Assembly (NCBI RefSeq): GCF_003945765.1
Contig: NZ_CP027712.1
Coordinates: 3,968,001 to 4,032,000, forward strand
Direction: 5' to 3'
DNA from: Pseudomonas chlororaphis subsp. chlororaphis
GTDB lineage: Bacteria; Pseudomonadota; Gammaproteobacteria; Pseudomonadales; Pseudomonadaceae
Length of the DNA: 64,000 bases
Position numbers and translations under genes: made by a program. Below, piece by piece: positions 1 through 64,000 of the stretch. Each line of letters opens with the position of its first letter. Position 1 is the first letter of the stretch. The notes under the pieces are model-generated. The model did not search any database, was not told the origin of the DNA, and worked only from the letters and a program-made list of their open reading frames with translations.

Positions 1-731
1 CGCGTCTGCGGATGGCGCTCCAGGCGCACGTAACGCGCCGGCCCGCCGCTGTTCTCGGTGCTGTCGAGCAAGGCATGGCGGCTGGCGATCAGCGCCCGTA
101 CCTCGTCGCTGGAACAGAAGGATTCGCCCCGGGAACGGCCGACGTCACCCAGGGGCATTTCCTCGATAAAGCTGATATCGATGCCCTGCTCGATGGCGTA
201 CCGCACCAGCTGCGGCACTTCCTCGAAGTTGCGCCCCTTCATCACCACGCAGTTGAGCTTGACCCGCTCGAACCCCGCCCCGCGCGCCACCTCGATACCG
301 CGCAGCACCTGATCGAGATCGCCGTTGCGGGTGATGGCGCGAAACTTCTGCCCGTCCAGGCTATCGAGGCTGATGTTCATCCGCTTGACCCCGGCCTCCG
401 CCAGCGGCCGGGCCAGGCGCTCCAGCTGCGAGCCGTTGCTGGTCATCACCAGTTCGCGCAGGCCCGGCAAGGCGGCGATGTTGCGGCACAGATCAACGAT
501 GCCCGGGCGAATCAACGGCTCGCCGCCGGTGAGGCGGATCTTGCGCACGCCCTGGCCGACGAACAGCGCCGCCAGGCGCTGCAACTCTTCCAGGGTCAGC
601 ACCTGCTGGCGCGGCAGGAAGGTCATGTTCTTCGCCATGCAATACACGCAGCGAAAATCGCAACGGTCGGTCACCGACATCCGCAGATAGTCGATCTGCC
701 GCCCGAAGCCGTCCTGCATCACATTGCTCAT
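1..731 (-). CDS. moaA: GTP 3',8-cyclase MoaA, C-terminus beyond window
   Basis: Radical-SAM enzyme that starts molybdenum cofactor synthesis by cyclising GTP, acting in the cytoplasm. The N-terminus carries the radical-SAM cluster motif CDFRCVYC (C24, C28, C31) and the SAM-binding TGGEP motif near residues 68-72. Only about 243 of the usual 320-335 residues are inside the window; the second cluster cysteines and the C-terminal GG lie beyond position 1. The ATG at 731 follows an AAGGGGAAGG ribosome site. It begins 10 bases after the PpiC gene stop, so it is the distal gene of the nar operon, as in P. aeruginosa, and supplies cofactor for NarG. Family and operon position make the call firm. Confidence 0.96.
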
Positions 732-741
732 GGCCTTCCCC

Positions 742-1707
742 TTACTGCACCAGCGGCGAGTCGGCGCCTTGCAGATGAATGCCCCGGATGTCCGCGGACC
801 CGACCAGGGTTTGCAGGTACTGCACCACGGCCTTTTGCCAGACGCCCTGTTGCAGCTGGTTGCGGATCACCAAAGCCACCGCTTCATAAGGCAAGGCCTG
901 GCCCTCGACCCGCTGATCGACGCAGACCACATGCCAGCCATAACGGCTTTCCAGCGGCTTGACCGCCAGCCCCGGCGCCAGGCTGAACAGCTGGCGCTCC
1001 AGCTCCGGCACGGTCTGGCCCTTACTGATCTGCCCCAGGGAACCGCCCTGGGCCTTCGACGGGCAGGCCGAATACTTCAGCGCCAGTGCAGCGAAACTGT
1101 CGGGCTGCTCGTCCAGGCGTTGCAGCAAAATCTCCGCCTGGACCTGGGCCGTGCTGCGCGCCCCGGCATCGTCCGGCGCGCATTCGAGGAGGATGTGCCG
1201 CACCGCCAGCAACGGCGCGCTGTGAAAACGCCCGCGGTTGTTGTCGTAGTAACGCCAGCACGCCGCCTCGTCGCACTCCGGCACCTGCACCTCGCGTTCG
1301 AGCAGCAGGCGGGTGGCGGCCTCCTCTTGGTTCTCGCCGGCGCCGATCCGCAGCGTCAGGCCGAGTTCGGCGATGCGCTGCTGCAACAGCTCGCGGATCA
1401 CCAGGGCCCTGGCCGCCAGGTACACCGCCTCCTCGCGGCTGGCCGCCGGGTGATATTGCAGCTCCTGGGCCAGCGCCTGCGGGGTGATCGACACCTGGTT
1501 GACACTGATGATCGGCCACTCCTGCTCACTGCTGGCGATCAGTTGCACAGGCGCCTCGTCCGCGGCCACGGGCTCATGCCCCGGCGGCGTGAACGCCTGC
1601 ACGCCCACCTCCACTTCACTCTCTGACACCAGCGTTTCCTCGCGGGCCGAAGACCCGCAACCGCCGCTGCCGCCGTTACCGCCGCCACATCCACATCCAC
1701 CTGACAT
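742..1707 (-). CDS. PpiC-type (parvulin) peptidyl-prolyl isomerase of the nar operon
   Basis: 321-residue protein with a parvulin-type rotamase domain in its C-terminal half: [10 protein letters not shown] begins it near residue 190, [11 protein letters not shown] lies in the middle, and [10 protein letters not shown] closes it. The arrangement resembles the NifM/PpiC family that helps metalloenzymes fold. The first 19 residues are almost only Gly, Cys and Ser, with five cysteines, and no signal peptide is visible, so it is probably cytoplasmic. It lies between narI and moaA with 10-base gaps on both sides, the same place as in P. aeruginosa. A role in NarGHI maturation is inferred from position; the Cys-Gly head could bind metal, but nothing here proves it. 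Confidence 0.9.
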
Positions 1708-1717
1708 GACTGCCTCC

Positions 1718-2398
1718 TCAGATTTTCTGCCGAACGATTTGATAACGCCGCCCCAGGTACCAGACCGGCGCGCTGACCATGTGCACCAGGCGGGTAAAGG
1801 GGAACAGCACGAACAGGGTCAGGCCGAGGAACACGTGCAGCTTGTAGGTCAGGCCGACCGGCGCGATGGCCGCCGCCGCGTCCATGGGCCGCAACAGCAC
1901 GATGCTCTGCGCCCAGTCGGCGAGCATCACCATCACCGAGCCGTCCATATGGGCGGTGGAGGCGACTATGGTCAAAAGGCCGAGCAGCAACTGTGCCAGC
2001 AGCACCAGCAGGATCAGGATGTCCGAAGGGCTGGAGGTGGCGCGCACCCGCGGGTCGGTGAGGCGGCGCTTGATCAGCATCAGCAGGCCGACCAGGCACA
2101 GCAGGCCGAAGAAGCCGCCGGAGACCATCGCCAGCAACTGCTTGTGCTCGGTGCTGATCACATGGTGATAGACCGAGGCCGGGGTCAGCAGGCCGACAAA
2201 GTGCCCGGCCAGCACGAACAGCACGCCGACATGGAACAGGTTGCTGGCCACGCGCATGCCACGCTTGTCGAGCATCTGGCTGGAGCCGGCCTTCCAGCTG
2301 TACTGCGACAGGTCGAAGCGTGCCCAGCTGCCCAGCAGGCAGATCGCCAGCGCGACATAGGGATAGATCCCGAACACCAACAGATTCCACTTAGACAT
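1718..2398 (-). CDS. narI: Respiratory nitrate reductase gamma subunit (cytochrome b)
   Basis: 226-residue integral membrane subunit that takes electrons from quinol and passes them through two b haems to NarH. Five hydrophobic segments are visible, with histidines in the first (FHVGVLFVLAGH, residues ~54-65) and last (YKLHVFLGLTLF) haem-binding helices. The start MSKWNLLVFGIYPY overlaps the narJ stop by 8 bases, which indicates translational coupling; longer upstream extensions of the frame belong to narJ in another frame. Length is typical (about 225 residues). It is encoded after narG-H-J in the canonical order. Confidence 0.97.
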   Translation of the reverse strand: MSKWNLLVFGIYPYVALAICLLGSWARFDLSQYSWKAGSSQMLDKRGMRVASNLFHVGVLFVLAGHFVGLLTPASVYHHVISTEHKQLLAMVSGGFFGLLCLVGLLMLIKRRLTDPRVRATSSPSDILILLVLLAQLLLGLLTIVASTAHMDGSVMVMLADWAQSIVLLRPMDAAAAIAPVGLTYKLHVFLGLTLFVLFPFTRLVHMVSAPVWYLGRRYQIVRQKI

Positions 2399-3152
2399 TG
2401 CCCACCTCCCCGGCTGGCGCGGCGGCCAGCCCCTGATGCTGAAAATCCACCCAGTGCAGCGGTACCGCGCTTTCCTCCCGGGCCTTGCCCGGCGCGCTCG
2501 GCATTGAGCTGCAACGCTCCTGCTGCTCGGCCTTGAGAAAGTCCACTGCCTCCTCTTCCCAGATCCGGTCCAGGGCTTCGAGGGAATCGTCGCGCGGCTC
2601 GGCCGCCACCTGTTCGCGCAGGTCGGCCACCGCCTGGTGCGGCTCCGCGCCAGCGATTTGCAGCAAGGCGCGCAAGCAACTGGCATAGGCGCTCTCGCGT
2701 TCCTCCAGGCGCGCCGCAAGCAAGGCCAGCAGGTGCGCGACATCGGCCAGGCCCTCGCGGGCCTCGAGGTCGTCGCGGGTGGAAAGGAACTCCAGGTACA
2801 GCGGGATGTAGTCCGGCAGCTCCTTGATACCGATGGCAAAGCCTGCGGCTTCATACTGGGCGAGCATGTCGACCATGGCCTGGCCGCGGTCGCGGGACTC
2901 GCCGTGCACATGCTCGAACAACAGCAACGACAGCGAGCGGCCACGACCGAACAGCGCGCCGTAGTGCTCCTGGCCATCCATCAGGTCGTTGTTGCAGAGC
3001 AGTTCCAACAGCTCGAACAGCGCGCCGCGCTGCTTCGGGCTGATTTCCCGGGCCTGGATGATCGCCTGCTCCAGCTCGTCGCGGCCCTCGACCAGGGTTG
3101 CGCTCGGGTAGTCGAGCAGCAGCGAAATCACTTTAAGGATGCGCATGCTCAT
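2391..3152 (-). CDS. narJ: Nitrate reductase chaperone NarJ
   Basis: 253-residue cytoplasmic chaperone of the TorD/DmsD/NarJ group, needed to load the Mo-bis-MGD cofactor into NarG and hold NarGH until it docks on NarI. Recognisable blocks are the LLDYPSATL region near the N-terminus and PDYIPLYLEFLS in the middle; the C-terminal third is acidic and variable, as usual. The ATG at 3152 overlaps the last codon and stop of narH by 4 bases, and the stop overlaps narI by 8, so the three genes are translationally coupled. An upstream in-frame extension is narH shadow. Confidence 0.96.
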   Translation of the reverse strand: MSMRILKVISLLLDYPSATLVEGRDELEQAIIQAREISPKQRGALFELLELLCNNDLMDGQEHYGALFGRGRSLSLLLFEHVHGESRDRGQAMVDMLAQYEAAGFAIGIKELPDYIPLYLEFLSTRDDLEAREGLADVAHLLALLAARLEERESAYASCLRALLQIAGAEPHQAVADLREQVAAEPRDDSLEALDRIWEEEAVDFLKAEQQERCSSMPSAPGKAREESAVPLHWVDFQHQGLAAAPAGEVGNV

Positions 3153-4687
3153 TCCTCCCACAGCTGCACGGTTTTCAGGACGTCGCGGCGGTTGGCCTTC
3201 TTCGCCCCGAACATGTTGGTGTCGGAGCTGCCGCTGCAGCCACTGCCGAAACTGAAGCCGCAACCGGAACGCTCGGCGAAGGCATCGCTCATGGCTTCCT
3301 CGCGGTGCGCACTGGGCACCACGTAGCGGTCTTCGTAGTTGGCGATGGCCAGGTAGCGGTACATCTCCTCGACCTGGCTCACGCTCAGGCCGACCTCCTC
3401 CAGCACTTGCAGGTCCTGCACGCCTTCGACCTGCTCGGCGCGCTTGTAGGCGCGCATCGCCAGCAGGCGCTTGAGGGCACGCTTGACCGGTTTTTCGTCG
3501 CCCGCGGTCAGCAGGTTGGCCAGGTAACGCAGGGGGATGCGCAGGCTGTCGACATCCGGGATCACTCCGTTCATGCCCACGGTGCCGGCGGCCGCGGCGT
3601 TCTGGATCGGCGACAGCGGCGGCACGTACCAGACCATCGGCAAGGTGCGGTATTCCGGGTGCAGCGGCAGCGCCAGCTTCCAGTCCACCGCCATCTTGTA
3701 CACCGGCGAACGCTGCGCGGCGTCGATCACCGACTGCGGCACCCCGTCTTCCAGGGCCTGGCGGATCACTGCCGGGTCATGCGGATCGAGGAAGATTTCC
3801 AGCTGCTTCTCGTACAGGTCCTGCTCGCTGGCGGTGCTCGCCACCTCGGCGATGCGGTCGGCGTCATACAGCAGCACGCCGAGGTAGCGGATGCGCCCGA
3901 CACAGGTCTCGGCGCACACGGTGGGCATGCCCGCCTCGATCCGTGGGTAGCAGAAGATGCACTTCTCCGACTTGCCGCTCTTCCAGTTGAAATAGATCTT
4001 CTTGTACGGGCAGCCGCTGATGCACATGCGCCAGCCGCGGCACTTCTCCTGGTCGATCAGGACGATGCCGTCCTCCTCGCGCTTGTAGATCGCCCCGCTC
4101 GGGCAGGACGCCGCGCACGCCGGGTTCAGGCAGTGCTCGCACAGGCGCGGCAGGTACATCATGAAAGTGTTTTCGTACTCGCCGTAGATGTCCGCCTGGA
4201 TCTGGTCGAAGTTCCGGTCCTTGCGTCGCTTGGCGAACTCGCTGCCGAGGATCTCCTCCCAGTTCGGCCCCCACTCGATCTTTTCCATGCGCTTGCCGGA
4301 CACCACCGAACGCGGCCGCGCGGTGGGCTGATGGTCGCCCAGGGGCGCGGTGTGCAGGTGCTGGTAATCGAAGTCGAACGGCTCGTAGTAGTCGTCGAGG
4401 CTCGGCAGGTCGGGGTTGGCGAAGATGTTCGCCAGCACCCGGAACTTGCCGCCGATCCGTGGGTTGATCGAGCCGTTGGCGTTGCGCACCCAGCCGCCCT
4501 TCCACTTGTCCTGGTTTTCCCATTCTTTCGGGTAGCCGATCCCGGGCTTGGTCTCGACGTTGTTGAACCAGGCGTATTCCATGCCTTCGCGGCTGGTCCA
4601 GACGTTTTTGCAGGTGATCGAGCAGGTATGGCAGCCGATGCATTTGTCCAGGTTCAGGACCATGCCGATTTGTGAACGAATCTTCAT
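3149..4687 (-). CDS. narH: Respiratory nitrate reductase beta subunit (Fe-S)
   Basis: 512-residue electron-transfer subunit on the cytoplasmic face, wiring NarI haems to NarG. Four cysteine groups are visible: CIGCHTCSITC from residue 16, CEHCLNPACAASC, CRGWRMCISGC with Trp replacing one cysteine (the hallmark that gives NarH one [3Fe-4S] cluster), and CIFC...CAETC. The C-terminus has an unusual Gly/Ser/Cys stretch (SGCGFSFGSGCSGSS) before a charged tail; NarH tails vary between genera. It starts 9 bases after narG ends and overlaps narJ by 4 bases. Confidence 0.98.
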   Translation of the reverse strand: MKIRSQIGMVLNLDKCIGCHTCSITCKNVWTSREGMEYAWFNNVETKPGIGYPKEWENQDKWKGGWVRNANGSINPRIGGKFRVLANIFANPDLPSLDDYYEPFDFDYQHLHTAPLGDHQPTARPRSVVSGKRMEKIEWGPNWEEILGSEFAKRRKDRNFDQIQADIYGEYENTFMMYLPRLCEHCLNPACAASCPSGAIYKREEDGIVLIDQEKCRGWRMCISGCPYKKIYFNWKSGKSEKCIFCYPRIEAGMPTVCAETCVGRIRYLGVLLYDADRIAEVASTASEQDLYEKQLEIFLDPHDPAVIRQALEDGVPQSVIDAAQRSPVYKMAVDWKLALPLHPEYRTLPMVWYVPPLSPIQNAAAAGTVGMNGVIPDVDSLRIPLRYLANLLTAGDEKPVKRALKRLLAMRAYKRAEQVEGVQDLQVLEEVGLSVSQVEEMYRYLAIANYEDRYVVPSAHREEAMSDAFAERSGCGFSFGSGCSGSSDTNMFGAKKANRRDVLKTVQLWEE

Positions 4688-4696
4688 GACAACTCC

Positions 4697-7600
4697 TCAA
4701 TCCATCTCGGTCGGCAGGGGGCGTGGCAGCTCATCGCCGTCCGAGCCATCGAGCCAGTCGACGCGGGCCATCTTGCGCACCACGACGAACTCGTCGCGGT
4801 TGCAACCGACCGTGCCGTAATAGTTGAAACCGTAGGCCTGCTGGGCATAGCCGCCGATCATGTGGGTCGGCTTGAGCACCACCCGGGTGACCGAGTTGTG
4901 GTGGCCGCCGCGGGTCTTGGTGGTCTCGGAACCGGGCACGTTCACGATCCGTTCCTGGGCGTGGTACATCATCACCATGCCCTCCTTGACCCGCTGGCTG
5001 ACCACCGCCCGGGCGGTCGCCGCGCCGTTGGCGTTGAAGCATTCGATCCAGTCGTTGTCCTCGATGCCGGCACGCTTCGCATCGATTTCCGAGAGCCAGA
5101 CAATCGGCCCGCCACGGCTCAGGGTGAGCATCAGCAGGTTGTCGCTGTAGGTGCTGTGAATGCCCCATTTCTGGTGCGGGGTGATCCAGTTGAGGACGAT
5201 TTCCGGGTGGCCGTTGGTGCGTTTGCCCTTCACCGCCTCGATGGTCCGGGTGTTGACCGGCGGCCGGTAGCTCATCAGCTGTTCGCCGAACGCCTGCATC
5301 CACGGGTGGTCCTGGTAGAACTGCTGGCGGCCGGTGATGGTGCGCCACGGGATGTTCTCGTGGACGTTGGTGTAGCCGGCGTTGTAGCTGACGTGATCGT
5401 CCTCCAGGCCCGACCAGGTGGGGCTGGAAATGATCTTGCGCGGCTGCGCCTGGATATCGCGGAAGCGGATCGCCTCGTGGGCCTTGGACAGCGCCAGGTG
5501 GCTGTGGTCGATGCCGGTGAACTCGGACAGCGCGGCCCAGGCCTTGACCGCCACATGGCCGTTGGTTTCCGGGGCCAGGGACAGGATCACCTCGGCGGCG
5601 TCGATCGCCGTGTCGATCTTCGGCCGGCCCTGGCTGATGCCCGCCGCGCCCTCGCGGTAATTCAGCTCGCCGAGGAATTTCACCTCCTCCTCGGTGTTCC
5701 AGTTGATGCCCTTGCCGCCGTTGCCGAGCTTTTCCAGCAGCGGCCCGAGGGAGGTGAACTGCTTGTAGATGTTCGGGTAGTCGCGCTCCACCACCTGCAG
5801 GTTCGGCGCATTCTTGCCCGGCTGCGGGGCCACACCCGCGGTTTTCCAGTCGGTGCCGCCGAACGGCTGGGCCAGCTCGCCGACGCTGTCATGCATCAGC
5901 GGCACGGTGACCAGGTCCTGCTCCACGCCCAGGTGCCCCACCGCCATGCTGGAGAACGCCTTGGCGATGCCCTTGTAGATCTCCCAGTCGGAACGCGATT
6001 CCCAGGCCGGGTCGATGGCCGCCGACAGCGGGTGGATGAAGGGGTGCATGTCCGAGGTGTTCATGTCGTCCTTCTCGTACCAGGTGGCGGTCGGCAGCAC
6101 GATGTCGGAATACACGCAGGTCGAGGACATGCGAAAGTCCAGGGTGGTGACCAGGTCGAGCTTGCCGATGGCGCCCTGGTCCACCCATTCGGCTTCCTGC
6201 GGCTTGCAGTCGCCGACCTCGCCGATGTCCTCGTTCATCACCCCGTTACGGGTGCCGAGCAGGTACTTGAGCATGTACTCGTGGCCCTTGCCCGAGGAGC
6301 CCAGCAGGTTGGAACGCCAGATGAACATGTTGCGCGGGAAGTTCTGCGGGCTGTCCGGCTGTTCGCAGGCGAAACGCAGCGAACCCTCATGCAACGACTT
6401 GACCACATAGTCCTTGGGCGTCATGCCGAGTGCTGCGGCGTCGCGGCAGATGTGCAGCGGGTTACTGTTGAGCTGCGGCGCGCTGGGCAGCCAGCCGGCG
6501 CGTTCGGCGCGGATGTTGTAGTCCAGGGCGTGCTCGGGGAACTGGCTCTTGTCGGCCAGCGGCGAGAGCACGTCGTGCATGCTCATCTTCTCGTGGCGCC
6601 ATTGCGAGCTGTGGGCGTAGAAGAAGCTGGTGCCGTTCATCTGCCGTGGCGGCCGGCTCCAGTCCAGGCCGAACGCCAGGGGCAGCCAGCCGCATTGCGG
6701 GCGGAGTTTTTCCTGGCCGACATAGTGCGCCCAGCCGCCACCGGTCTGGCCGACGCAACCGCAGAGCATGAGCATGTTGATCAGCCCGCGGTAGTTCATG
6801 TCCATGTGGTACCAGTGGTTCATCGCCGCGCCGACAATGATCATCGAGCGGCCACGGGTCTTGTCGGCGTTGTCGGCGAACTCGCGGGCGATCTGGATCG
6901 CCTTCTCGCGGCTGACGCCAGTGATCTGCTCCTGCCAGGCCGGAGTGCCGGGCACGCTGGCGTCGTCGTAGTCCTTGGCCACATTGGCGCCGCCCAGGCC
7001 ACGGTCGATGGCCAGGTTGGCCGCCGACAGGTCGAACACCGTGGCCACCTTGACCTGGCTGCCGTCGGCCAAGGTCAGGCTGCGCACCGGCACGCGGCGG
7101 TATTGCACGGCGTCGCCGGCCACATGCTGGAAGTGCTCCTGGATTTCCCCGGCGAAATACGGGAAGGCCACTTCGGCGACATCGCCGCCGATCAGGCTCA
7201 GGTTCAGGTCGATCTCGCGTCCCGCGCCGCCTTCCCGGGCGAGGATGTTCCACTTGCCCTGCTCGCCCCAGCGGTAGCCGATGGAGCCCTGGGGCGACAC
7301 CAGCTCGCCGCTGGCGTCGATGGCGATGGTCTTCCATTGCGGGTTGTTGTCCTGGCCGAGGTTGCCGGCCAGGTCCGAGGCGCGCAGGAAGCGGTCCGGC
7401 TGGTAGCCGGCCCCCGGCGCGGTGCCGAGCATCGGCTTGAGCAGCACCAGCACCGGCAGGTCGGTGTAGCGCTTGGCGTAGTCGGTGAAATAGGCGCTCG
7501 GGCGCTCGAGGTGGAACTCCTTGAAGATCACATGGTTGAAGGCCTGGGCCAGCGCTGCGTCGGTGCCCTGCTTAGGGTTGAGCCAAAGGTCGGTGAGCTT

Positions 7601-8464
7601 GGCCACTTCCGAATAGTCCGGGGTGATGGCCACGGTCTTGGTGCCCTTGTAGCGCACCTCGGTGAAGAAGTGCGCGTCCGGGGTACGGGTCTGCGGAACG
7701 TTGGAACCCCAGGCGATGATGTAGTTGGAGTTGTACCAGTCGGCCGATTCCGGCACGTCGGTCTGCTCGCCCCAGACCATCGGCGAGGCCGGTGGCAGGT
7801 CGCAGTACCAGTCGTAGAAGCTCAGGCAGGCACCGCCGATCAGCGACAGGTAACGGGCGCCGGCGGCGTAGCTGACCATCGACATGGCCGGGATCGGCGA
7901 GAAACCGACGACCCGGTCGGGGCCGTACTGCTTGATGGTGTAGACGTTAGCCGCAGCGATGATCTCGTTGACCTCATCCCAGCTGGAACGGATGAAGCCG
8001 CCCATGCCGCGCTTGCTCTTGTACGACTCGGCCTTGGCCGGGTCCTCGACGATGCTCGCCCAGGCCTCCACCGGCGCCATGCTCTGGCGCGCCTGGCGCC
8101 ACAGCTTGAGCAGCGGCTTGCGGATCTTCGGGTACTTCAGGCGGTTGGCGCTGTAGATGTACCAGCTGTAGCTGGCGCCCCGCGGGCAGCCGCGCGGCTC
8201 GTGGTTGGGCAGGTCGTTGCGGGTGCGCGGGTAGTCGGTCTGCTGGGTTTCCCAGGTGATCAGGCCGTTCTTCACGTAGATCTTCCACGAGCAGGAACCG
8301 GTGCAGTTGACCCCATGGGTGGAGCGCACGATCTTGTCGTACTGCCAGCGCGAGCGGTAGACGTTTTCCCAGTCGCGGGACTCCTTGCGGGTTTCCCCGT
8401 GGCCCTCGGCGAACTCGCTTTGCTTGCGGTTGAAAAACCGCAGTTGATCCAACAAATGACTCAT
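4697..8464 (-). CDS. narG: Respiratory nitrate reductase alpha subunit (Mo-bis-MGD)
   Basis: 1255-residue catalytic subunit reducing nitrate to nitrite on the cytoplasmic side. The N-terminus has the His-Cys FS0 iron-sulfur motif STHGVNCTGSCSW with a distal cysteine in RGCPRG. The Mo-ligand aspartate region YCDLPPASP is present near residue 220, and molybdopterin contacts such as NHWYHMDMNYRG follow. Length matches NarG (about 1240-1260). There is no Tat twin-arginine signal; the start is MSHLLDQLRFF with AGAGGAAAG as ribosome site. Upstream lies a 69-base gap after narK2 with a stem-loop; downstream narH follows after 9 bases. Confidence 0.98.
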   Translation of the reverse strand: MSHLLDQLRFFNRKQSEFAEGHGETRKESRDWENVYRSRWQYDKIVRSTHGVNCTGSCSWKIYVKNGLITWETQQTDYPRTRNDLPNHEPRGCPRGASYSWYIYSANRLKYPKIRKPLLKLWRQARQSMAPVEAWASIVEDPAKAESYKSKRGMGGFIRSSWDEVNEIIAAANVYTIKQYGPDRVVGFSPIPAMSMVSYAAGARYLSLIGGACLSFYDWYCDLPPASPMVWGEQTDVPESADWYNSNYIIAWGSNVPQTRTPDAHFFTEVRYKGTKTVAITPDYSEVAKLTDLWLNPKQGTDAALAQAFNHVIFKEFHLERPSAYFTDYAKRYTDLPVLVLLKPMLGTAPGAGYQPDRFLRASDLAGNLGQDNNPQWKTIAIDASGELVSPQGSIGYRWGEQGKWNILAREGGAGREIDLNLSLIGGDVAEVAFPYFAGEIQEHFQHVAGDAVQYRRVPVRSLTLADGSQVKVATVFDLSAANLAIDRGLGGANVAKDYDDASVPGTPAWQEQITGVSREKAIQIAREFADNADKTRGRSMIIVGAAMNHWYHMDMNYRGLINMLMLCGCVGQTGGGWAHYVGQEKLRPQCGWLPLAFGLDWSRPPRQMNGTSFFYAHSSQWRHEKMSMHDVLSPLADKSQFPEHALDYNIRAERAGWLPSAPQLNSNPLHICRDAAALGMTPKDYVVKSLHEGSLRFACEQPDSPQNFPRNMFIWRSNLLGSSGKGHEYMLKYLLGTRNGVMNEDIGEVGDCKPQEAEWVDQGAIGKLDLVTTLDFRMSSTCVYSDIVLPTATWYEKDDMNTSDMHPFIHPLSAAIDPAWESRSDWEIYKGIAKAFSSMAVGHLGVEQDLVTVPLMHDSVGELAQPFGGTDWKTAGVAPQPGKNAPNLQVVERDYPNIYKQFTSLGPLLEKLGNGGKGINWNTEEEVKFLGELNYREGAAGISQGRPKIDTAIDAAEVILSLAPETNGHVAVKAWAALSEFTGIDHSHLALSKAHEAIRFRDIQAQPRKIISSPTWSGLEDDHVSYNAGYTNVHENIPWRTITGRQQFYQDHPWMQAFGEQLMSYRPPVNTRTIEAVKGKRTNGHPEIVLNWITPHQKWGIHSTYSDNLLMLTLSRGGPIVWLSEIDAKRAGIEDNDWIECFNANGAATARAVVSQRVKEGMVMMYHAQERIVNVPGSETTKTRGGHHNSVTRVVLKPTHMIGGYAQQAYGFNYYGTVGCNRDEFVVVRKMARVDWLDGSDGDELPRPLPTEMD

Positions 8465-8481
8465 GGTGCTTTCCTCTCAGG

Positions 8482-8515
8482 CTTGCCGCGGGGTTCTATG
8501 CCCCGACCGGGCAAG
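8482..8515 (-). other. Stem-loop in the narK2-narG intercistronic gap
   Basis: On the minus strand the gap folds as CTTGCC...GGCAAG outside with GGGG...CCCC inside around a 7-base loop, just before the narG ribosome site. There is no U tract, so it does not look like a terminator. A role as an mRNA processing or stability element that separates transporter from enzyme expression is inference only. Confidence 0.5.
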
Positions 8516-8533
8516 GTTTGGATTCGGGTCGTG

Positions 8534-9931
8534 TCAGCAGGGAGTCGCCGCGCCTTTGCGCGCGTACCACCACCAGGTCACCACGATGCAGCTCAGGTAA
8601 AAGCCGACGAACATGTAGAAGGCCATCTCCGGGCCGCCGGTCTGGGCCATGGAAGTGCCGAAGGATTTGGGGATGAAGAACGCGCCGAAGGCGCCCATGG
8701 CCGAGCTGAAACCGAGCACCGCGGCCGACTCCTTGCCGGCGTTCTTTTGCGCCTGCTCGCGCACCGCGGCGCTTTGCCCGGCGGCGGCTTTTTCATGCAG
8801 GGTGCGGAAGATCACCGGGATCATGCGGAAGGTCGAACCGTTGCCGATGCCGGTGGTGATGAACAGCAGCATGAACAGGCCGAGGAAGCCGTAGAAGTTG
8901 CCGCCGGCGCCGTTATGCGGAAGAAAGTGCAAGACCCCGAAGACCATCACGATCATCGCCGCGAAGTTCCACAAGGTCACCCGGGCACCGCCGAGCTTGT
9001 CCGCCAGCCAGCCGCCCAGCGGCCGCACCAGGGCACCCACCAGCGGGCCGAGGAAGGCGAACTTCAGCGCCACCACGTCCGGGAACGCGGTCTTGATCAG
9101 CATTGGAAAAGCCGCCGAGAAGCCGATGAACGAACCAAAGGTCGCCAGGTACAGCCAGCACATCAGCCAGTTGTGCTTGCGCTTGAAGATCACCGCCTGC
9201 TCGCTGAACGAAGCCTTGGCGCTGGACAGGTCGTTCATGCCGAACCAGGCCAGCAGCGTCACCGCGATAATGAACGGCACCCAGACAAACCCGGCGTTCT
9301 GCAGCCACAGCTGGCTGCCGTCGGCCAGCACCTGGGGTTGCCCGCCAAGCCAGCCGAACAGGCCGAAGGTGATCACCAGCGGCACGCAGAACTGCATCAC
9401 CGACACCCCGAGGTTGCCCAGCCCGGCATTCAGGCCCAGGGCCGTGCCCTGCTGCGACTTGGGGTAGAAGAAGCTGATGTTGGACATGCTCGAGGCAAAG
9501 TTGCCGCCGCCGAAACCGCAGAGCAGCGCGATCAGCACGAACACGCTGTAGGGGGTGTTCGGGTCCTGCACGGCAAAGCCCATCCACAGCGACGGCAGCA
9601 GCAACGAGGCGGTGCTCAGGGCGGTCCAGCGGCGGCCGCCGAAGATCGGCACCATGAACGAATAGAACACCCGCAAAGTGGCGCCGGACAGCCCCGGCAA
9701 CGCTGCCAGCCAGAACAGCTGGTCGGTGCTGAAGCTGAAGCCGATGGCGTTCAGGCGCACGATCACCGTGCTCCAGACCATCCACACGGCAAAGGCCAAG
9801 AGCAGCGCGGGAATCGAGATCCACAGGTTGCGGGTCGCCGTCTGCTTGCCGCTGCGCCCCCAGAAAGCGGGGTCTTCCGGGCGCCAGTCATGAATCAACG
9901 GGCCTGAATCGGGCTTATCAAGAACCGACAT
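8534..9931 (-). CDS. narK2: Nitrate/nitrite MFS transporter NarK2
   Basis: About 465-residue major facilitator with 12 hydrophobic segments, of the NarK nitrate/nitrite porter family. Family features include the glycine-rich nitrate-signature stretches GGGNFASSMSNISFFYP and GLNAGLGNLGVSVMQF, with an arginine in the TM2-like segment ATLRVFYSF. The second methionine (MSVLDKPD) is chosen as start because GGAGAAGA sits just upstream; a start 6 codons earlier has no such site. The gene overlaps the end of narK1 by 14 bases. In pseudomonads the NarK1/NarK2 pair divides nitrate uptake and nitrite export; this copy has the NarK2-type sequence and position next to narG. Confidence 0.95.
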   Translation of the reverse strand: MSVLDKPDSGPLIHDWRPEDPAFWGRSGKQTATRNLWISIPALLLAFAVWMVWSTVIVRLNAIGFSFSTDQLFWLAALPGLSGATLRVFYSFMVPIFGGRRWTALSTASLLLPSLWMGFAVQDPNTPYSVFVLIALLCGFGGGNFASSMSNISFFYPKSQQGTALGLNAGLGNLGVSVMQFCVPLVITFGLFGWLGGQPQVLADGSQLWLQNAGFVWVPFIIAVTLLAWFGMNDLSSAKASFSEQAVIFKRKHNWLMCWLYLATFGSFIGFSAAFPMLIKTAFPDVVALKFAFLGPLVGALVRPLGGWLADKLGGARVTLWNFAAMIVMVFGVLHFLPHNGAGGNFYGFLGLFMLLFITTGIGNGSTFRMIPVIFRTLHEKAAAGQSAAVREQAQKNAGKESAAVLGFSSAMGAFGAFFIPKSFGTSMAQTGGPEMAFYMFVGFYLSCIVVTWWWYARKGAATPC

Positions 9932-11213
9932 GTTCTTCTCCTTGGGCAATGCTGGAAAACGGGGACGAGGTGGCCGGCGGCTGTTTGCCCAGCAGCGGGC
10001 GCTTGCGGATTTCGCTGAAGTACATCCAGGTGAGCGACACCCAGACCACGCCGTACATCAACATGAAGCAGGAAGAGCGCACGCCGGTGAGGTCCACCAG
10101 GGCGCCGAACAGGATTGGCAGGACGAAGCCGCCCAGGCCGCCGGCCAAGCCGACGATGCCGGACACCGCGCCCATGTTCTGCGGGTAGTCGTTGGCGATG
10201 TACTTGAACACCGAGGCCTTGCCGAAGGCGAAGGCGATGCCCATGACGAACAGCAGCACGGTGAACAGCGCAGGATTCAGGCCGATGTGAAAATCCAGGG
10301 CGCCGTCGACGGTGCGCACTTGCAGCTGGGTCTGCGGGTAGGACAGCAGGAACAGGCAGATCCAGCTGACCCAGAGCACCCACCAGGTCACGCTCTGGGC
10401 GCCCCAGCGGTCCGACATCCAGCCGCCGACGGCGCGCAGCACCCCGCCCGGCAAGGAGAAACAGGCGGCCAGCAGCGCCGCGCTCTGCAGGCTGAAGCCG
10501 TATTCCTGCACGTAGTACTGGGTCATCCACAGCGCCAGGGCCACGTAGCCGCCGAAGACGATCGAGTAGTACTGGCAGTAGCGCCACACCGCCGGGTCCT
10601 TCAACGCGCCCAACTGCTCGCGCAGGGTGGCGCCAGAGGCGCTGCGATGGGCCTTGTTGTCGGCGCTGAGAAACCAGAACAGCAGCGCGGTGATGAACAG
10701 GATGGCGCTGAAGGCTTTCGGCACCAGCTGCCAGCTGCCGGCGGCGATCAGCGCCGGGGCGAGAAACTTGGTCAGCGCGGCACCGGCGTTACCCGCGCCG
10801 AAGATGCCCATGGCGAAGCCCTGGTTGTCCTGGTCGAACCACTTGGCAACGTAGGCGATACCCACCGAAAACGAACCGCCGGCCAGGCCGACGAACAGGC
10901 CCAGGACCAGGAACTGCCAGTAGGCCGTGGCGTGGCTGATCAGGTACAGCGGCAACACGCAGCACAGCATCAGCAGGAAGAACACGCTGCGCCCGCCAAA
11001 GCGGTCGGTCAGCAGGCCCAGCGGCAAGCGTGCCAGCGAACCGGTGAGCACCGGGGTGGCGGCCAGCAGGCCGAACTGGGTTTCGTTGAGCGCAAGCAGT
11101 GCCTTGATCGGCACACCGAGCACCGCGAACATCATCCAGACCATGAAGCACACGGTGAAGGCCAGCGTACTCATGCCCAGCACCAGGCCTTGTCGTACAC
11201 GCGGTTGGGTCAT
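9918..11213 (-). CDS. narK1: Nitrate transporter NarK1 (MFS)
   Basis: 431-residue, 12-segment MFS protein, first gene of the nar operon. NarK-family features are visible in the N-terminal half (LARLPLGLLTDRFGGR between segments 2 and 3; GGSFSVGIAYVAKWF in segment 4) and in the C-terminal half (GVLRAVGGWMSDRWG). It is of the NarK1 type (proton-linked nitrate uptake), a separate polypeptide from NarK2, whereas some bacteria carry the pair fused. Its start lies 59 bases from a perfect FNR-type box and about 110 from a NarL box, so anaerobic and nitrate-dependent induction is expected. Confidence 0.95.
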   Translation of the reverse strand: MTQPRVRQGLVLGMSTLAFTVCFMVWMMFAVLGVPIKALLALNETQFGLLAATPVLTGSLARLPLGLLTDRFGGRSVFFLLMLCCVLPLYLISHATAYWQFLVLGLFVGLAGGSFSVGIAYVAKWFDQDNQGFAMGIFGAGNAGAALTKFLAPALIAAGSWQLVPKAFSAILFITALLFWFLSADNKAHRSASGATLREQLGALKDPAVWRYCQYYSIVFGGYVALALWMTQYYVQEYGFSLQSAALLAACFSLPGGVLRAVGGWMSDRWGAQSVTWWVLWVSWICLFLLSYPQTQLQVRTVDGALDFHIGLNPALFTVLLFVMGIAFAFGKASVFKYIANDYPQNMGAVSGIVGLAGGLGGFVLPILFGALVDLTGVRSSCFMLMYGVVWVSLTWMYFSEIRKRPLLGKQPPATSSPFSSIAQGEEHVGS

Positions 11214-11271
11214 CTCGCTCTCCAGTCAGTCATTCATGGCCGCAGACTAGAGAGGCGAACCCGGTAAAAAC

Positions 11272-11285
11272 TTGACCCGGGTCAA
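11272..11285. promoter_or_regulatory. Anr/Dnr (FNR-type) box of the narK1 promoter
   Basis: TTGACCCGGGTCAA is a perfect 14-base palindrome fitting TTGAY-N4-RTCAA. It is centred about 65 bases upstream of the narK1 start, and also lies between narK1 and the divergent narX. Recognition by Anr or Dnr follows from family consensus; which of the two binds cannot be told from sequence. Confidence 0.9.
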
Positions 11286-11322
11286 GGAAGCCCGGGGCCT
11301 GCTGGGCCTATGCTTGCGCCGC

Positions 11323-11340
11323 CTACCTCCAACGAGGTAG
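11323..11340. promoter_or_regulatory. NarL box (7-2-7) between narK1 and narX
   Basis: CTACCTCCAACGAGGTAG is an almost perfect palindrome of two TACCTCS heptamers, tail to tail with two bases between, the NarL dimer arrangement. It lies 38 bases upstream of the FNR-type box relative to narK1, consistent with nitrate activation of the nar operon by phospho-NarL. Confidence 0.88.
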
Positions 11341-11412
11341 TGCCGAAAAACCTCTGAACCCTTTGTTTATCAGGCTCTTGCCTTGGCTCCACGAGGCGGT
11401 TGCACGGATCCG

Positions 11413-13341
11413 ATGAACAACAACTCTTTAGAGGTAGAGCGCCAGGGACCGGCTGCAAAACCATCGCCAGTCGTCCCTGGAGCCTGCTATGTCCACCCTT
11501 CCCCCGTTCACATCCGGCCCGCGCCCTTGATCCGCTGGCTGCGCAGTTCCCTGCCCGCCCGCGCCGGCCTGGCGGTGATCCTGATCGCCGTGCTGGCGCT
11601 GGCCAGTTCCCTGAGCGCCGGGCTGATCGCCTGGTTCAGCCAGGGCGACGCGGCGGCCATCAATACCGCGGGCTCGGTGCGCATGGAGACCTACCACCTG
11701 AGCTGGAAGCTGGCCGCGGGCGCCAGCGCCGAAGAGATCGAGCAGATCCGCCAGAGCCTGCAACAGCGCCTCGACAGCCAGTCGCTCAGGGCGGTGCTGG
11801 AAGACGGCGCCGACCCCGAGCTGGTGGACAGCTACCGGCAGATCCAGCAACGCTGGAACGCTGAGTTGCAGCCAGCCCTGGAACAACGCGATGCCGCCGC
11901 GTTCCAGGCCCTGGCCCTGCCCTTCGTCGAGCAGCTGAACCAGTTCGTCAGCCTGCTGCAACGCCAGAGCGAACATAAGCAGACCTGGCAACAGTTGATC
12001 CAGGGCGCGGCGCTGTTCACCACCCTGTTCGTCCTGCTGCTGGGCCTGTACGAACTGCAATACGGCGTGGTCACGCCCTTGCAGGAACTGGTGGAAGCCA
12101 CCCAGCGCTTTCGCCGTGGCGACTTCCAGGTGCGGGTCAACCACCAGTCCCGGGACGAGCTGGGCCAGTTGGCCACCAGCTTCAACGCCATGGCCGAGAC
12201 CATCGAGCAATCCCACCGCACCCTGGAAACCCTGGTGCGGCAAAAGACCCACAACCTGCAACAGGCCAACGCCGCCCTGGAGCTGCTGTACCAGAGCAGC
12301 CGCAGCCTGGCCACGCGGCTGGCCAACGCCGAAGGCCTGGACGAACTGATCCGGCGCTTCCAGCAACGCCTGCCGGGGTTGCGCCTGTCGCTGTGCCTGC
12401 AAGGCCAGTTGCAGGCCCCGGCGCAGCAGCTGATCGCCCTGCATGGCGCCGACAGCCGGGAGGTCTGCGCGGTCAGCGATTGCGCCAGCTGCCAGCGGCA
12501 CCAGCCGATCGCCCGGCAGCGTTTCAGCATCAGCAACCAGGGCAGCGAACTGGGCGAGCTCAAGGCGCACTTCGTCGACGGCCATGCCCCGCAAGCCTGG
12601 GAAACCGAACTGATCCAGGCCCTGGCCAACCTGATCGGCACCTCGCTGTCGCTCAAGCGCCAGCGCGAACAGGACCATCGCCTGCTGCTGTTCGAAGAAC
12701 GCGCGATCATCGCCCGCGAGCTGCACGACTCCCTGGCCCAGGCCCTGTCCTACATGAAGCTGCAGGTCAGCCGCATGCAGACCCTGATGCGCCGTGGCGA
12801 ACCACTGAGCACCCTGGAGAACGTCACCGCCGAACTGCGCGAGGGGGTGAACAACGCCTACCGCCAGCTGCGCGAACTGTTGACCACCTTTCGCTTGCAG
12901 ATCCACGACGCCGGGCTGGTGCGCGAGCTCGAAGCGACCACCGAGGAGTTCTCGCGCCGCGGCGATTTCCAGGTGCATGTGCAGCTCGACAGCCTGGCCT
13001 TCGAGCTGTCGGCCAGCGAGCAGATCCACCTGCTGCAGATCACCCGCGAGGCGCTCTCCAACTGCCTGCGCCACGCCCACGCGGAGAATGTCTGGCTGCA
13101 ATTGCGCCAGCATGGCGAAACCCTGCGCCTGTCGATCGAGGACGATGGCCGCGGCTTCAGCGGCGACCACGACAACAGTGGCAACCAGCGCGAACACCAC
13201 GGCCTGAACATCATGGATGAGCGGGCCCGCAGCCTGCATGGCCAGTTGCAGATTTCTTCCAGGACGCCCCAGGGCACCCTGGTGCAGATGGAATTCCGTC
13301 CGGAGTTTCTCGCCGTCCCCACACAAGGTAGCGCCGCATGA
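11413..13341 (+). CDS. narX: Nitrate/nitrite sensor histidine kinase NarX
   Basis: 642-residue membrane histidine kinase. Order: TM1 (LAVILIAVLALASSLSAGLIA), periplasmic domain with the nitrate-binding P-box (NTAGSVRMETYHL), TM2 (ALFTTLFVLLLGLYEL), HAMP, a central module with cysteines (CAVSDCASC), then an HPK7-type dimerisation/phosphorylation helix (ERAIIARELHDSLAQALSYMK, His in ELHDS) and an ATPase domain with DDGRGF and the HGLNIMDERA G2 box. The ATG at 11413 has only a weak ribosome site (GGATCC), and a TTG further in (11527) could be the true start because the first 38 residues precede any recognisable domain. It partners NarL, overlapping its start by 4 bases. Confidence 0.95.
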   Translation: MNNNSLEVERQGPAAKPSPVVPGACYVHPSPVHIRPAPLIRWLRSSLPARAGLAVILIAVLALASSLSAGLIAWFSQGDAAAINTAGSVRMETYHLSWKLAAGASAEEIEQIRQSLQQRLDSQSLRAVLEDGADPELVDSYRQIQQRWNAELQPALEQRDAAAFQALALPFVEQLNQFVSLLQRQSEHKQTWQQLIQGAALFTTLFVLLLGLYELQYGVVTPLQELVEATQRFRRGDFQVRVNHQSRDELGQLATSFNAMAETIEQSHRTLETLVRQKTHNLQQANAALELLYQSSRSLATRLANAEGLDELIRRFQQRLPGLRLSLCLQGQLQAPAQQLIALHGADSREVCAVSDCASCQRHQPIARQRFSISNQGSELGELKAHFVDGHAPQAWETELIQALANLIGTSLSLKRQREQDHRLLLFEERAIIARELHDSLAQALSYMKLQVSRMQTLMRRGEPLSTLENVTAELREGVNNAYRQLRELLTTFRLQIHDAGLVRELEATTEEFSRRGDFQVHVQLDSLAFELSASEQIHLLQITREALSNCLRHAHAENVWLQLRQHGETLRLSIEDDGRGFSGDHDNSGNQREHHGLNIMDERARSLHGQLQISSRTPQGTLVQMEFRPEFLAVPTQGSAA

Positions 13342-13985
13342 ACCCATCCCCCTCCTACCGGATCCTGCTGGTCGACGACCATCCGATGATGCGTCGCGGC
13401 ATCCGCCAGATGCTCGAACTGGAAGACGACCTGCAGATCGTCGGCGAGGCCAGCCACGGCGAAGAAGCCCTGGGCCTGATCGAACCCTTGCAGCCCGACC
13501 TGGTGCTGCTCGACAACAACATGCCGCAACTCAACGGCATCGAGACCCTGCGCCGCCTGCGGGCCATGGACTACCGCGGCAAGGTGCTGCTGTTCACCGT
13601 GTCCGACGCCGAGGACGACATTCGCGACGCCCTGCGCCTGGACGCCGACGGCTACCTGCTCAAGGACATGGAGCCCGAGTTGCTGATCCAGTACTTGCGC
13701 GATGCCCTGAGCGGCGCCCTGGTGATCAGCCCGGGGCTGACCCGGGTCATGGCCCAGGCCCTGCGTTCGCCGCCGCGCCAGCCGGAGGTCGAGCTGACCG
13801 AGCGCGAGCGCCAGGTGCTGCGCACCATCGCCGGCGGCTACAGCAACAAGGTCATCGGCCACAAGCTGGGCATCACCGAAGGCACGGTCAAGGTCCATGT
13901 GAAGAACCTGCTGCACAAGCTCGGCCTGCGCTCGCGGGTCGAGGCCGCGGTGTGGGCCATGGAGCACCTGCGCAACGCCGGCTGA
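13338..13985 (+). CDS. narL: Nitrate response regulator NarL
   Basis: 215-residue two-component regulator. The receiver domain has acidic pair D13-D14, phospho-acceptor D59 in LLDNNMPQLNG, a Thr in LLFTVSD and a Lys in YLLKDME. A LuxR-type helix-turn-helix follows (ELTERERQVLRTIAGGYSNK...GTVKVHVKNLLHKLGLRSR). It binds TACYYMT-type heptamers; such 7-2-7 sites occur in this window before narK1 and before moaB. The start overlaps the narX stop by four bases (ATGA). Confidence 0.97.
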   Translation: MNPSPSYRILLVDDHPMMRRGIRQMLELEDDLQIVGEASHGEEALGLIEPLQPDLVLLDNNMPQLNGIETLRRLRAMDYRGKVLLFTVSDAEDDIRDALRLDADGYLLKDMEPELLIQYLRDALSGALVISPGLTRVMAQALRSPPRQPEVELTERERQVLRTIAGGYSNKVIGHKLGITEGTVKVHVKNLLHKLGLRSRVEAAVWAMEHLRNAG

Positions 13986-14001
13986 GCCGCGCTTAGCCAC
14001 T

Positions 14002-14046
14002 CCTGCCCCTTTGGCCCCCTGCCCCTTTGCCCCCCTGCCCCTTTGG
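14002..14046. repeat. Three tandem copies of a 16-base C-rich unit
   Basis: Units of CCTGCCCCTTTGGCCC lie at 14002, 14018 and 14034 (the last partial), between the narL stop and the downstream Dnr-type regulator. The first two differ at one base. They look like a replication-slippage repeat; copy number could vary between strains. No coding is affected. Confidence 0.85.
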
Positions 14047-14114
14047 AGGTACGCCGGCGGAGGCATAGGCCCTGGCAGCCGCGCGCTCTACCATGGCCGG
14101 CAGCGGAGGTACCC

Positions 14115-14792
14115 ATGCTGACCCACCCTTCCATCGTGCTGTTGTTGCGTCGCCATCATCTGTTCAGCCAGTTGCCGGACAAGGTCTTCGAGGAGGTCTG
14201 TGCCCAGGCCATGCTCAGGCGCCTGCCCAGCCACAACACCCTGATGCACCAGGGCGACCCGGCCAAGCGCTTTTTCCTGCTGGTCAGCGGCCAGGTCAAG
14301 CTGTACCGCATCACCGGCGAAGGCCAGGAGAACCTGGTGGAAATCATCCAGCCCGGGCAGACCTTCGCCGAGGCCCTGCTGTTCAGCCAGGCGCGCTTCT
14401 ACCCGGTGAATGCCACTGCGCTGAAAGACAGCGTGCTGGTCAGCATCGACGGCAACCATTACCGCCACGCCCTGGAGGACCAGCCGCAGGTGTGCCTGGC
14501 GATCCTGGCGAGCATGAGCGTGCACCTGCACCAGCGCCTCAAGGACATCGACACCCTGACCCTGGGCAGCGCCAGCCGGCGGGTGGTGAGTTTCCTGTTG
14601 CAGGAGCGCGACCCGCACAGCGGCGAGGTGGTGCTGCAAGTGTCCAAGCGCCTGGTGGCCTCCAAGCTGGGGATCCAGCCGGAGACCTTCTCGCGCATCC
14701 TCCATCGGTTGGTCGAAAGCGGCCTGATCGCCATGGAGCGGCGCACTATCCAGATCCCCGGCGCCGAGGAGCTGGCGGCGTACGACGCGTAA
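14115..14792 (+). CDS. Crp/Fnr-family regulator, Dnr-type, next to narXL
   Basis: 225-residue Crp/Fnr regulator with an N-terminal cyclic-nucleotide-binding-like beta roll, a dimerisation helix (~130-150) and a C-terminal winged helix whose recognition helix IQPETFSRILHRL has the E..SR contacts typical of TTGAT-binding FNR proteins. There is no N-terminal cysteine cluster, so it is not an oxygen-sensing Anr. It keeps the HHLF motif near residue 14 like Dnr, but the position equivalent to Dnr His187 is lysine (K184). P. stutzeri has a comparable Dnr-type gene (DnrE) beside narXL. Start ATG 14115 has GGAGGTACCC ahead; an upstream in-frame extension is rejected. Confidence 0.9.
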   Translation: MLTHPSIVLLLRRHHLFSQLPDKVFEEVCAQAMLRRLPSHNTLMHQGDPAKRFFLLVSGQVKLYRITGEGQENLVEIIQPGQTFAEALLFSQARFYPVNATALKDSVLVSIDGNHYRHALEDQPQVCLAILASMSVHLHQRLKDIDTLTLGSASRRVVSFLLQERDPHSGEVVLQVSKRLVASKLGIQPETFSRILHRLVESGLIAMERRTIQIPGAEELAAYDA

Positions 14793-14820
14793 CCGCCGCC
14801 GCTCGCCTGGCGTCGCCCCA

Positions 14821-14966
14821 ATCGCCGGCAAGCCTGGCTCCTACAAGGGGAATGGGTTGCCATCGTTCACGGGTCCGACACTTCTCCTGTAGGAGCCAGG
14901 CTTGCCGGCGAAGCGTCCGGCCTGACACTGCGCGTTGCCTCTATCGCTGGCAAGCCAGCGCCTACA
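14821..14966. repeat. REP element cluster (inverted pair plus a third copy)
   Basis: CGCCGGCAAGCCTGGCTCCTACA-type sequence at 14821-14845 is repeated inverted at 14888-14911, and a diverged direct copy lies at 14943-14966. This is the REP/BIME layout common between pseudomonad genes. It separates the convergent Dnr-type gene and ubiT and can fold into large hairpins that may end transcription from both sides. Confidence 0.88.
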
Positions 14967-14973
14967 GAGATGT

Positions 14974-15456
14974 TCAGCCTGCGGCCAGCCCCTTGCCCGC
15001 CCGTTCCAGATTGCGCCACAGCCAGACCGGCAATACGTCCGGGTCGAGGCTGTCGATCAGGTTTTTCAGGGTCAGGCCCAGCTCGGTATCGCCCTCGATC
15101 ACCAGGCGCCGGCGGAAGAACAATGTGTCCGGGTCTTCCTGACGGCTGGCCAGCAGCAGGAACTCGCGCCAGTTGCCGCTGATGGTCACATCGGCCCGGG
15201 CGTGTTCGGCGATGCGCAGGCCGTCGCGGTCGCGGGTCAGGTACCAGGCCAGGCCCAGGTCGGGAATCCGCAGGCACAGCCAGCGCCGGCGCAACAGGTC
15301 GAATTCGCCGGCGCGCAGCGGCTCGGCCAAACAGCGGTTGAGCCCCTGCTGCAAGGCCAGGCGCTGCACGCCGAACGGCACCCGCCGCAGCAATGGCAGC
15401 AGCCGGTCGGCGCTGCGCAGCAGCCAGTCCTTGCGTTTGGATTTGCCACTCAGCAC
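14974..15456 (-). CDS. ubiT: UbiT, SCP2-domain lipid-binding factor for anaerobic ubiquinone synthesis
   Basis: 160-residue protein of the YhbT/UbiT family with an SCP2-like sterol-binding fold (e.g. WYLTRDRDGLRIAEHARADVTISG and RRLVIEGDTELGLTLKNLIDSLD). It is thought to carry ubiquinone intermediates for the UbiU-UbiV hydroxylase. It begins at GTG (15456), which overlaps the ubiV stop (GTGCTGA) and is preceded by GGAGGTGGGCCT; no ATG in frame fits. Last gene of ubiU-ubiV-ubiT. Confidence 0.92.
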   Translation of the reverse strand: MLSGKSKRKDWLLRSADRLLPLLRRVPFGVQRLALQQGLNRCLAEPLRAGEFDLLRRRWLCLRIPDLGLAWYLTRDRDGLRIAEHARADVTISGNWREFLLLASRQEDPDTLFFRRRLVIEGDTELGLTLKNLIDSLDPDVLPVWLWRNLERAGKGLAAG

Positions 15457-16340
15457 AGGCCCACCTCCTCGACGCGCAACATCCCGGCCTGGCCATGCCA
15501 GTAACCGTTGCAGCCCTCGACGAACAGCGGTGGCGTCGCGCCCTGGCGCACCCGCTGGTAGGCCTCGATCACCTCGCCCATGCCCTGGGCCCGCGGGCTC
15601 AGGCGCAGCAGGTCGGCGCCGCAGGCCACCAGCCCGGCGTAGTCTGCCAACAGATTGGTGACCTCGGCGGACAGGGTCTGGATGCCATTGAGGGTGAACA
15701 GCGCCTGGCCTTCCTGGCTGCTCAGCGCCAGGCCGTCGGGGTACTGGATGCAGCAGAACTGGCAGTCGTCCTTGGGCCGGTCCTGGGCCCGGGCGGTGAA
15801 GCAACGCGCGGAATACGCCAACGGCAGATGCCCATAGGCGAAGACTTCGACCTCGGGCAGCGCCTGGCCCAGCTCGCGCACCTGCTCCAGCACCGCGCGG
15901 ATCAGCGCCGCCGAACATTCCACCGGCGGCACCCAGCGGATCATCCCGCAGCCCTGCAATTGCGCCAGGGCGTGGCCGTTGTACAGGTTCAGCGCCGGGC
16001 CACCCACGAAGGGCAATTTGCGCTCGGCGAGGAACTGCACCGCGCCCATGTCGTTGGCCTCCACCAGCAGCTCGCCGTTGTCGCACAGGCGCCGCAGGCT
16101 CGACAACTCCGAGGCGGCTTCGATCAGGGTCAGGCTGGAGAGCACGATCTGCGCCGACGTGCAGCCCTGCAATTCGCGCCCCAGGCCCAGCCACTGGTCC
16201 AGGGACAGCGCCCGGCGTTTCGAACACACGGTTTCCCCCAGGTAAATCACATCCAGGGGCAAGGCCGACATCTCGGCATAAAAACGCCCCAATTGTTCCT
16301 TGTCCCAGTAGAACAGGACGGGGCCCAGGCTGAGCTTCAT
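15450..16340 (-). CDS. ubiV: UbiV, O2-independent ubiquinone hydroxylase subunit (peptidase U32-like)
   Basis: 296-residue U32-family protein. The four cysteines that bind [4Fe-4S] in UbiV are visible: C39 in LGETVC, one in YSARCF, and a pair in DDCQFCC. With UbiU it hydroxylates the quinone ring using prephenate rather than oxygen, letting cells make ubiquinone without O2. It starts 10 bases after ubiU ends and overlaps ubiT. In the nar context it supplies the quinol donor for NarI. Confidence 0.94.
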   Translation of the reverse strand: MKLSLGPVLFYWDKEQLGRFYAEMSALPLDVIYLGETVCSKRRALSLDQWLGLGRELQGCTSAQIVLSSLTLIEAASELSSLRRLCDNGELLVEANDMGAVQFLAERKLPFVGGPALNLYNGHALAQLQGCGMIRWVPPVECSAALIRAVLEQVRELGQALPEVEVFAYGHLPLAYSARCFTARAQDRPKDDCQFCCIQYPDGLALSSQEGQALFTLNGIQTLSAEVTNLLADYAGLVACGADLLRLSPRAQGMGEVIEAYQRVRQGATPPLFVEGCNGYWHGQAGMLRVEEVGLC

Positions 16341-16350
16341 CGCGAATTCC

Positions 16351-17346
16351 TCATTGCCATGATCGATGGTAGGCACCCAGGGTGGTCTGGCTGCCCTCGG
16401 ACAGGCCGGCCAGCACCTGGCGCCACTGGTCCTTGACCGTGAAACTGGCGGGCGCGGCGCGATGGGCATCCAGCGCCGCACGCCAGACCCGGGTGACCTG
16501 CTCGACATAAGCCGGGCTGCGCTGGCGGCCTTCGATCTTCACCGCCTCGACGCCGATGGCCGCCAGCTCCGGCAGCAGGTCCAGGGTGTCGAGGCTGGTG
16601 GGTTCCTCCAGGGCATGGAAGCGCTTGCCCTCCACCAGGAAGCGCCCCTTGCACAGGGTCGGGTAGCCGGCTGGCTCGTCGGCTTGATAGCGGTCGATCA
16701 GCACTTCGCTGAGGCGCGCGCTCAAGCCCTCGGCGTCCTCGCTCCAGCGCACCGCCTTGGCCGGCGAGCAGACGCCGCACAGGTTCGGCGACTCGCCGGT
16801 GATGTAGGAAGACAGGTGGCAACGCCCTTCGGCCATGATGCACAGGCTGCCAAAGGCGAATACTTCGATCGGTACCGTGCTGCTGGCCGCCACCTGGCGC
16901 ACCTGGGCCAGGGACAGCACCCGCGGCAGTACGGCGCGGCGGATGTTGTAGTGCTGGGCGTAGAACGCCAGGGCGCTGGCATTGGTCGCCGAGCCCTGCA
17001 CCGAGAGGTGCAGGTTCAATTGCGGATGGCGCTGGCTGGCATAGGCCAGGACCCCGGGATCGGCGGCGATCAGCGCGTCGACCCCATGCTCGGCGGCGCG
17101 GTCCACCGCCCGTTGCCAGCGCGCCCAGCCCTGGGGCTGGGGGTAGGTGTTGACTGCCACATAGAGTTTGCGTTGGTGCTGGCGAATGTGCGCGACCGCC
17201 GCGTCGAACTGCTTGTCGTCCATGTTCAGGCCGGCGAAATGCCGGGCGTTGGTGTCGTCGCGAAAGCCGACGTAGACGGCATCGGCGCCTTGGCGCACCG
17301 CCGCTTTGAGCGCAGGCAAGTTGCCTGCGGGGCAGACCAGTTGCAT
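16351..17346 (-). CDS. ubiU: UbiU, O2-independent ubiquinone hydroxylase subunit (peptidase U32-like)
   Basis: 331-residue partner of UbiV. The N-terminus MQLVCPAGNLPALKAAVRQG is the U32 signature, and the cluster cysteines appear in the pattern CIMAEGRC...CGVC...TLCKG. Length matches UbiU/YhbU (331). It is first of three genes, with a TTGACCGCAATCAA box 91 bases upstream of its ATG, so expression should follow oxygen limitation. P. aeruginosa has the same ubiUVT-moeA-moaB grouping. Confidence 0.95.
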   Translation of the reverse strand: MQLVCPAGNLPALKAAVRQGADAVYVGFRDDTNARHFAGLNMDDKQFDAAVAHIRQHQRKLYVAVNTYPQPQGWARWQRAVDRAAEHGVDALIAADPGVLAYASQRHPQLNLHLSVQGSATNASALAFYAQHYNIRRAVLPRVLSLAQVRQVAASSTVPIEVFAFGSLCIMAEGRCHLSSYITGESPNLCGVCSPAKAVRWSEDAEGLSARLSEVLIDRYQADEPAGYPTLCKGRFLVEGKRFHALEEPTSLDTLDLLPELAAIGVEAVKIEGRQRSPAYVEQVTRVWRAALDAHRAAPASFTVKDQWRQVLAGLSEGSQTTLGAYHRSWQ

Positions 17347-17436
17347 GGGGGTTCCTCATCAAAGAACGCGCCGGAGCGACGCGTGCGCAGCGATCGGAAA
17401 TGCGCTGCCAGTCTAGCCAGACCGACAGCCACGGCC

Positions 17437-17450
17437 TTGACCGCAATCAA
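17437..17450. promoter_or_regulatory. Anr/Dnr box upstream of ubiU
   Basis: TTGACCGCAATCAA matches TTGAY-N4-RTCAA exactly. It lies in the 110-base gap between the moeA stop and the ubiU start, ending 7 bases from the moeA stop, giving ubiUVT its own oxygen-controlled promoter inside the moaB-moeA-ubiUVT gene row. Confidence 0.88.
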
Positions 17451-17456
17451 TTGCCG

Positions 17457-18692
17457 TCACTGCATCAGTTCGGCGAACGACAGGAACGGCACCGGGTCGC
17501 CCGGACGTACCAAGCGCTCGCCTTCCACCAGCGCCAGGCCCTCGGCCCAGCAGGCGGCGGCGAGCATCGCCGAGCTTTGCTGCGGGTGCGGTTGCACACG
17601 AACCTGGGCATCGTCGCCGGGCACCAGGCGGGCGCGCAGGTACTGGCGCCGGCGGTTGCGCTGCAACCACTCGAAGCCCGCCGGCAACACCATGGGCCGC
17701 GGCAGCACATCCGTGACGCCCTGGGCCCGCAGCAGGAACGGGCGCACCACCACCAGCGCGGTCACCAGCGCCGCCGAGGGGTTGCCCGGCAGGCCGAGCC
17801 ACGGCTTGCCGGCCACTGCGCCAAAGGCCAGGGGCTTGCCCGGCTGGATCGCCAGGCGCCAGAAATCCACATGGCCGAGCTCCTCAATGGCCTGCTTGAG
17901 GTGGTCTTCCTCGCCGACCGAAACCCCGCCCGAGGTCAGCAGCAGGTCGCACTCCGACGAGGCCAGGCTCAAGGCGTGGCGGCTGGCCGCCAGTTCGTCG
18001 GCCATCACCCCGTAGTCGTGCACCTCCACGCCCCAGCCGCGCAGCAGTGCGGACAGGCAATAGCGATTGCTGTTGTAGATCTGCCCCGGCGCCAGGGGCT
18101 GGCCGGGTTCGCGCAGCTCGTCGCCACTGCTCAGCAGGCACACGCGCAACGGCCGATAGACCTCGACCCGGGCGATCCCGGCCGCCGCCAGCAGGCCCAG
18201 CTCCTGGGCGCGCAGGCGTTTGCCGGCCTTGAGCAACAGATCACCGCGCCGCACCTCCTCGCCCTGCTGGCGCACGTGATCGCCGACAGTCGCCGGCGGC
18301 AACCAGACTTGCCCGTCCTCGACCCGGCAGTTCTCCTGGGGCACCACCGTATCGGCCCCCGGCGGCAAGGGCGCGCCGGTGAAGATGCGCACCGCCTGCC
18401 CCGCCGCCAAGGGAGTCTCCCCCGCTTGCCCGGCGGCAATCCGTCCACCCAGGGTCAGGCGGCCACCGGCGGGCGGCAGGTCGGCGGCGCGCAACGCGTA
18501 GCCGTCCATGGCGCTGTTGTCCCAACCGGGCAGGTCCAGCGGCGAATGAAGGTCCGCCGCCAGCACCCGGCCCAGGGCCTGCTCCAGGGCAATACTTTGC
18601 ACCGTAGGCGGTGGCGGCGCCTGGTCCAGCAGATGGGCGATGGCCTGGTCCACCGGGATCAGTTGGCCGCTGTCGCAGCCACAGCCGGTCAC
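17457..18692 (-). CDS. moeA: Molybdopterin molybdenumtransferase MoeA
   Basis: 411-residue enzyme inserting molybdate into adenylylated molybdopterin. Family blocks are visible in order: DNSAMDGYALRAADLP, RIFTGAPLPPGADTVVPQE, LTSGGVSVGEEDHLK and GLPGNPSAALV. It starts at GTG (18692) overlapping the moaB stop as GTGA, so the pair is translationally coupled. It forms the anaerobic Moco supply with moaB, moaA, moaC and moaD in the window. An N-terminal MTGCGCDSGQL cysteine pair precedes the domain, as in other pseudomonad MoeA. Confidence 0.95.
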   Translation of the reverse strand: MTGCGCDSGQLIPVDQAIAHLLDQAPPPPTVQSIALEQALGRVLAADLHSPLDLPGWDNSAMDGYALRAADLPPAGGRLTLGGRIAAGQAGETPLAAGQAVRIFTGAPLPPGADTVVPQENCRVEDGQVWLPPATVGDHVRQQGEEVRRGDLLLKAGKRLRAQELGLLAAAGIARVEVYRPLRVCLLSSGDELREPGQPLAPGQIYNSNRYCLSALLRGWGVEVHDYGVMADELAASRHALSLASSECDLLLTSGGVSVGEEDHLKQAIEELGHVDFWRLAIQPGKPLAFGAVAGKPWLGLPGNPSAALVTALVVVRPFLLRAQGVTDVLPRPMVLPAGFEWLQRNRRRQYLRARLVPGDDAQVRVQPHPQQSSAMLAAACWAEGLALVEGERLVRPGDPVPFLSFAELMQ

Positions 18693-19255
18693 GACCGCGC
18701 CCCACAGGCCTCGATGTTCTGTGACGGCCCCTCATGGGTCTGCGGCTTGAGGTGGGGGGCGAAATTGCACGGGCCGGTGCGGCTGTCCAGCTGTGGGCGC
18801 AGGATCATGTTCCAGGCGGTGCGGCAGGCCCCCGGCGAGCCCGGCACGCACACCACCAGCACGCCGTTGCTGACCCCGGCCAGGGCCCGCGACTGCAGGC
18901 TGGACATGCCGATTTCTTCCACCGACACCTGGCGGAACAGCTCGCCGAAACCTTCCACATGCTTGTCCAGCAGCGGCAGCACCGCCTGGGGCGTGTTGTC
19001 CCGCGCGGTGAAGCCGGTGCCGCCGGTCATCAGCACCACCTGCACCTGGGGGTCGGCGATCCAGCGCGAGACGCTGGCGCGGATCTGGTAGATGTCGTCC
19101 GGCACCAGGCCACGATCGACCAGCACATGGCCGGCGCTCTGCAACAGGTCGCAGAGAGTCTGGCCCGAGGTGTCGGTTTCCAGGGTGCGCGTATCGCTGA
19201 TGGTCAGCACGGCGATGTTCAGGGGTTGAAACGTGCGTTGCGCCAGATGGGCCAT
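18689..19255 (-). CDS. moaB: Molybdopterin adenylyltransferase-type protein MoaB
   Basis: 188-residue MogA/MoaB family protein. Characteristic motifs are ISDTRTLETDTSGQ near the N-terminus, LMTGGTGFTARDNTPQAV in the centre and PGSPGACRTAW near the end. Family members adenylylate molybdopterin before metal insertion by MoeA; activity of individual MoaB proteins varies. The ATG at 19255 follows GGAAGG; longer frames upstream overlap pdxH and are rejected. A NarL box lies about 60 bases upstream, and moeA overlaps its end. Confidence 0.94.
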   Translation of the reverse strand: MAHLAQRTFQPLNIAVLTISDTRTLETDTSGQTLCDLLQSAGHVLVDRGLVPDDIYQIRASVSRWIADPQVQVVLMTGGTGFTARDNTPQAVLPLLDKHVEGFGELFRQVSVEEIGMSSLQSRALAGVSNGVLVVCVPGSPGACRTAWNMILRPQLDSRTGPCNFAPHLKPQTHEGPSQNIEACGARS

Positions 19256-19316
19256 ATCCAAGCCTTCCCGTGAATGAGATTGGCCCCAGCCTGAACCGAA
19301 TCCGCCGACGAACCTA

Positions 19317-19332
19317 TTCCTCCAAGGAGGTA
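19317..19332. promoter_or_regulatory. NarL box (7-2-7) upstream of moaB
   Basis: TTCCTCCAAGGAGGTA pairs a near-consensus heptamer with a perfect inverted one separated by AA, the same geometry as the site before narK1. It is centred about 69 bases upstream of moaB in the 97-base gap after pdxH, so Moco synthesis genes would be nitrate-induced along with nar. Confidence 0.8.
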
Positions 19333-19352
19333 CCTCGACGGGACGACGACCC

Positions 19353-20000
19353 TCAGGGCGCCAGCCGGCCGTGGCGCCACACGCCCTCGTGCAGCCGGTA
19401 GTCGAGGCGGTCATGCAGGCGGTCGCTGCGCCCTTGCCAGAACTCCATGCGCTGCGGGCGCAGGCAGTAGCCGCCCCAGTGTTCCGGGCGCGGCAGCGGC
19501 TGGCCGTCGAAACGGCTGGTGGTGCTGGCCAGCAGGGATTCCAGTTGCAGCCGGTTGGCCAAGGGCTGGCTTTGCGGCGACGCCCAGGCACCGAGGCGAC
19601 TGGCCAGGGAGCGCGAATCGAAATACACATCCGACAGCCGCGGTGCTAAACGCGATACCCATCCTTCGATGCGCACCTGGCGCTCCAGGGCTGGCCAGAA
19701 GAAGGTCATGGCGGCCCGGGGATTGGCCGCCAGCTCCAGGCCCTTGGCGCTCTGGTAGTGGCCGAAGAAGGTGAAACCTTCATCGCTCAGGCCCTTGAGC
19801 AACAGCACCCGGCAATGGGGCTGGCCCTGTTCGTCGACCGTGGCCAGGCACATGCTGTTGGCCTCCACCGGCGCCTGCTCGGTGTCGCGGGCCTGTTGCA
19901 GCCACTGGCGGAACAGCGGCAGCGGATCGTCCGGCACGGCCTCGTCGGCCAGGCCATCGCGGCAATAGTTACGGCGCATCTGGGCCAGGGAAAGCGGCAT
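19353..20000 (-). CDS. pdxH: Pyridoxine/pyridoxamine 5'-phosphate oxidase
   Basis: 215-residue FMN flavoprotein making pyridoxal phosphate from PNP or PMP, using O2 as acceptor. FMN and substrate motifs are intact: [38 protein letters not shown] and the C-terminal [13 protein letters not shown] with catalytic-site Arg/His. Length is standard. A perfect TTGAT-N4-ATCAA box sits 57 bases upstream, unexpected for an oxygen-using enzyme, and it precedes moaB in the same direction. Whether it is the only pdxH in the genome cannot be known from the window. Confidence 0.95.
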
Positions 20001-20056
20001 GAGGGTGATCTCCGTTGGGGTTTGCCGCAGTCTGCGAGGAGCCGCCTGGCATGACC

Positions 20057-20070
20057 TTGATCGCCATCAA
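20057..20070. promoter_or_regulatory. Anr/Dnr box upstream of pdxH
   Basis: TTGATCGCCATCAA has all ten conserved bases of the FNR-type consensus. It lies 57 bases before the pdxH start and points the pdxH promoter to Anr or Dnr control. Confidence 0.85.
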
Positions 20071-20107
20071 CGGCAGCTGCAGATCCCTATCTTCTGTAGC
20101 GACTGCG

Positions 20108-20118
20108 CCCCCCCCCCC
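20108..20118. repeat. Run of 11 cytosines
   Basis: A homopolymer of 11 C lies 38 bases upstream of the Anr/Dnr box of pdxH and 95 bases downstream of the norR stop. Such runs slip during replication; here it would alter spacing upstream of the promoter only, not a reading frame. It may also be a sequencing-sensitive position. Confidence 0.9.
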
Positions 20119-20136
20119 TCCAGACCCCCATGTTCC

Positions 20137-20167
20137 GTAGCCGCTGCCAAGCCTGCGAGGCGGCTCC
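20137..20167. repeat. Single REP element between norR and pdxH
   Basis: A copy of the GTAGCCGCTGCC...GCCTGCGAGGC repeat family seen again near 25.8, 28.0 and 43.6 kb. Its imperfect hairpin lies between norR (stop side) and the pdxH promoter. Confidence 0.75.
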
Positions 20168-20212
20168 TGCAGAGGCAGGTTCATCGCAAGCAATCGAACG
20201 TCGGCCGGCCTG

Positions 20213-21748
20213 CTATTTGAGCCGCAGGCGCCGGGCCAGTTTGTGCAGGTTGCTCGGGTCGACCTCCAGCAGCCGGGCGGCGCGGGCCCAGTTGTTGCGG
20301 CAGCGGCTCAGGGCCTGGTGAATCTTCTGCCGCTGGTACTCGTCGACGGCTTCGCTCAGGGGCTGGAAGGGCCCGTCGTCGGCCGCCGGCGGCGACTGTT
20401 CGAGCGGCTCCGCGCCCTTCAGCGTGCTGTCGAGATCGAGGACTTCCGGCTCCAAGGTCAAAATCAGGTTGCGACTGCCGCCACGGCTGAGCTGTTTGAG
20501 CGCGGCGCGGCTGATCACGTGTTCCAGCTCGCGCACATTGCCCGGCCAGGGGTACGCCAGCAGCGCCCGTTCGGCCGCCGGCGACAGGCGCAGGCCACGC
20601 AGGCCAAGACGGCTGCGGTTGAGTTCGAGGAAATGCCCGGCCAGCAGCAACACGTCGGAACCGCGTTCGCGCAGCGGTGGGATCGGCACCGGGTACACCG
20701 AAAGCCGGTGGTACAGGTCGGCGCGAAACAGCCCGTCGCGAATGCTGTCCGGCAGGTGGCGGTTGGTCGCGGCGATGATGCGCACATCCACATGCAGCGG
20801 CTTGTCCGCCCCCAGGCGCTGGATCTCGCCATTCTGCAGGGTGCGCAGCAACTTGGCCTGCACGCTCAACGGCAGCTCGCCGACCTCGTCGAGAAACAGC
20901 GTGCCGCCGTTGGCCGCGTCGAAGCGCCCGGCGCGGTCGCTGGTGGCGCCGGAGAAGGCGCCCTTGACGTGACCGAACAACTCGCTCTCGGCCAGGGATT
21001 CCGGCAGCGCCGCGCAGTTGACCTGCACCAGCGGCTTGTGGGCGCGCCGCGACAAGCGATGCAGGCGCCGGGCGAACAGCTCCTTGCCAACCCCGGTCTC
21101 GCCCAGCAGCAACACCGGCAGCTCGGAATCGGCGAGCACGTCCAGCTCGTTGAGCAACTGATGCAGGACTTCGCTCTGGCCGAGGATCTCGCCCTCCTCC
21201 ACCGGCCCGCGCGCATCCTGCGGCTCGCTGCGCGACAGGCGCAGGCTACGGTTTTCCTGTTCCAGGCGGGTGACCCGCAGCGCCGCCTCGATCTGCAGGC
21301 TGCAGCGCTTGAGCTCATCCCGCGCCCGGCGGTCGAAGGTCCCGGGCCGCAGCGCGTCGAGGGTGATGGCGCCCCAGACCCGCCCTTCCACATACAGGCT
21401 CACGCCCATGCAGTCGTGCACCGCCAGCGGCCCGCTGTCCGGGTGGTCGAGCAGCCCGTCATAAGGGTCCGGCAGGCGGCTGTCGGGCTCGAACCAGGTG
21501 GGCTCGCGGGACGCCATGATCGCCGCCAGGCGCGGGTGCTGGGCGATCACGAAGCGCCGCCCGAGGGCTTCATGCACCAGGCCGACGGTGGCCAGCGGCC
21601 GCAGGCTGTCGTCGTCCAGGCGCAGCAGGCCCACGGCCCCGGCCTTGAAGTACTCACGCAGGGTCTGCACCAGACGCTGCAACCGCACGGCATTGGGCAA
21701 CTCGACAATCAGGTCGGCCGCCAGACTTTCACGCAACATGGTAGTCAT
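20213..21748 (-). CDS. norR: Nitric oxide-responsive sigma-54 activator NorR
   Basis: 511-residue enhancer-binding protein. A GAF domain (~20-160) holds acidic residues D94/D97 and D131 and R81, placed like the residues around the NO-sensing iron of E. coli NorR. The AAA+ domain has Walker A GETGVGKE (216-223), Walker B LFLDE (284-288) and the sigma-54 loop written GAFSGA (263-268) instead of GAFTGA. A Fis-type helix-turn-helix ends the protein. ATG 21748 follows AAAGGGTG; a GTG one codon earlier is possible. It is divergent from dnrN, whose upstream region carries three GT-N7-AC sites plus a sigma-54 promoter; the first site overlaps the norR start, allowing autoregulation. Confidence 0.95.
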   Translation of the reverse strand: MTTMLRESLAADLIVELPNAVRLQRLVQTLREYFKAGAVGLLRLDDDSLRPLATVGLVHEALGRRFVIAQHPRLAAIMASREPTWFEPDSRLPDPYDGLLDHPDSGPLAVHDCMGVSLYVEGRVWGAITLDALRPGTFDRRARDELKRCSLQIEAALRVTRLEQENRSLRLSRSEPQDARGPVEEGEILGQSEVLHQLLNELDVLADSELPVLLLGETGVGKELFARRLHRLSRRAHKPLVQVNCAALPESLAESELFGHVKGAFSGATSDRAGRFDAANGGTLFLDEVGELPLSVQAKLLRTLQNGEIQRLGADKPLHVDVRIIAATNRHLPDSIRDGLFRADLYHRLSVYPVPIPPLRERGSDVLLLAGHFLELNRSRLGLRGLRLSPAAERALLAYPWPGNVRELEHVISRAALKQLSRGGSRNLILTLEPEVLDLDSTLKGAEPLEQSPPAADDGPFQPLSEAVDEYQRQKIHQALSRCRNNWARAARLLEVDPSNLHKLARRLRLK

Positions 21749-21795
21749 CACCCTTTCTGGTGGTTCCGACCCCGAGATTTCAGGGTCATCCGCAC
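21741..21795. promoter_or_regulatory. Three NorR-type binding sites upstream of dnrN
   Basis: GT-N7-AC elements occur at 21741-21751, 21760-21770 (GTGGTTCCGAC) and 21785-21795 (GTCATCCGCAC). Their centres lie about 91, 72 and 47 bases before the first base of the sigma-54 promoter. Three NorR enhancers at similar spacing are known before E. coli norVW. The first is a weak match and overlaps the norR start codon. Confidence 0.7.
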
Positions 21796-21836
21796 CACGA
21801 CAAAAAATCAGTCCATTACTTTCAATAAGTTACAGC

Positions 21837-21852
21837 TGGCATGGCGGATGCA
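21837..21852 (+). promoter_or_regulatory. Sigma-54 promoter of dnrN
   Basis: TGGCATGGCGGATGCA has the invariant GG and GC at the correct spacing and 14 of 16 bases compatible with TGGCACG-N4-TTGCW. It ends 39 bases before the chosen dnrN ATG, which excludes the in-frame start at 21841 because that would lie inside the promoter. Confidence 0.78.
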
Positions 21853-21891
21853 ACGGCCCAGGGGAACCGTTGCCACAACAAGGAAAACCTG

Positions 21892-22608
21892 ATGAACCCG
21901 ACACTGCTGGAACGACCCGGTCTTGCCCGACAAGACGCTTCGCAGCCCAACCTCCTGGAACAAAGCCTCGGCCAACTGGCCTGCGACATCCCCGGCGCCA
22001 GCCGGGTGTTTCATGAGTTCAACCTGGACTTCTGCTGCGGCGGGCAGAAAACCCTGCGCGACGCCGCCCTCGGCAAAGGCCTCGACCCCGTGCAGATCGC
22101 CGAGGCCCTGCACCTGTTGCAAGACAGCGACGCCCGGCGGCACGACTGGCGCGATGAACCGGGCGAGGCGCTGATCGCCCATATCCTCACCCGCTACCAC
22201 GCCCGCCACCGCGAACAGCTGCCGGAACTGATCCGCCTGGCCTGCCGCGTGGAGCAAGTGCATGGCGCCCGCGACACCTGCCCCAACGGCCTGGCCGATC
22301 ACCTGCGGGACATGCTGCAGGAACTCGAAGGCCACATGCTCAAGGAAGAACAGGTGCTGTTCCCGATGCTGCAACAGGGCCTGGGCCGCCGGGCGGCGCC
22401 GCCGATCCATGTGCTGCGCCTGGAGCACGAGCAACATGGCGAGGCCCTGGAAAAACTGCTGGTGCTGACCGACCACATCACCCCGCCCGCCGACGCCTGC
22501 AACACCTGGCGCGCGCTGTACCGCGGGTTGAGCGAATTTCGCGACGACCTGATGCAGCACATCCATCTGGAAAACAACGTGCTGTTCGCCAACGCCCTGA
22601 ACGCTTGA
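21892..22608 (+). CDS. dnrN: Iron-sulfur cluster repair di-iron protein (RIC/YtfE/DnrN)
   Basis: 238-residue cytoplasmic protein that repairs iron centres damaged by NO or oxidants. The ScdA-type N-terminal domain has FNLDFCCGGQKTL with its cysteine pair; the hemerythrin-like domain supplies His/Glu ligands in HILTRYHARHREQ, ELEGHMLKEEQVLFP, LRLEHEQHGE and QHIHLENNVLF. ATG 21892 has AAGGAAAACC ahead. It is transcribed away from norR behind a sigma-54 promoter with NorR-type sites. A strong hairpin follows the stop. Confidence 0.94.
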   Translation: MNPTLLERPGLARQDASQPNLLEQSLGQLACDIPGASRVFHEFNLDFCCGGQKTLRDAALGKGLDPVQIAEALHLLQDSDARRHDWRDEPGEALIAHILTRYHARHREQLPELIRLACRVEQVHGARDTCPNGLADHLRDMLQELEGHMLKEEQVLFPMLQQGLGRRAAPPIHVLRLEHEQHGEALEKLLVLTDHITPPADACNTWRALYRGLSEFRDDLMQHIHLENNVLFANALNA

Positions 22609-22620
22609 CCCCCGCCCCTG

Positions 22621-22644
22621 CGTGCCAGCCCGGTGGCTGGCACG
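22621..22644. terminator. Hairpin after dnrN
   Basis: CGTGCCAGCC and GGCTGGCACG form a perfect 10-bp stem with a 4-base loop, 12 bases after the dnrN stop and before the convergent membrane-protein gene. A T tract is short (GTTCATT), so it may stop transcription from both sides only partly. Confidence 0.75.
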
Positions 22645-22649
22645 TTCAT

Positions 22650-23090
22650 TCAGCCATGCCAATAGAACATCGCCTTGGCCAGGACCACGATCAGCAGCAT
22701 GTGCCCCAGCACGCTGCGGCGGATCCAGCAGGCGCGGCCGGCGCTCAGCCGTGACGTTTTCAACCAGTACGCCAGCAGCAGGTAATGGCCGATGATGCTC
22801 AGGGCCAGGACGATCTTCAGGCTCAACAGGCTGGCGAAACTGCTGCTCAAGGGCTGGCTCAAGGCCCCGCGATGCTGCCAGGCCAGGCCGATACCGGCGC
22901 CGTACAACAGCAGCACCACGCCATGCAGGACCTTGCGCGAACGCACCGCGATGGCCTGGTCCGCCGCCACCTGGGCGTCCGTCGCCAGTTGCCGGCGCGC
23001 CGTGTGCCAGATGCACACCTCGAAGAACAGCGTGCCGATAAAACCGATGGCCGCCAGCAGGTGGATAACCACTAACCAGGGATAAATCAT
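22650..23090 (-). CDS. Small CopD-like four-helix membrane protein, linked to nnrS
   Basis: 146-residue integral membrane protein with four hydrophobic segments and histidines near or in each (IHLLAAIGFIG, KVLHGVVLLLYG, SIIGHYLLLAYW, GHMLLIVVLAKAMFYW), suggesting haem or copper binding; the exact family was not recognised beyond CopD likeness. A close paralogue occurs at 33351-33794 beside moaD. It lies 29 bases after the nnrS stop on the same strand, so the two are probably one operon. Function unknown; an NO-stress or haem/copper-handling role is inferred from the neighbours. Confidence 0.8.
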   Translation of the reverse strand: MIYPWLVVIHLLAAIGFIGTLFFEVCIWHTARRQLATDAQVAADQAIAVRSRKVLHGVVLLLYGAGIGLAWQHRGALSQPLSSSFASLLSLKIVLALSIIGHYLLLAYWLKTSRLSAGRACWIRRSVLGHMLLIVVLAKAMFYWHG

Positions 23091-23119
23091 TGCCCTTCTC
23101 CTTGCTCCGCATTCAGGGC

Positions 23120-24310
23120 TCAGCCCGGGTGCCCGTCGACCCGCGCCCGCAGCAGCATCGGCCCGTAGCGCCAGACGTACAGGGCAAAGGCCAGGGCCCA
23201 GCACAGGCCCGCCAGCCACAACGCCGCCACCGGCAGCCAGAGCACCAGCAGCACCCGGCTGAGGCAGGCCAGATTGAGCAGGATGAACGCCAGGGTCATG
23301 CCCGCCGGCGGCTCCAGCGGCCGCCCGGTATGGCCCAGGCTGACCCGGGCGATCATCGCCAGGATCAGCCCGGCCATGGCGCCGATGGTCAGGCCGTGCA
23401 CGGCCAGGCTGGGGTTCAGCGGCGCGCCGAAATGCCACAGCGCCATGCCCAGGCACGCCAGCGCCAGCCAGCCGTAGGCCAGGTGCAGCGACCACAGCAG
23501 CGGCACGCGCCACAGCCCGCGGTCCTGCCAGCGCCACAACCGCAGCAGATGCGCGGCCGCCAGCAGCAGGAACAGCGCGCCAACCCAGGTATTGGCGATG
23601 AGCGCCGGCCCGGCGGCATACAGCAGCGCCACCAGGGCCGAACCCGCCAGCAGCAGATAATCGAGCCATGGCCAGGGCGTCACGGCCGCGACCCGACCCA
23701 GGCCGCGCTGGGTGAAAAACGGAATCACCCGCCCGCCGATCAGGCTCATCATCGCCGCCACCAGCCACAGGCCGCTCAGCACGCCCTGGCGCTGCCAGCC
23801 TTCGTGGCCTTGCAGCAGGCCGGCCACCGACAGGCCGTCCGCCGCGGCGAGCAACAGCAGCACCAGGACAATCGGGTAGTTGCGCTGCTGGCGCACCTTC
23901 CACAGCATGCGGCCCATCAACCCGGCCAGCGCCAGGGGAAACCCCAGCTCCAGCACCGCCAGCAGCGGCCAGGGCGCGCTGCCCAGCCAGGCCAGGCGCG
24001 CGGCCAGCCAGAGCAAGGCCAGGGCCGCCAGCGGCTTGCCGCAGAGGCCCGGCTGGCCGGTCCAGGTCTGCGCCGCGGTCAGCAGGAAGCCGGCGATGAT
24101 CGCCAGGCCGAAACCGAACAGCAGTTCGTGGCGGTGCCAGCCCAGCCAGCCTCCCGCCGGTTGCCAGTCGCCCAGGGCGCCCTGCAGCGCCGCCAGCCAC
24201 AGCGGCACCACCAGCAGCGCCAGGACACAACCGGCGAGGAAAAACGGCCGGAAGGCCAGGCGTAACAGCGGCACGATTGCCATTGCCGCACGACGCTCAA
24301 GTACTTGCAT
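23120..24310 (-). CDS. nnrS: NnrS family membrane protein
   Basis: 396-residue haem-copper membrane protein of the NnrS family, about 12 hydrophobic segments. Family blocks include AFRPFFLAG near the N-terminus, WHRHELLFGFG, GGRVIPFFTQRGL, and HGLTIGAMAGLILAMIARVSLGHTGR. NnrS relieves NO stress in proteobacteria, although the chemistry is unsettled. ATG 24310 is preceded by GGAG at good spacing; a GTG three codons earlier is less likely. A near-consensus Dnr box lies 97 bases upstream. Confidence 0.93.
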   Translation of the reverse strand: MQVLERRAAMAIVPLLRLAFRPFFLAGCVLALLVVPLWLAALQGALGDWQPAGGWLGWHRHELLFGFGLAIIAGFLLTAAQTWTGQPGLCGKPLAALALLWLAARLAWLGSAPWPLLAVLELGFPLALAGLMGRMLWKVRQQRNYPIVLVLLLLAAADGLSVAGLLQGHEGWQRQGVLSGLWLVAAMMSLIGGRVIPFFTQRGLGRVAAVTPWPWLDYLLLAGSALVALLYAAGPALIANTWVGALFLLLAAAHLLRLWRWQDRGLWRVPLLWSLHLAYGWLALACLGMALWHFGAPLNPSLAVHGLTIGAMAGLILAMIARVSLGHTGRPLEPPAGMTLAFILLNLACLSRVLLVLWLPVAALWLAGLCWALAFALYVWRYGPMLLRARVDGHPG

Positions 24311-24406
24311 CAAGCCCACTCCTTTACCCAGCGTGCGACCCGGCGACGGTCGACACGCGGCGAATGAAATCCCCGGCCATCATCGGCCATTGGCGCGCCC
24401 TTGCCG

Positions 24407-24420
24407 TTGTCGCAAATCAA
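24407..24420. promoter_or_regulatory. Probable Dnr box upstream of nnrS (one mismatch)
   Basis: TTGTCGCAAATCAA has nine of ten conserved bases of TTGAY-N4-RTCAA and lies 97 bases before the nnrS start. Call is moderate because of the mismatch in the left half. Confidence 0.5.
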
Positions 24421-24573
24421 GCTTGCCCGGGATGCGGCGGGCTGTTGTGCCCACCGTCCTGTCTGGCAGTGCAAGGGCCGTGCCCCGGGGCCCGATCACC
24501 ACCAGGAACGGCCATAAGCCGGCGGGCCGGGGTTGCGGCCGGCGCGGTGCCGGGGCTCGCCTTACAGCGCGAG

Positions 24574-24630
24574 GGTCAAAATGACCATTCGCTAGTCATT
24601 TACACCCGAAATCGCCAGGTCTTTTTGACC
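24574..24630. promoter_or_regulatory. Three NorR-type binding sites upstream of the small peptide gene and dnr
   Basis: GGTCAAAATGACC (24574-24586) is a perfect GTCA-N3-TGAC NorR site; GTCATTTACAC (24595-24605) and GGTCTTTTTGACC (24618-24630) also fit GT-N7-AC. Centres lie about 91, 71 and 47 bases before the sigma-54 promoter, matching the dnrN array within a base. Binding is inferred from consensus and this shared geometry. Confidence 0.82.
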
Positions 24631-24670
24631 ACGTAGCCACAGATCCCCCGCCTACAGGGACCCTGGCGCC

Positions 24671-24686
24671 TGGCCCGGCTCTTGCT
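24671..24686 (+). promoter_or_regulatory. Sigma-54 promoter of the small peptide-dnr transcript
   Basis: TGGCCCGGCTCTTGCT matches TGGCACG-N4-TTGCW at all but one specified position, with invariant GG and GC correctly spaced. It lies 42 bases before the 36-codon gene and about 200 before dnr, and downstream of three NorR-type sites. Confidence 0.85.
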
Positions 24687-24728
24687 GAACAGAGGGCACC
24701 CCATCCCTGCCAAATGACCGGAGCCACC

Positions 24729-24839
24729 ATGAATACCGCCGCAGCCACCCTGAAAAAGACCCTCCAGCCACTGACGTGGTTTTTCGTCCTGGGCGCGATC
24801 CTGGCCCTCGCCAGCCGCGTCGCCCTGGGCCTCGTCTGA
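24729..24839 (+). CDS. 36-residue single-span membrane peptide upstream of dnr
   Basis: Short gene, ATG to TGA, with CCGGAGCCACC as ribosome site. The peptide has a short cationic start (around LKKTLQP) followed by one hydrophobic helix (WFFVLGAILALASRVALGLV) running to the C-terminus, so it should insert in the inner membrane. Third positions are mostly G/C, as in true local genes. It sits 42 bases after a sigma-54 promoter and 43 bases before dnr, so it is first in the transcript. I do not recognise a family; roles such as a small subunit of a respiratory complex or an NO-response microprotein are speculative. Confidence 0.68.
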   Translation: MNTAAATLKKTLQPLTWFFVLGAILALASRVALGLV

Positions 24840-24882
24840 ACCACGGCAGCACCTTTCCCCCCAGCCATAAGGATGAATATTC

Positions 24883-25566
24883 ATGGTGCTTCATCGCGTG
24901 CATCACCAGATCCTGCGCAGCCATCACCTGTTCGAGCCCTTGAACGAGGAACAGCTGGACGAGCTGATGGCGGCCAGCCAGTTGCTCAGCCTCGACAAGG
25001 GCGACCCGCTGTTCCGCCAGGGGGAGCCGGCCGAGGCTTTCTATTTCGTGATCGCCGGCGCGGTGAAGGTCTACCGCCTGACGCCGGATGGGCAGGAAAA
25101 AGTGCTCGAGGTCATCGGCCCGCGCCAGACCTTCGCCGAGGCGATGATGCTGATGGATACGCCAGACTATGTGGCTTGCGCCGAAGCCATCGGCCCGACC
25201 CAGCTCTATCGCCTGTCCAACGACACCTACCTGCGCCTGCTGCAAAGCAACAGCCGCCTGACCTTCGCCCTGCTGGGCAAGCTCTGCGTGCGCCTGCACC
25301 AGCGGGTCAACGAGATCGAAACCCTGTCGCTGAAGAACGCCACCCACAGGGTGGTGCGTTATCTGCTGACGCAACTGATGCAGCTGCAACCGGTGGAGCG
25401 CCGGTTCGAGCTGCCGATGGCCAAGCAGTTGATCGCCGGCCACCTGGCGATCCAGCCGGAGACGTTCTCGCGGATCATCCGGCGCCTGATCGATGAAAAG
25501 ATCATCAGCCAGGACGGCCGCCAGATCGTCATTCTCGACCGTCCGCGGCTGGAGCAATTCGAATGA
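24883..25566 (+). CDS. dnr: Denitrification regulator Dnr (Crp/Fnr family, NO-responsive)
   Basis: 227-residue Crp/Fnr regulator closely resembling P. aeruginosa Dnr in every block readable here (SHHLFEPL, RLTPDGQEKVLEV, TFAEAMM, DEI/NEIETLSLKNATHRVVRYLLT, AKQLIAGHLAIQPETFSRI). No Fe-S cysteines. H14/H15 and H187 are present; His187 has been implicated in haem binding in Dnr. It activates nor, nir and nos promoters through TTGAT-N4-ATCAA boxes, of which several exist in this window. ATG 24883 follows AAGGATG. Transcription appears to come from a NorR/sigma-54 promoter; no FNR box was found upstream. dnrP overlaps its stop. Confidence 0.97.
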   Translation: MVLHRVHHQILRSHHLFEPLNEEQLDELMAASQLLSLDKGDPLFRQGEPAEAFYFVIAGAVKVYRLTPDGQEKVLEVIGPRQTFAEAMMLMDTPDYVACAEAIGPTQLYRLSNDTYLRLLQSNSRLTFALLGKLCVRLHQRVNEIETLSLKNATHRVVRYLLTQLMQLQPVERRFELPMAKQLIAGHLAIQPETFSRIIRRLIDEKIISQDGRQIVILDRPRLEQFE

Positions 25567-25757
25567 GCGCCGGGTCGGTCTGCCTGTACTGCCAAGGCCT
25601 CAACCCGCCTCGGCAAGCCTCCTGCCGCCATTGCGGCATGCCCCTTCCCGCTACTGCGGCGCACGCCGAACAACGGCGGTTGCGGCGCTTCAGCGGGTTC
25701 TGCATCGGCCTGACGCTGTTCTGCGTGGCGATGTTCTTCTGGCTGCCGCGCTCCTAG
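25563..25757 (+). CDS. dnrP: DnrP-like zinc-ribbon membrane protein
   Basis: 64-residue protein with a zinc ribbon (CLYC and CRHC, cysteines ~7-24) and one C-terminal hydrophobic helix (FSGFCIGLTLFCVAMFFWL). The ATGA overlap with dnr shows co-translation. It fits what pseudomonad annotation calls DnrP; the function of that protein is not known to me. The cytosolic ribbon tethered to the membrane could be a redox or metal sensor, by inference only. Confidence 0.75.
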   Translation: MSAGSVCLYCQGLNPPRQASCRHCGMPLPATAAHAEQRRLRRFSGFCIGLTLFCVAMFFWLPRS

Positions 25758-26076
25758 CAGATGCTTTTGCCTGAAACACCGTTGCGGCCGCTACGTCGGA
25801 ATGCCGCCCATACCGATCGCAGCCTCGCTAACGCTCGACAGCGGCTACAGGTCTGGAGTCGTGCGCGGTCCTGTAGCCGCTGCCGAGCCTGCGAGGCTGC
25901 GATCGAGGACGCAGTCCTCGCAAAACCTATGCGCGAGATTTACCTGAAATAACGCGTTGCCTGATTGGCATTCCGACGCAGTCCTCGTAAGGCCTGCACA
26001 TCTGGTTTGCCTGGAATATTGAACCCTTCCCCCTCGCCTGTCCTGGGCGGCGAAGGTGTCTCAGGCGGCGGGCGCC
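25758..26076. repeat. REP-rich intergenic region between dnrP and norD
   Basis: 319 bases without a gene. It holds an inverted REP pair (25814-25849 and 25872-25905; CAGCGGCTACA against TGTAGCCGCTG with GATCGCAGCCTCG flanks) and further fragments (TCGGAATGCCGCCCA before the pair, GGCATTCCGACGCAGTCCTCG after it) that recur as a block at 27949-28123. The genes on both sides converge, so the hairpins may act as a terminator. No promoter signal was seen. Confidence 0.82.
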
Positions 26077-27912
26077 TCAGGGCTGGGTCAGCTGCCGATA
26101 CAACTGCGGCAAACGCAGCGGCAGCTGCTCGGGCTGGCGGATCAGGGTGTAGCCATTGGCGCCGAACAGATACGGCAGGTAAGCCGCGGCCTCGCGGTCG
26201 ATGGTGATGCAGAACGGCGTCAGCCCCTGGCGTCGCGCTTCCAGTACCGCCTCGCGGGTGTCCTCGACGCCATAACGGCCTTCGTAGAGGTCCAGGTCGT
26301 TGGGCTTGCCGTCGGTCAATAACAGCAACAGCTTGCGCTGGCGCTTGCAGCTGCCGAGCAGGCGCGTGGCCTGGCGAATCGCCGCGCCCATGCGCGTGTA
26401 GAACCCCGGCTTGAGCCCCAGGATGCGCCCGCGGGTGTGGTCGTCGTAACGCTGGTCGAAGGCCTTGAGTTCCTGCATGCGCACCTGCTGGCGGCGCAGC
26501 GAGGAAAACCCGTACAGGGCAAAGTCGTCACCGAGGCCGGCCAGGGTTTCGCCGAACAACAGCAGGCTGTCACGGATCACCTCGATCACCCGGTGTTCGT
26601 CGTTGAGGTGGGCGTCGGTGGACATCGAGACATCGGCCAGCAACAGGCACGCCAGGTCGCGCCGGGTCTGGCGCTGTTCCATGAACAGACCACGCTCGGC
26701 ACAGGCGCCATGGGCGCGCTCGACGTGAAAATCCAGCCAGGCCTGCAGGTCCAGTTCCGAGCCCTGGGGCTGCTGGCGCAACCATTGGCGCTCGTTGCGC
26801 AACTGCTGGAACTGCCGCCGCAACAACTGTGCCGACGGTTTCAGGCGCAACGGCAGCGGCTGCGCCTGGCAATCGCGCGGCACCAGCATCTGCAGGTTGA
26901 CGAAGTGCTCTTGCAGGCGGCCCTTGCGGTAGTCCCATTCCGGCAGGTGGATGCCCTCGCCCAGGGGAATGTCGTCGACGTCGGCCGGCGGCAGGTCGAG
27001 GTGCAGCTTGAGACCGCCGCCCTTGCGCAGGCGGGTGCGCGACAGGGTCAGTTCATCCAGGTCGGCGGCGACCCGGGCGGCGTCCGGGTCTTGGCTGTCG
27101 TCGGCCCAGCGGTCGAGGTCCACATGCTCGGTCCAGCTGAACAGGTTCTCCAGGCGCACGATCAACAGGCCGCCGTCGCGGCTGTGGTCCTCGACCCGGC
27201 TGGCGCGCTTGCGCCCGCCCGCCTGCTCGCCGGCAGCGGTGGCCAGGTCCTCCGCCGAGTCCTCCAGATCGGCGGCCAGCGGGCTGGCCAGGTGCAGCGG
27301 CGGATACAACCACAGCGGCACGGGCCAGGCCGCGCGTTCGCTGCGGGGAAACTCGGCGACACTGCCGGGCTCGCGCAGGGCCTGGCACAGGGCGCGCTCC
27401 AGCGCGGCCTCGGGACGGCTCAACGAGGTTGGATCGGGGCGCAGTTGCAGGTGCGCCTCCACCAGCCGCCGGTAGCGCTCACGCAGCGCCGGGTAGCGTT
27501 GCAGCAGGCGCCGGGTCCAGCGCTGATTGTCCCGGCCCCAATGGCGCATCGGCCCGGACTGCGCCGCCAACAGGGCCAGCCAGCGGTACAGTTCCTCGTT
27601 CAACGCCGCCTCGGGGAACACCGCGAGGCTGGCCGGCAGGCGCAGGTTGTCGGCGTCGCACCAGGCCAGGGGCGTTTGCCGGCAGGTGCCGGCGATCTGC
27701 TGCAACAGGCTGCGGCGCAACAGCAGGTCGCGCTCGCTGGCCGCCTCGACGCCGCGGCCGACGCCGCCCATGGCCCGCAACAGCAGGGCCAGGGCACGTT
27801 GACGCGGCGCCAGCTCGATTCGCGCCTCGGGAAAGTCCACGCTGGCGCGACGGGTGATGAAACGATGCCAGACACTGCCGACCCACTCTTCCAGTTCCAG
27901 GGTAAAGGCCAT
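26077..27912 (-). CDS. norD: NorD, VWA-domain activation protein for NO reductase
   Basis: 611-residue cytoplasmic protein with a C-terminal von Willebrand A domain: MIDAS motif DVSMS (in LLADVSMSTDAH), the conserved TDGKPND, and FYTRMGAAIR between. NorD acts with the AAA+ ATPase NirQ/NorQ to mature the non-haem iron site of NorB. ATG 27912 follows AAGGAGGCTCC, a near-perfect ribosome site; the 34 in-frame codons upstream read REP sequence. It is separated from norB by 224 bases of REP elements, unlike the tight norCBD of other pseudomonads. Confidence 0.94.
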   Translation of the reverse strand: MAFTLELEEWVGSVWHRFITRRASVDFPEARIELAPRQRALALLLRAMGGVGRGVEAASERDLLLRRSLLQQIAGTCRQTPLAWCDADNLRLPASLAVFPEAALNEELYRWLALLAAQSGPMRHWGRDNQRWTRRLLQRYPALRERYRRLVEAHLQLRPDPTSLSRPEAALERALCQALREPGSVAEFPRSERAAWPVPLWLYPPLHLASPLAADLEDSAEDLATAAGEQAGGRKRASRVEDHSRDGGLLIVRLENLFSWTEHVDLDRWADDSQDPDAARVAADLDELTLSRTRLRKGGGLKLHLDLPPADVDDIPLGEGIHLPEWDYRKGRLQEHFVNLQMLVPRDCQAQPLPLRLKPSAQLLRRQFQQLRNERQWLRQQPQGSELDLQAWLDFHVERAHGACAERGLFMEQRQTRRDLACLLLADVSMSTDAHLNDEHRVIEVIRDSLLLFGETLAGLGDDFALYGFSSLRRQQVRMQELKAFDQRYDDHTRGRILGLKPGFYTRMGAAIRQATRLLGSCKRQRKLLLLLTDGKPNDLDLYEGRYGVEDTREAVLEARRQGLTPFCITIDREAAAYLPYLFGANGYTLIRQPEQLPLRLPQLYRQLTQP

Positions 27913-27948
27913 GGAGCCTCCTTTTTCGAATGCAGGAAAACGGCCTGC

Positions 27949-28123
27949 TGTAGCCGCTGCCGAGCCCGCGAGGCTGCGAACGAGGTAGGCGGCATTCCGA
28001 CGTAGTCCTCGCAAAACCTGCGCACCCGGTTTGTCGGAAGGACCGCGTTGCCGGATTTGCGGCCGCTGCGTCGGAATGCCGCCCAGACCGATCGCAGCCT
28101 CGCTGCGCTCGGCAGCGGCTACA
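27949..28123. repeat. REP block between norB and norD
   Basis: REP copies at 27949-27982 (TGTAGCCGCTGCCGAGCC...) and, inverted, 28089-28123 (...CGGCAGCGGCTACA), with inverted arms GGCATTCCGACG and CGTCGGAATGCC between them. Nearly the same arms and flanks occur at 25780-25990. The block lies within the norCBD transcription unit and could reduce or uncouple norD expression. Confidence 0.82.
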
Positions 28124-28136
28124 GGCTAGTGGTCGT

Positions 28137-29567
<1,431 letters not shown>

Positions 29568-30008
29568 TCAGCCCTCCTTGTTTGGCGGCCAGCCATTGGT
29601 ATTGATCTTCGAACTCCACTTGAGGAATTCGGCGATGTCGTCGACCTCCTGCTGGCTCAGGTTGAATTGCGGCATGGCCCGGCGTCCGGGTACGCCCAGG
29701 GGTTGCATCTTCATCCAGGCTTGCAGGAAGGGCTTGAAGCCCTCCTCGCCGCCGCGACGCTGGAACACGTTGCCCAACTCCGGCGCGAAGTAGGCGCCCT
29801 CGCCCAGCAGCGTGTGGCAACCGATGCAGTTGTTCTGTTCCCAGACCGTCTTGCCGCGCACCACCGCCGCGCTCAACAGCGCGTCGTTGCTGCGTACGGG
29901 AAAGGTCTGCTCCGTGTGATAGGTCAAGGCCAGGAAGATCAGGAAGAAGAACACGCTTCCCCCGAAATAGATGTTCCTGGCCATGCCTTTGGTGAAGTTC
30001 TGCGACAT
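29568..30008 (-). CDS. norC: Nitric oxide reductase subunit C (cytochrome c)
   Basis: 146-residue membrane-anchored cytochrome c that feeds electrons to NorB. One N-terminal hydrophobic anchor (IYFGGSVFFFLIFLALTY), then the haem site CIGCH and axial methionine in RRAMPQFNLS. ATG 30008 follows GAGGAAGCGAGC; a start ten codons earlier lacks a ribosome site. A perfect Dnr box lies 58 bases upstream. Confidence 0.96.
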   Translation of the reverse strand: MSQNFTKGMARNIYFGGSVFFFLIFLALTYHTEQTFPVRSNDALLSAAVVRGKTVWEQNNCIGCHTLLGEGAYFAPELGNVFQRRGGEEGFKPFLQAWMKMQPLGVPGRRAMPQFNLSQQEVDDIAEFLKWSSKINTNGWPPNKEG

Positions 30009-30065
30009 GCTCGCTTCCTCTTGGCTTGGCCCGGCCATGATAGGAAGCGCGGGGCATAAACCCGC

Positions 30066-30079
30066 TTGATGGCAATCAA
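30066..30079. promoter_or_regulatory. Dnr box upstream of norC
   Basis: TTGATGGCAATCAA has all ten conserved bases. It is centred about 64 bases before the norC ATG, in the gap to the norF stop, and explains NO-dependent expression of norCB through Dnr. Confidence 0.9.
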
Positions 30080-30111
30080 GAAACGCCGATGGTTTTACTC
30101 GGGTATTGCCT

Positions 30112-30372
30112 TTACAGGCTGAGGATCAACCCCAGCAGCAAGGCCAGCGCCAGCGGCCAGCCGAGCAGCAGCCAGCGCCACAGGCGCGGCCCGTGGCGCA
30201 GCTCCATGAAGCCGTCGGCGATCAGCCAGGCCTTGGCCACCGCCAGCAGCAGGATCAGCAGCGCCAACCCGCGCGGCGCGCCCGGCCCCAGCCAACTGCC
30301 CAGCCACACCGTGCCGACGCTGAGGCCGGCCAGTGCGACCCAACAGCTCAACAGGAACCTGCCAGCGGACAT
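30112..30372 (-). CDS. norF: NorF-like small membrane protein
   Basis: 86-residue protein with three hydrophobic segments, of the cytochrome-oxidase-subunit-IV-like group found after NorE. GAGGTGCGC precedes the ATG, 10 bases after the norE stop. NorE and NorF improve NO respiration without being enzyme subunits; detailed role unsettled. Call is by position and topology more than by motif. Confidence 0.8.
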   Translation of the reverse strand: MSAGRFLLSCWVALAGLSVGTVWLGSWLGPGAPRGLALLILLLAVAKAWLIADGFMELRHGPRLWRWLLLGWPLALALLLGLILSL

Positions 30373-30382
30373 GCGCACCTCG

Positions 30383-30982
30383 TCAATCCAGAACGTAGAC
30401 CAGCGGAAACAGCAGCACCCAGACCAGATCGACCATGTGCCAATAGAGCACCCCGGATTCGAAACCCGAGCAGTTGTCGGCGCCATACCGACCACGCAGG
30501 CAGCGCTGCGCCAGCCAGGCGAAAATCAGCATGCCCGGCAGCACATGGAGAAAATGAAAACCGCTGAGGATCCAGTACAGGGTAAAGAAGGTGTTGTGCT
30601 CCAGCCCCAAGCCCAGGCCCAGCAGGTGCCGGAACTCGCCGAGCTTGAGCAGCAGGTAGACCGTGGCCACCAGCAAGGCCGCCAGCAGCAGCGCCGCGCC
30701 CTGGCGTGGCCGCGCCCGACGCACCCGCTCCTGGGCCAGCGCCGCCAGCAGCCCGGCGCTGAGCAGGCTCAGGGTCATGGCCAGGCCGGTGGAGCTGTCG
30801 AGCAGCTGGCGGCTTTCGGCGAACAGCTGCGGCTTGAGCCGCTGGGTCACCGCGAACGCGAGGATCAGGATGGCGAACACCGACAGTTCGGCGAGGATGA
30901 ACAACCACATCGCCAGGTCCCCCGGCAGGTGGCGCCGCGAGGTCTCGGTGGCTGCCACGGCGGAGTCAGCCGAAGTGCACAT
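30383..30982 (-). CDS. norE: NorE, cytochrome c oxidase subunit III-like protein
   Basis: 199-residue protein with five hydrophobic segments and subunit-III motifs (DLAMWLFILAELSVFAILI, TLYWILSGFHFLHVLPGMLIF, YWHMVDLVWVLLFPLVY). It overlaps the nirQ stop by 17 bases, and norF follows directly, giving the nirQ-norE-norF operon known from pseudomonads. Thought to aid maturation or stability of NO reductase. Confidence 0.92.
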   Translation of the reverse strand: MCTSADSAVAATETSRRHLPGDLAMWLFILAELSVFAILILAFAVTQRLKPQLFAESRQLLDSSTGLAMTLSLLSAGLLAALAQERVRRARPRQGAALLLAALLVATVYLLLKLGEFRHLLGLGLGLEHNTFFTLYWILSGFHFLHVLPGMLIFAWLAQRCLRGRYGADNCSGFESGVLYWHMVDLVWVLLFPLVYVLD

Positions 30983-31757
30983 CGACCACGTCCATTAGCG
31001 CCGCCACCGTCACCGGGTCGTCGCTCAAGGGTTCGGCCAGGCACGCCAGGCAGGCTTCGCGCGGCGGCATGCCGGCGCCGATCATGCGCGCGGTGAAAAT
31101 CAACAGCCGGGTGGACGCCACCTCCTCCAGGTCATGCTGCTCCAGGCGGCGCAGGGCCTGCCCCAGCCCGACAATCTGCCGCGCCAGCGCAGCATCCACT
31201 TGCGCCTCGCGCTGGACAATGCGCTCCTCCTCGGCCGGCGGCGGATAGTCGAAGCGCATCGCCACGAAGCGCTGGCGGGTGCTGGGTTTCATGCCCTTGA
31301 GCAGGTTCTGGTAGCCGGGGTTATAGGACACCACCAGCATGAAGGACGACGGCGCCCGCAACACTTCGCCGGTGCGTTCAAGGAACAGCTCGCGGCGGTC
31401 GTCGGCCAGGGGGTGCAGGACCACCACCGTGTCCTGGCGCGCCTCGACCACTTCGTCGAGGTAACAGATGCCGCCCTCGCGCACCGCCCGGGTCAGCGGC
31501 CCGTCCTGCCACCAGGTGCCCTGGGCGCCGATCAGATGGCGGCCGATCAGGTCGGCGGCGCTGAGGTCGTCGTGACAGGCCACGGTGTGCAGCGGCAGGT
31601 TCAGGCGGTGTGCCATGTGCTGGACAAAGCGGGTCTTGCCGCAGCCCGTGGGGCCTTTGATCAGCACCGGCATGCCATGCCGCCAGGCCTGTTCGAACAG
31701 CGCCTGTTCATTGTTCAAGGGTTGATAGAAGGGTTCGCAAGCCGTTCCGAGATCCAT
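30966..31757 (-). CDS. nirQ: NirQ/NorQ MoxR-type AAA+ ATPase
   Basis: 263-residue cytoplasmic AAA+ ATPase. Walker A GPTGCGKTRF, Walker B ICYLDEVVEAR, sensor region LVVSYNPGYQNLLKGMKPSTRQRF and arginine-finger motif are intact. It works with the VWA protein NorD to activate NorCB. A Dnr-type box lies 82 bases upstream. Length is typical (about 260). Confidence 0.96.
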   Translation of the reverse strand: MDLGTACEPFYQPLNNEQALFEQAWRHGMPVLIKGPTGCGKTRFVQHMAHRLNLPLHTVACHDDLSAADLIGRHLIGAQGTWWQDGPLTRAVREGGICYLDEVVEARQDTVVVLHPLADDRRELFLERTGEVLRAPSSFMLVVSYNPGYQNLLKGMKPSTRQRFVAMRFDYPPPAEEERIVQREAQVDAALARQIVGLGQALRRLEQHDLEEVASTRLLIFTARMIGAGMPPREACLACLAEPLSDDPVTVAALMDVVDVHFG

Positions 31758-31838
31758 GGGCTACCTGATTCACAGCGGGGTTCGGGGACCACGCTAAGGC
31801 GCCACGCAAGGGAGCGGCAAGCGAACCGGCGGGCAAAC

Positions 31839-31852
31839 TTGATCGCCGTCAA
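31839..31852. promoter_or_regulatory. Anr/Dnr box upstream of nirQ
   Basis: TTGATCGCCGTCAA fits TTGAY-N4-RTCAA completely and lies 82 bases before nirQ, within the 142-base gap to the HemN-like gene stop. Confidence 0.85.
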
Positions 31853-31899
31853 GCGCGTAGCGCCGGGCTGCGCTCAGGCCTCGAAATCACTGCCTGCAA

Positions 31900-33258
31900 T
31901 CAACGCTCGCAATCGGGCTCGACGCACTCGCAACCGCAGGCTTGCCCCGGGCTGTCCAGGTCCTCCTGGAACAGCTGGCAGATGCTGTCCACCTCCAGCC
32001 GGCCGGCGGGCAGGATGCTGATAAAGCGCTCCGAAAGCTCCACCAGGCCGTTCCAGCTCAGCTGTTGCAGGCGCAGCCAGGCGGACGCGAAGTACTGGCG
32101 GAAGATCAGCCCGTAGCGGCTTTCGATGGCCAGGATGTCCAGCTCCAGGTCACACGCCAGGCGCTCCATGACCAGCTGCCGGACCTGGTCGCCGGCCTCG
32201 CAGCGCCAGCCGCGACGGGTCGCCAACTGGCCCAGGTCCAGCTGTTGCAGATAGTCGTCGAGCCGCTCGCTGTTCTGCGTATACAGCTCGTCGAACTGGC
32301 TGATGGCGCCCAGGCCGAAGCCCACATGGTCGCAATAGCCGTGGCAAGTAAACCCCTGGCAGTTGCGGCGCAGCCGGCCGCGTTCCTGGGCCATCATCAG
32401 GTCGTCGTCGGGGCGCACGAACTGGCCCAGGCCGATGTACTGGTAACCCGCCGCCAGCAGGCGCTCGAAGCAGATGCGCCGCATCGTCTCCTTGGCCTCC
32501 TGGCTGCAGGCTGCCGCGGGGCGCTCCTGGCTCTGGCGCCGGTAGCGCAACGGCGGCTGGGCATAGTCGAACACCTGCAGGCGATCGGGCTCCAGCTCGA
32601 TCAGGGTGCCCAGCTTCAAGGCGAAGCTCGAAGGGGTCTGCCAGGCATGGCCATACCCCAGGTCGACATTCACCGAGCGATAGCCAAAGGTCCGCGCCGC
32701 ATCGATCAGCGAATGGATGGGCGCCGGGTTCTGGTAGCAGGCCACCGACAACTGGCTGTCGCTGCCGATATCCGGCACCCCGATATTGACCTGATTGAAC
32801 CCCTGGTCGCGCAGCAGGCCCATGGTCGCCCAGCCGGTGTGGTGCAGGTCGACGTCGATGCTGTAGTCGCCGCAATCGTGTTCGAGGAAGTGAAAGCGCT
32901 GGCGCAGGTGCTGCATCAAGCGTTGCAACTGCGCCGCCTCCGGGGTGCCGCCGCCCAGGTGGAACTGCTCGATACGCTGCTCCGGCGCCAGGTGGCAGCC
33001 CACCAGGTCGATCTCGCGTTCCAGCCGCCGCAGGTAGCTTGCGCCAGCGTCCACCGGCGTGCCCGCCAGGCGCGGCGGGAACTGCACGTTCAAGGACAGC
33101 GGCCGGCGCTTCTGCCGGCTGTTGCGCAATGCCCGCAGCAGGTCCAGGGAGCCGATGCCGCCGTGAAAGCGGCGGGTGTCGACATGGCAGTTGGGGTCGA
33201 GCACGCCTTGATCGCGTCGAACGACCGGCTCGCTGCGGTGCGGGAGTAGATCGGGCAT
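31900..33258 (-). CDS. HemN-like protein lacking the radical-SAM cysteines
   Basis: 452-residue protein that aligns by eye with HemN (oxygen-independent coproporphyrinogen III oxidase, about 457) over its length: RPLSLNVQF, HLGGGTPE, DYSIDVDLHHTGW, FNQVNIGVPD, GYRSVNVDLGYGHAWQTPSSF, DRLQVFDYAQPP, GYQYIGLGQFVRPDDDLMMAQ. Where HemN has the CxxxCxxC cluster motif this protein reads FPPRLAGTPVDAGA, with no cysteine, so it should not bind the [4Fe-4S] cluster or do radical chemistry. A new cysteine group closes the protein (ACGCECVEPDC). A Dnr-type box lies 60 bases upstream. A non-catalytic haem-handling role for the haem-rich Nor/Nir enzymes is possible; no frameshift or stop suggests decay. Confidence 0.85.
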   Translation of the reverse strand: MPDLLPHRSEPVVRRDQGVLDPNCHVDTRRFHGGIGSLDLLRALRNSRQKRRPLSLNVQFPPRLAGTPVDAGASYLRRLEREIDLVGCHLAPEQRIEQFHLGGGTPEAAQLQRLMQHLRQRFHFLEHDCGDYSIDVDLHHTGWATMGLLRDQGFNQVNIGVPDIGSDSQLSVACYQNPAPIHSLIDAARTFGYRSVNVDLGYGHAWQTPSSFALKLGTLIELEPDRLQVFDYAQPPLRYRRQSQERPAAACSQEAKETMRRICFERLLAAGYQYIGLGQFVRPDDDLMMAQERGRLRRNCQGFTCHGYCDHVGFGLGAISQFDELYTQNSERLDDYLQQLDLGQLATRRGWRCEAGDQVRQLVMERLACDLELDILAIESRYGLIFRQYFASAWLRLQQLSWNGLVELSERFISILPAGRLEVDSICQLFQEDLDSPGQACGCECVEPDCER

Positions 33259-33317
33259 GACTGGGCTCCATGGCTGGCGGTGGAGGGTCAGTGTCCGGCG
33301 TTAACGCCCGGGGCTCC

Positions 33318-33331
33318 TTGACTTGCATCAA
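33318..33331. promoter_or_regulatory. Anr/Dnr box upstream of the HemN-like gene
   Basis: TTGACTTGCATCAA fits the FNR-type consensus and is centred about 66 bases before the HemN-like start, immediately after the stop of the preceding membrane-protein gene. Confidence 0.85.
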
Positions 33332-33350
33332 GCGTGGGGTCGGCGCCGAC

Positions 33351-33794
33351 CTACCAGTTCAGGTAGAACATGCCCTTGGCCAGCAGCACGATCAGCAGCA
33401 TATGGCCGAACAGGCTGTGATGGATGAAGCGCGAATAGCGGGCATTCATGCGCCCGCTCCGGAACAGCAGCATGGCCACCAGGAAATGCCCGAGCACGCT
33501 GGCGGCCAGCAGGATCTTCAGCAGCAGCAAGGTGCCGAACGACGACGCCAGCGGCGCTGCCAGCACCGGCAGGTAACGCACCCAGACCATGCCCAGCCCG
33601 GCACCGAACAGCACCAGCAGCACCCAGGGCATCAGTTGGCGGGCACGGCCGGCGATACCCTGTTCGAGCAGCACCATAAGCTTGGCCGGCAGTTGCTGGC
33701 GGATGTGTTCCAGGAACAGCACCTCGAAGAACACCGTGCCGATGAAGACCAGCGCGGCGAACAGGTGCAAGGTGAGCAGCAGCGGATAGATCAT
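33351..33794 (-). CDS. Small CopD-like four-helix membrane protein, second copy
   Basis: 147-residue paralogue of the protein at 22650-23090: both begin MIYP, share LHL(F/L)AA-FIGT-FFEV, a GH motif in the third helix and GHMLLIV-LAK-MFY near the end. Four hydrophobic segments; histidines placed for haem or copper binding. It starts 4 bases after the moaD stop, so it is the third gene of moaC-moaD. Function unknown; retention beside both nnrS and moaCD suggests a shared role in anaerobic haem or metal traffic (inference). Confidence 0.8.
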   Translation of the reverse strand: MIYPLLLTLHLFAALVFIGTVFFEVLFLEHIRQQLPAKLMVLLEQGIAGRARQLMPWVLLVLFGAGLGMVWVRYLPVLAAPLASSFGTLLLLKILLAASVLGHFLVAMLLFRSGRMNARYSRFIHHSLFGHMLLIVLLAKGMFYLNW

Positions 33795-33798
33795 CGCT

Positions 33799-34044
33799 TC
33801 AGCCTCCAGTCACCGTCGGGAAAAACGCCACCTCGTCGCCGTCGTCCAGCGCCTCGTCGAGCCCGCACAGGTCCTGGTTGCGGGCACACATCAGGCTCGG
33901 TTCGTCCAGCACCCGCCAGATACCGCAGCGGCTCGCCAGGTGCCGGCGCAGGTGCTCGAGGCAGGCGAAATCGCCTTCGACCACCTCGCTCGCGCAGCCC
34001 AGGGTTTCCCGGTAGCGGGAAAAATACTGCACCTGCAGCCTCAT
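33799..34044 (-). CDS. moaD: Molybdopterin synthase small subunit MoaD
   Basis: 81-residue ubiquitin-like sulfur carrier ending in TVTGG, whose C-terminal glycine is thiocarboxylated and donates sulfur to cPMP with MoaE. N-terminus [13 protein letters not shown] is typical; it overlaps moaC by 4 bases. No moaE is adjacent, so the large subunit must be encoded elsewhere. In-frame sequence upstream belongs to moaC. Confidence 0.92.
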
Positions 34045-34526
34045 GCCGACGGCGCCTGGTAATCGCCGCTCTTGCCCCCGGACTTGCGCAACAGCCGGAT
34101 CGATTCGATATGCATGCCGCGGTCCACCGCCTTGCACATGTCGTACAGCGTCAGGGCGGCGACGCTGGCGGCGGTCAGCGCCTCCATCTCGACCCCGGTC
34201 TGCCCGGCCAGCTTGCAGCGCGAAACGATGCGCACGCGATGCTCATCCTCAAGGCTCAACTCGACCACCACGCTGCTCAGCAGCAACGGATGACAGAGCG
34301 GGATCAGCTCGCTGGTGCGCTTGGCCGCCTGGATGCCGGCGATACGCGCCACCGCGAACACATCGCCCTTGGGGTGCCCGCCGCCGACGATCAGCCGCGC
34401 GGTCTCGGCGCGCATATGCACCCAGGCCTCGGCCACCGCCTCGCGAAAGCTCACAGGTTTATCGGTGACATCGACCATGCGCGCACGGCCGAGGGAATCG
34501 AGGTGGGTCAGTACCGCGTCGTTCAT
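34041..34526 (-). CDS. moaC: Cyclic pyranopterin monophosphate synthase MoaC
   Basis: 161-residue enzyme finishing the MoaA reaction to give cPMP. Signature blocks [73 protein letters not shown] with the catalytic Lys/Asp region are intact. ATG 34526 is chosen over a TTG two codons earlier. First gene of moaC-moaD-membrane protein, with an Anr/Dnr box 111 bases upstream. Confidence 0.95.
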
Positions 34527-34636
34527 GGACAAGAAGCCTTGTGGTTTCGACTAAGGATGCGATGGGCTCGGACCAGGCGAAATCGCCCCGGCCTCGCACG
34601 TTGCCGCGAGACTACCGCCCCGCCCCGCTGGCGCGG

Positions 34637-34650
34637 TTGACGTCAATCAA
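34637..34650. promoter_or_regulatory. Anr/Dnr box upstream of moaC
   Basis: TTGACGTCAATCAA fits TTGAY-N4-RTCAA. It lies between moaC (111 bases) and the divergent beta-propeller gene (115 bases), so it could serve either, but all other such boxes here precede anaerobic genes. Confidence 0.8.
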
Positions 34651-34765
34651 GAAAGCCGGCATTGCCACAGCGAACCGCCAGGACTGGCGTGATGATTTCC
34701 CGTGCGCGCGGGCTGCGGGTAGCATGCGCAGGCAACGCCAGCACACCACCACTCAGGGAGCAGCA

Positions 34766-36418
34766 ATGACCAGCATCATGGACCCCACCTTGCGCGGAAC
34801 CGGCAGGATCAGCGGCGCGTTCTTCAACCCGGCGGGGGATATCGCCGCCGTGGTCTCGGAGTTTGCGTTGCTGGTCAATCCGCCCGCGCGCGCGGCCTAT
34901 GGCGGCACCGGCTTGCGTTATCGGCTCGGCCTGTACCGACGTGGCGAGCCGGTGCCGTTCGCCATCTTCGACGAACTGTGCCTGCCGATCAACGATGTGG
35001 GTTTCCACCCCACCCTGCCCCGTATCGTGATCGGCGCCGGCCGCTATGACGGCGGCTACCTGTTCGAAGGCGAGCTGGCGGTGTGGGACTGGCAGACCGG
35101 CCAGAGCCGGCGCCCTTTTGCCGATATTCCCGAAGTGGTGCGCTGCCGCTACGACGCCAACGGCGAGCGGATCGAAGCCTGGGTGCGGCCATGGAACGAA
35201 GAATGGGACGGGCTGGACGACAGCGACTGGTCGGTGATCCTCGACACCCTGTTCCTGGTGCAGGCCGATGACAGCGAAGCGACCTGGACGACCAGGACGC
35301 CGCCAGTGCTGGAACTGGACCCGGCCGCGACCGTCGCTGCCTCGGGCCTTGCCGCAGATGACCAGCGCCCACCAGCCATGCGCCTGGCCCATTGGCTGGG
35401 TCTGCCCGAGCTGGCATGCCGGGGCGCGATCCGCGATATCGCCTGGCTCGGCCCTGACCGCCTGGGCGTCACCCACGACGGCTGCCTGCTGGATATCTAC
35501 GGCACGGACGGTACCCGGCTCGCCCACCACACGGGTCCAGGCTACGGCGCCGAGATCCTGCGCGGGGCCGGCGTGCATGTGCACGGGGTGCAGGTGCAGG
35601 ACGGGCCCGAGGCCTATCGCCGCGATTCCCGCTTGTATGCCCTGACGGACAACGGCCTGGTCCTGGTACAGGAATACGACGATGAATACACCTTTTCGGC
35701 CGCCAGCGACGGCCGCCTGCTGGGGCGGCGCAACCGCCTGAGAGGGCCCGGCTCGAAGGCCGTCGACGTCCTGCTCGACCCGACTCGCGACAGTGCCCAG
35801 CCCGTCGATGTCGGCCACTACGACTGCTTCAACCATTACATCGGCATCAGCGGCGCGCCCCATCTGTTCGCACTACAGGGCACGCCGGCCAGTTCCCACG
35901 AACACAAGTACCTGTGCATCGTCCAGCCCGACGGCACGCTGCAAAGACTCTGGCCGCTGCTCAGGCAGGACGGCACCCGGGCCAGCCACGCCATGGAATG
36001 CCGCGGCGGTTATGTGGCGGATGCCCTGGGCGCGAGCGTGGTCATCGCCGGCCAGCACTACAACCCTTCGGTCGGCGATGCGTACCAGGGCTTCATCTAC
36101 CGCCGGCACCTGGAGCGCGGCCAGGAACTGTGGCGGCATTCCACCCCGGCCTCGCCCAGCGCGATCGTCCACCTGCCCGAAGCAGGCCTGGTGGCGGCGG
36201 CTTTCCTGGACGGAACGCTTATGCTGATCGATGCCCGCAGCGGGCAGCTACGGCTGAACGCCAAGGCGCGGATCGACGGCTTGCCGACCCTCATCCACGC
36301 CATGGACGCCCACGCCGGGCAGCTGGCGCTGGGCACCGTGGATGGCCGGATTGCCGTGAAGCCGGTCGCCGATCTGCTGGCAGCTGGCGATACCCAGGGA
36401 TGGGTGGAAATCGGCTGA
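34766..36418 (+). CDS. Uncharacterised beta-propeller-like protein
   Basis: 550-residue soluble protein without signal peptide or membrane segment. Repeating strands such as INDVGFHPTLPRIVIGAGR...GELAVWDWQTG, ...RDIAWLGPDRLGVTHDGCLLDIYGTDG and GLVAAAFLDGTLMLIDARSG look like WD40/quinoprotein-type blades. No catalytic motif seen. ATG 34766 has AGGGAGCAGC ahead; 75 in-frame codons upstream lack coding character and include the Dnr box. It stands alone between divergent moaC and a strong bidirectional terminator. Function unknown. Confidence 0.82.
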   Translation: MTSIMDPTLRGTGRISGAFFNPAGDIAAVVSEFALLVNPPARAAYGGTGLRYRLGLYRRGEPVPFAIFDELCLPINDVGFHPTLPRIVIGAGRYDGGYLFEGELAVWDWQTGQSRRPFADIPEVVRCRYDANGERIEAWVRPWNEEWDGLDDSDWSVILDTLFLVQADDSEATWTTRTPPVLELDPAATVAASGLAADDQRPPAMRLAHWLGLPELACRGAIRDIAWLGPDRLGVTHDGCLLDIYGTDGTRLAHHTGPGYGAEILRGAGVHVHGVQVQDGPEAYRRDSRLYALTDNGLVLVQEYDDEYTFSAASDGRLLGRRNRLRGPGSKAVDVLLDPTRDSAQPVDVGHYDCFNHYIGISGAPHLFALQGTPASSHEHKYLCIVQPDGTLQRLWPLLRQDGTRASHAMECRGGYVADALGASVVIAGQHYNPSVGDAYQGFIYRRHLERGQELWRHSTPASPSAIVHLPEAGLVAAAFLDGTLMLIDARSGQLRLNAKARIDGLPTLIHAMDAHAGQLALGTVDGRIAVKPVADLLAAGDTQGWVEIG

Positions 36419-36431
36419 GTCGGCCGCAGAC

Positions 36432-36461
36432 AAAAACGCCACTCCCGGGAGTGGCGTTTTT
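36432..36461. terminator. Bidirectional rho-independent terminator
   Basis: A perfect 15-base inverted repeat (AAAAACGCCACTCCC with its complement, no loop excess) flanked by A and T runs. It serves the beta-propeller gene (rightward) and the TonB receptor gene (leftward), which converge here. Confidence 0.95.
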
Positions 36462-36476
36462 TATTGGCTGAGCGAC

Positions 36477-38957
36477 TTAGAACTGCGCCTTGAGGGTCAT
36501 GGTGAAGTTGCGCGGATCGCCGTAGTAGTTGCCGAAGCTTTCGATGCCGATGGTGGAGTAGTAGCGCTTGTCGAACAGGTTGTTGCCGTTGAGCGCCAGC
36601 GACCAGGTGTCGTCGATGCGGTAGCCGATACGGCCGTTCCACACCGCGTAGCCGGCCTGGGTGATTTTTTCGCCGGTGACCTGCGAGACCCGGAAGTTGT
36701 CACTTTGCGCGTTGACCCCGGCGCCGATGCTGAAGCGCTCGAACGCGCCATCGAGGGCATAGTCGCCCCACAGGCGCAGCATATGGCGCGGCACATAGCT
36801 GTTGAACGCGGCGCCATTGAGCCCGCTGTCGATGTCGTCCAGGGTCTTGGTCTGGGTATAGGTGTAGCCGGCCAGCAGTTGCAGGCGCTCGATGACCTCG
36901 CCGCTGATTTCGGCTTCGAAGCCCTGGGCGCGGACCTTGCCGGAGTTCAGGTAGCAGTAGCCATCCGATGACGCACAGCTGGAGTTGTAGTCGGTCTGCG
37001 CCTGGTCCTTCTGCACGGTCTGGAACAGGTTGAAGGAGCTGTTCAGGCGCCCTTCGAACCATTCGCCCTTGATCCCCAGCTCGTAACTTTCCCCCACCAG
37101 CGGCTTGAGCGCCGAGCCGCTTTCCGAGCGGTAGTTGCCCTGGGGCGTGAAGATCTCCGCGTAGCTGGCATAGGCGGTCAGGTTATCGTTGAGGTCCAGC
37201 AACAGGCCGGCAAAGGGCGTGACCTGGCCGGTCTCGGTGCTTCTGGCGTGCTCCGAAGTGCCCGAGTTGAGGAACACCGAATCGCTTTTCGAGCGGTACC
37301 AGCTGACCCGGCCGCCGACGACGAAGGTCAGGGGCTCCGCCAGCTTGAGCCGCAGGGTCGAGTACAGGCCGCGCTGTTCGGTGACGGTCTTCACCGGGCC
37401 ACCGCGGCTCGAGTTCTCGATGAAGTAACTGTCGTCCGGTTTCGGGATATGCCGGTCCGGGTTGAACACGTTCTGCTGCTGCGGCAGGAAGGCCACCGAG
37501 AAGAAATCGTCCTTGTCCGCGCGACTGCCGTTGACCCCCACCACCAGCTCATGCTGCAGGCCGAACGCGGTGAATTTGCCGTCCAGGTAGGCATCGAGGC
37601 CGTAATCGACCTGGTCGTAGTTGTACAGGCTGCCGAGCATGCCGGTGGTGTCGATGCCGGGGGTCACCGCGCCGGAAGCGAAGGCGTATTTGATGTCCTG
37701 GGTGTTCTTGGTATAGACGCCGGCGACCTTCAGCGCCCAGTCGTCGTTGAGCTGGTGCTTGAGGTCGCCGAACACCGTGGTGCGCTTGCTGCGCCAGGTG
37801 TTCCAGGACGGGTCGAGGCAGGTCGAGCGACTGAGTTTCAGGTCGCTGCCGTCCTTGTAGCGCGGCAGGCCGCCCCAGCACGGGTTGGCGTCGACGTCTT
37901 CATAGGCGATGCCCAGGCCGAGGGTGGTGTCGGGGCTCAGGTCGAAGTCGAGCGCGCCGTAATACACCTGGTCCTTGCGACTGGCGTCGTCGATGAAGTA
38001 ACGCCGGCTCTGCTCAGTCACCACCGCGCGGCCACGCAGGGTGCCGGACTCGTTGAGCGGGCCGCCGGTGTCGACCTGGCCCCGGTAGTTGTCCCAGCTG
38101 CCGCCGGACAGCGTGACCTCGGTCTGCGGCGTGCCCTGGCCGCGCTTGCGCACGAAGTTCACCCCGCCGGCGGTGCCGCCCGCGCCTTTCATCATCCCGG
38201 CGGCGCCACGGAGGATTTCCACCCGGTCGTAATAGGCCATGTCGCCGCTGAAGCTGTCGGCCTGGACATACTGGTTGCCCATGTCCAGCGGCACGCCGTC
38301 GTACTGATACTGGCCCGACATGCGAAAGCCGCGGGAGTAGAAATACTTGCCGCCCATGGTCGAGTCGTAGACGGTGATGCCCGGGGTCTTTTCCATGACC
38401 TGGTCGATGCTGTGCAGGTTCTGGTCGTCGAGCATCTTGCGGGTCATCACCGTCACCGATTGCGGGGTCTCGCGCAGCGAGTGCTGGCCCTTGCCGATGG
38501 TCACCGCCCCGGTGGTGTAGGAGCCGCTGCCCTCGGTGGTTGCCCCCAGCAATTGGCCATCGATGTTGGTGGCGCCCAGTTCCAGCGCCGAGCCGAGCAC
38601 CGGCACCGCGCGCAGCACATAGCTGCCGTTGGCCTGGGGCTCGGCGCGCAGGCCGCTGCCGCGCAGAATCCGCGCAAAACCTTCGTCGACCCCGAACTGG
38701 CCCTTGAGCCCGGGCGATTGCCGACCCTGGGTTTGCTGCGCATCAAAGGAAATCGCCGCCCCGGCGGCGCTGGAAAAACGGGTCAGCACATCCACCAGGC
38801 TGCCGGCGCCAATGTCGTAGGCGCGGACCTGGCTCTGCTGCGCCGCGGCCCCTGTGGCCGGGTCGGCATTCGCCGAACAGGCGCTGGCCATGGTGGTTGC
38901 CAGCAAAGCGACTTTCACTGCGTTCGCCAGACGACCTGGCGCGTTCACCCGAGACAT
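36477..38957 (-). CDS. TonB-dependent ferrisiderophore receptor with signalling domain (FpvA/FoxA type)
   Basis: 826-residue outer membrane receptor. Signal peptide (~1-32, ends ACSANA-D), an STN signalling domain (~45-120: RAYDIGAGSLVDVLTRFSSAAG), plug (RETPQSVTVMTRKM...ILRGAAGMMKGAGGTAGGVNFVRKRG) and a 22-strand barrel ending in F. The STN domain passes ligand occupancy to a FecR-type regulator, and the adjacent fecR and ECF sigma genes on the same strand complete such a cell-surface signalling set. Substrate cannot be told; resemblance is to hydroxamate/ferrioxamine and pyoverdine receptors. Confidence 0.94.
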   Translation of the reverse strand: MSRVNAPGRLANAVKVALLATTMASACSANADPATGAAAQQSQVRAYDIGAGSLVDVLTRFSSAAGAAISFDAQQTQGRQSPGLKGQFGVDEGFARILRGSGLRAEPQANGSYVLRAVPVLGSALELGATNIDGQLLGATTEGSGSYTTGAVTIGKGQHSLRETPQSVTVMTRKMLDDQNLHSIDQVMEKTPGITVYDSTMGGKYFYSRGFRMSGQYQYDGVPLDMGNQYVQADSFSGDMAYYDRVEILRGAAGMMKGAGGTAGGVNFVRKRGQGTPQTEVTLSGGSWDNYRGQVDTGGPLNESGTLRGRAVVTEQSRRYFIDDASRKDQVYYGALDFDLSPDTTLGLGIAYEDVDANPCWGGLPRYKDGSDLKLSRSTCLDPSWNTWRSKRTTVFGDLKHQLNDDWALKVAGVYTKNTQDIKYAFASGAVTPGIDTTGMLGSLYNYDQVDYGLDAYLDGKFTAFGLQHELVVGVNGSRADKDDFFSVAFLPQQQNVFNPDRHIPKPDDSYFIENSSRGGPVKTVTEQRGLYSTLRLKLAEPLTFVVGGRVSWYRSKSDSVFLNSGTSEHARSTETGQVTPFAGLLLDLNDNLTAYASYAEIFTPQGNYRSESGSALKPLVGESYELGIKGEWFEGRLNSSFNLFQTVQKDQAQTDYNSSCASSDGYCYLNSGKVRAQGFEAEISGEVIERLQLLAGYTYTQTKTLDDIDSGLNGAAFNSYVPRHMLRLWGDYALDGAFERFSIGAGVNAQSDNFRVSQVTGEKITQAGYAVWNGRIGYRIDDTWSLALNGNNLFDKRYYSTIGIESFGNYYGDPRNFTMTLKAQF

Positions 38958-39060
38958 GCTCCCTCCCCCAAAACGGTCAATAACAACTCACTGAGGGATG
39001 AGCCGAACGGTGCGCTCGAAAAGTGCAGGCACCGCAGAATTTTTTATCCAAGGCGCCTAT

Positions 39061-40020
39061 TCAGCGCGAATCGGCCCGGGCGACCTGGACCCAGAAACGG
39101 CTGTAGCGGGTCACGCGCAAGGCAAACCCACTCTCCAGCGCCGCCAGGGCGAGGTCGGTGTCATCGATGGGAAAGACCCCGGAGACTTTCAGGTCGCCGA
39201 TGGCCGGGTCCCAGCGCAGCACGCCGGGGCGATAGCGCGACAGGTCGTTGAGCAGCGCCGCCAACGGCCGGTCGATGGCAATGATGCTGCCCTGCTGCCA
39301 GGCGCCCACCGAGACATCGTTGCCCCGTGGCGTGCCCAGGCTGCGCTCGTCGAACGCCAGCCGCTTGCCGGCCTCGACGCGCATCGCCGAACCGCTGCCC
39401 GGCACGCTGACCTCCACCGCCTTTTCCAGCACCGCCACCTCGCCGCCCCCGGGCTGGCTGCGCACGATAAAACGCGTGCCCAGCGCCAGCACCTCGGCGT
39501 GGCGGGTGACCACCTTGAAGGGCCGCTGCAATGGATCAGGCGCGGTGCTCACCAGGATCTCGCCCCACAGCAACTCCAGCACCCGCTGGCGCCCATCGAA
39601 ACGCAGATTGACCGAGGTGTCGGTGTTGAGCAGCAGGCTGCTGCCGTCCGCCAAGCGCAATTCGCGGCGCTCGCCCACCCGGGTGCGGTAGTCGCACATC
39701 AGGTTCTGCGCGGCCTGGCTGCGCCAGCCCAGCCAGCCCAGGGAACCGGCGCAGGTCAGCAGCAAGGCGCTGCGCAGCACCTGGCGTCGGGAACTATTGC
39801 CGGCCTGGCTCAAGGTCGGCGCCGCCAGGGCGCCCGGCACGCTGGCCATCTGCTCGGCCACGGCGGCCATTCTCTGCCAGGCCTGGCGATTCAGTGGATC
39901 GGCCGCCAGCCAGCTGTCCCAGGCGGCCCGGTCGGCGTCGGTCGCGGTGCCGGAATGCAGGCGGGCATACCAGCGCGCGGCGACGCCGATGGCTTTCATT
40001 TCTTCGGCGGGCAGGCTCAT
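39061..40020 (-). CDS. FecR-family anti-sigma regulator
   Basis: 319-residue inner-membrane regulator. The N-terminal cytoplasmic part (WYARLHSGTATDADRAAWDSWL...NRQAWQRM) is the DUF4880-type anti-sigma segment, followed by one hydrophobic span (RSALLLTCAGSLGWLGW) and a periplasmic FecR domain (GERRELRLADGSSLLLNTDTSV). It overlaps the sigma factor gene by four bases and precedes the receptor by 103 bases. It should transmit the receptor's signal to the ECF sigma factor. Confidence 0.93.
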   Translation of the reverse strand: MSLPAEEMKAIGVAARWYARLHSGTATDADRAAWDSWLAADPLNRQAWQRMAAVAEQMASVPGALAAPTLSQAGNSSRRQVLRSALLLTCAGSLGWLGWRSQAAQNLMCDYRTRVGERRELRLADGSSLLLNTDTSVNLRFDGRQRVLELLWGEILVSTAPDPLQRPFKVVTRHAEVLALGTRFIVRSQPGGGEVAVLEKAVEVSVPGSGSAMRVEAGKRLAFDERSLGTPRGNDVSVGAWQQGSIIAIDRPLAALLNDLSRYRPGVLRWDPAIGDLKVSGVFPIDDTDLALAALESGFALRVTRYSRFWVQVARADSR

Positions 40021-40538
40021 GGGAGCTGCAACTGGATCTGCATCAGACAGCAATGCTCCATGGCCTTGGCCATGTGGTTGTTCACCGTGCGCACGCTGAC
40101 GCCCAGTTGCTCGGCGATTTGCGGGTAGGTCAGGCCACTGAACTGCGACAGGATAAAGGTCTGCTTGACCCGCGGCCCCAGCCCTTGCAGCAGGCGGTCG
40201 ATCTCCATCAGCGCCTGGAACAGGATCGCCTGTTCCTCCGGCGACGGCTGCAGGGCTTCGGGCATGGCGGCCAGCACGTCGAGGTAGGCCTGCTCCAGCG
40301 AACGCCGACGAAACAGGTCGATCAGCAGGCCCTTGGCAATCATCGACAGGTACGAGCGCGGCTCGCGGATGTCCAGCGCGGAGCGGGCCTTGATCACCCG
40401 GACGAAGGTGTCCTGGGCCAGGTCCGCGGCATCGAAGGCGTTGCCCAGGCGCTTGCGCAGCCAGCCCTGGAGCCAACCGTGATGGTCACAATACAGATCG
40501 TTGACAGCACTGCGTAAGGACAAGTCGTTGGCGGGCAT
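40017..40538 (-). CDS. FecI-type ECF sigma factor
   Basis: 173-residue extracytoplasmic-function sigma factor. Region 2 (FDAADLAQDTFVRVIKAR, EPRSYLSMIAKGLLIDLFRRR) and region 4 (QTFILSQFSGLTYPQIAEQLGVSVRTVNNHMAKAM) are clear. A Fur-like box precedes it, so iron starvation should induce it, and it should then drive the receptor promoter upstream of 38957. Stop overlaps fecR as ATGA. Confidence 0.95.
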   Translation of the reverse strand: MPANDLSLRSAVNDLYCDHHGWLQGWLRKRLGNAFDAADLAQDTFVRVIKARSALDIREPRSYLSMIAKGLLIDLFRRRSLEQAYLDVLAAMPEALQPSPEEQAILFQALMEIDRLLQGLGPRVKQTFILSQFSGLTYPQIAEQLGVSVRTVNNHMAKAMEHCCLMQIQLQLP

Positions 40539-40560
40539 GACGATGGAATAATTCGCGACT

Positions 40561-40579
40561 GATAATGAATCGCATTGTC
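40561..40579. promoter_or_regulatory. Fur box upstream of the ECF sigma gene
   Basis: GATAATGAATCGCATTGTC matches 14 of 19 positions of the Fur consensus GATAATGATAATCATTATC and lies 22 bases before the sigma factor ATG, where Fur would block transcription in iron-replete cells. Confidence 0.8.
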
Positions 40580-40704
40580 ATGTACGCCATCGCGGCTTGC
40601 AACAAATACCTGTGGCCGCGGCTCCAGGCGCGTTGGAGCGACAACCCTCCCCTTCGACCTTGCGGCTGGCTGTCCTTGATCGCGACGCGGAACCGCCCTG
40701 ACGG

Positions 40705-42051
40705 CTAACCCGTGCAATCGCTCGCCTGGGCAAAAAACCGGTTCGCCGGACGTGGCAGCCCAAGGTTTTCGCGCAAGGTTGCGCCCTCGTATTCGCGGCG
40801 GAAAATCCCCCGCCCCTGCAATTCGGGAACGACCTTGGCGACGAAGTCGTCGAGGCCGCCCGGCAGCCAGGAAAACATGATGTTGAAACCGTCGCTGCCG
40901 CGCGTCTCCAGCCATTGCTGCATGTCATCGGCGATGCTCCGGGCGGTGCCGACAAACGACAGGCCGGCGTATCCACCGAGGCGCTGGGCCAGTTGACGGA
41001 CCGTCAGCTGTTCGCGATCGGCCAGGGCCAATACGCGCTCGCGGGCGCTCTGGCTGGCATTGGTCTCGGGAATCGGCGGCAGGAAAGCGTCCGGATCGAA
41101 CTGCGTCGCGTCCGTGCCCAGGGCGATGGACAGCGAGGCAATCGCGCTCTCGTAGTGCACCAGGCTGTCGAGGTGCGCGCGGATCCGCCGTGCTTCCTCC
41201 TGGGTATCGCCGACCACCACAAAGGCCCCGGGCAGGATCTTCAGGTGCTCGGGGTCGCGGCCGACGGCGAGCATGCGCCGCTTGATATCGGCATAGAACG
41301 CCCGGCCCTCCTCCAGCGTGCCGGGGGCGACAAAAATCACCTCCGCCGTTTCCGCGGCCAGCTGGCGCCCGGGCTCCGACGCGCCGGCCTGCACGATCAC
41401 CGGCCAGCCCTGCACCGGGCGCGCGATGTGTAGCGGCCCGCGCACGTTCAGGTGGCGGCCGGCATGGTCTAGGCGGTGCAGCTTGTCCGGGTCGAAATAC
41501 ACCCCGCTGTCGGCATCGCGCACGAAGGCGTCGTCCGCCCAACTATCCCAAAGCCCGGTGACCACCTCATAGAACTCCCGCGCCCGGGCATACCGCTGGT
41601 CGTGGGCAAAGGCCTGCTCCAGGCCGAAGTTCAGCGCGGCATCGGGATTGGCGGTGGTGACGATGTTCCAGCCGGCGCGACCGTTGCTCAAATGATCGAG
41701 GGAGGCGAAGCGCCGGGCGATATGAAACGGCTCGTCGTAGGTGGTCGAGGCCGTCGCCACCAGGCCGATGCGTTCGGTCGCCTGGCTAAGGGCGGACAAC
41801 AGGGTGAAGGGCTCGAACGAGGTGGCGGTATGGCTGCGCTTCAAGGCGTCGATGGGCATGTTGAGCAAGGCCAGGTGATCGGCCATGAAAAACGCATCGA
41901 AGCGCGCCCGCTCCAGGGTCTGGGCGAAATGCTTGAGGTGGGCGAAGTTGAAGTTGGCATCGCGATAGGCGCCCGGGTAGCGCCAGGCGCCGGTATGGAT
42001 GCTGACCGGACGCATGAAGGCGCCCAGCTTGAGTTGGCGTTGCGCAGGCAT
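40705..42051 (-). CDS. FMN-dependent monooxygenase, NtaA/SnaA/SoxA type
   Basis: 448-residue luciferase-like two-component flavin monooxygenase. Readable family blocks: MRPVSIHTGAWRYPGAY, FDAFFMADHLALL, LATASTTYDEPFHIARRFASLDHLSNGRAGWNIVTTANPDAALNFG-type core (split here by TA...DE), YFDPDKLHRLDHAGRHLNVRGPL, and QAGASEPGRQLAAE. Members oxidise nitrilotriacetate, EDTA, dibenzothiophene sulfone or alkanesulfonates with reduced FMN from a partner reductase, which is not adjacent. Substrate unknown. It sits alone beside the iron-uptake set. Confidence 0.9.
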   Translation of the reverse strand: MPAQRQLKLGAFMRPVSIHTGAWRYPGAYRDANFNFAHLKHFAQTLERARFDAFFMADHLALLNMPIDALKRSHTATSFEPFTLLSALSQATERIGLVATASTTYDEPFHIARRFASLDHLSNGRAGWNIVTTANPDAALNFGLEQAFAHDQRYARAREFYEVVTGLWDSWADDAFVRDADSGVYFDPDKLHRLDHAGRHLNVRGPLHIARPVQGWPVIVQAGASEPGRQLAAETAEVIFVAPGTLEEGRAFYADIKRRMLAVGRDPEHLKILPGAFVVVGDTQEEARRIRAHLDSLVHYESAIASLSIALGTDATQFDPDAFLPPIPETNASQSARERVLALADREQLTVRQLAQRLGGYAGLSFVGTARSIADDMQQWLETRGSDGFNIMFSWLPGGLDDFVAKVVPELQGRGIFRREYEGATLRENLGLPRPANRFFAQASDCTG

Positions 42052-42289
42052 GGCAAGCTCCTTGTGACGGCTCCTGGGTCAAGCGGCCCCGCAGCATCGA
42101 CCGGGCGAACTTGGCCTGTCCAATAATCAAAGGTGCTGGCTTATGCCGTTATGGCGCGGTGCTGCCCTGGAACAGCCCCGCCGCTGCAAATGCCTCAATG
42201 ACTGCAACCTTGCAACGGCTAATTCACGATGGCCCGGCCGGCAATGAACTCAAACGCCGAACACTCTCGATAAAAAAAGAACTCATCAT

Positions 42290-43309
42290 TCAAAGATAAT
42301 TAAGGACGAAGGTAAGTGTGCCATCAGCCTTGCCACCTGAGACGCTACTTCCAGTTTGAATATACCTGGCTGCCAGTTTGATCGAGTTGACGCCACTGCT
42401 GGCCCAGCTCATCAGCTGAGGCTGTCCCAGTGCCATTGGCGTGTAGTCCCCAGTGGAAGCATTCAATACCTGGATACCTATCCCTTGCGCCGACTGCCCC
42501 GAAGAGGACAACTTGACAGTGCCTGAGTAACCAGCGGCCTGGTTGCTGCTATCAAGTGCCAGGACAAGCGCTGAACTTCCATTGCATAATACGTCGATCG
42601 AAAAATCTCTCGATGGCATTACACTTCCCTGACCGCGAAAATCGCTTGCATTCACCCTTCCCATATTCACCTTAACGTTATCCTGGGCCAGGAAGCAGGA
42701 AGACGCCTTAATATTAATCATTGGAAAAGTAAATGTATTCAGCTGCTGGTCATAGAGCCCACCCAGCATGGAGTCTGGAGCGGTCATCATTGAGACTTGC
42801 GAAAACTGAAAACTGCCCGCAGAAACATCACCCAGCTTGATCAAGTCAAACTTATGTTCAAGAGTGTAATACTTATCCCCTCCCAAATAGGGAAAGCTAA
42901 AACCAATTGCAGGCTCCTTGCTGTTAAGGGCGGTACTGCTAAATGAATAGTTTCCAGAGGGCCCTGATATACTCCATCGTAATCCAACCCCACTGAGGCT
43001 CGTTTTAAACACCCCGTTACTCGTTCCAATCGCCGCATTGGAAGACGATTTGAAGTACTTAGCATATCGTCCGGTAGGATAGTAGCTATTAGTACACCTC
43101 ATAGGCGCTCTAACCTCTGCAGAAGCCAGTACACTGCCAACTGGCGCGTCCTTCTGAACAACCAGCGAGGTGGAGAAAGGAACATCGACAACAGCAGAAA
43201 ACAAAGGAACGCAGACATCTTTAATAGCAGCGACTGAGTAGGGAGAGAAAAAACTGCCCGCCACTATTAAAAGTACCAGCAATGGGTTGAACCCACGACT
43301 CCTGAACAA
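42290..43309 (-). CDS. Orphan fimbrial tip adhesin-like protein (FimH-type two-domain)
   Basis: About 339-residue secreted protein. The chosen TTG start at 43309 follows AGGAGAGTCCC and gives a good signal peptide (RSRGFNPLLVLLIVAGSFF...SVAA). A lectin-like N-terminal part is followed by a pilin-type domain: ASCFLAQDNVKVNMGRV...DFSIDVLCNG and the C-terminal beta-strand GTLTFVLNYL with penultimate Tyr, as needed for chaperone donor-strand complementation. No chaperone, usher or major pilin gene is near. Base composition is clearly more AT-rich than neighbours, suggesting recent transfer. A further TTG start at 43372 is possible. Confidence 0.8.
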   Translation of the reverse strand: MFRSRGFNPLLVLLIVAGSFFSPYSVAAIKDVCVPLFSAVVDVPFSTSLVVQKDAPVGSVLASAEVRAPMRCTNSYYPTGRYAKYFKSSSNAAIGTSNGVFKTSLSGVGLRWSISGPSGNYSFSSTALNSKEPAIGFSFPYLGGDKYYTLEHKFDLIKLGDVSAGSFQFSQVSMMTAPDSMLGGLYDQQLNTFTFPMINIKASSCFLAQDNVKVNMGRVNASDFRGQGSVMPSRDFSIDVLCNGSSALVLALDSSNQAAGYSGTVKLSSSGQSAQGIGIQVLNASTGDYTPMALGQPQLMSWASSGVNSIKLAARYIQTGSSVSGGKADGTLTFVLNYL

Positions 43310-43640
43310 GGGACTCTCCTGAAAGAATAAAAAATACGAACAAATACTACGTGGCAGACTGAACAGTCTCAAATAGGATAAATCTCAAAAAAACTTCCCA
43401 CTTTCCATAATTTTCATAAGAATTTTTCTCAGAAGAATGAAGAAAGATTCTTATGATCTCCTACAAGAGGGCTGCCCATTGATCTGGAAAACTTTCCTTA
43501 CCCGATCATCGGACGAGTTGGCCGATGCGGTCATGACGCGCCATGGCAAGTCCTGATTCGCGGCCGGCCGCAGCCTCGTCAGGTCAGGCAGCGGCTACAG
43601 GTGGGAAACCTTGTAGCCGCTGCCGAAGCTGCGTGGGATT
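43310..43640. other. AT-rich gap plus REP element between adhesin gene and estA
   Basis: 331 bases without a supported gene. The first part (to about 43470) shares the AT-rich composition of the adhesin and probably holds its promoter; TTATGA- and ATAATT-like stretches occur but no single promoter is convincing. From 43564 it carries REP sequence leading into the estA stop. Confidence 0.6.
43564..43633. repeat. REP pair downstream of estA
   Basis: Inverted copies of the GCAGCGGCTACA/TGTAGCCGCTGC repeat, at 43564-43599 and 43612-43633. CAGCGGCTACA and TGTAGCCGCTG form an 11-bp stem (43589-43622) 19 bases beyond the estA stop and probably end estA transcription. Confidence 0.8.
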
Positions 43641-45557
43641 TTAGAAGTCGAGGCTGAGCCCGACGTTGATGCCTTGCTGGGTGAAGTCATCGTCCTTGCG
43701 GATGTTGTAGCTGGCGCGCAAGGCCAGGTCCTGGGTGAGCTTGTGGCTGACCCCGAGGTTCAGGCGGTTGAGGTTGGTCTGCGGGGTGTAGCCTTCCAGG
43801 GTGTAGCGGTTATCCGGCAGGCTGTTGAGGGCCATGGTCAGCTTCTGGGTATCGTCCTCGTATTCCTTTTCGTGGGCGATTTCGCCGAACACCTGGGTTT
43901 GCCGGGTGATCTGGTACTTGCCCTGCAGACCGATGCCCAGGCGCCGCGACGTGCGTTTCTGGTCATCGAAGGTCAGCGCGGTGGAGTCGTTGCCGTCCTC
44001 GGAGTAGCCGTCGACCTTGACCCGCGCATAGTCGGCGCTGATGAACGGCGACAGGTGCCACGGGCTGCTGGCCTGCTGCGCGATGTCGTAGCCCAGGCGA
44101 GCGCTGAAGGCCAGGACATCGCCGCTGGTGTCGCCTTTTTCCCCGCGCTCATTGGGCCCCAGGTCGAATTTGCGCTTGAGGTTGTCGTAGTCCAGGTGCC
44201 CGGCGGTGGCTGCCGCGTCGGCCCACCAGCGGTTTTGCTGGTACTGGACGAAGGCGGTGCCCAGGTAGGTGTTGAGCTTGTAGTCCGAGTCGTTGCTGCC
44301 CGCTTCGAGCTTCTGCCGATAGGCGCCGGCCAGCACGCCGACTCGCCAGGCCTCGTCGAGCCGGTAGCTGCCGCCGATGTTCAGGTTGAAGCCGTTGCCG
44401 TCGGCACTGGCGCCGCTGCGCTGGCTGTCGAAGTCCTGGTGCTGGCCGCCCGCGGCGACAATCGCCCGCCATTGACCCACGCCCTGCCAGTTTTCCCAGT
44501 CGGCCTGCCATTGATTACGCAGCTCATCTTGATGCGCGCGCAGGGTGCCCTGGGCCATTTCCGGGAGCAGGGTTATTTCCCAGGGCGCCGCCAGCAAGGA
44601 GTAAGCGTAATCGGCGATCAGCCGTTGGCCGGCTTCGGTGGGGTGGACCGCGTCGTTGTAGATCAGCTTGCTCGGGTCCGGCGTGGCGCTGTGAATGCCA
44701 TAGCGGGCGTTTTCCGTGCAGCCTTTACCGCTGAAGCAGGTGGTCATCAGGTTCTGATCGGTGGCCAGGCCGAACTGTCCGGGATTGGTGAAGCCCTCTT
44801 TCAAGAGCGCCGGGATGTTGAGGGGAATGACCTCGGCATCGACCGTACGCAACTGGCGAACCAGCTCGCTGTTGAACCGGTTGCTGAGCTGCGAGGTGAA
44901 TGCCTGCAGCGCAGTGCCGTTGAGCAATGGGGTCAGGCCGAGATCCGGCAGCAGCCAGACCATGATATAGCGGGCACCAGCCTGTTGCAGGGCTTGCACG
45001 CTGTCCACCAGGCGGCCGGCCGCGGCGTCGGCCTGGTCGAGACGGGTGGCACCACCCTGGTAGAAGTCGTTGGCGCCACCGGTCAGGTAGTAGAGGGCGT
45101 TCGGGTCGGCGCGAAAGTTGTTCGACGGCAGATAACCGGGGCGACTACGGTCGCCGACAGTCGAAGTGGTGGTGATCGAATCGAGAATCTGGTCGGTACG
45201 GTAGCCGCCGACCGCCCAGTTGTCGCCGTCAGGCAGGCCCTCTCTGGCGCGGGCGGCCGAGGTCGAGCCGGCGAGCTGGTCGGCCGAGAACCCGAGTCTG
45301 GCGCCCAGCAATTGCGGGGCGACAGCGGCATACTCTTCCCCACTGCCGTCCAGGTAGACCGGCCCCGTGCGATTGGTCGCACGATAAGAAGACCCCGCGG
45401 GACCGCCAGGGTCGGCAACCTGCCCGGAACTGCTGAGGCTATCGCCGAAGACTATAAACTTGGAATAGGGAGAGGGAGAGGGAGTTGCGATCGCTTGAGC
45501 GCAGGCCAGGGACAAAAGACTGCTGGCGAGTGGTACGAACAACGTCTTTTTAATCAT
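43641..45557 (-). CDS. estA: GDSL autotransporter esterase EstA
   Basis: 638-residue outer-membrane esterase. Signal peptide ([18 protein letters not shown]...IA), then the GDSL passenger: [12 protein letters not shown] (nucleophile Ser), [10 protein letters not shown] (block III Gly/Asn) and the catalytic Asp-His pair in [11 protein letters not shown]. The last ~270 residues are an autotransporter beta barrel ending GLSLDF. P. aeruginosa EstA (646) has the same plan and affects rhamnolipid and motility. ATG 45557 is preferred; an ATG four codons earlier (45569) is equally plausible as neither has a strong ribosome site. Confidence 0.93.
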
Positions 45558-46234
45558 AAGCAAGTCCATTTTTCTTGTTGTTTTAGAGAACGAAACGACA
45601 GTACCAAAAACTTTTGTGTTTGAGTTATGGCCATGAGCCATATCGTTCGTTAGCAAAACAATTCAGGGGAGTCATCCCGATACGGCCGATGATCGGCTCC
45701 GCTGTCAGGTGCTCTTGTCAGAGCCCCATGACTGGGTCTTTTACGGTCGGTTATCTTTTTCGGCCGGATGACAATGTCGGTCCATGAGCGCGACTCGCTG
45801 ATAACGAGCCTGTCGCCCTTGAAGACCCTGCCGATTCAAGCCGCCACAATGCACGATCTTGGTCTCGCAAAAAATGAGGGAATGGAGATTCAGATTGTTC
45901 TGAAGAGCGCTGGACAGCAGCAGGTGGCAGCCGACGCCTGCGTCTATACCGAATGGGCCGAAAGCGACTTGAACAAGGCGGCTGGCGCTCACTGAGGCAA
46001 AGGCCCTCCGAGCTGGGCCCGATTTTCCCGTGTCCCCTCCGGTCACCACAACGTAGGGCTGGAGTGACCTTTTTTTGCTGACTAGGGGTAACCGAAGGAA
46101 ACTCGCGGGAGAACCTTCAGCGACACTTCGTAAATAACGAACCATGGGTGAGGAATAATCGATTTTTCTTCACCGCGATCTCCCCACTAGCATGAACCGT
46201 TGGCTCCAGCACACGCCCGGACCGGGAGAACGGC
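45558..46234. other. Long intergenic stretch between estA and terC
   Basis: 677 bases separating divergent estA and terC. Short open frames exist on both strands (e.g. 45768-45995 rightward) but none has a ribosome site, a recognisable domain or convincing codon use. No Dnr, Fur or sigma-54 element was found, and I do not see the conserved core of the yybP-ykoY manganese riboswitch that precedes terC-type genes in some bacteria. GGGCTGGAGTGACC followed by seven T (about 46057-46077) could be a weak terminator-like feature. Confidence 0.5.
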
Positions 46235-47218
46235 ATGCAGTCCCTGCACATCGGCGAACCCTGGATGTGGTTCGCCTTCATCGCCTTCGTTCTGGCCATG
46301 CTGGCCTTGGACCTGTTTGTCCTCGGCGGGCGCAAGGCCCATCGTGTATCGGTACGCGAAGCGTCGTGCTGGGTGATTGCCTGGTCCACGCTGGCGCTGG
46401 CCTTCGCGGGATTGCTCTGGTGGTATCTGCAGGGTGAGTTCGGGCCTGAGATCGCCCAACGCAAGACCCTGGAATTCCTCACCGGCTATCTGATCGAGCA
46501 GTCGCTGTCGATCGACAATATGTTCATCTTCGTGATGATTTTCGGCTACTTTGCCGTGCCGCCGGAGTTGCAGCGCCGGGTGTTGCTGTACGGTGTGCTC
46601 GGGGCGATCGTGATGCGCGCAGCGATGATTTTCGCCGGTGTGTGGCTGGTGTCGCAGTTCGCGTGGCTGCTGTATGCGTTCGGCGTGTTCCTGATCATCA
46701 CCGGGATCAAGATGCTGCTGTTCGCCCATCGGCAGCCCGACCTCGCCAGGAACCCCCTGTTGCGCTGGATACAGGGCCATCTGCGGATCACCAGCGGCTT
46801 TCATGACGAGCATTTTTTCGTCAAGCAGGACGGTCGGCGCTGGGCCACGCCGATGTTCCTGGTGCTGGTGCTGATCGAGGCCAGTGACCTGATGTTCGCG
46901 GTCGACAGCATCCCGGCGATCTTCGCCATCACCACCGACCCGTTCATTGTGTTCACCTCGAACATTTTCGCGATCATGGGCCTGCGCGCCCTGTACTTCC
47001 TGCTGGCCGACATGGCCGAGCGCTTCCACCTGCTCAAGTACGGCCTGGCGATCGTGCTGGTGTTCATCGGCAGCAAGATGACGCTGATGCCCTGGCTGCA
47101 CATGCCGGTGGAATGGTCGCTGGCCACTGTCGGCGGAATCATTCTGGCTTCGGTGCTGCTGAGCCTGATCACCAGTCGCAACAAATCGCCTGACGAGGAC
47201 CGGATGCGCATCCTCTAG
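46235..47218 (+). CDS. TerC/Alx-family membrane protein
   Basis: 327-residue integral membrane protein with nine or so hydrophobic segments. TerC signatures are visible: LALDLFVLGGRKAHRVSVREA, YLIEQSLSIDNMFIFVMIF and EASDLMFAVDSIPAIFAITTDPFIVFTSNIFAIMGLRALYFLL, with the acidic residues proposed to bind metal ions. Members are linked to manganese export or metalation of exported proteins and to tellurite resistance. ATG 46235 has GGGAGAACGGC ahead. Monocistronic. Confidence 0.93.
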   Translation: MQSLHIGEPWMWFAFIAFVLAMLALDLFVLGGRKAHRVSVREASCWVIAWSTLALAFAGLLWWYLQGEFGPEIAQRKTLEFLTGYLIEQSLSIDNMFIFVMIFGYFAVPPELQRRVLLYGVLGAIVMRAAMIFAGVWLVSQFAWLLYAFGVFLIITGIKMLLFAHRQPDLARNPLLRWIQGHLRITSGFHDEHFFVKQDGRRWATPMFLVLVLIEASDLMFAVDSIPAIFAITTDPFIVFTSNIFAIMGLRALYFLLADMAERFHLLKYGLAIVLVFIGSKMTLMPWLHMPVEWSLATVGGIILASVLLSLITSRNKSPDEDRMRIL

Positions 47219-47319
47219 AAGCGCCTGAGCGGCGAACGACGTATTGGACCCGGGCGCCCTGCCTGCTAACGTCAGCGCTAGCGACCCCGTAGCCTCCACC
47301 ACTGACGCTGGACACCGAC

Positions 47320-47991
47320 ATGCCCACTCCCGAATCCACCCTGCTGCACAGCTGGCAGTACAACGCCCAGGCCTGGATCGACGCCATCCGCGGCGGCGCC
47401 ATTCAAAGCCGCGTCGAGGTCACCGACCAGGCGATCCTGCTGGCGGTGCTGGGCCGTCAGCCCGAGCGCGTGCTCGACCTGGGGTGCGGCGAAGGCTGGC
47501 TGTTGCGCGCCCTGGCGCAACGGGGCATCGAGGCGGTCGGGGTGGATGGCGATGCGGCCCTGGTGGAGGCGGCGCGGGCGGCGGGCTCGGCAACGGTGCA
47601 TGTGGCCAGCTATGCAGCGCTGGCGGAAGCGCAAGTAGACATCGGCCGCGACTACGAGCTGATCTGCGCCAACTTCGCCCTGCTGCACCAGGACATCATC
47701 CCGCTGCTGGCCGCCATGCACGCCCTGCTCGCCCCGGGCGGCGCGCTGGCGATCCAGACCCTGCACCCCTGGAGCGCCGCGGCCGGCGACTACCAGGATG
47801 GCTGGCGCGAAGAGACCTTCGCCGGGCTCAAGGGCCAGTGGCAACCCATGCCCTGGTACTTCCGCACCCTGTCCAGCTGGCTCAACGCCCTGGACATGGC
47901 CGGCTTCCAGCTCGCCAGCCTGCACGAACCGCAGCACCCACAAAGCCCGGTGCCACAGTCGTTGCTGTTGGTGGCCGAGCGGCGCGGATAA
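47320..47991 (+). CDS. Class I SAM-dependent methyltransferase
   Basis: 223-residue methyltransferase. Motif I VLDLGCGEGWLLRALA (SAM binding), acidic loop VGVDGDAALVEAA, motif IV ICANFALLH and motif VI LLAPGGALAIQTLHP are in order. The C-terminal part has aromatic residues (WYFRTLSSWLNALDMAGF) for substrate binding. Substrate unknown; no partner gene in operon distance. Confidence 0.9.
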   Translation: MPTPESTLLHSWQYNAQAWIDAIRGGAIQSRVEVTDQAILLAVLGRQPERVLDLGCGEGWLLRALAQRGIEAVGVDGDAALVEAARAAGSATVHVASYAALAEAQVDIGRDYELICANFALLHQDIIPLLAAMHALLAPGGALAIQTLHPWSAAAGDYQDGWREETFAGLKGQWQPMPWYFRTLSSWLNALDMAGFQLASLHEPQHPQSPVPQSLLLVAERRG

Positions 47992-48075
47992 GCGCTATCC
48001 GGCTGACTGACGCGACGTAGCGGTTACAGGCCTGCAGTCAGAGTCGCGAGTGCGGTAAAGGGCCACAACCCTTAT

Positions 48076-48576
48076 CTAGATCGGGAGAACGAACCGGCGC
48101 TCGGCTCCCGCCTTGCCGTCTTCTGCGGGCTGCTCCGGCAAGAACCCGCAGCGTTCCACGACCTTGGTCGAGCCGAGATTTTCCGGGTAGACATAAGCCA
48201 CCAGCTGCGTCAGTTGCCAGCGCGTCCGCGCTTGCTCGATCAGTTGCCGCAGCGCCTGTGTCGCAAGCCCCTGGCCGCAGGCGCTTTGGGCAATCCGATA
48301 GCCGACTTCGGCGGAGCGCTGCGCGGTATCGATGTTTTTCAGGTTGGCGCGACCGATGATGTTTCCGCTGCAATCCTCGATCACCCAGGGGTGCCAGGTG
48401 CCGGCCGCGAAAGCGGCCAGATAGCCCTCGATATGCTCGGCGACGCCCTGCAACGAATAAAAGGCCGGGGCGCGCGCCTCGATATGGGATTCGAACCACT
48501 CACGGTTCCGGGTTTCGAACGCCAGCAGCGCTTGCGTATCGGTACGGCTTAGCTCGCGCATTTTGAATGGCGGCAT
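48076..48576 (-). CDS. GNAT-family N-acetyltransferase (RimJ-like)
   Basis: 166-residue acetyltransferase of the RimJ/RimL type. Start region MPPFKMRELSRTD; acetyl-CoA site QSACGQGLATQALRQLIEQAR (Q-x-x-G-x-G/A), then LVAYVYPENLGSTKVVERCGF. ATG 48576 follows AGAGGTGTGT; a GTG two codons upstream is less likely. Substrate could be a ribosomal protein N-terminus or a small amine; not resolved. Confidence 0.9.
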   Translation of the reverse strand: MPPFKMRELSRTDTQALLAFETRNREWFESHIEARAPAFYSLQGVAEHIEGYLAAFAAGTWHPWVIEDCSGNIIGRANLKNIDTAQRSAEVGYRIAQSACGQGLATQALRQLIEQARTRWQLTQLVAYVYPENLGSTKVVERCGFLPEQPAEDGKAGAERRFVLPI

Positions 48577-48777
48577 ACACACCTCTGCTTTTTTTCATGG
48601 GTAACTGCAAGGACTTGCCCACCTGTTGGCCGTTCCTGCAGGAACTTCAGGGTACGGGCCAGGTCGATAGGAGCCCCTTCATCGGTCATGACGGGACACT
48701 GAACAAACCCCAGCCGAGCAGCGCTGAAGGCCTGCTTTACGCCAGTGCCGTCGATGATCAACCGAGTCTGCCCCCTG

Positions 48778-49542
48778 ATGCCAACCAAGAGTTTTCTGCC
48801 GGGTCTGATCCTGGCGCTCTGCGCAGCCGCGTCGCATTGTTCGGTTGCGGCCGAGCGCAAAGCCTCTCAGCAAAGCAACAACGCTTCAACAACCCTGATT
48901 GAATCCGCCTCGCAGCAGTATGCAGATGGCCAGTTGGACCGGGCCGCTGCCACGCTGGAGCGTGCCCTGCATATCCAGCCGAACAATCCCGCGACGCTGC
49001 ACTACCTCGGTGTGTTGCGCCTTCAGCAAGGGCAGTATCAGCAGGCTGAAGCGCTGGCGACGCGCTCCAACATGCGGGTTGGTCGCAACCTCGCGTTACG
49101 CAATCGCAACCTCCAATTGATCCAGGCAGCGCAGAAGGCCCTGGCGTCGAATACCCCACCCAACGCCGACGAGCGTCTGGTTGCAGTACGGGAGGGCCTG
49201 GAAGAAGAGGTTAAAAGGCGCCGTGAAGCAGAAACTGTCGCGGCTGAGCAGCCCACGCCGGACACTGAACGCCGCCCTGAGCCCCTCACTCGCGAAGCGG
49301 CGGAGAACACAGCGAACTGGCCGACGGGTGACAGGCCAAGTCCCGAAGGGCAACTGCGAATGACTTCCGCCGAGCCAGCCCCCAGGTACGAGGAGATTGA
49401 AATTCCCCGTGGCCATCGGCCGCCTCCAGGTAAATGTCGAATCTGGTTTCCCGATCGTCCGCCGGGGCATCAGCCCAAACCCGGCAAATGCAAGAAGCTG
49501 CGCGATCGGGTTCCGTCCGGAGCCTACCTGGTGCAGGGTTGA
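48778..49542 (+). CDS. Periplasmic TPR-containing protein
   Basis: 254-residue exported protein. Signal peptide (MPTKSFLPGLILALCAAASHCSVA), a TPR pair (ASQQYADGQLDRAAATLERALHIQPNNPATLHYLGVLRLQQGQY split across residues ~30-85), a charged, disordered middle and a C-terminal Pro/Gly/Cys motif RPPPGKCRIWFPDRPPGHQP repeated as PKPGKCKKLRDRVP, seen in many proteobacterial envelope proteins. Ribosome site is weak. Role unknown. Confidence 0.8.
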   Translation: MPTKSFLPGLILALCAAASHCSVAAERKASQQSNNASTTLIESASQQYADGQLDRAAATLERALHIQPNNPATLHYLGVLRLQQGQYQQAEALATRSNMRVGRNLALRNRNLQLIQAAQKALASNTPPNADERLVAVREGLEEEVKRRREAETVAAEQPTPDTERRPEPLTREAAENTANWPTGDRPSPEGQLRMTSAEPAPRYEEIEIPRGHRPPPGKCRIWFPDRPPGHQPKPGKCKKLRDRVPSGAYLVQG

Positions 49543-49618
49543 GTTTCCGAGTACCTGCTTCTGACCGCTCTCTGCCGATCATGCATGACACACAGGAAAA
49601 TCGGGATCGCTTCACACC

Positions 49619-50521
49619 TCAGGCCTCGCCCCCCAAGGCATCACCTTCAACCTTCTCCAGGGCCAGGGCTTCGAACAGCACCTGCTGCAGAATGGCAAAG
49701 AAACAGCTGATATGAGCCTGCTTCAAGGCCTGTGGCCGGGTCACCAGGTAGACCTCCATATCAGGAAGCTGGAGCTGCGGGAACAAGCCGACCAGGTCCT
49801 GCGCCAGAACACGCGGCAGTACCGCCACCCCCAGGCCACGCCGCACCGCGTCCAGCTGCAGGGCGAACGAGTTCACGCTGATCTGCGCGCGCTCCAGGCC
49901 GGCGGCCTTGGCCGCGCGCACTTGCGGCAGCATGTCCAGCGGCGGCAGCAGGCCGATATTGACGGCCGTGGCCGGCGTCACCTGTGGAAACCGCCGCAGA
50001 TAATCCGCAGCGGCGAAGACCCCGTAGGCGAGCCGGCCCATGGGTCGATAAATCAATGACGGCTCGCCCAGGTGCGCGGTGCGCACCGCGATGTCGGCCA
50101 CGCCGCGCACGATCTTGTGAAAGTCGGCGGCCACCAGCAATTCCACCGTGCAACGCGGGTGAAGCGCGGTGAAACGACTCGCAGCTTCCAGCACGCACGA
50201 CGCAAAACCCTCCCCCGCACTGACCAGGACACTGCCCGACAGCTCGCTGTCCAGCGCGGACATACCAGTCACGGTTTGCCGCCTCAAGCCCGCTTCCGCC
50301 GCCTGGGCGACTTCCACCAGGGACTGGCCCCGCGAGGTCAACCGGCATCCTTCGACACCGCGTTCGACGAGCGGCTCGCCCAGGGCCTCCTCAAGCTGGG
50401 TCAACCGACGGGACACGGTAGACGCCGCGATCCCCAGCAACTGGCCCGCCTGCAGAAAACTGCCACGCCGCGAGACGGCCAACAACAGGCGAAGATCGTC
50501 CCAATTCGCTTCCGACACCAT
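49619..50521 (-). CDS. LysR-family transcriptional regulator
   Basis: 300-residue LysR protein. N-terminal helix-turn-helix (WDDLRLLLAVSRRGSFLQAGQLLGIAASTVSRRLTQLE), then a periplasmic-binding-protein-like effector domain (SVLVSAGEGFASCVLEAA...). It is divergent from the NTF2-like and SDR genes at 50629-52113 with 107 bases between, the usual arrangement for a LysR and its target. Confidence 0.93.
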   Translation of the reverse strand: MVSEANWDDLRLLLAVSRRGSFLQAGQLLGIAASTVSRRLTQLEEALGEPLVERGVEGCRLTSRGQSLVEVAQAAEAGLRRQTVTGMSALDSELSGSVLVSAGEGFASCVLEAASRFTALHPRCTVELLVAADFHKIVRGVADIAVRTAHLGEPSLIYRPMGRLAYGVFAAADYLRRFPQVTPATAVNIGLLPPLDMLPQVRAAKAAGLERAQISVNSFALQLDAVRRGLGVAVLPRVLAQDLVGLFPQLQLPDMEVYLVTRPQALKQAHISCFFAILQQVLFEALALEKVEGDALGGEA

Positions 50522-50628
50522 GTTTCATCTGCTCCCTGGTTTGCATATATGCAAAGCCATTATGCAGGAGTCGCTGTTTTTCGAGAGGGGGCTCGACGGT
50601 ATATCTACAGGCCCTGGAAACGACTGGA

Positions 50629-51057
50629 ATGGACTGTATGCCGATTGGCCCCAACGACTATGCGCAACACGCCGCCAATGCCTTCAACCGCCGCGATGTG
50701 GAGGCGCTGCTGGCGCTGGTGAGCGAAAACTTCACCTACCTCGATGGCATGGGGATACAAGTGGGCCGCGAGGCCATGCGCCAACGAGAAACCGCGTTGT
50801 TCGAAGCCTTCCCCGATGCCCACGTGATCTTCAACCCGTTCGCCGTCGGGGCCGATCGTCTGGCGCTGACGGCCATGCTGAGCGGCACCTTTGCAGCGCC
50901 CCTGGTGCTGCCGGACCGGGTGCTTGCGCCCCATGGACGCTTTATTGCCGTGCACTACGCCGCACACTTCACCTTCAAGGACGGGTTGGCCATCCATCAA
51001 GAGGTGTTCTTCGACAGCGCGGTGTTGATGCCGTCAGCCGAACCGAGTGAGGGTTGA
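50629..51057 (+). CDS. SnoaL/NTF2-like protein
   Basis: 142-residue small alpha+beta protein of the SnoaL-like polyketide-cyclase/NTF2 fold: AANAFNRRDVEALLALVSENFTYLD, GREAMRQRETALFEAFPDAH and HYAAHFTFKDGLAIHQEVFFD. Members are isomerases, cyclases or binding proteins. It ends 3 bases before the SDR gene and is divergent from a LysR regulator. Start may be 50629 or, three codons later, 50638. Confidence 0.85.
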   Translation: MDCMPIGPNDYAQHAANAFNRRDVEALLALVSENFTYLDGMGIQVGREAMRQRETALFEAFPDAHVIFNPFAVGADRLALTAMLSGTFAAPLVLPDRVLAPHGRFIAVHYAAHFTFKDGLAIHQEVFFDSAVLMPSAEPSEG

Positions 51058-51060
51058 ACC

Positions 51061-52113
51061 ATGCGTCGTGCATTCGTGACTGGCGCCACCGGTTTGCTGG
51101 GCAACAACCTGGTGCGTGAATTGCTCGCGCGTGGCTGCGCGGTCAAGGCCCTGGTGCGCTCGAGGGCCAAGGGTGAACAGCAGTTCAAGAACCTGTCGGG
51201 CGTGGAACTGGTCGTTGGCGACATGGGCGATGTCGAGGCCTTCGCCGCGGCCCTGGGAGGCTGCGATACGGTGTTTCACACCGCGGCGTTCTTTCGCGAC
51301 AACTACAAGGGCGGCAGCCACTGGCAGGAACTGGAAAAGATCAATGTCATCGGCACCCGGGAACTGCTCGAGCAGGCCTACCGCGCCGGTATCCGCCGGT
51401 TCATCCATACGTCCTCGATTGCCGTGCTCGACGGCGCGCCTGGCAGCTCCATCGATGAGACCTGCCTGCGCGCCGACGCCAACGCGGATGGCTACTACCG
51501 CAGCAAGATCCTCGCCGACCGTGCCGTCCTGGCGTTCCTCGAGGCCCATCCCAAGATGCAGGCCTGCATGGTCCTGCCGGGCTGGATGTGGGGCCCTGGC
51601 GACCTGGGCCCGACCTCCTCGGGGCAGTTGGTCAACGATGTCCTGCACGGCAAGTTGCCCGGGCTGATCCCCGGCAGCTTTTCCGTCGTCGATGCCCGCG
51701 ATGTGGCCTTGGCGCAGATTGCCGCGGCCAGGCACGGGCGCAGCGGTGAACGCTATCTGGCGGCGGGCCGGCATATGACCATGGCCGAGCTGATGCCTGT
51801 ACTCGGGCGTATCGCGGGGGTCAAGACCCCTGCTCGCTACGTGCCGCTGCCCCTTCTCTACACCCTGGCGGCGATGCAAGAGGTCTACGCGCGCCTGACC
51901 GGCAAACCCATCCTGCTGAGCATGGCCACCCTGCGCCTGCTGGTACGGGAGAAGGATCGCAGCCGTTTCAACCACCGCAAGAGCGCACAAGAACTGGGCC
52001 TGAACTTTCGAGCGCTGGAGCTGACGATCACCGACACCGTGGCGTGGTACCGCGACCGCGACTGGTTTGAAACCCAGGGTGCAAGACACACCCGCGCCAT
52101 GGCCGAAGACTGA
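51061..52113 (+). CDS. Extended SDR NAD-dependent epimerase/reductase
   Basis: 350-residue extended short-chain dehydrogenase. N-terminal NAD(P) motif TGATGLLGNNL, catalytic Ser-Tyr-Lys in HTSSIAV and DGYYRSKILAD, and the PGWMWGPGD block. Resembles dihydroflavonol-4-reductase-like and sterol dehydrogenase-like enzymes. Co-transcribed with the NTF2-like gene upstream; substrate unknown. Confidence 0.9.
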   Translation: MRRAFVTGATGLLGNNLVRELLARGCAVKALVRSRAKGEQQFKNLSGVELVVGDMGDVEAFAAALGGCDTVFHTAAFFRDNYKGGSHWQELEKINVIGTRELLEQAYRAGIRRFIHTSSIAVLDGAPGSSIDETCLRADANADGYYRSKILADRAVLAFLEAHPKMQACMVLPGWMWGPGDLGPTSSGQLVNDVLHGKLPGLIPGSFSVVDARDVALAQIAAARHGRSGERYLAAGRHMTMAELMPVLGRIAGVKTPARYVPLPLLYTLAAMQEVYARLTGKPILLSMATLRLLVREKDRSRFNHRKSAQELGLNFRALELTITDTVAWYRDRDWFETQGARHTRAMAED

Positions 52114-52265
52114 CTTGTTGCCGATGGCGTGACCCTCGAGCCCCAAAGCCGCTGGTCTCGCCTCGCCTTGCTGCGGTTTCGCGCCTGTACCCGAGAGATA
52201 CTTCGAGTGCCCGCGAACGCGCTTCGCGTACCCTCTCCACACTCTCCTCAAGGACGTAAAAGACT

Positions 52266-52832
52266 GTGAACAGGGAAATCATCCTGATGCGCCACGGCCA
52301 GCCAAAGCTGGCCGCCACCGACAAACTGTCCGCGCTCGATATGAAGGGCTGGATCGAACACTACAACCGCTGCGAAATCACCCAACAACCCGTCCCGCAG
52401 GCCAGCCTGCAACTCGCCGCCACCGCCAGGATGATTGTCTCCAGCAACGCGCCGCGGGCGCTGACCTCTGTCCAGGCGCTGGGCCTGAAACCCGCCCTGG
52501 TCGACGCGTTTTTCAGTGAAGCGCAACTGCCTTACGGACGCTGGAAACGGCCACGGCTATCGCCGTTTACCTGGGCATTTATCCTTCGGGTCCTGTGGTT
52601 GTGCGGTTACTCGCCCAGCGTCGAATCCGCCGCCACCGCAAGGACCCGCGCCAGCACCGCCGCGCAACGCCTTCAAGCCCTCACCAGCACTGGACCGGTT
52701 CTGCTGCTCGGCCATGGCTTCATGAACCGACTGATCGCCAGGCAACTGAAGGCACAGGGATGGACTCGCCAGACACCTAATGGCGGCAGCCACTATTGGA
52801 GTGCGACGGTGTATCGGTATGGTGGGGGTTAG
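52266..52832 (+). CDS. Histidine phosphatase family protein
   Basis: 188-residue phosphoglycerate-mutase-like phosphatase. RHG motif (ILMRHGQPK) gives the phospho-accepting His; a second catalytic His is in VLLLGHGFMNR. It is shorter than mutases and likely a phosphatase of the SixA/AlpA type. Start is GTG 52266 with AAGGACG ahead; no suitable ATG is in frame. Confidence 0.88.
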   Translation: MNREIILMRHGQPKLAATDKLSALDMKGWIEHYNRCEITQQPVPQASLQLAATARMIVSSNAPRALTSVQALGLKPALVDAFFSEAQLPYGRWKRPRLSPFTWAFILRVLWLCGYSPSVESAATARTRASTAAQRLQALTSTGPVLLLGHGFMNRLIARQLKAQGWTRQTPNGGSHYWSATVYRYGGG

Positions 52833-52871
52833 GTGGTGGCCGGCGGAGCATTCCGGGCGTTCAATCCATGG

Positions 52872-52994
52872 CTATTTTTTCCCACAGGTTTCCACCTCCT
52901 CCTGGCGAGTCAACGCGGTGTCGATGCCCAGCCGGTAACGGCAGTAGTCGATGATCCAGCGTCGCTCCTGCCCGGTGAGGCGCTCGACTCTCGC
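52872..52994 (-). pseudogene. Possible gene remnant directly after the AraC stop
   Basis: Forty open codons follow the AraC stop in the same frame and end at TAG. They read VERLTGQERRWIIDYCRYRL and on, with good local codon use, but no start codon lies in them. This may be the tail of a lost gene joined here by deletion, or a readthrough extension. No family recognised. Confidence 0.35.
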
Positions 52995-54011
52995 TCAGTA
53001 TTTCTCCGAGTTAAGTTGCCTGGTCTCATGGGGCGACCTTCCGCTCCACTCCTTGAAGGCGCGAGTGAAGGCGCTGTGCTCCGAATAGCCCAGCAGCATG
53101 GCGATATCCACGATTTGCAGGCGTGGATCGCGCAGGTACGACAGCGCCAGTTCGTGGCGGACCAGGTTCAGCTCATCGCGAAAGCTGGTGCCGGCCTCTT
53201 TCAGACGGCGCTGTAGCGTGCGTGACGAGGTGCCCAGTTGAGGGCTAATCCGCTCGATGCTCGGCTCACCTTCGCGCAAGGCATGGGTGATGGCCTTGCG
53301 CAGCTGTGCCACGAATTCATCCTGTTGTGGCAACTGGGCCAACAGGCGATCCGCATGTTGTTCCAACAGGGAGACCAGCGCCGGGTCGGGGCTCTTGAAG
53401 GGCAGTTCGAGCAGTTGCGCGGAGAAACGCAGGACCGCCTCGGCTTGACCGAAGCGTACCGGGCAGCCGAAGAAGGCTTCATACGGGCTGGTGTCGAGGG
53501 GACCGGGATGATTGAAATCGATCCGCAACGGGTTGGCGGTGCCGCGCACCAGGGCACGGCAGAACTGCACTATGGCAACCATACCGGTTTCGTTCACCAA
53601 GGGGCCTGGCTGGTACTGGCTGACATCCCAGACCAGTTCGAACCAGCCGTCGCCGTCGCGGCGAGTCATGGGAATGACGTCGTACACCAAGCGAATGTAG
53701 CGCTCCAGGCGTTGCAGAGCCGTACCGAGATTACCGCAGGCCAGCAGCACCGATCCGAGCACACCGATATGCCGAGCGCTGATGGTTTGACCGAGGTGCA
53801 GGCCCAACAGCGGATCGCCTAGCACTTGCGTCGCTGTCACCAGCAGGCGATCCCAGCATTCCACGTCAACGCCGCCGACACCCTCCTGGGCAGGTGTGGG
53901 CCAGGGCTGACCAAGCACCGACTCGGGCTCGTGACCGAGCGCCTCCAGGTATTCATAGAGCAGTTGCACGTAGGTCTCGGGCACCACGCGCCTATACAAA
54001 GGCTGGCTCAT
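52995..54011 (-). CDS. AraC-family regulator (OruR/ArgR-like N-terminal domain)
   Basis: 338-residue regulator with an Arabinose_bd/DUF4880-unlike N-terminal ligand domain of the AraC type (WDRLLVTATQVLGDPLLGLHLGQT...LGSVLLACGNLGTAL) and a C-terminal AraC HTH (PQLGTSSRTLQRRLKEAGTSF...DIAMLLGYSEHSAFTRAFKEWSG). ATG 54011 follows AAGGAGGCCCG. Divergent from the hydrolase-SDR-SDR operon, its likely target. Confidence 0.92.
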   Translation of the reverse strand: MSQPLYRRVVPETYVQLLYEYLEALGHEPESVLGQPWPTPAQEGVGGVDVECWDRLLVTATQVLGDPLLGLHLGQTISARHIGVLGSVLLACGNLGTALQRLERYIRLVYDVIPMTRRDGDGWFELVWDVSQYQPGPLVNETGMVAIVQFCRALVRGTANPLRIDFNHPGPLDTSPYEAFFGCPVRFGQAEAVLRFSAQLLELPFKSPDPALVSLLEQHADRLLAQLPQQDEFVAQLRKAITHALREGEPSIERISPQLGTSSRTLQRRLKEAGTSFRDELNLVRHELALSYLRDPRLQIVDIAMLLGYSEHSAFTRAFKEWSGRSPHETRQLNSEKY

Positions 54012-54144
54012 CGGGCCTCCTTGGGTGGCTTTGCCTTTTGTTGTTTGGCGCAAAGTGTCAAGCGAGTCGTCGGATACCGTCAAGCCTTCCTACCGGCAGC
54101 TGCCGAGAATGACGGCACTCCAGCCATTCCAGCGGATGCCGTTC

Positions 54145-55065
54145 ATGAACACGATCACCGATCTTCTGGCACCAGCGACAATCCAGTTCTTCTCCAACGG
54201 CTCGCGTTGCGTTGCCGATTTTTACCGCCCACTGGGTGCCGGACCTTTCCCGGTGGTAGTGATGGCACATGGACTTGGCGGGACGCGCAAGATGCGTTTG
54301 CCTGCCTTTGCCGAACGCTTCGCCGCCGCCGGCCACGCCTGCCTGGTGTTCGACTATCGCCACTTCGGCGACAGCGAGGGTGAGCCACGCCAACTGCTGG
54401 ATATCAACCGCCAACTCGAAGACTGGAAAGCCGCGATAGCTCACGCCCGTCGACTCGCGGATGTGAACCCGGAGCGTATCGTTATCTGGGGCACCTCGTT
54501 CGGTGGCGGACATGTGCTGGCCACCGCGGCCGGCGATGCCGGTGTGGCCGCTGTCATCTCACAATGTCCCTTCACCGACGGTCTGAGCTCTAGTCTTGCC
54601 ATCAAGCCCCTGGTATCTCTTCGCCTCACCTTAATGGCCCTGGCCGACCGAATCGGTTCGTGGTTCGGCGCCAAACCCATTCTGGTTCCGCTCGCCGGTC
54701 GACCTGGCGATACGGCATTCATGACTTCGCCGGATGCCTGGAGCGGCTATAACGGGCTGATCCCGTCAGGTGCGCGTATCCGTAAAGAGGCCGCCGCGCG
54801 CTTTGCCCTGGACATCATTCGCTACTACCCCGGGCGCAGTACACCTCGTATCCAGGCCCCCGTGCTGTTCTGCGTGTGCGATCCCGACAGCGTGGCACCG
54901 GCGAAGCAGACGCTGCGTCATGCCCGGCGCGCGCCACGTCATGAGATCAAGCGCTATGCCCATGGGCACTTCGATATTTATGTGGGCGAAGCCTTCGAGC
55001 AGGTGGTGGGTGATCAACTCGACTTTCTCAAGCGCAACGTGCCAAGCATCCCAACGAAGAGATAA
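54145..55065 (+). CDS. Alpha/beta hydrolase
   Basis: 306-residue hydrolase. Oxyanion region MAHGLGGTRKMRLP, nucleophile elbow GTSFGGGH (GxSxG), acid in CVCDPDSVAP and histidine in YAHGHFDIYVGE. Resembles dienelactone-hydrolase/acetyl xylan esterase-like members. Start ATG 54145 is chosen for the GGAT upstream; earlier ATGs at 54109 and 54136 are possible. First gene of a three-gene operon with two SDRs. Confidence 0.88.
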   Translation: MNTITDLLAPATIQFFSNGSRCVADFYRPLGAGPFPVVVMAHGLGGTRKMRLPAFAERFAAAGHACLVFDYRHFGDSEGEPRQLLDINRQLEDWKAAIAHARRLADVNPERIVIWGTSFGGGHVLATAAGDAGVAAVISQCPFTDGLSSSLAIKPLVSLRLTLMALADRIGSWFGAKPILVPLAGRPGDTAFMTSPDAWSGYNGLIPSGARIRKEAAARFALDIIRYYPGRSTPRIQAPVLFCVCDPDSVAPAKQTLRHARRAPRHEIKRYAHGHFDIYVGEAFEQVVGDQLDFLKRNVPSIPTKR

Positions 55066-55069
55066 GAAT

Positions 55070-55963
55070 ATGTACGACCTTCAAGGCAAAGTGGTTCTGA
55101 TCACCGGCGCGGCTGGCGGCATCGGTGCCGCCAGTGCACGCGAACTGTATGCGCGGGGCGCCAGCCTGGTGCTGACCGATACCTCGCAGGACGCGGTGGA
55201 CAAGCTGGCCCAGGAGTTCAACAGCCAACGCGTGTTGCCGCTGGCGTTCGACGTCACCGACGCCGAGGCGGCGAAGGCGGTGGTACGCCAGGCAGTCGAG
55301 CGCTTCGACCGTCTCGATGTGGCCTTCGCCAATGCCGGCATCTCCTGGCGGGGCGTACCTGCGACCCTACGCACCTGCGACGAAGCGGAGTTCCGCCGCA
55401 TCATTGAGGTGGATCTGTTTGGTGTGTGGCACACGATGCGCGCCGCACTGCCGGAGGTCGTACGCAACCGGGGCCAGGTGCTGGTCACGTCGTCTACCTA
55501 TGCCTACTTGAACGGCATGGCCAACGCGCCCTATGCCGCGAGCAAAGCAGCGGTGGAGTCGCTGGCACGCTCGCTGCGCGCCGAGCTGAGTGCGACCGGG
55601 GCCAGCGCCAGCGTGCTCTATCCCGGCTGGACGGCGACCGCCATCGCCAAGGTTGCCTTCGGTGGCAACGCCATCGCCACCCAGATGAACGAGACCCTAT
55701 TGCCGGCCTTCCTGCACCGAGCGATTGCGCCGGAAAAGGTGGCACGTGGCGTGGTGCGCGGGCTGCAAAAGCGCCAGCCGCGCATTGTTGTACCGGCTCG
55801 CTGGGCGCCCATCTCCCTGATGCGCGGCCTGTTCAACGTTTTCACCGACTGGCATCTGGCACGCCATGCCCGCCTGCAACGGTTGCTCCACCAGTTGGAA
55901 GAAGAAACCGTTCGCACCCAGCCCCAGGTTGATGCCCACTACTTGCTTAAGGTTCACCCATGA
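55070..55963 (+). CDS. Short-chain dehydrogenase/reductase
   Basis: 297-residue classical SDR with TGAAGGIGAAS cofactor motif, NAG in FANAGISW and catalytic S-Y-K in SSTYAYLNG / YAASKAA. A C-terminal extension past 230 (LHRAIAPEKVARGVVRGLQKR) is typical of ketoacyl- or steroid-type SDRs. Starts 4 bases after the hydrolase stop, overlaps the next SDR by 4. Confidence 0.92.
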   Translation: MYDLQGKVVLITGAAGGIGAASARELYARGASLVLTDTSQDAVDKLAQEFNSQRVLPLAFDVTDAEAAKAVVRQAVERFDRLDVAFANAGISWRGVPATLRTCDEAEFRRIIEVDLFGVWHTMRAALPEVVRNRGQVLVTSSTYAYLNGMANAPYAASKAAVESLARSLRAELSATGASASVLYPGWTATAIAKVAFGGNAIATQMNETLLPAFLHRAIAPEKVARGVVRGLQKRQPRIVVPARWAPISLMRGLFNVFTDWHLARHARLQRLLHQLEEETVRTQPQVDAHYLLKVHP

Positions 55964-56796
55964 AAAGCTACTCGCTGAACGACCGCGTCATCGCCATCAC
56001 CGGTGCCACCGGTGGCCTCGGCAGGGCCGCCGTGCAAGCTCTGCGCGACAAAGGCGCGAAGCTGGTCTTGCTGGATCTCGATCTGGATAGCCTGAACGCC
56101 ATGGCTGCTGCCCTGGGCGGGCCTGATGTCGCTGCCGGCTGGGTGGCCAACGTGCGCTCGATTGAGAGTCTGGAAACGGCGCTGAAGGAGGCCGCGCGAC
56201 ACTTCGGCGGAATTGATGTGGTGGTCGCCGGTGCTGGCGTCAGCTCGGTAGTCGCCCTGGAGTACATCGACCCCGCCACGTTTGACCGGGTCATCGATAT
56301 CAACCTCAACGGCGTGGCGCGCACCTTCCGCGCTGCACTACCCCATGTGAAGGCGCGCCAGGGCTATCTACTGGCCATCTCGTCCATGGCGGCTTTCGTC
56401 CATTCGCCGTTGAACACGGCCTACACCGCCAGTAAGGCCGGAGTCTGGGCACTGTGTGACAGTTTGCGCCTGGAGCTTCGTCAGCACGGCGTGGGCGTTG
56501 GCTCGCTCCACCCGACCTTCTTCCAGACGCCGATGATGGAGGCAGTCATCGATGGGCCGTCTTCTACCCTGGTCTGGAACAACCATCAGGGGATCTGGCA
56601 GTTCGTCGCGCTGGAGCAGGTGGTAGCCGCCCTGGTGGAGTGCATCGAGCAGCGGCATGACCTGGTGACGGTGCCACGCAGCCTGGGGCTGGTGGCGAAA
56701 GCCCCAGGCTTGATGCGCCGGCTTATCGAGTGGATCGGTTTCGACGCCAGAAAAGTCGCCGAAGCGGTAAGGCTCAGCGATGAAGGCAAGACCTAG
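55960..56796 (+). CDS. Short-chain dehydrogenase/reductase, second of operon
   Basis: 278-residue SDR: TGATGGLGRAA cofactor motif, VAGAGVS, catalytic SSMAAFVHS and YTASKAG. Overlaps the previous SDR as ATGA. Two SDRs plus an esterase-like hydrolase under an AraC regulator suggest stepwise oxidation and cleavage of a hydrophobic alcohol, ketone or ester; no monooxygenase is present. Confidence 0.92.
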   Translation: MKSYSLNDRVIAITGATGGLGRAAVQALRDKGAKLVLLDLDLDSLNAMAAALGGPDVAAGWVANVRSIESLETALKEAARHFGGIDVVVAGAGVSSVVALEYIDPATFDRVIDINLNGVARTFRAALPHVKARQGYLLAISSMAAFVHSPLNTAYTASKAGVWALCDSLRLELRQHGVGVGSLHPTFFQTPMMEAVIDGPSSTLVWNNHQGIWQFVALEQVVAALVECIEQRHDLVTVPRSLGLVAKAPGLMRRLIEWIGFDARKVAEAVRLSDEGKT

Positions 56797-56929
56797 TGAG
56801 ATCTGGGCAGCGGCCTGAACGAATGACCGCTTTTGGGGTGTTCGCGGTCTCCTATTAGAAACCGCGGACATTCAATTGAGGGCGTAATCAAATCCCGCAA
56901 GCCCCAGCACCTCCCACTCACCCCCTCCC

Positions 56930-57838
56930 CTACACCCCCCGCAACTGCGCAATATCCCGCCTGGGCGCTGCGCCAAACAGCCGGCTGTACTCCCGACTGA
57001 ACTGCGAGGGGCTTTCGTAGCCGACCTTGAAGGCGGCGCTGGAGACGTCCAGGTGTTCGTTCATCATCAGGCGTTTGGCTTCGGTCAGGCGTAGCCATTT
57101 CTGGTATTGCAAGGGGCTCATGGCGGTGAGTTGGCGGAAGTGGTGGTGAAAGGTCGGCGTGCTCATCTGTACCCGGGCGGCGAGTTCGTCGACCCGCAGT
57201 TGCGCGGTGTAATTCAGTTTCAGCCAGTCGATGGCCCTGGCGATGCGGTGGCCCTGGCCGTCGACGGAGGCAATCTGCCGCAGCCGCGCCGACTGGTCGC
57301 TCAGCAGCAAGCGGTAGTGGATCTCGCGCTGGATCAGCGGCGCCAGCACCGGGATGGCTTCGGGCTCGTCCAGCAACTCCAGCAGGCGCACGAACGAGGC
57401 CAGCATGGCCGGCGTCGCGGTGCCGATGCCCACGCCCTTGCCTGTGCCTCGATCGCGAGGTTGCAGCAGCCCGCCCTGGGCGGCCAGCTCCGCCAGCATG
57501 CGCGGGTCGAGCTTGAAGCCCAGCCCAAGGCAGGGTTGCTCCAGGCTGGCCGTCGTCACCTGCGAATTGGCCGGCAGGTCCAGTGAGGTCACGAGGAAGC
57601 GCGAAGGGTCGTACGGGTAGGCTTCGCCGCCGACCCACAGTTGTTTTGCTCCCTGGGCGACGAGGACGATGCTCGGCTCGACCATGCACACGGAGGGCGG
57701 CGAAGGGATCTCGCGGCGAAAGAAGCCAAGACCGGGGATCGCTGTCGAGCAGTCTCCCGAGTGTTTGATCCAGGCGCCAATGAGGCGCGCGAGGGTTTCC
57801 TGGGGCGCCTGGGCGCGGGTGTCGTGTGGGCGTGTCAT
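56930..57838 (-). CDS. AraC-family regulator (YqhC-like)
   Basis: 302-residue regulator with an AraC_N cupin-like domain (SVCMVEPSIVLVAQGAKQLWVGGE) and a C-terminal HTH (DELAARVQMSTPTFHHHFRQLTAMSPLQYQKWLRL...SSAAFKVGYESPSQFSREYSRLFG). Divergent from an alcohol dehydrogenase gene at 58006, the layout of yqhC-yqhD, which senses aldehydes. Confidence 0.93.
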   Translation of the reverse strand: MTRPHDTRAQAPQETLARLIGAWIKHSGDCSTAIPGLGFFRREIPSPPSVCMVEPSIVLVAQGAKQLWVGGEAYPYDPSRFLVTSLDLPANSQVTTASLEQPCLGLGFKLDPRMLAELAAQGGLLQPRDRGTGKGVGIGTATPAMLASFVRLLELLDEPEAIPVLAPLIQREIHYRLLLSDQSARLRQIASVDGQGHRIARAIDWLKLNYTAQLRVDELAARVQMSTPTFHHHFRQLTAMSPLQYQKWLRLTEAKRLMMNEHLDVSSAAFKVGYESPSQFSREYSRLFGAAPRRDIAQLRGV

Positions 57839-58005
57839 GTCGGTATGGACCCTCCTTGCCAGACGTTAACCCGGCCCCGGTGCCGCTCCTACCGAAAAAA
57901 CCAAAGACCAGAGAATCAGGCAAGAATTCCAGCGAAATGCACTACTGGCCGCCTGCACCTGCCCGGGAAAATGGCCATCCAACGTAACGCAGGATGGAGT
58001 GTGCA

Positions 58006-59055
58006 ATGTTAGTCAACGCCTATGGCGCCCATGCGGGCGACCAACCTCTGGAACCACTGCAGATTACCCGTCGTGCCCCCGGCGCCCATGACGTGCAGAT
58101 CGATATCGCCTTCTGCGGCATTTGCCACTCGGACCTGCACCAGGTGCGCGCCGAGTGGCATGGCACGCAGTTTCCCTGCGTGCCCGGCCACGAGATCGTC
58201 GGCCGGGTCGCGGCGGTCGGCGCCCATGTGCACGGCTTCCGCCCGGGCGACCTGGTCGGCATCGGCTGCATCGTCGACAGCTGCAAGCACTGCGCCGACT
58301 GCGAGGATGGCCTGGAGAACTACTGCGACGGCATGATCGGCACCTATAACTTCCCGACGCCGGACGCCCCGGGCTGGACCCTGGGCGGCTATTCGCAACA
58401 GATCGTGGTCCACGAACGCTACGTGCTGCGCATCCGCCACCCCGAGGAACAGCTGGCCGCCGTCGCGCCGCTGCTGTGCGCGGGCATCACCACCTATTCG
58501 CCGCTGCGCCACTGGAAGGTCGGGCCCGGCAAGAAAGTCGGCGTGGTCGGCATCGGTGGCCTGGGCCACATGGGCATCAAGCTGGCCCATGCCCTGGGCG
58601 CGCATGTGGTGGCGTTCACCACCTCCGACTCCAAGCGCGAGGCCGCCCGCCAGCTGGGCGCCGACGAAGTGGTGGTGTCGCGCAACGCCGAGGAAATGGT
58701 CGCCCACGCCAAGAGCTTCGACCTGATCCTCAACACCGTGGCCGCGCCCCACGATCTCGACGCGTTCCTGGTGCTGCTCAAGCGCGACGGCGGCATGACC
58801 CTGGTGGGCGCCCCGGCGACCCCGCATGCCTCGCCCAATGTGTTCAACCTGATCATGAAACGCCGGACCCTCGCCGGCTCGATGATCGGCGGCATTGCCG
58901 AGACCCAGGAGATGCTCGATTTCTGTGCCGAGCACGGCATCGTCGCCGACATCGAGCTGGTGCGCGCGGACCAGATCAATGAGTCCTACGAACGCATGCT
59001 CAAGGGCGACGTCAAGTACCGCTTCGTCATCGACAACGCCACCCTGGCGGGCTGA
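58006..59055 (+). CDS. Zinc-dependent NAD(P) alcohol dehydrogenase (YahK/CAD type)
   Basis: 349-residue MDR-family enzyme. Catalytic zinc site FCGICHSDLH and GHEIVGRV, structural zinc site CIVDSCKHCADCEDGLENYC in part, and Rossmann motif GIGGLGHMGIKLAHALGA. Cinnamyl-alcohol-dehydrogenase group, typically NADPH-dependent aldehyde reductases. ATG 58006 follows GGAGTGTGCA; an ATG four codons earlier is inside this ribosome site. Divergent YqhC-like regulator upstream. Confidence 0.94.
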   Translation: MLVNAYGAHAGDQPLEPLQITRRAPGAHDVQIDIAFCGICHSDLHQVRAEWHGTQFPCVPGHEIVGRVAAVGAHVHGFRPGDLVGIGCIVDSCKHCADCEDGLENYCDGMIGTYNFPTPDAPGWTLGGYSQQIVVHERYVLRIRHPEEQLAAVAPLLCAGITTYSPLRHWKVGPGKKVGVVGIGGLGHMGIKLAHALGAHVVAFTTSDSKREAARQLGADEVVVSRNAEEMVAHAKSFDLILNTVAAPHDLDAFLVLLKRDGGMTLVGAPATPHASPNVFNLIMKRRTLAGSMIGGIAETQEMLDFCAEHGIVADIELVRADQINESYERMLKGDVKYRFVIDNATLAG

Positions 59056-59342
59056 GCGCGGCAAGCGCCTGATCCCGCTCATGCAGAACAACCTCTGGTA
59101 GTCCGTTGGGTGCCCGGCTTGGGCCCCCTTCGCTTCGCGGCACCGAATCCGGTGTCGCGTTTTCCTTCTGCCGCGACCGGAGCCGCTCCAGCACCGGGCC
59201 GGCCCCGATCGCCATTCACGCGCCTGCCCGGTCTTCCACCGGCGGCGTGCACCCATTTATGCATCGAAGCGTCCGCAAGACCCGGCCGGCAACGCCCGGC
59301 GGTCAGCTCGAATGCTTCCAGCCACACAGGAAACCTGTCGCC

Positions 59343-60554
59343 ATGACCGCTACTTCTCACGCCGAATCGCCCGAACCCCGACACACCTGGGGCGCCGTGC
59401 TGGCCATGGCCCTCGCCGCCTTTGCCCTGGTGGCCTCCGAGTTCATGCCGGTCAGCCTGCTGACCCCGATCGCGGCCGATCTGCAGGTCAGCGAGGGGCA
59501 AGCCGGCCAGGGTATTTCCGTCTCCGGGCTGTTTGCCCTGTTCACCAGCCTGGCGATCGCCTCGGTGGCGGCCCGGGTCGAGCGCAAGCGGCTGCTGCTG
59601 TCCCTGACCCTGCTGATGATCGTCTCCGGAACCGTGGTGGCGTTCGCCCCGGACTACTTGACCTTCATGGCCGGTCGTGCGCTGATCGGCGTGGCCATCG
59701 GCGGTTTCTGGTCGTTGTCGGCGGCCACAGCCATGCGCCTGGTACCCGAAGATCAGGTGCCGCGCGCCCTGGCCATCGTCAATGGCGGCAATGCCCTGGC
59801 GACCGTGATCGCGGCGCCCCTGGGCAGCTTCCTGGGTTCCCTGATCGGCTGGCGCGGGGCGTTCTTCTGCGTGGTGCCGGTGGCCGCCCTCGCCGCCGTC
59901 TGGCTGCTGGTCAGCCTGCCCTCCCTGAAAGCGCAGCCAGCCGCCGGCACCGGCAATGTCTTCAGCCTGATGAAAAGAACGCCGGTGGCCCTGGGCATGC
60001 TCGCGGTCAGCCTGTTTTTCATGGGCCAGTTCATGCTGTTCACCTACCTGCGGCCCTTCCTGGAGACGGTCACCCAGGTCAGTGTCACCACCCTGTCGCT
60101 GATGTTGCTGGTGATCGGCCTGGCCGGCCTGGCGGGCACCTTCCTGATCGAAACCTTCCTGAAAAGCGCCCTGTATCGCACGCTGATCATCATCCCGCTG
60201 ATGATGGCGGCGATCGCCATGGCCCTGGTGGCGTTTGGCGCCTCGGTGTCGGTCACCACGGTCTTGCTGGGCCTCTGGGGCCTGGTGGCGACCGCCGCTC
60301 CGGTCGCCTGGTGGACCTGGCTGACCCGGGCGCTGCCGGACGATGCGGAAGCCGGCGGCGGACTGATGGTGGCGATCGTCCAGCTGGCGATTGCCGCGGG
60401 CGCCACGGTGGGCGGCCTGGCCTTCGACCTGAGCGGTTATCGGGCGACCTTCGAACTGAGCGCGGCACTGCTGGTGGTAGCCGCCGTGCTGGCGGTACTG
60501 GCCGCCCGCGCCGCCATGCGCAAGCCTTTCGTGGCAGCGAACGTGGCGGCGTGA
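59343..60554 (+). CDS. MFS efflux transporter (DHA1 family)
   Basis: 403-residue, 12-segment drug/sugar-efflux MFS protein like YdhP/AraJ/NepI. Motif GRALIGVAIGGFWSLSAATAMRLVP (segment 4-5) and GGNALATVIAAPLGSFLGS are characteristic. ATG 59343 has AGGAAACCTG ahead. 287 bases lie between it and the dehydrogenase, with no clear promoter found. Substrate unknown. Confidence 0.92.
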   Translation: MTATSHAESPEPRHTWGAVLAMALAAFALVASEFMPVSLLTPIAADLQVSEGQAGQGISVSGLFALFTSLAIASVAARVERKRLLLSLTLLMIVSGTVVAFAPDYLTFMAGRALIGVAIGGFWSLSAATAMRLVPEDQVPRALAIVNGGNALATVIAAPLGSFLGSLIGWRGAFFCVVPVAALAAVWLLVSLPSLKAQPAAGTGNVFSLMKRTPVALGMLAVSLFFMGQFMLFTYLRPFLETVTQVSVTTLSLMLLVIGLAGLAGTFLIETFLKSALYRTLIIIPLMMAAIAMALVAFGASVSVTTVLLGLWGLVATAAPVAWWTWLTRALPDDAEAGGGLMVAIVQLAIAAGATVGGLAFDLSGYRATFELSAALLVVAAVLAVLAARAAMRKPFVAANVAA

Positions 60555-60597
60555 GCGGTGATGGGCGTTAACCCAACCGACAGCACAGGGCCGGGTG

Positions 60598-61338
60598 TCA
60601 GCGCGCGCTGTCGATGATCTGGCCGCCGTCAGGCGTCAGGCTGTAGCCGGTGAGGTACTGCCCATCCTTGCTGGCGAGGAACAGCACCACCGGGGCGATG
60701 TCTTCCTCCGGCGAGCCATGGCGGGCCAGCGCGTTGCTCGGGGGCGGCCCATCGGCCGCGCCCCAGGTGTCCGCCACCGGCAGGACGTTGTTCACGGTGA
60801 TCCCGTCCGCCCCCCACTCGCGCGCCGCCGAGCGGGTCAAGGCGCGCACCGCTTCCTTGGCCATGTTGTAGGGGCCGTAGCCGGCCATGCCGAGGACCCC
60901 GGCCAGCGAGGCAAAGTTGATCACCCTGCCCGCCCCGCTCGCCTTGAGGTAAGGATGGCAGGCTTGCATCGTCCGCAGATAGGCGATCGGCCCCATCTCG
61001 AAATTGCGCTGCAACTGCTCGACCGACAGTTCGAGGACCGACGACGAGACCGCCATGGGATCGAAAGCGTTGTTGACGAGGATGTCGATGCCGCCATAGG
61101 CCGCCACCACCTGCTCCACGGCAGCGTCGATCTGGGCGGGATCGGCGATATCGCAGGCCACGCCCAGCGCGGTGCCGCCCGCGGCCTGGATATCGGCGAC
61201 CACGCGATCGATATGTTCGGCGGTGCGCGAAAGCACCGCCACCCTGGCGCCTTCTGCCGCGAACAGCTTCGCGGTGGCGCGGCCGATGCCACGGCTGGCG
61301 CCGGTGACGATGGCAATTTTTCCGTTGAGTCGAGCCAT
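60598..61338 (-). CDS. Short-chain dehydrogenase/reductase
   Basis: 246-residue SDR close to 3-oxoacyl-ACP reductase type: TGASRGIGRAT, VNNAFDP, catalytic FASLAGV and YNMAKEA, C-terminal DGGQIID. ATG 61338 follows TTGGAGAACAAC. Same strand as the DoxX gene 16 bases upstream, and divergent unit regulator HxlR beyond, so SDR and DoxX are likely one HxlR-controlled operon. Confidence 0.92.
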   Translation of the reverse strand: MARLNGKIAIVTGASRGIGRATAKLFAAEGARVAVLSRTAEHIDRVVADIQAAGGTALGVACDIADPAQIDAAVEQVVAAYGGIDILVNNAFDPMAVSSSVLELSVEQLQRNFEMGPIAYLRTMQACHPYLKASGAGRVINFASLAGVLGMAGYGPYNMAKEAVRALTRSAAREWGADGITVNNVLPVADTWGAADGPPPSNALARHGSPEEDIAPVVLFLASKDGQYLTGYSLTPDGGQIIDSAR

Positions 61339-61354
61339 GTTGTTCTCCAATGGG

Positions 61355-61759
61355 TCAGAGAGTTGCCAGGTGTGCCGCCGGGAACTGGCCATAGGGCGAT
61401 GGCAGTTCGCGAGCGGCGTTCTGCGTCAGGAAGGAAACGCCCAGCAGCACCAGGCACACCGCCGCCGGCAATGCGCCGCGAGGCTTGCGCACCCCCAGGT
61501 GCGCCACCGCCGACAGCAGCAGGTGATAAAGCATCCCGGCATACGCGAGGTCGCTCAGCGCCACGCTGAAGCGCGAGACAATGGCCAGCACCGCCAGCAC
61601 CTTCACCACGATCAGGCCCGCCACCAGATAGGTGGGATAACCGAGGTCGACGAGGGTCTGGCGAACCCAGTCCCGCTTGACCACGTACAGCGTCGCGGAG
61701 GTCACATAGAGCACCGACAACAGCGTGGTGCTGAGCCAATATGAAGCGTGTTCGATCAT
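61355..61759 (-). CDS. DoxX-like family membrane protein
   Basis: 134-residue, four-helix inner-membrane protein of the DoxX/DoxD-like group (SYWLSTTLLSVLYVTSATLYV, YLVAGLIVVKVLAVLAIV, DLAYAGMLYHLLLSAVAH). Often paired with HxlR regulators and reductases in electrophile or quinone stress. First gene of DoxX-SDR; ATG 61759 chosen, since upstream in-frame codons overlap the HxlR gene. Confidence 0.87.
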   Translation of the reverse strand: MIEHASYWLSTTLLSVLYVTSATLYVVKRDWVRQTLVDLGYPTYLVAGLIVVKVLAVLAIVSRFSVALSDLAYAGMLYHLLLSAVAHLGVRKPRGALPAAVCLVLLGVSFLTQNAARELPSPYGQFPAAHLATL

Positions 61760-61847
61760 GAGTTTTCTTCCTGGGTGAGGGTGGTTGCGTCGACGTGGGG
61801 CAAAGATGTCGCCTAACATGAAAAGCCACAAGTAGGATGAAAAAGTG

Positions 61848-62237
61848 ATGGTTAGTATGGAAAAGCAGACTAATGACAACGCCGCAGTCAACATGCATGA
61901 GGAAATGCGCCGGGCATTCGCCCTGCTCTCAGGCAAGTGGAAGCTGGAAATCATGTGGTTGCTCAATCAGCGGATCTACCGCTTCGGCGAGTTGCGAAAA
62001 GCCATTAGCGGCATCACCCAGCACATGCTGACCGCGCAGCTTCGCGAGCTGGAAAGCGACGGCCTGGTGTCGCGCACGGTATTCGCCGAAGTGCCGCCAC
62101 GGGTCGAATACGAGATCACCGCCAAGGCCCGTGCGCTGGGGCCGACGATGGAGGCGCTGGCCATCTGGTGGAGCGAATATGGCGACAGCGTGCCGGTAAA
62201 ATCCAAGCCGCGCGGGCGCAAGGCCAAGAAGCTTTAA
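61848..62237 (+). CDS. HxlR-family transcriptional regulator
   Basis: 129-residue winged-helix regulator: FALLSGKWKLEIMWLLNQRIYRFGELRKAI, ITQHMLTAQLRELESDGLVSR, VPPRVEYEIT. It has no cysteine, so it cannot sense by thiol oxidation as QorR/HypR do. Divergent from DoxX-SDR with 88 bases between. Start ATG 61848 (AGGATG upstream) or 61857. Confidence 0.92.
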   Translation: MVSMEKQTNDNAAVNMHEEMRRAFALLSGKWKLEIMWLLNQRIYRFGELRKAISGITQHMLTAQLRELESDGLVSRTVFAEVPPRVEYEITAKARALGPTMEALAIWWSEYGDSVPVKSKPRGRKAKKL

Positions 62238-62284
62238 GCCGGGTCGACCGGGCCATGCCGCGCTGGCTGGAAGGTGATTTGGGG

Positions 62285-62641
62285 ATGGGTGTACCGTTCG
62301 CCGGATCGAAGTACCCTGAGGAGCTGCTTAATATGCAAAAAGACATCTGTAAAAAATACGGACTACCCATACTTCCTCCAGACGAAATGGTCGCCATCGC
62401 GATTGCCACGCTGGGCAAGTCACCTATTTATGGCGCACGCATTTCGCTGCCGGAAGGGGGGAATGTCAGTTGGTTTATTCACTGCGGAGAACATTCGAGC
62501 GCTGATGATTTTTATCAAGCGGTTCACACTGAGCATCTCGGTGAAATGCTGCCACAGGTGCTGAATTACCTCTGTCTGCCCGCTGGCGCCAGGTTCATCA
62601 TCGATAACCAAGGCTACGAAGATGTCTGGATGGAAGGCTGA
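62285..62641 (+). CDS. Imm33-like immunity protein, orphan
   Basis: 118-residue acidic protein resembling the Imm33 immunity domain (ELLNMQKDICKKYGLPILPP, PIYGARISLPEGGNVSWFIH, LNYLCLPAGARFIIDNQGYEDVW). Such proteins protect against contact-dependent or type VI toxins, but no toxin gene is present on either side. More AT-rich than the nar/nor region, suggesting transfer. Start uncertain: ATG 62285 has GGAAGGTG ahead. Confidence 0.7.
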   Translation: MGVPFAGSKYPEELLNMQKDICKKYGLPILPPDEMVAIAIATLGKSPIYGARISLPEGGNVSWFIHCGEHSSADDFYQAVHTEHLGEMLPQVLNYLCLPAGARFIIDNQGYEDVWMEG

Positions 62642-62693
62642 AAAGCGTTTGCCCTCGATTCAGGCTGATTGACACAACAAGGACGTATGGAAA

Positions 62694-63074
62694 ATGAAAG
62701 TAAAGGTATTGCTCATCGCTTCGCTAGGCGTTCTATCGCTCACTCAAACATCACTGTCCTTCGCGGATAACAATGGGAAAAACCTCTATTCGCAGCGATG
62801 TGCCGTGTGCCACGGAGCCGATATCAAAGGAACCGGACCACTGGCCAGTAAAAGCACCCCTCCAACACCTGACCTTACAACCCCCGTTTTCAAGAAACGG
62901 CTCAATGATTATCCGGGTGTTATCGTGTCATCGATAATACTTCGCCCAAATGGCGACCTGATTCCAAGAACCTTGCGAGAGAATGGCGTAAAGATACCAC
63001 CGCACGCCTGGAGCATTAAGGACCTGCGGGATTTAAACCAATACATGAACAGTGTGATTTCAAAAAATCGATGA
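62694..63074 (+). CDS. Small periplasmic cytochrome c
   Basis: 126-residue class I-like c-type cytochrome. Signal peptide (MKVKVLLIASLGVLSLTQ...SFA), haem site CAVCH at 36-40. Where relatives have GMPPHAW, with the axial Met, this protein reads VKIPPHAW; the only later methionine is near residue 118, so axial ligation is uncertain. AT-rich, standing alone between two small unknown genes. Confidence 0.82.
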   Translation: MKVKVLLIASLGVLSLTQTSLSFADNNGKNLYSQRCAVCHGADIKGTGPLASKSTPPTPDLTTPVFKKRLNDYPGVIVSSIILRPNGDLIPRTLRENGVKIPPHAWSIKDLRDLNQYMNSVISKNR

Positions 63075-63163
63075 TCCTCGGCCAGTCGCCCTCTCACGAG
63101 CACATCGCCAATGAACAATATTGATTTACCCTCCTACAAAACAGCAGGCTGAGTGGAACAATC

Positions 63164-63658
63164 ATGGAGCAGTGCATGGACACTAAAGAAGCACCTGTTC
63201 TGATTCAAGTTTATGTAACGGATGATGACGGCCCGTTTTTTGAAGAGCTGCCTGCTCGCAAGATTGACCAGGATATTTACGAGTTGCTCTCCTCTCCTGG
63301 TATCGCGCTGAACCTGGCACGAGGAGATATTGTTTCAATCAAAGACAGAGAAGCACCTGCCGTCGTCCTGAAACGAGGTGGAAACTTCTGCATCCAGATC
63401 TATGCGGACGCTATTCCTCAAGAAGAAATAGCCTGGCTGGAAAACGCCGTGGCCTGCGAGCTGGGTGGAACCCTGGACGGTGTATTTGAGGGGAACCTGT
63501 CATTCGCGGTTCCGGCGCGCAATGGGCTGGAGAAGATCAACGACTTCTTTAACAAGTTCCGAGATAGAACAGGGATTCAGTGGTACTACTCCAACATCTA
63601 TAAAAACCTGGATGATGACGAGGATGAAACACTTTTATATTGGTGGCTCGAAAGCTGA
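63164..63658 (+). CDS. DUF4265-like protein
   Basis: 164-residue acidic protein matching DUF4265 in layout: IQVYVTDDDGPFFEELPARKI, SSPGIALNLARGDIVSI, RGGNFCIQIYAD and the tyrosine/tryptophan-rich end IQWYYSNIYKNL...LLYWWLES. No known activity; members occur near toxin-immunity genes. ATG 63164 or 63176. Confidence 0.75.
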   Translation: MEQCMDTKEAPVLIQVYVTDDDGPFFEELPARKIDQDIYELLSSPGIALNLARGDIVSIKDREAPAVVLKRGGNFCIQIYADAIPQEEIAWLENAVACELGGTLDGVFEGNLSFAVPARNGLEKINDFFNKFRDRTGIQWYYSNIYKNLDDDEDETLLYWWLES

Positions 63659-63677
63659 TAGATACTGACGCCCGCGA

Positions 63678-64000
63678 TCATTTCACCAGGCGTTTTTCCT
63701 TCGACGGCCGATAGCCGAAATACGAGCTGTAGCACTTGCTGAAATGGCTCGGCGAGACGAAGCCGCAGGCCACCAGCACCTCGACCTGGGACAGTTCGGT
63801 GTGCTGCAGCAATCGACGCGCTTCGGTGATGCGCAATTCCAGGTAGTAGCGCTGCGGGGTGGTGCCCAACTGCTCCTTGAACAAGCGCTCGATCTGCCGC
63901 CGGGAACGCCCGGCATACTCCGCCAGCTGGTCCATTTGCAGCGGTTCCTCGAGGTTGGCGTCCATCAGGTTGACCACCTCGCGCAAGGGCGCGCTCAACG
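63678..64000 (-). CDS. GlxA/CdhR-type AraC regulator, N-terminus beyond window
   Basis: Last 107 residues of an AraC regulator: PLREVVNLMDANLEEPLQMDQLAEYAGRSRRQIERLFKEQLG followed (split) by TEARRLLQHTELSQVEVLVACGFVSPSHFSKCYSSYFGYRPS. This linker and HTH are typical of the GlxA-type group (CdhR, ArgR, GbdR), whose N-terminus is a DJ-1/PfpI-like domain. The start is beyond 64000. Confidence 0.88.
   Translation of the reverse strand, partial: LSAPLREVVNLMDANLEEPLQMDQLAEYAGRSRRQIERLFKEQLGTTPQRYYLELRITEARRLLQHTELSQVEVLVACGFVSPSHFSKCYSSYFGYRPSKEKRLVK

What the first reader, a model, noticed from the sequence alone, without database searches (positions are those of the whole stretch)
21741..24686. 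Two sigma-54 promoters with superimposable triple NorR sites: dnrN and the peptide-dnr transcript
Upstream of dnrN and of the small peptide-dnr unit I find three GT-N7-AC sites plus a sigma-54 promoter. Site centres lie at about 91, 72 and 47 bases before the promoter at dnrN, and 91, 71 and 47 at dnr. Independent chance of the same spacing is small. It would place NorR above Dnr, so NO would induce its own second sensor. In P. aeruginosa NorR is mainly tied to the flavohaemoglobin gene, so control of dnr would be a different wiring.
Basis: partly seen in the sequence, partly recalled or inferred. Interest (0 to 1): 0.78.

Follow-up and report, generated by a model that had tools for sequence, protein, structure and literature searches.

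The report
NorR switch upstream of dnr regulator
In this Pseudomonas and many of its relatives, the gene for one nitric-oxide sensor (Dnr) carries the promoter signature of another nitric-oxide sensor (NorR), so nitric oxide probably makes the cell build the second sensor as well as activate it.

Summary
Two GT-N7-AC triplets lie 91/72/47 (dnrN) and 91/71/47 (peptide-dnr) bases before a sigma-54 box. They are the only such triplets in 64 kb; shuffles give 0.013 per strand, and none of 300 had one with the box.

Of 80 named dnr loci, 67 carry the triplet upstream of dnr. Of 68 dnr genomes in a draw of 298 of the genus, 56 have full-length window-type NorR: 52 with an intact dnr triplet, 2 with one decayed site, 2 with dnr in line behind dnrN. 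None of the other 12 has one. On a tree this is only 2-3 independent events, and two named loci keep the triplet without NorR.

The paralogue FhpR sits beside sites of a different motif. In the window's own lineage the dnr triplet fits both motifs equally, so FhpR input is open.

Best reading: NO -> NorR/sigma-54 -> peptide-dnr-dnrP, a feed-forward loop unlike ANR/NarL control in P. aeruginosa. Known machinery, new target as far as I could search. Nothing was tested at the bench.

The parts
20213..21748 (-). norR, NO-responsive sigma-54 activator (GAF, AAA+, Fis-type HTH), 511 aa
   Evidence: NCBIfam NorR equivalog 693 bits, cut-off 476; Pfam domains; NO-centre residues aligned with E. coli NorR
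21740..21752 (+). NorR site 1 of dnrN promoter, GGTAGTCATCACC; overlaps the norR start codon at 21748
   Evidence: conserved in relatives
21759..21771 (+). NorR site 2 of dnrN promoter, GGTGGTTCCGACC
21784..21796 (+). NorR site 3 of dnrN promoter, GGTCATCCGCACC
21837..21851 (+). sigma-54 box of dnrN, TGGCATGGCGGATGC
   Evidence: 47-48 bases from site 3 in relatives
21892..22608 (+). dnrN (ytfE/ric), di-iron Fe-S repair protein, 238 aa
   Evidence: NCBIfam YtfE 328 bits, cut-off 254
23120..24319 (-). nnrS, divergent from peptide-dnr
   Evidence: Pfam NnrS 364 bits
24407..24420 (.). FNR/DNR-like box TTGTCGCAAATCAA, most likely for nnrS
   Evidence: 2 mismatches to TTGAT-N4-ATCAA; a match to a loosened pattern within 170 bases of the nnrS start in 71 of 72 loci, median 80 (no chance control was run)
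24574..24586 (+). NorR site 1 of peptide-dnr promoter, GGTCAAAATGACC
   Evidence: conserved
24594..24606 (+). NorR site 2 of peptide-dnr promoter, AGTCATTTACACC
   Evidence: conserved
24618..24630 (+). NorR site 3 of peptide-dnr promoter, GGTCTTTTTGACC
   Evidence: conserved
24671..24685 (+). sigma-54 box of peptide-dnr, TGGCCCGGCTCTTGC
   Evidence: conserved
24729..24839 (+). 36-aa peptide gene, probably one membrane helix (by eye), no family match
   Evidence: 29-aa orthologues in 66 of 80 loci, median dN/dS 0.27 over 289 pairs; no NCBIfam or Pfam hit
24883..25566 (+). dnr, Crp/Fnr-family regulator, 227 aa
   Evidence: Pfam cNMP_binding and HTH_Crp_2; no NCBIfam model above its cut-off; the gene beside nnrS and norD is called dnr in P. 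donghuensis (PMC10256816)
25563..25757 (+). dnrP, 64 aa, CxxC...CxxC; overlaps the dnr stop codon, so probably the same transcript
   Evidence: homologues named protein DnrP

Best explanation
NorR, encoded at 20213-21748, controls two sigma-54 promoters: that of its divergent neighbour dnrN, and that of the transcript peptide-dnr-dnrP starting just after 24671-24685. NO binds the iron centre in the NorR GAF domain and releases the AAA+ domain; NorR, held on three sites, then opens the sigma-54 RNA polymerase 47 bases from the third site. The product Dnr is itself an NO sensor and acts at FNR/DNR boxes, for example the one at 30066 upstream of the likely norCB genes. NO therefore both makes and activates Dnr, a coherent feed-forward loop that does not need the oxygen sensor ANR to start. 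Shown here: sites, spacing, box, conservation, correlation with norR, motif difference from FhpR-linked sites. Inferred: NorR binding, sigma-54 use, NO induction of dnr through NorR, and the downstream action of Dnr.
For: Two triplets only in 64 kb, far above shuffles. In 80 named loci (5-13 kb each, both strands) 122 triplet+box units were found; the next of seven searched genes on that strand is dnr for 64 and dnrN for 58, and none lies on the other strand. Three further loci (L022, L024, L030) keep triplet and box with an insertion between. At 37 dnr promoters of equal spacing the outer G and C, not demanded by my search, are 86-100% constant, against a mean of 60% for flanks and spacers. 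Of 68 dnr genomes: full-length NorR 56, of which 52 have an intact triplet before dnr (50 with a box in range, 2 with it displaced); FhpR-type only or GAF-less NorR 9, of which 0 do. The 4 misses: two have one decayed site, two have dnr directly behind dnrN. Of the 13 named loci without a dnr triplet, 0 lie in a genome with full-length NorR. Outer G..C: dnrN sites 174 of 174, dnr sites 176 of 192, FhpR-linked sites 0 of 54; inner C..G: 3, 18 and 54. In P. donghuensis P482 on tomato exudates, RNA-seq shows ytfE/dnrN +6.36, hmp +6.13, nnrS +4.99, norC +4.44, dnr +3.23 log2, nir genes not induced (PMC10256816, passages); L016, from another strain of that species, has the dnr triplet.
Against: Only 2-3 independent changes link NorR and the sites on the dnr tree, so the Fisher value of 2.2e-8 overstates the case; it also leaves out 3 genomes with a 67-68% NorR and no dnr triplet. 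L010 and L012 keep a dnr triplet although their genomes hold only the FhpR-type protein at E <= 1e-100 (L010 also a GAF remnant of norR). The window's own dnr triplet scores -1.0, that is even, between the two motifs, and L009, L010, L012 and L026 score -18 to -34. No binding data and no norR or rpoN mutants are at hand.
Confidence: 0.8

Rival explanations
1. The dnr triplet of the window is read by the paralogue FhpR (with or without NorR), so dnr is co-regulated with flavohaemoglobin; in lineages that lost norR, FhpR has taken over the sites.
For: A NorR-family paralogue divergent from a flavohaemoglobin gene lies elsewhere in the genome. L010 and L012 lack window-type NorR but keep the triplet, with some outer bases changed and inner C..G present, as in FhpR-linked sites. 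The window's sites 1 and 3 hold GTC-N5-GAC and its triplet scores even.
Against: Across relatives 60 of 64 dnr triplets score for the dnrN motif. All 7 dnr genomes with only the FhpR type, and 3 with FhpR plus a 67-68% NorR, lack the dnr triplet. The changed sites of L010 and L012 may simply be decaying.
Confidence: 0.14
2. dnr is mainly driven by ANR/NarL as in P. aeruginosa; the NorR sites are a minor input.
For: ANR and NarL activate dnr in P. aeruginosa (PMC3299288, PMC12403760, passages). An FNR-like box lies in the nnrS-dnr gap in 71 of 72 loci. In groups g9/g12, 10 of 11 loci have an FNR box before dnrN-dnr.
Against: In triplet-bearing loci that box lies 251-642 bases before dnr but a median of 80 from nnrS over all loci, which fits nnrS better. 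No FNR box with at most 2 mismatches lies between the triplet and dnr in the window.
Confidence: 0.1
3. The triplet between nnrS and dnr serves nnrS, or is a non-functional relic.
For: NorR control of nnrS is proposed for V. cholerae and P. aeruginosa (PMC1274295, passages).
Against: All 122 triplet+box units point towards dnr or dnrN and none to nnrS. GGT/ACC and the sigma-54 box are held constant while spacers vary.
Confidence: 0.03

Closest known systems
E. coli norR/norVW and Ralstonia norR/norAB sigma-54 promoters
   Same: Divergent norR; three GT-N7-AC sites upstream of a sigma-54 box; E. coli norV spacing 21/24 in K-12; norA of Ralstonia is a dnrN/ytfE-type gene (recalled)
   Different: Targets there are NO-detoxifying enzymes; here one target is the gene of a second NO sensor. 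Third site to box is 61 in E. coli, 47 here
P. stutzeri dnrN and hmp NorR sites (Rodionov et al. 2005, PMC1274295)
   Same: Tandem NorR sites plus sigma-54 before dnrN predicted in 2005; hmp sites at -192, -173, -148 show the 19/25 spacing
   Different: dnr is not named as a NorR target in the passages and sections 10 and 12 that I read; among its genomes NorR and DNR without NsrR occurred together only in P. aeruginosa, and all three only in Ralstonia
P. aeruginosa FhpR-fhp
   Same: NorR family, sigma-54, NO-responsive (PMC3299288 passage)
   Different: In this genome the paralogue is 53% identical to the window's NorR, sits by another motif (GTC-N5-GAC) and by flavohaemoglobin
P. aeruginosa ANR/NarL -> dnr cascade
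   Same: dnr as second-tier denitrification regulator
   Different: First tier is an oxygen sensor plus a nitrate sensor, not an NO sensor

Membership tests
NorR (NO-responsive sigma-54 activator) | GAF, sigma-54 AAA+ and Fis-type HTH domains; NorR family score | tested here: met
   NorR equivalog 693 bits against cut-off 476; GAF and Sigma54_activat in Pfam, HTH_8 just under its cut-off, 21.8 against 22
NorR (NO-responsive sigma-54 activator) | NO-sensing iron-centre residues (E. coli R75, D99, H111, C113) | tested here: met
   All four identical in the alignment; roles from PMC2941729 passage
NorR-dependent promoter | Three GT-N7-AC sites upstream of a sigma-54 box | tested here: met
   Both promoters; conserved
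NorR-dependent promoter | NorR binds the sites; transcription needs rpoN and NO | not testable with these tools
   Needs footprint and mutants
FhpR-type target | GTC-N5-GAC sites without outer G..C, as beside FhpR-type genes | tested here: inconclusive
   Across relatives only 18 of 192 dnr sites have inner C..G, and 176 have outer G..C; the window's own triplet scores even, -1.0
P. aeruginosa-type ANR control of dnr | FNR/ANR box close upstream of dnr | tested here: not met
   Only a 2-mismatch box at 24407-24420, over 460 bases before dnr and 88 from the nnrS start (coordinates)

The most novel reading that the evidence does not exclude
In this branch of Pseudomonas the two NO sensors are stacked. 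NorR/sigma-54, which needs no anoxia, makes Dnr, and Dnr then opens its own regulon. Free NO from a plant or neighbour could thus switch on NO reductase and NnrS under air without ANR and without nitrite reductase. The input of dnr is interchangeable in evolution: NorR, possibly FhpR, or an FNR box, following the fate of norR.
Probability: 0.5. Interest if true: 0.7.

Novelty: new variant of a known kind. Interest (0 to 1): 0.6.

Why it matters
The textbook Pseudomonas cascade puts an oxygen sensor (ANR) above Dnr. Here an NO sensor seems to sit there, in 54 of the 68 dnr genomes sampled if single-site decay is allowed, and in 2 more through dnrN. That changes when NO reductase can be made (NO alone, perhaps in air) and offers an explanation of why nor, nnrS and dnr but not nir rose in P. 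donghuensis on tomato exudates (PMC10256816). It bears on NO and N2O release by rhizosphere pseudomonads, and genomes with and without the sites give ready natural controls.

Tried and rejected
Chance: rejected. Service to nnrS: rejected. Independence of the co-loss: tested and found weak, 3 changes of NorR coinciding with 3 of the sites, 2 on well-supported branches. My first sigma-54 scan was mis-specified (0 hits on the plus strand, 1 on the minus) and was replaced. In one search the sigma-54 filter left no FhpR-linked sites, so that motif comes from triplets without a sigma-54 requirement: 18 triplets from 21 regions; L207, L216 and L219 gave none. A flavohaemoglobin match lies in 16 of the 20 regions from other genomes. 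Searches had sorted 4 dnr promoters with the dnrN set; redid the sorting by gene, and its numbers replace theirs (the window's dnr score moved from +4.1 to -1.0; I lowered the main confidence from 0.82 to 0.80 and raised the FhpR rival from 0.12 to 0.14 for this). I first read the partial norR and dnrN hits of L038, L056 and L057 as deletions of the shared promoter; one search showed the promoter intact and NorR lacking its GAF part. Dropped rows: the Fisher test leaves out 3 genomes with 67-68% NorR. One search was given 21 of 80 named loci; for L031, L034, L037 and L064 the NorR state was not determined in the named set. A scan of the whole window genome for further NorR triplets was not done.

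Literature: nine searches of the held open-access library listed no paper that I recognised as reporting NorR control of dnr. Apart from listings I saw passages of PMC1274295 (also sections 10 and 12), PMC13086519, PMC10256816, PMC12403760, PMC9414441, PMC3299288 and PMC2941729. RegPrecise itself and subscription papers were not searched, so it may be in print there.
Full report
What is there. norR (20213-21748, minus) is divergent from dnrN (21892-22608, plus); nnrS (23120-24319, minus) is divergent from a 36-aa peptide gene, dnr and dnrP (24729-25757, plus). The dnrP start overlaps the dnr stop. In each gap lies a GT-N7-AC triplet followed by a sigma-54 box at 47 bases. The first dnrN site covers the norR start codon, so NorR could also hold down its own gene (inference).

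Chance. 128 single sites occur on the window, but only these two triplets. Shuffles give 0.013 triplets per strand and, in 300 shuffles, none with the box. Boxes alone are common: 53 with at most 2 mismatches on both strands.

Conservation. A dnr search of named genomes gave the best 80 of 164 confirmed loci, all labelled Pseudomonas. 65 have a triplet within 500 bases of dnr; 2 more (L082, L087) have it about 610 and 807 bases off with another stretch between: 67 of 80. The 13 without are L033, L038, L056, L057, L070, L073, L074, L076, L077, L080, L081, L085 and L088. For each of the 122 triplet+box units the next of my seven query genes on that strand is dnr (64) or dnrN (58). In L022, L024 and L030 a repeat-like stretch of over 100 bases separates triplet and box, yet both persist, as expected of a looping enhancer. 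Among 37 promoters of equal spacing, GGT/ACC and box columns are about 99% constant, the N7 centres 76%, flanks and spacers 60%; part of this is demanded by the search, but the outer G and C are not, and they are 86-100% constant.

Link to norR. In a draw of 298 genomes of the genus, 68 have dnr and 292 some NorR-family protein at E <= 1e-100. I classed the 68 by the listed best match: full window-type NorR (77% or more) 56, of which G073 and G294 match only in part; 67-68% NorR 3; GAF-less NorR 2 (G122; G025 because its contig is that of L057); FhpR-type only 7. Triplets within 1 kb before dnr: 52 of 56, 0 of 3, 0 of 2, 0 of 7. The four misses are G135 (middle site one base off), G226 (first site one base short), and G261 and G279, where dnr lies behind dnrN and the peptide in one line. 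Fisher on 52/4 against 0/9 gives 2.2e-8, but the tree needs only 3 changes of each trait, which coincide, 2 on well-supported branches. G208 (NorR and sites) and G090 (neither) are sisters. In the named set, 0 of the 13 loci without the triplet lie in a genome with full-length NorR. Against the pattern, L010 and L012 keep a triplet without full NorR.

Which NorR. The second NorR-family gene of this genome is divergent from a flavohaemoglobin gene (565 bits, cut-off 432). Regions upstream of such genes in this and 20 other genomes gave 18 triplets, 54 sites: inner C..G (GTC-N5-GAC) 54, outer G..C 0. dnrN sites (174): 3 and 174. dnr sites (192): 18 and 176. A log-odds score of the two motifs, trained on dnrN and FhpR-linked sites, is positive for 60 of 64 dnr triplets and negative for L009, L010, L012 and L026; the window's dnr triplet scores -1.0 and its dnrN triplet +47.0. 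So across relatives dnr follows the window's NorR, but in the window's own lineage the sites could serve either protein. In L010 and L012, without NorR, they lean to the FhpR motif: hand-over or decay.

NO sensing. The window's NorR keeps R75, D99, H111 and C113 of E. coli NorR, residues tied to the iron centre in PMC2941729. E. coli norV gives a triplet of 21/24 spacing (wider limits than elsewhere), with 61 bases to the box.

Origin. In 12 of 13 genomes of group g15 (probably Stutzerimonas; group names are hidden, so this is inference) the order is norR, triplet+box, dnrN, then dnr in the same direction. In the four of these whose dnrN-dnr gap I printed, a gene whose start resembles the window peptide lies between. 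Two of the 13 have an FNR box 100 bases before dnr, one of them without the triplet. So dnrN-X-dnr may once have been one NorR unit, later split by nnrS and its neighbour, with a NorR promoter on each half; this would account for the two look-alike promoters. Of 11 loci of groups g9 and g12, 10 have an FNR box 870-907 bases before dnr, ahead of dnrN, and none has a triplet within 1.4 kb. Two g4 loci and one of two g16 loci have neither.

Expression evidence. In P. donghuensis P482 on tomato exudates dnrN (ytfE), hmp, nnrS, norDBC and dnr rise together while nir genes do not; the authors infer NO donors (PMC10256816 passages). norR is listed at -1.67 there. This fits the loop but shows neither NorR nor sigma-54 dependence.

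Other control. The nnrS-dnr gap carries TTGTC-N4-ATCAA or a near variant in 71 of 72 loci, a median of 80 bases from the nnrS start; it probably serves nnrS. In the 10 loci without the triplet that have nnrS it lies 62-406 bases from dnr, against 251-642 in the others, so it may take over there. The genes called norB and norC are named by gene order as in P482; they match COX1 and Cytochrom_C in Pfam and no NCBIfam model above its cut-off.

Verdict. Observation confirmed, interpretation supported. The machinery is the known NorR/sigma-54 enhancer; the target, dnr, is what is new as far as my searches show.

Noticed in passing
L038 4242-5270, L056, L057 2506-3525 (minus): NorR proteins of about 340 aa without the GAF domain (P. 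marginalis ICMP 3553_3, P. veronii, P. rhodesiae), next to a DnrN that lacks its N-terminal part; the dnrN triplet is kept, the dnr triplet absent (Pfam on L038 and L057 only). In E. coli NorR the GAF domain represses the AAA+ domain until NO binds (PMC2941729 listing), so these may be always on.
   Followed up: partly
24729-24839; 66 of 80 relatives: A 29-36 aa peptide (near MKKVIQPLAWFVVLTSVLALASGVSLGLV), probably one membrane helix, under purifying selection (dN/dS 0.27); the only named hit of a longer version is 'hypothetical protein'. It sits before dnr with or without NorR sites.
   Followed up: partly
22653-23090 and 33351-33794: Two 146-147 aa proteins, 47% identical, both in this cluster and membrane-like by eye; the first has no Pfam or NCBIfam match.
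   Followed up: partly
14115-14789: A second Crp/Fnr regulator beside a probable narXL pair, in the position of DnrE in Stutzerimonas (PMC13086519 passage).
   Followed up: no
21740-21752: NorR site 1 of dnrN covers the norR start codon, so NorR may repress itself; norR is listed at -1.67 log2 in P482 (PMC10256816).
   Followed up: no
L010 2920-3783 (minus): P. chlororaphis PCL1601 has no dnrN hit in the fetched locus and only a GAF remnant of norR, but retains the dnr triplet.
   Followed up: partly
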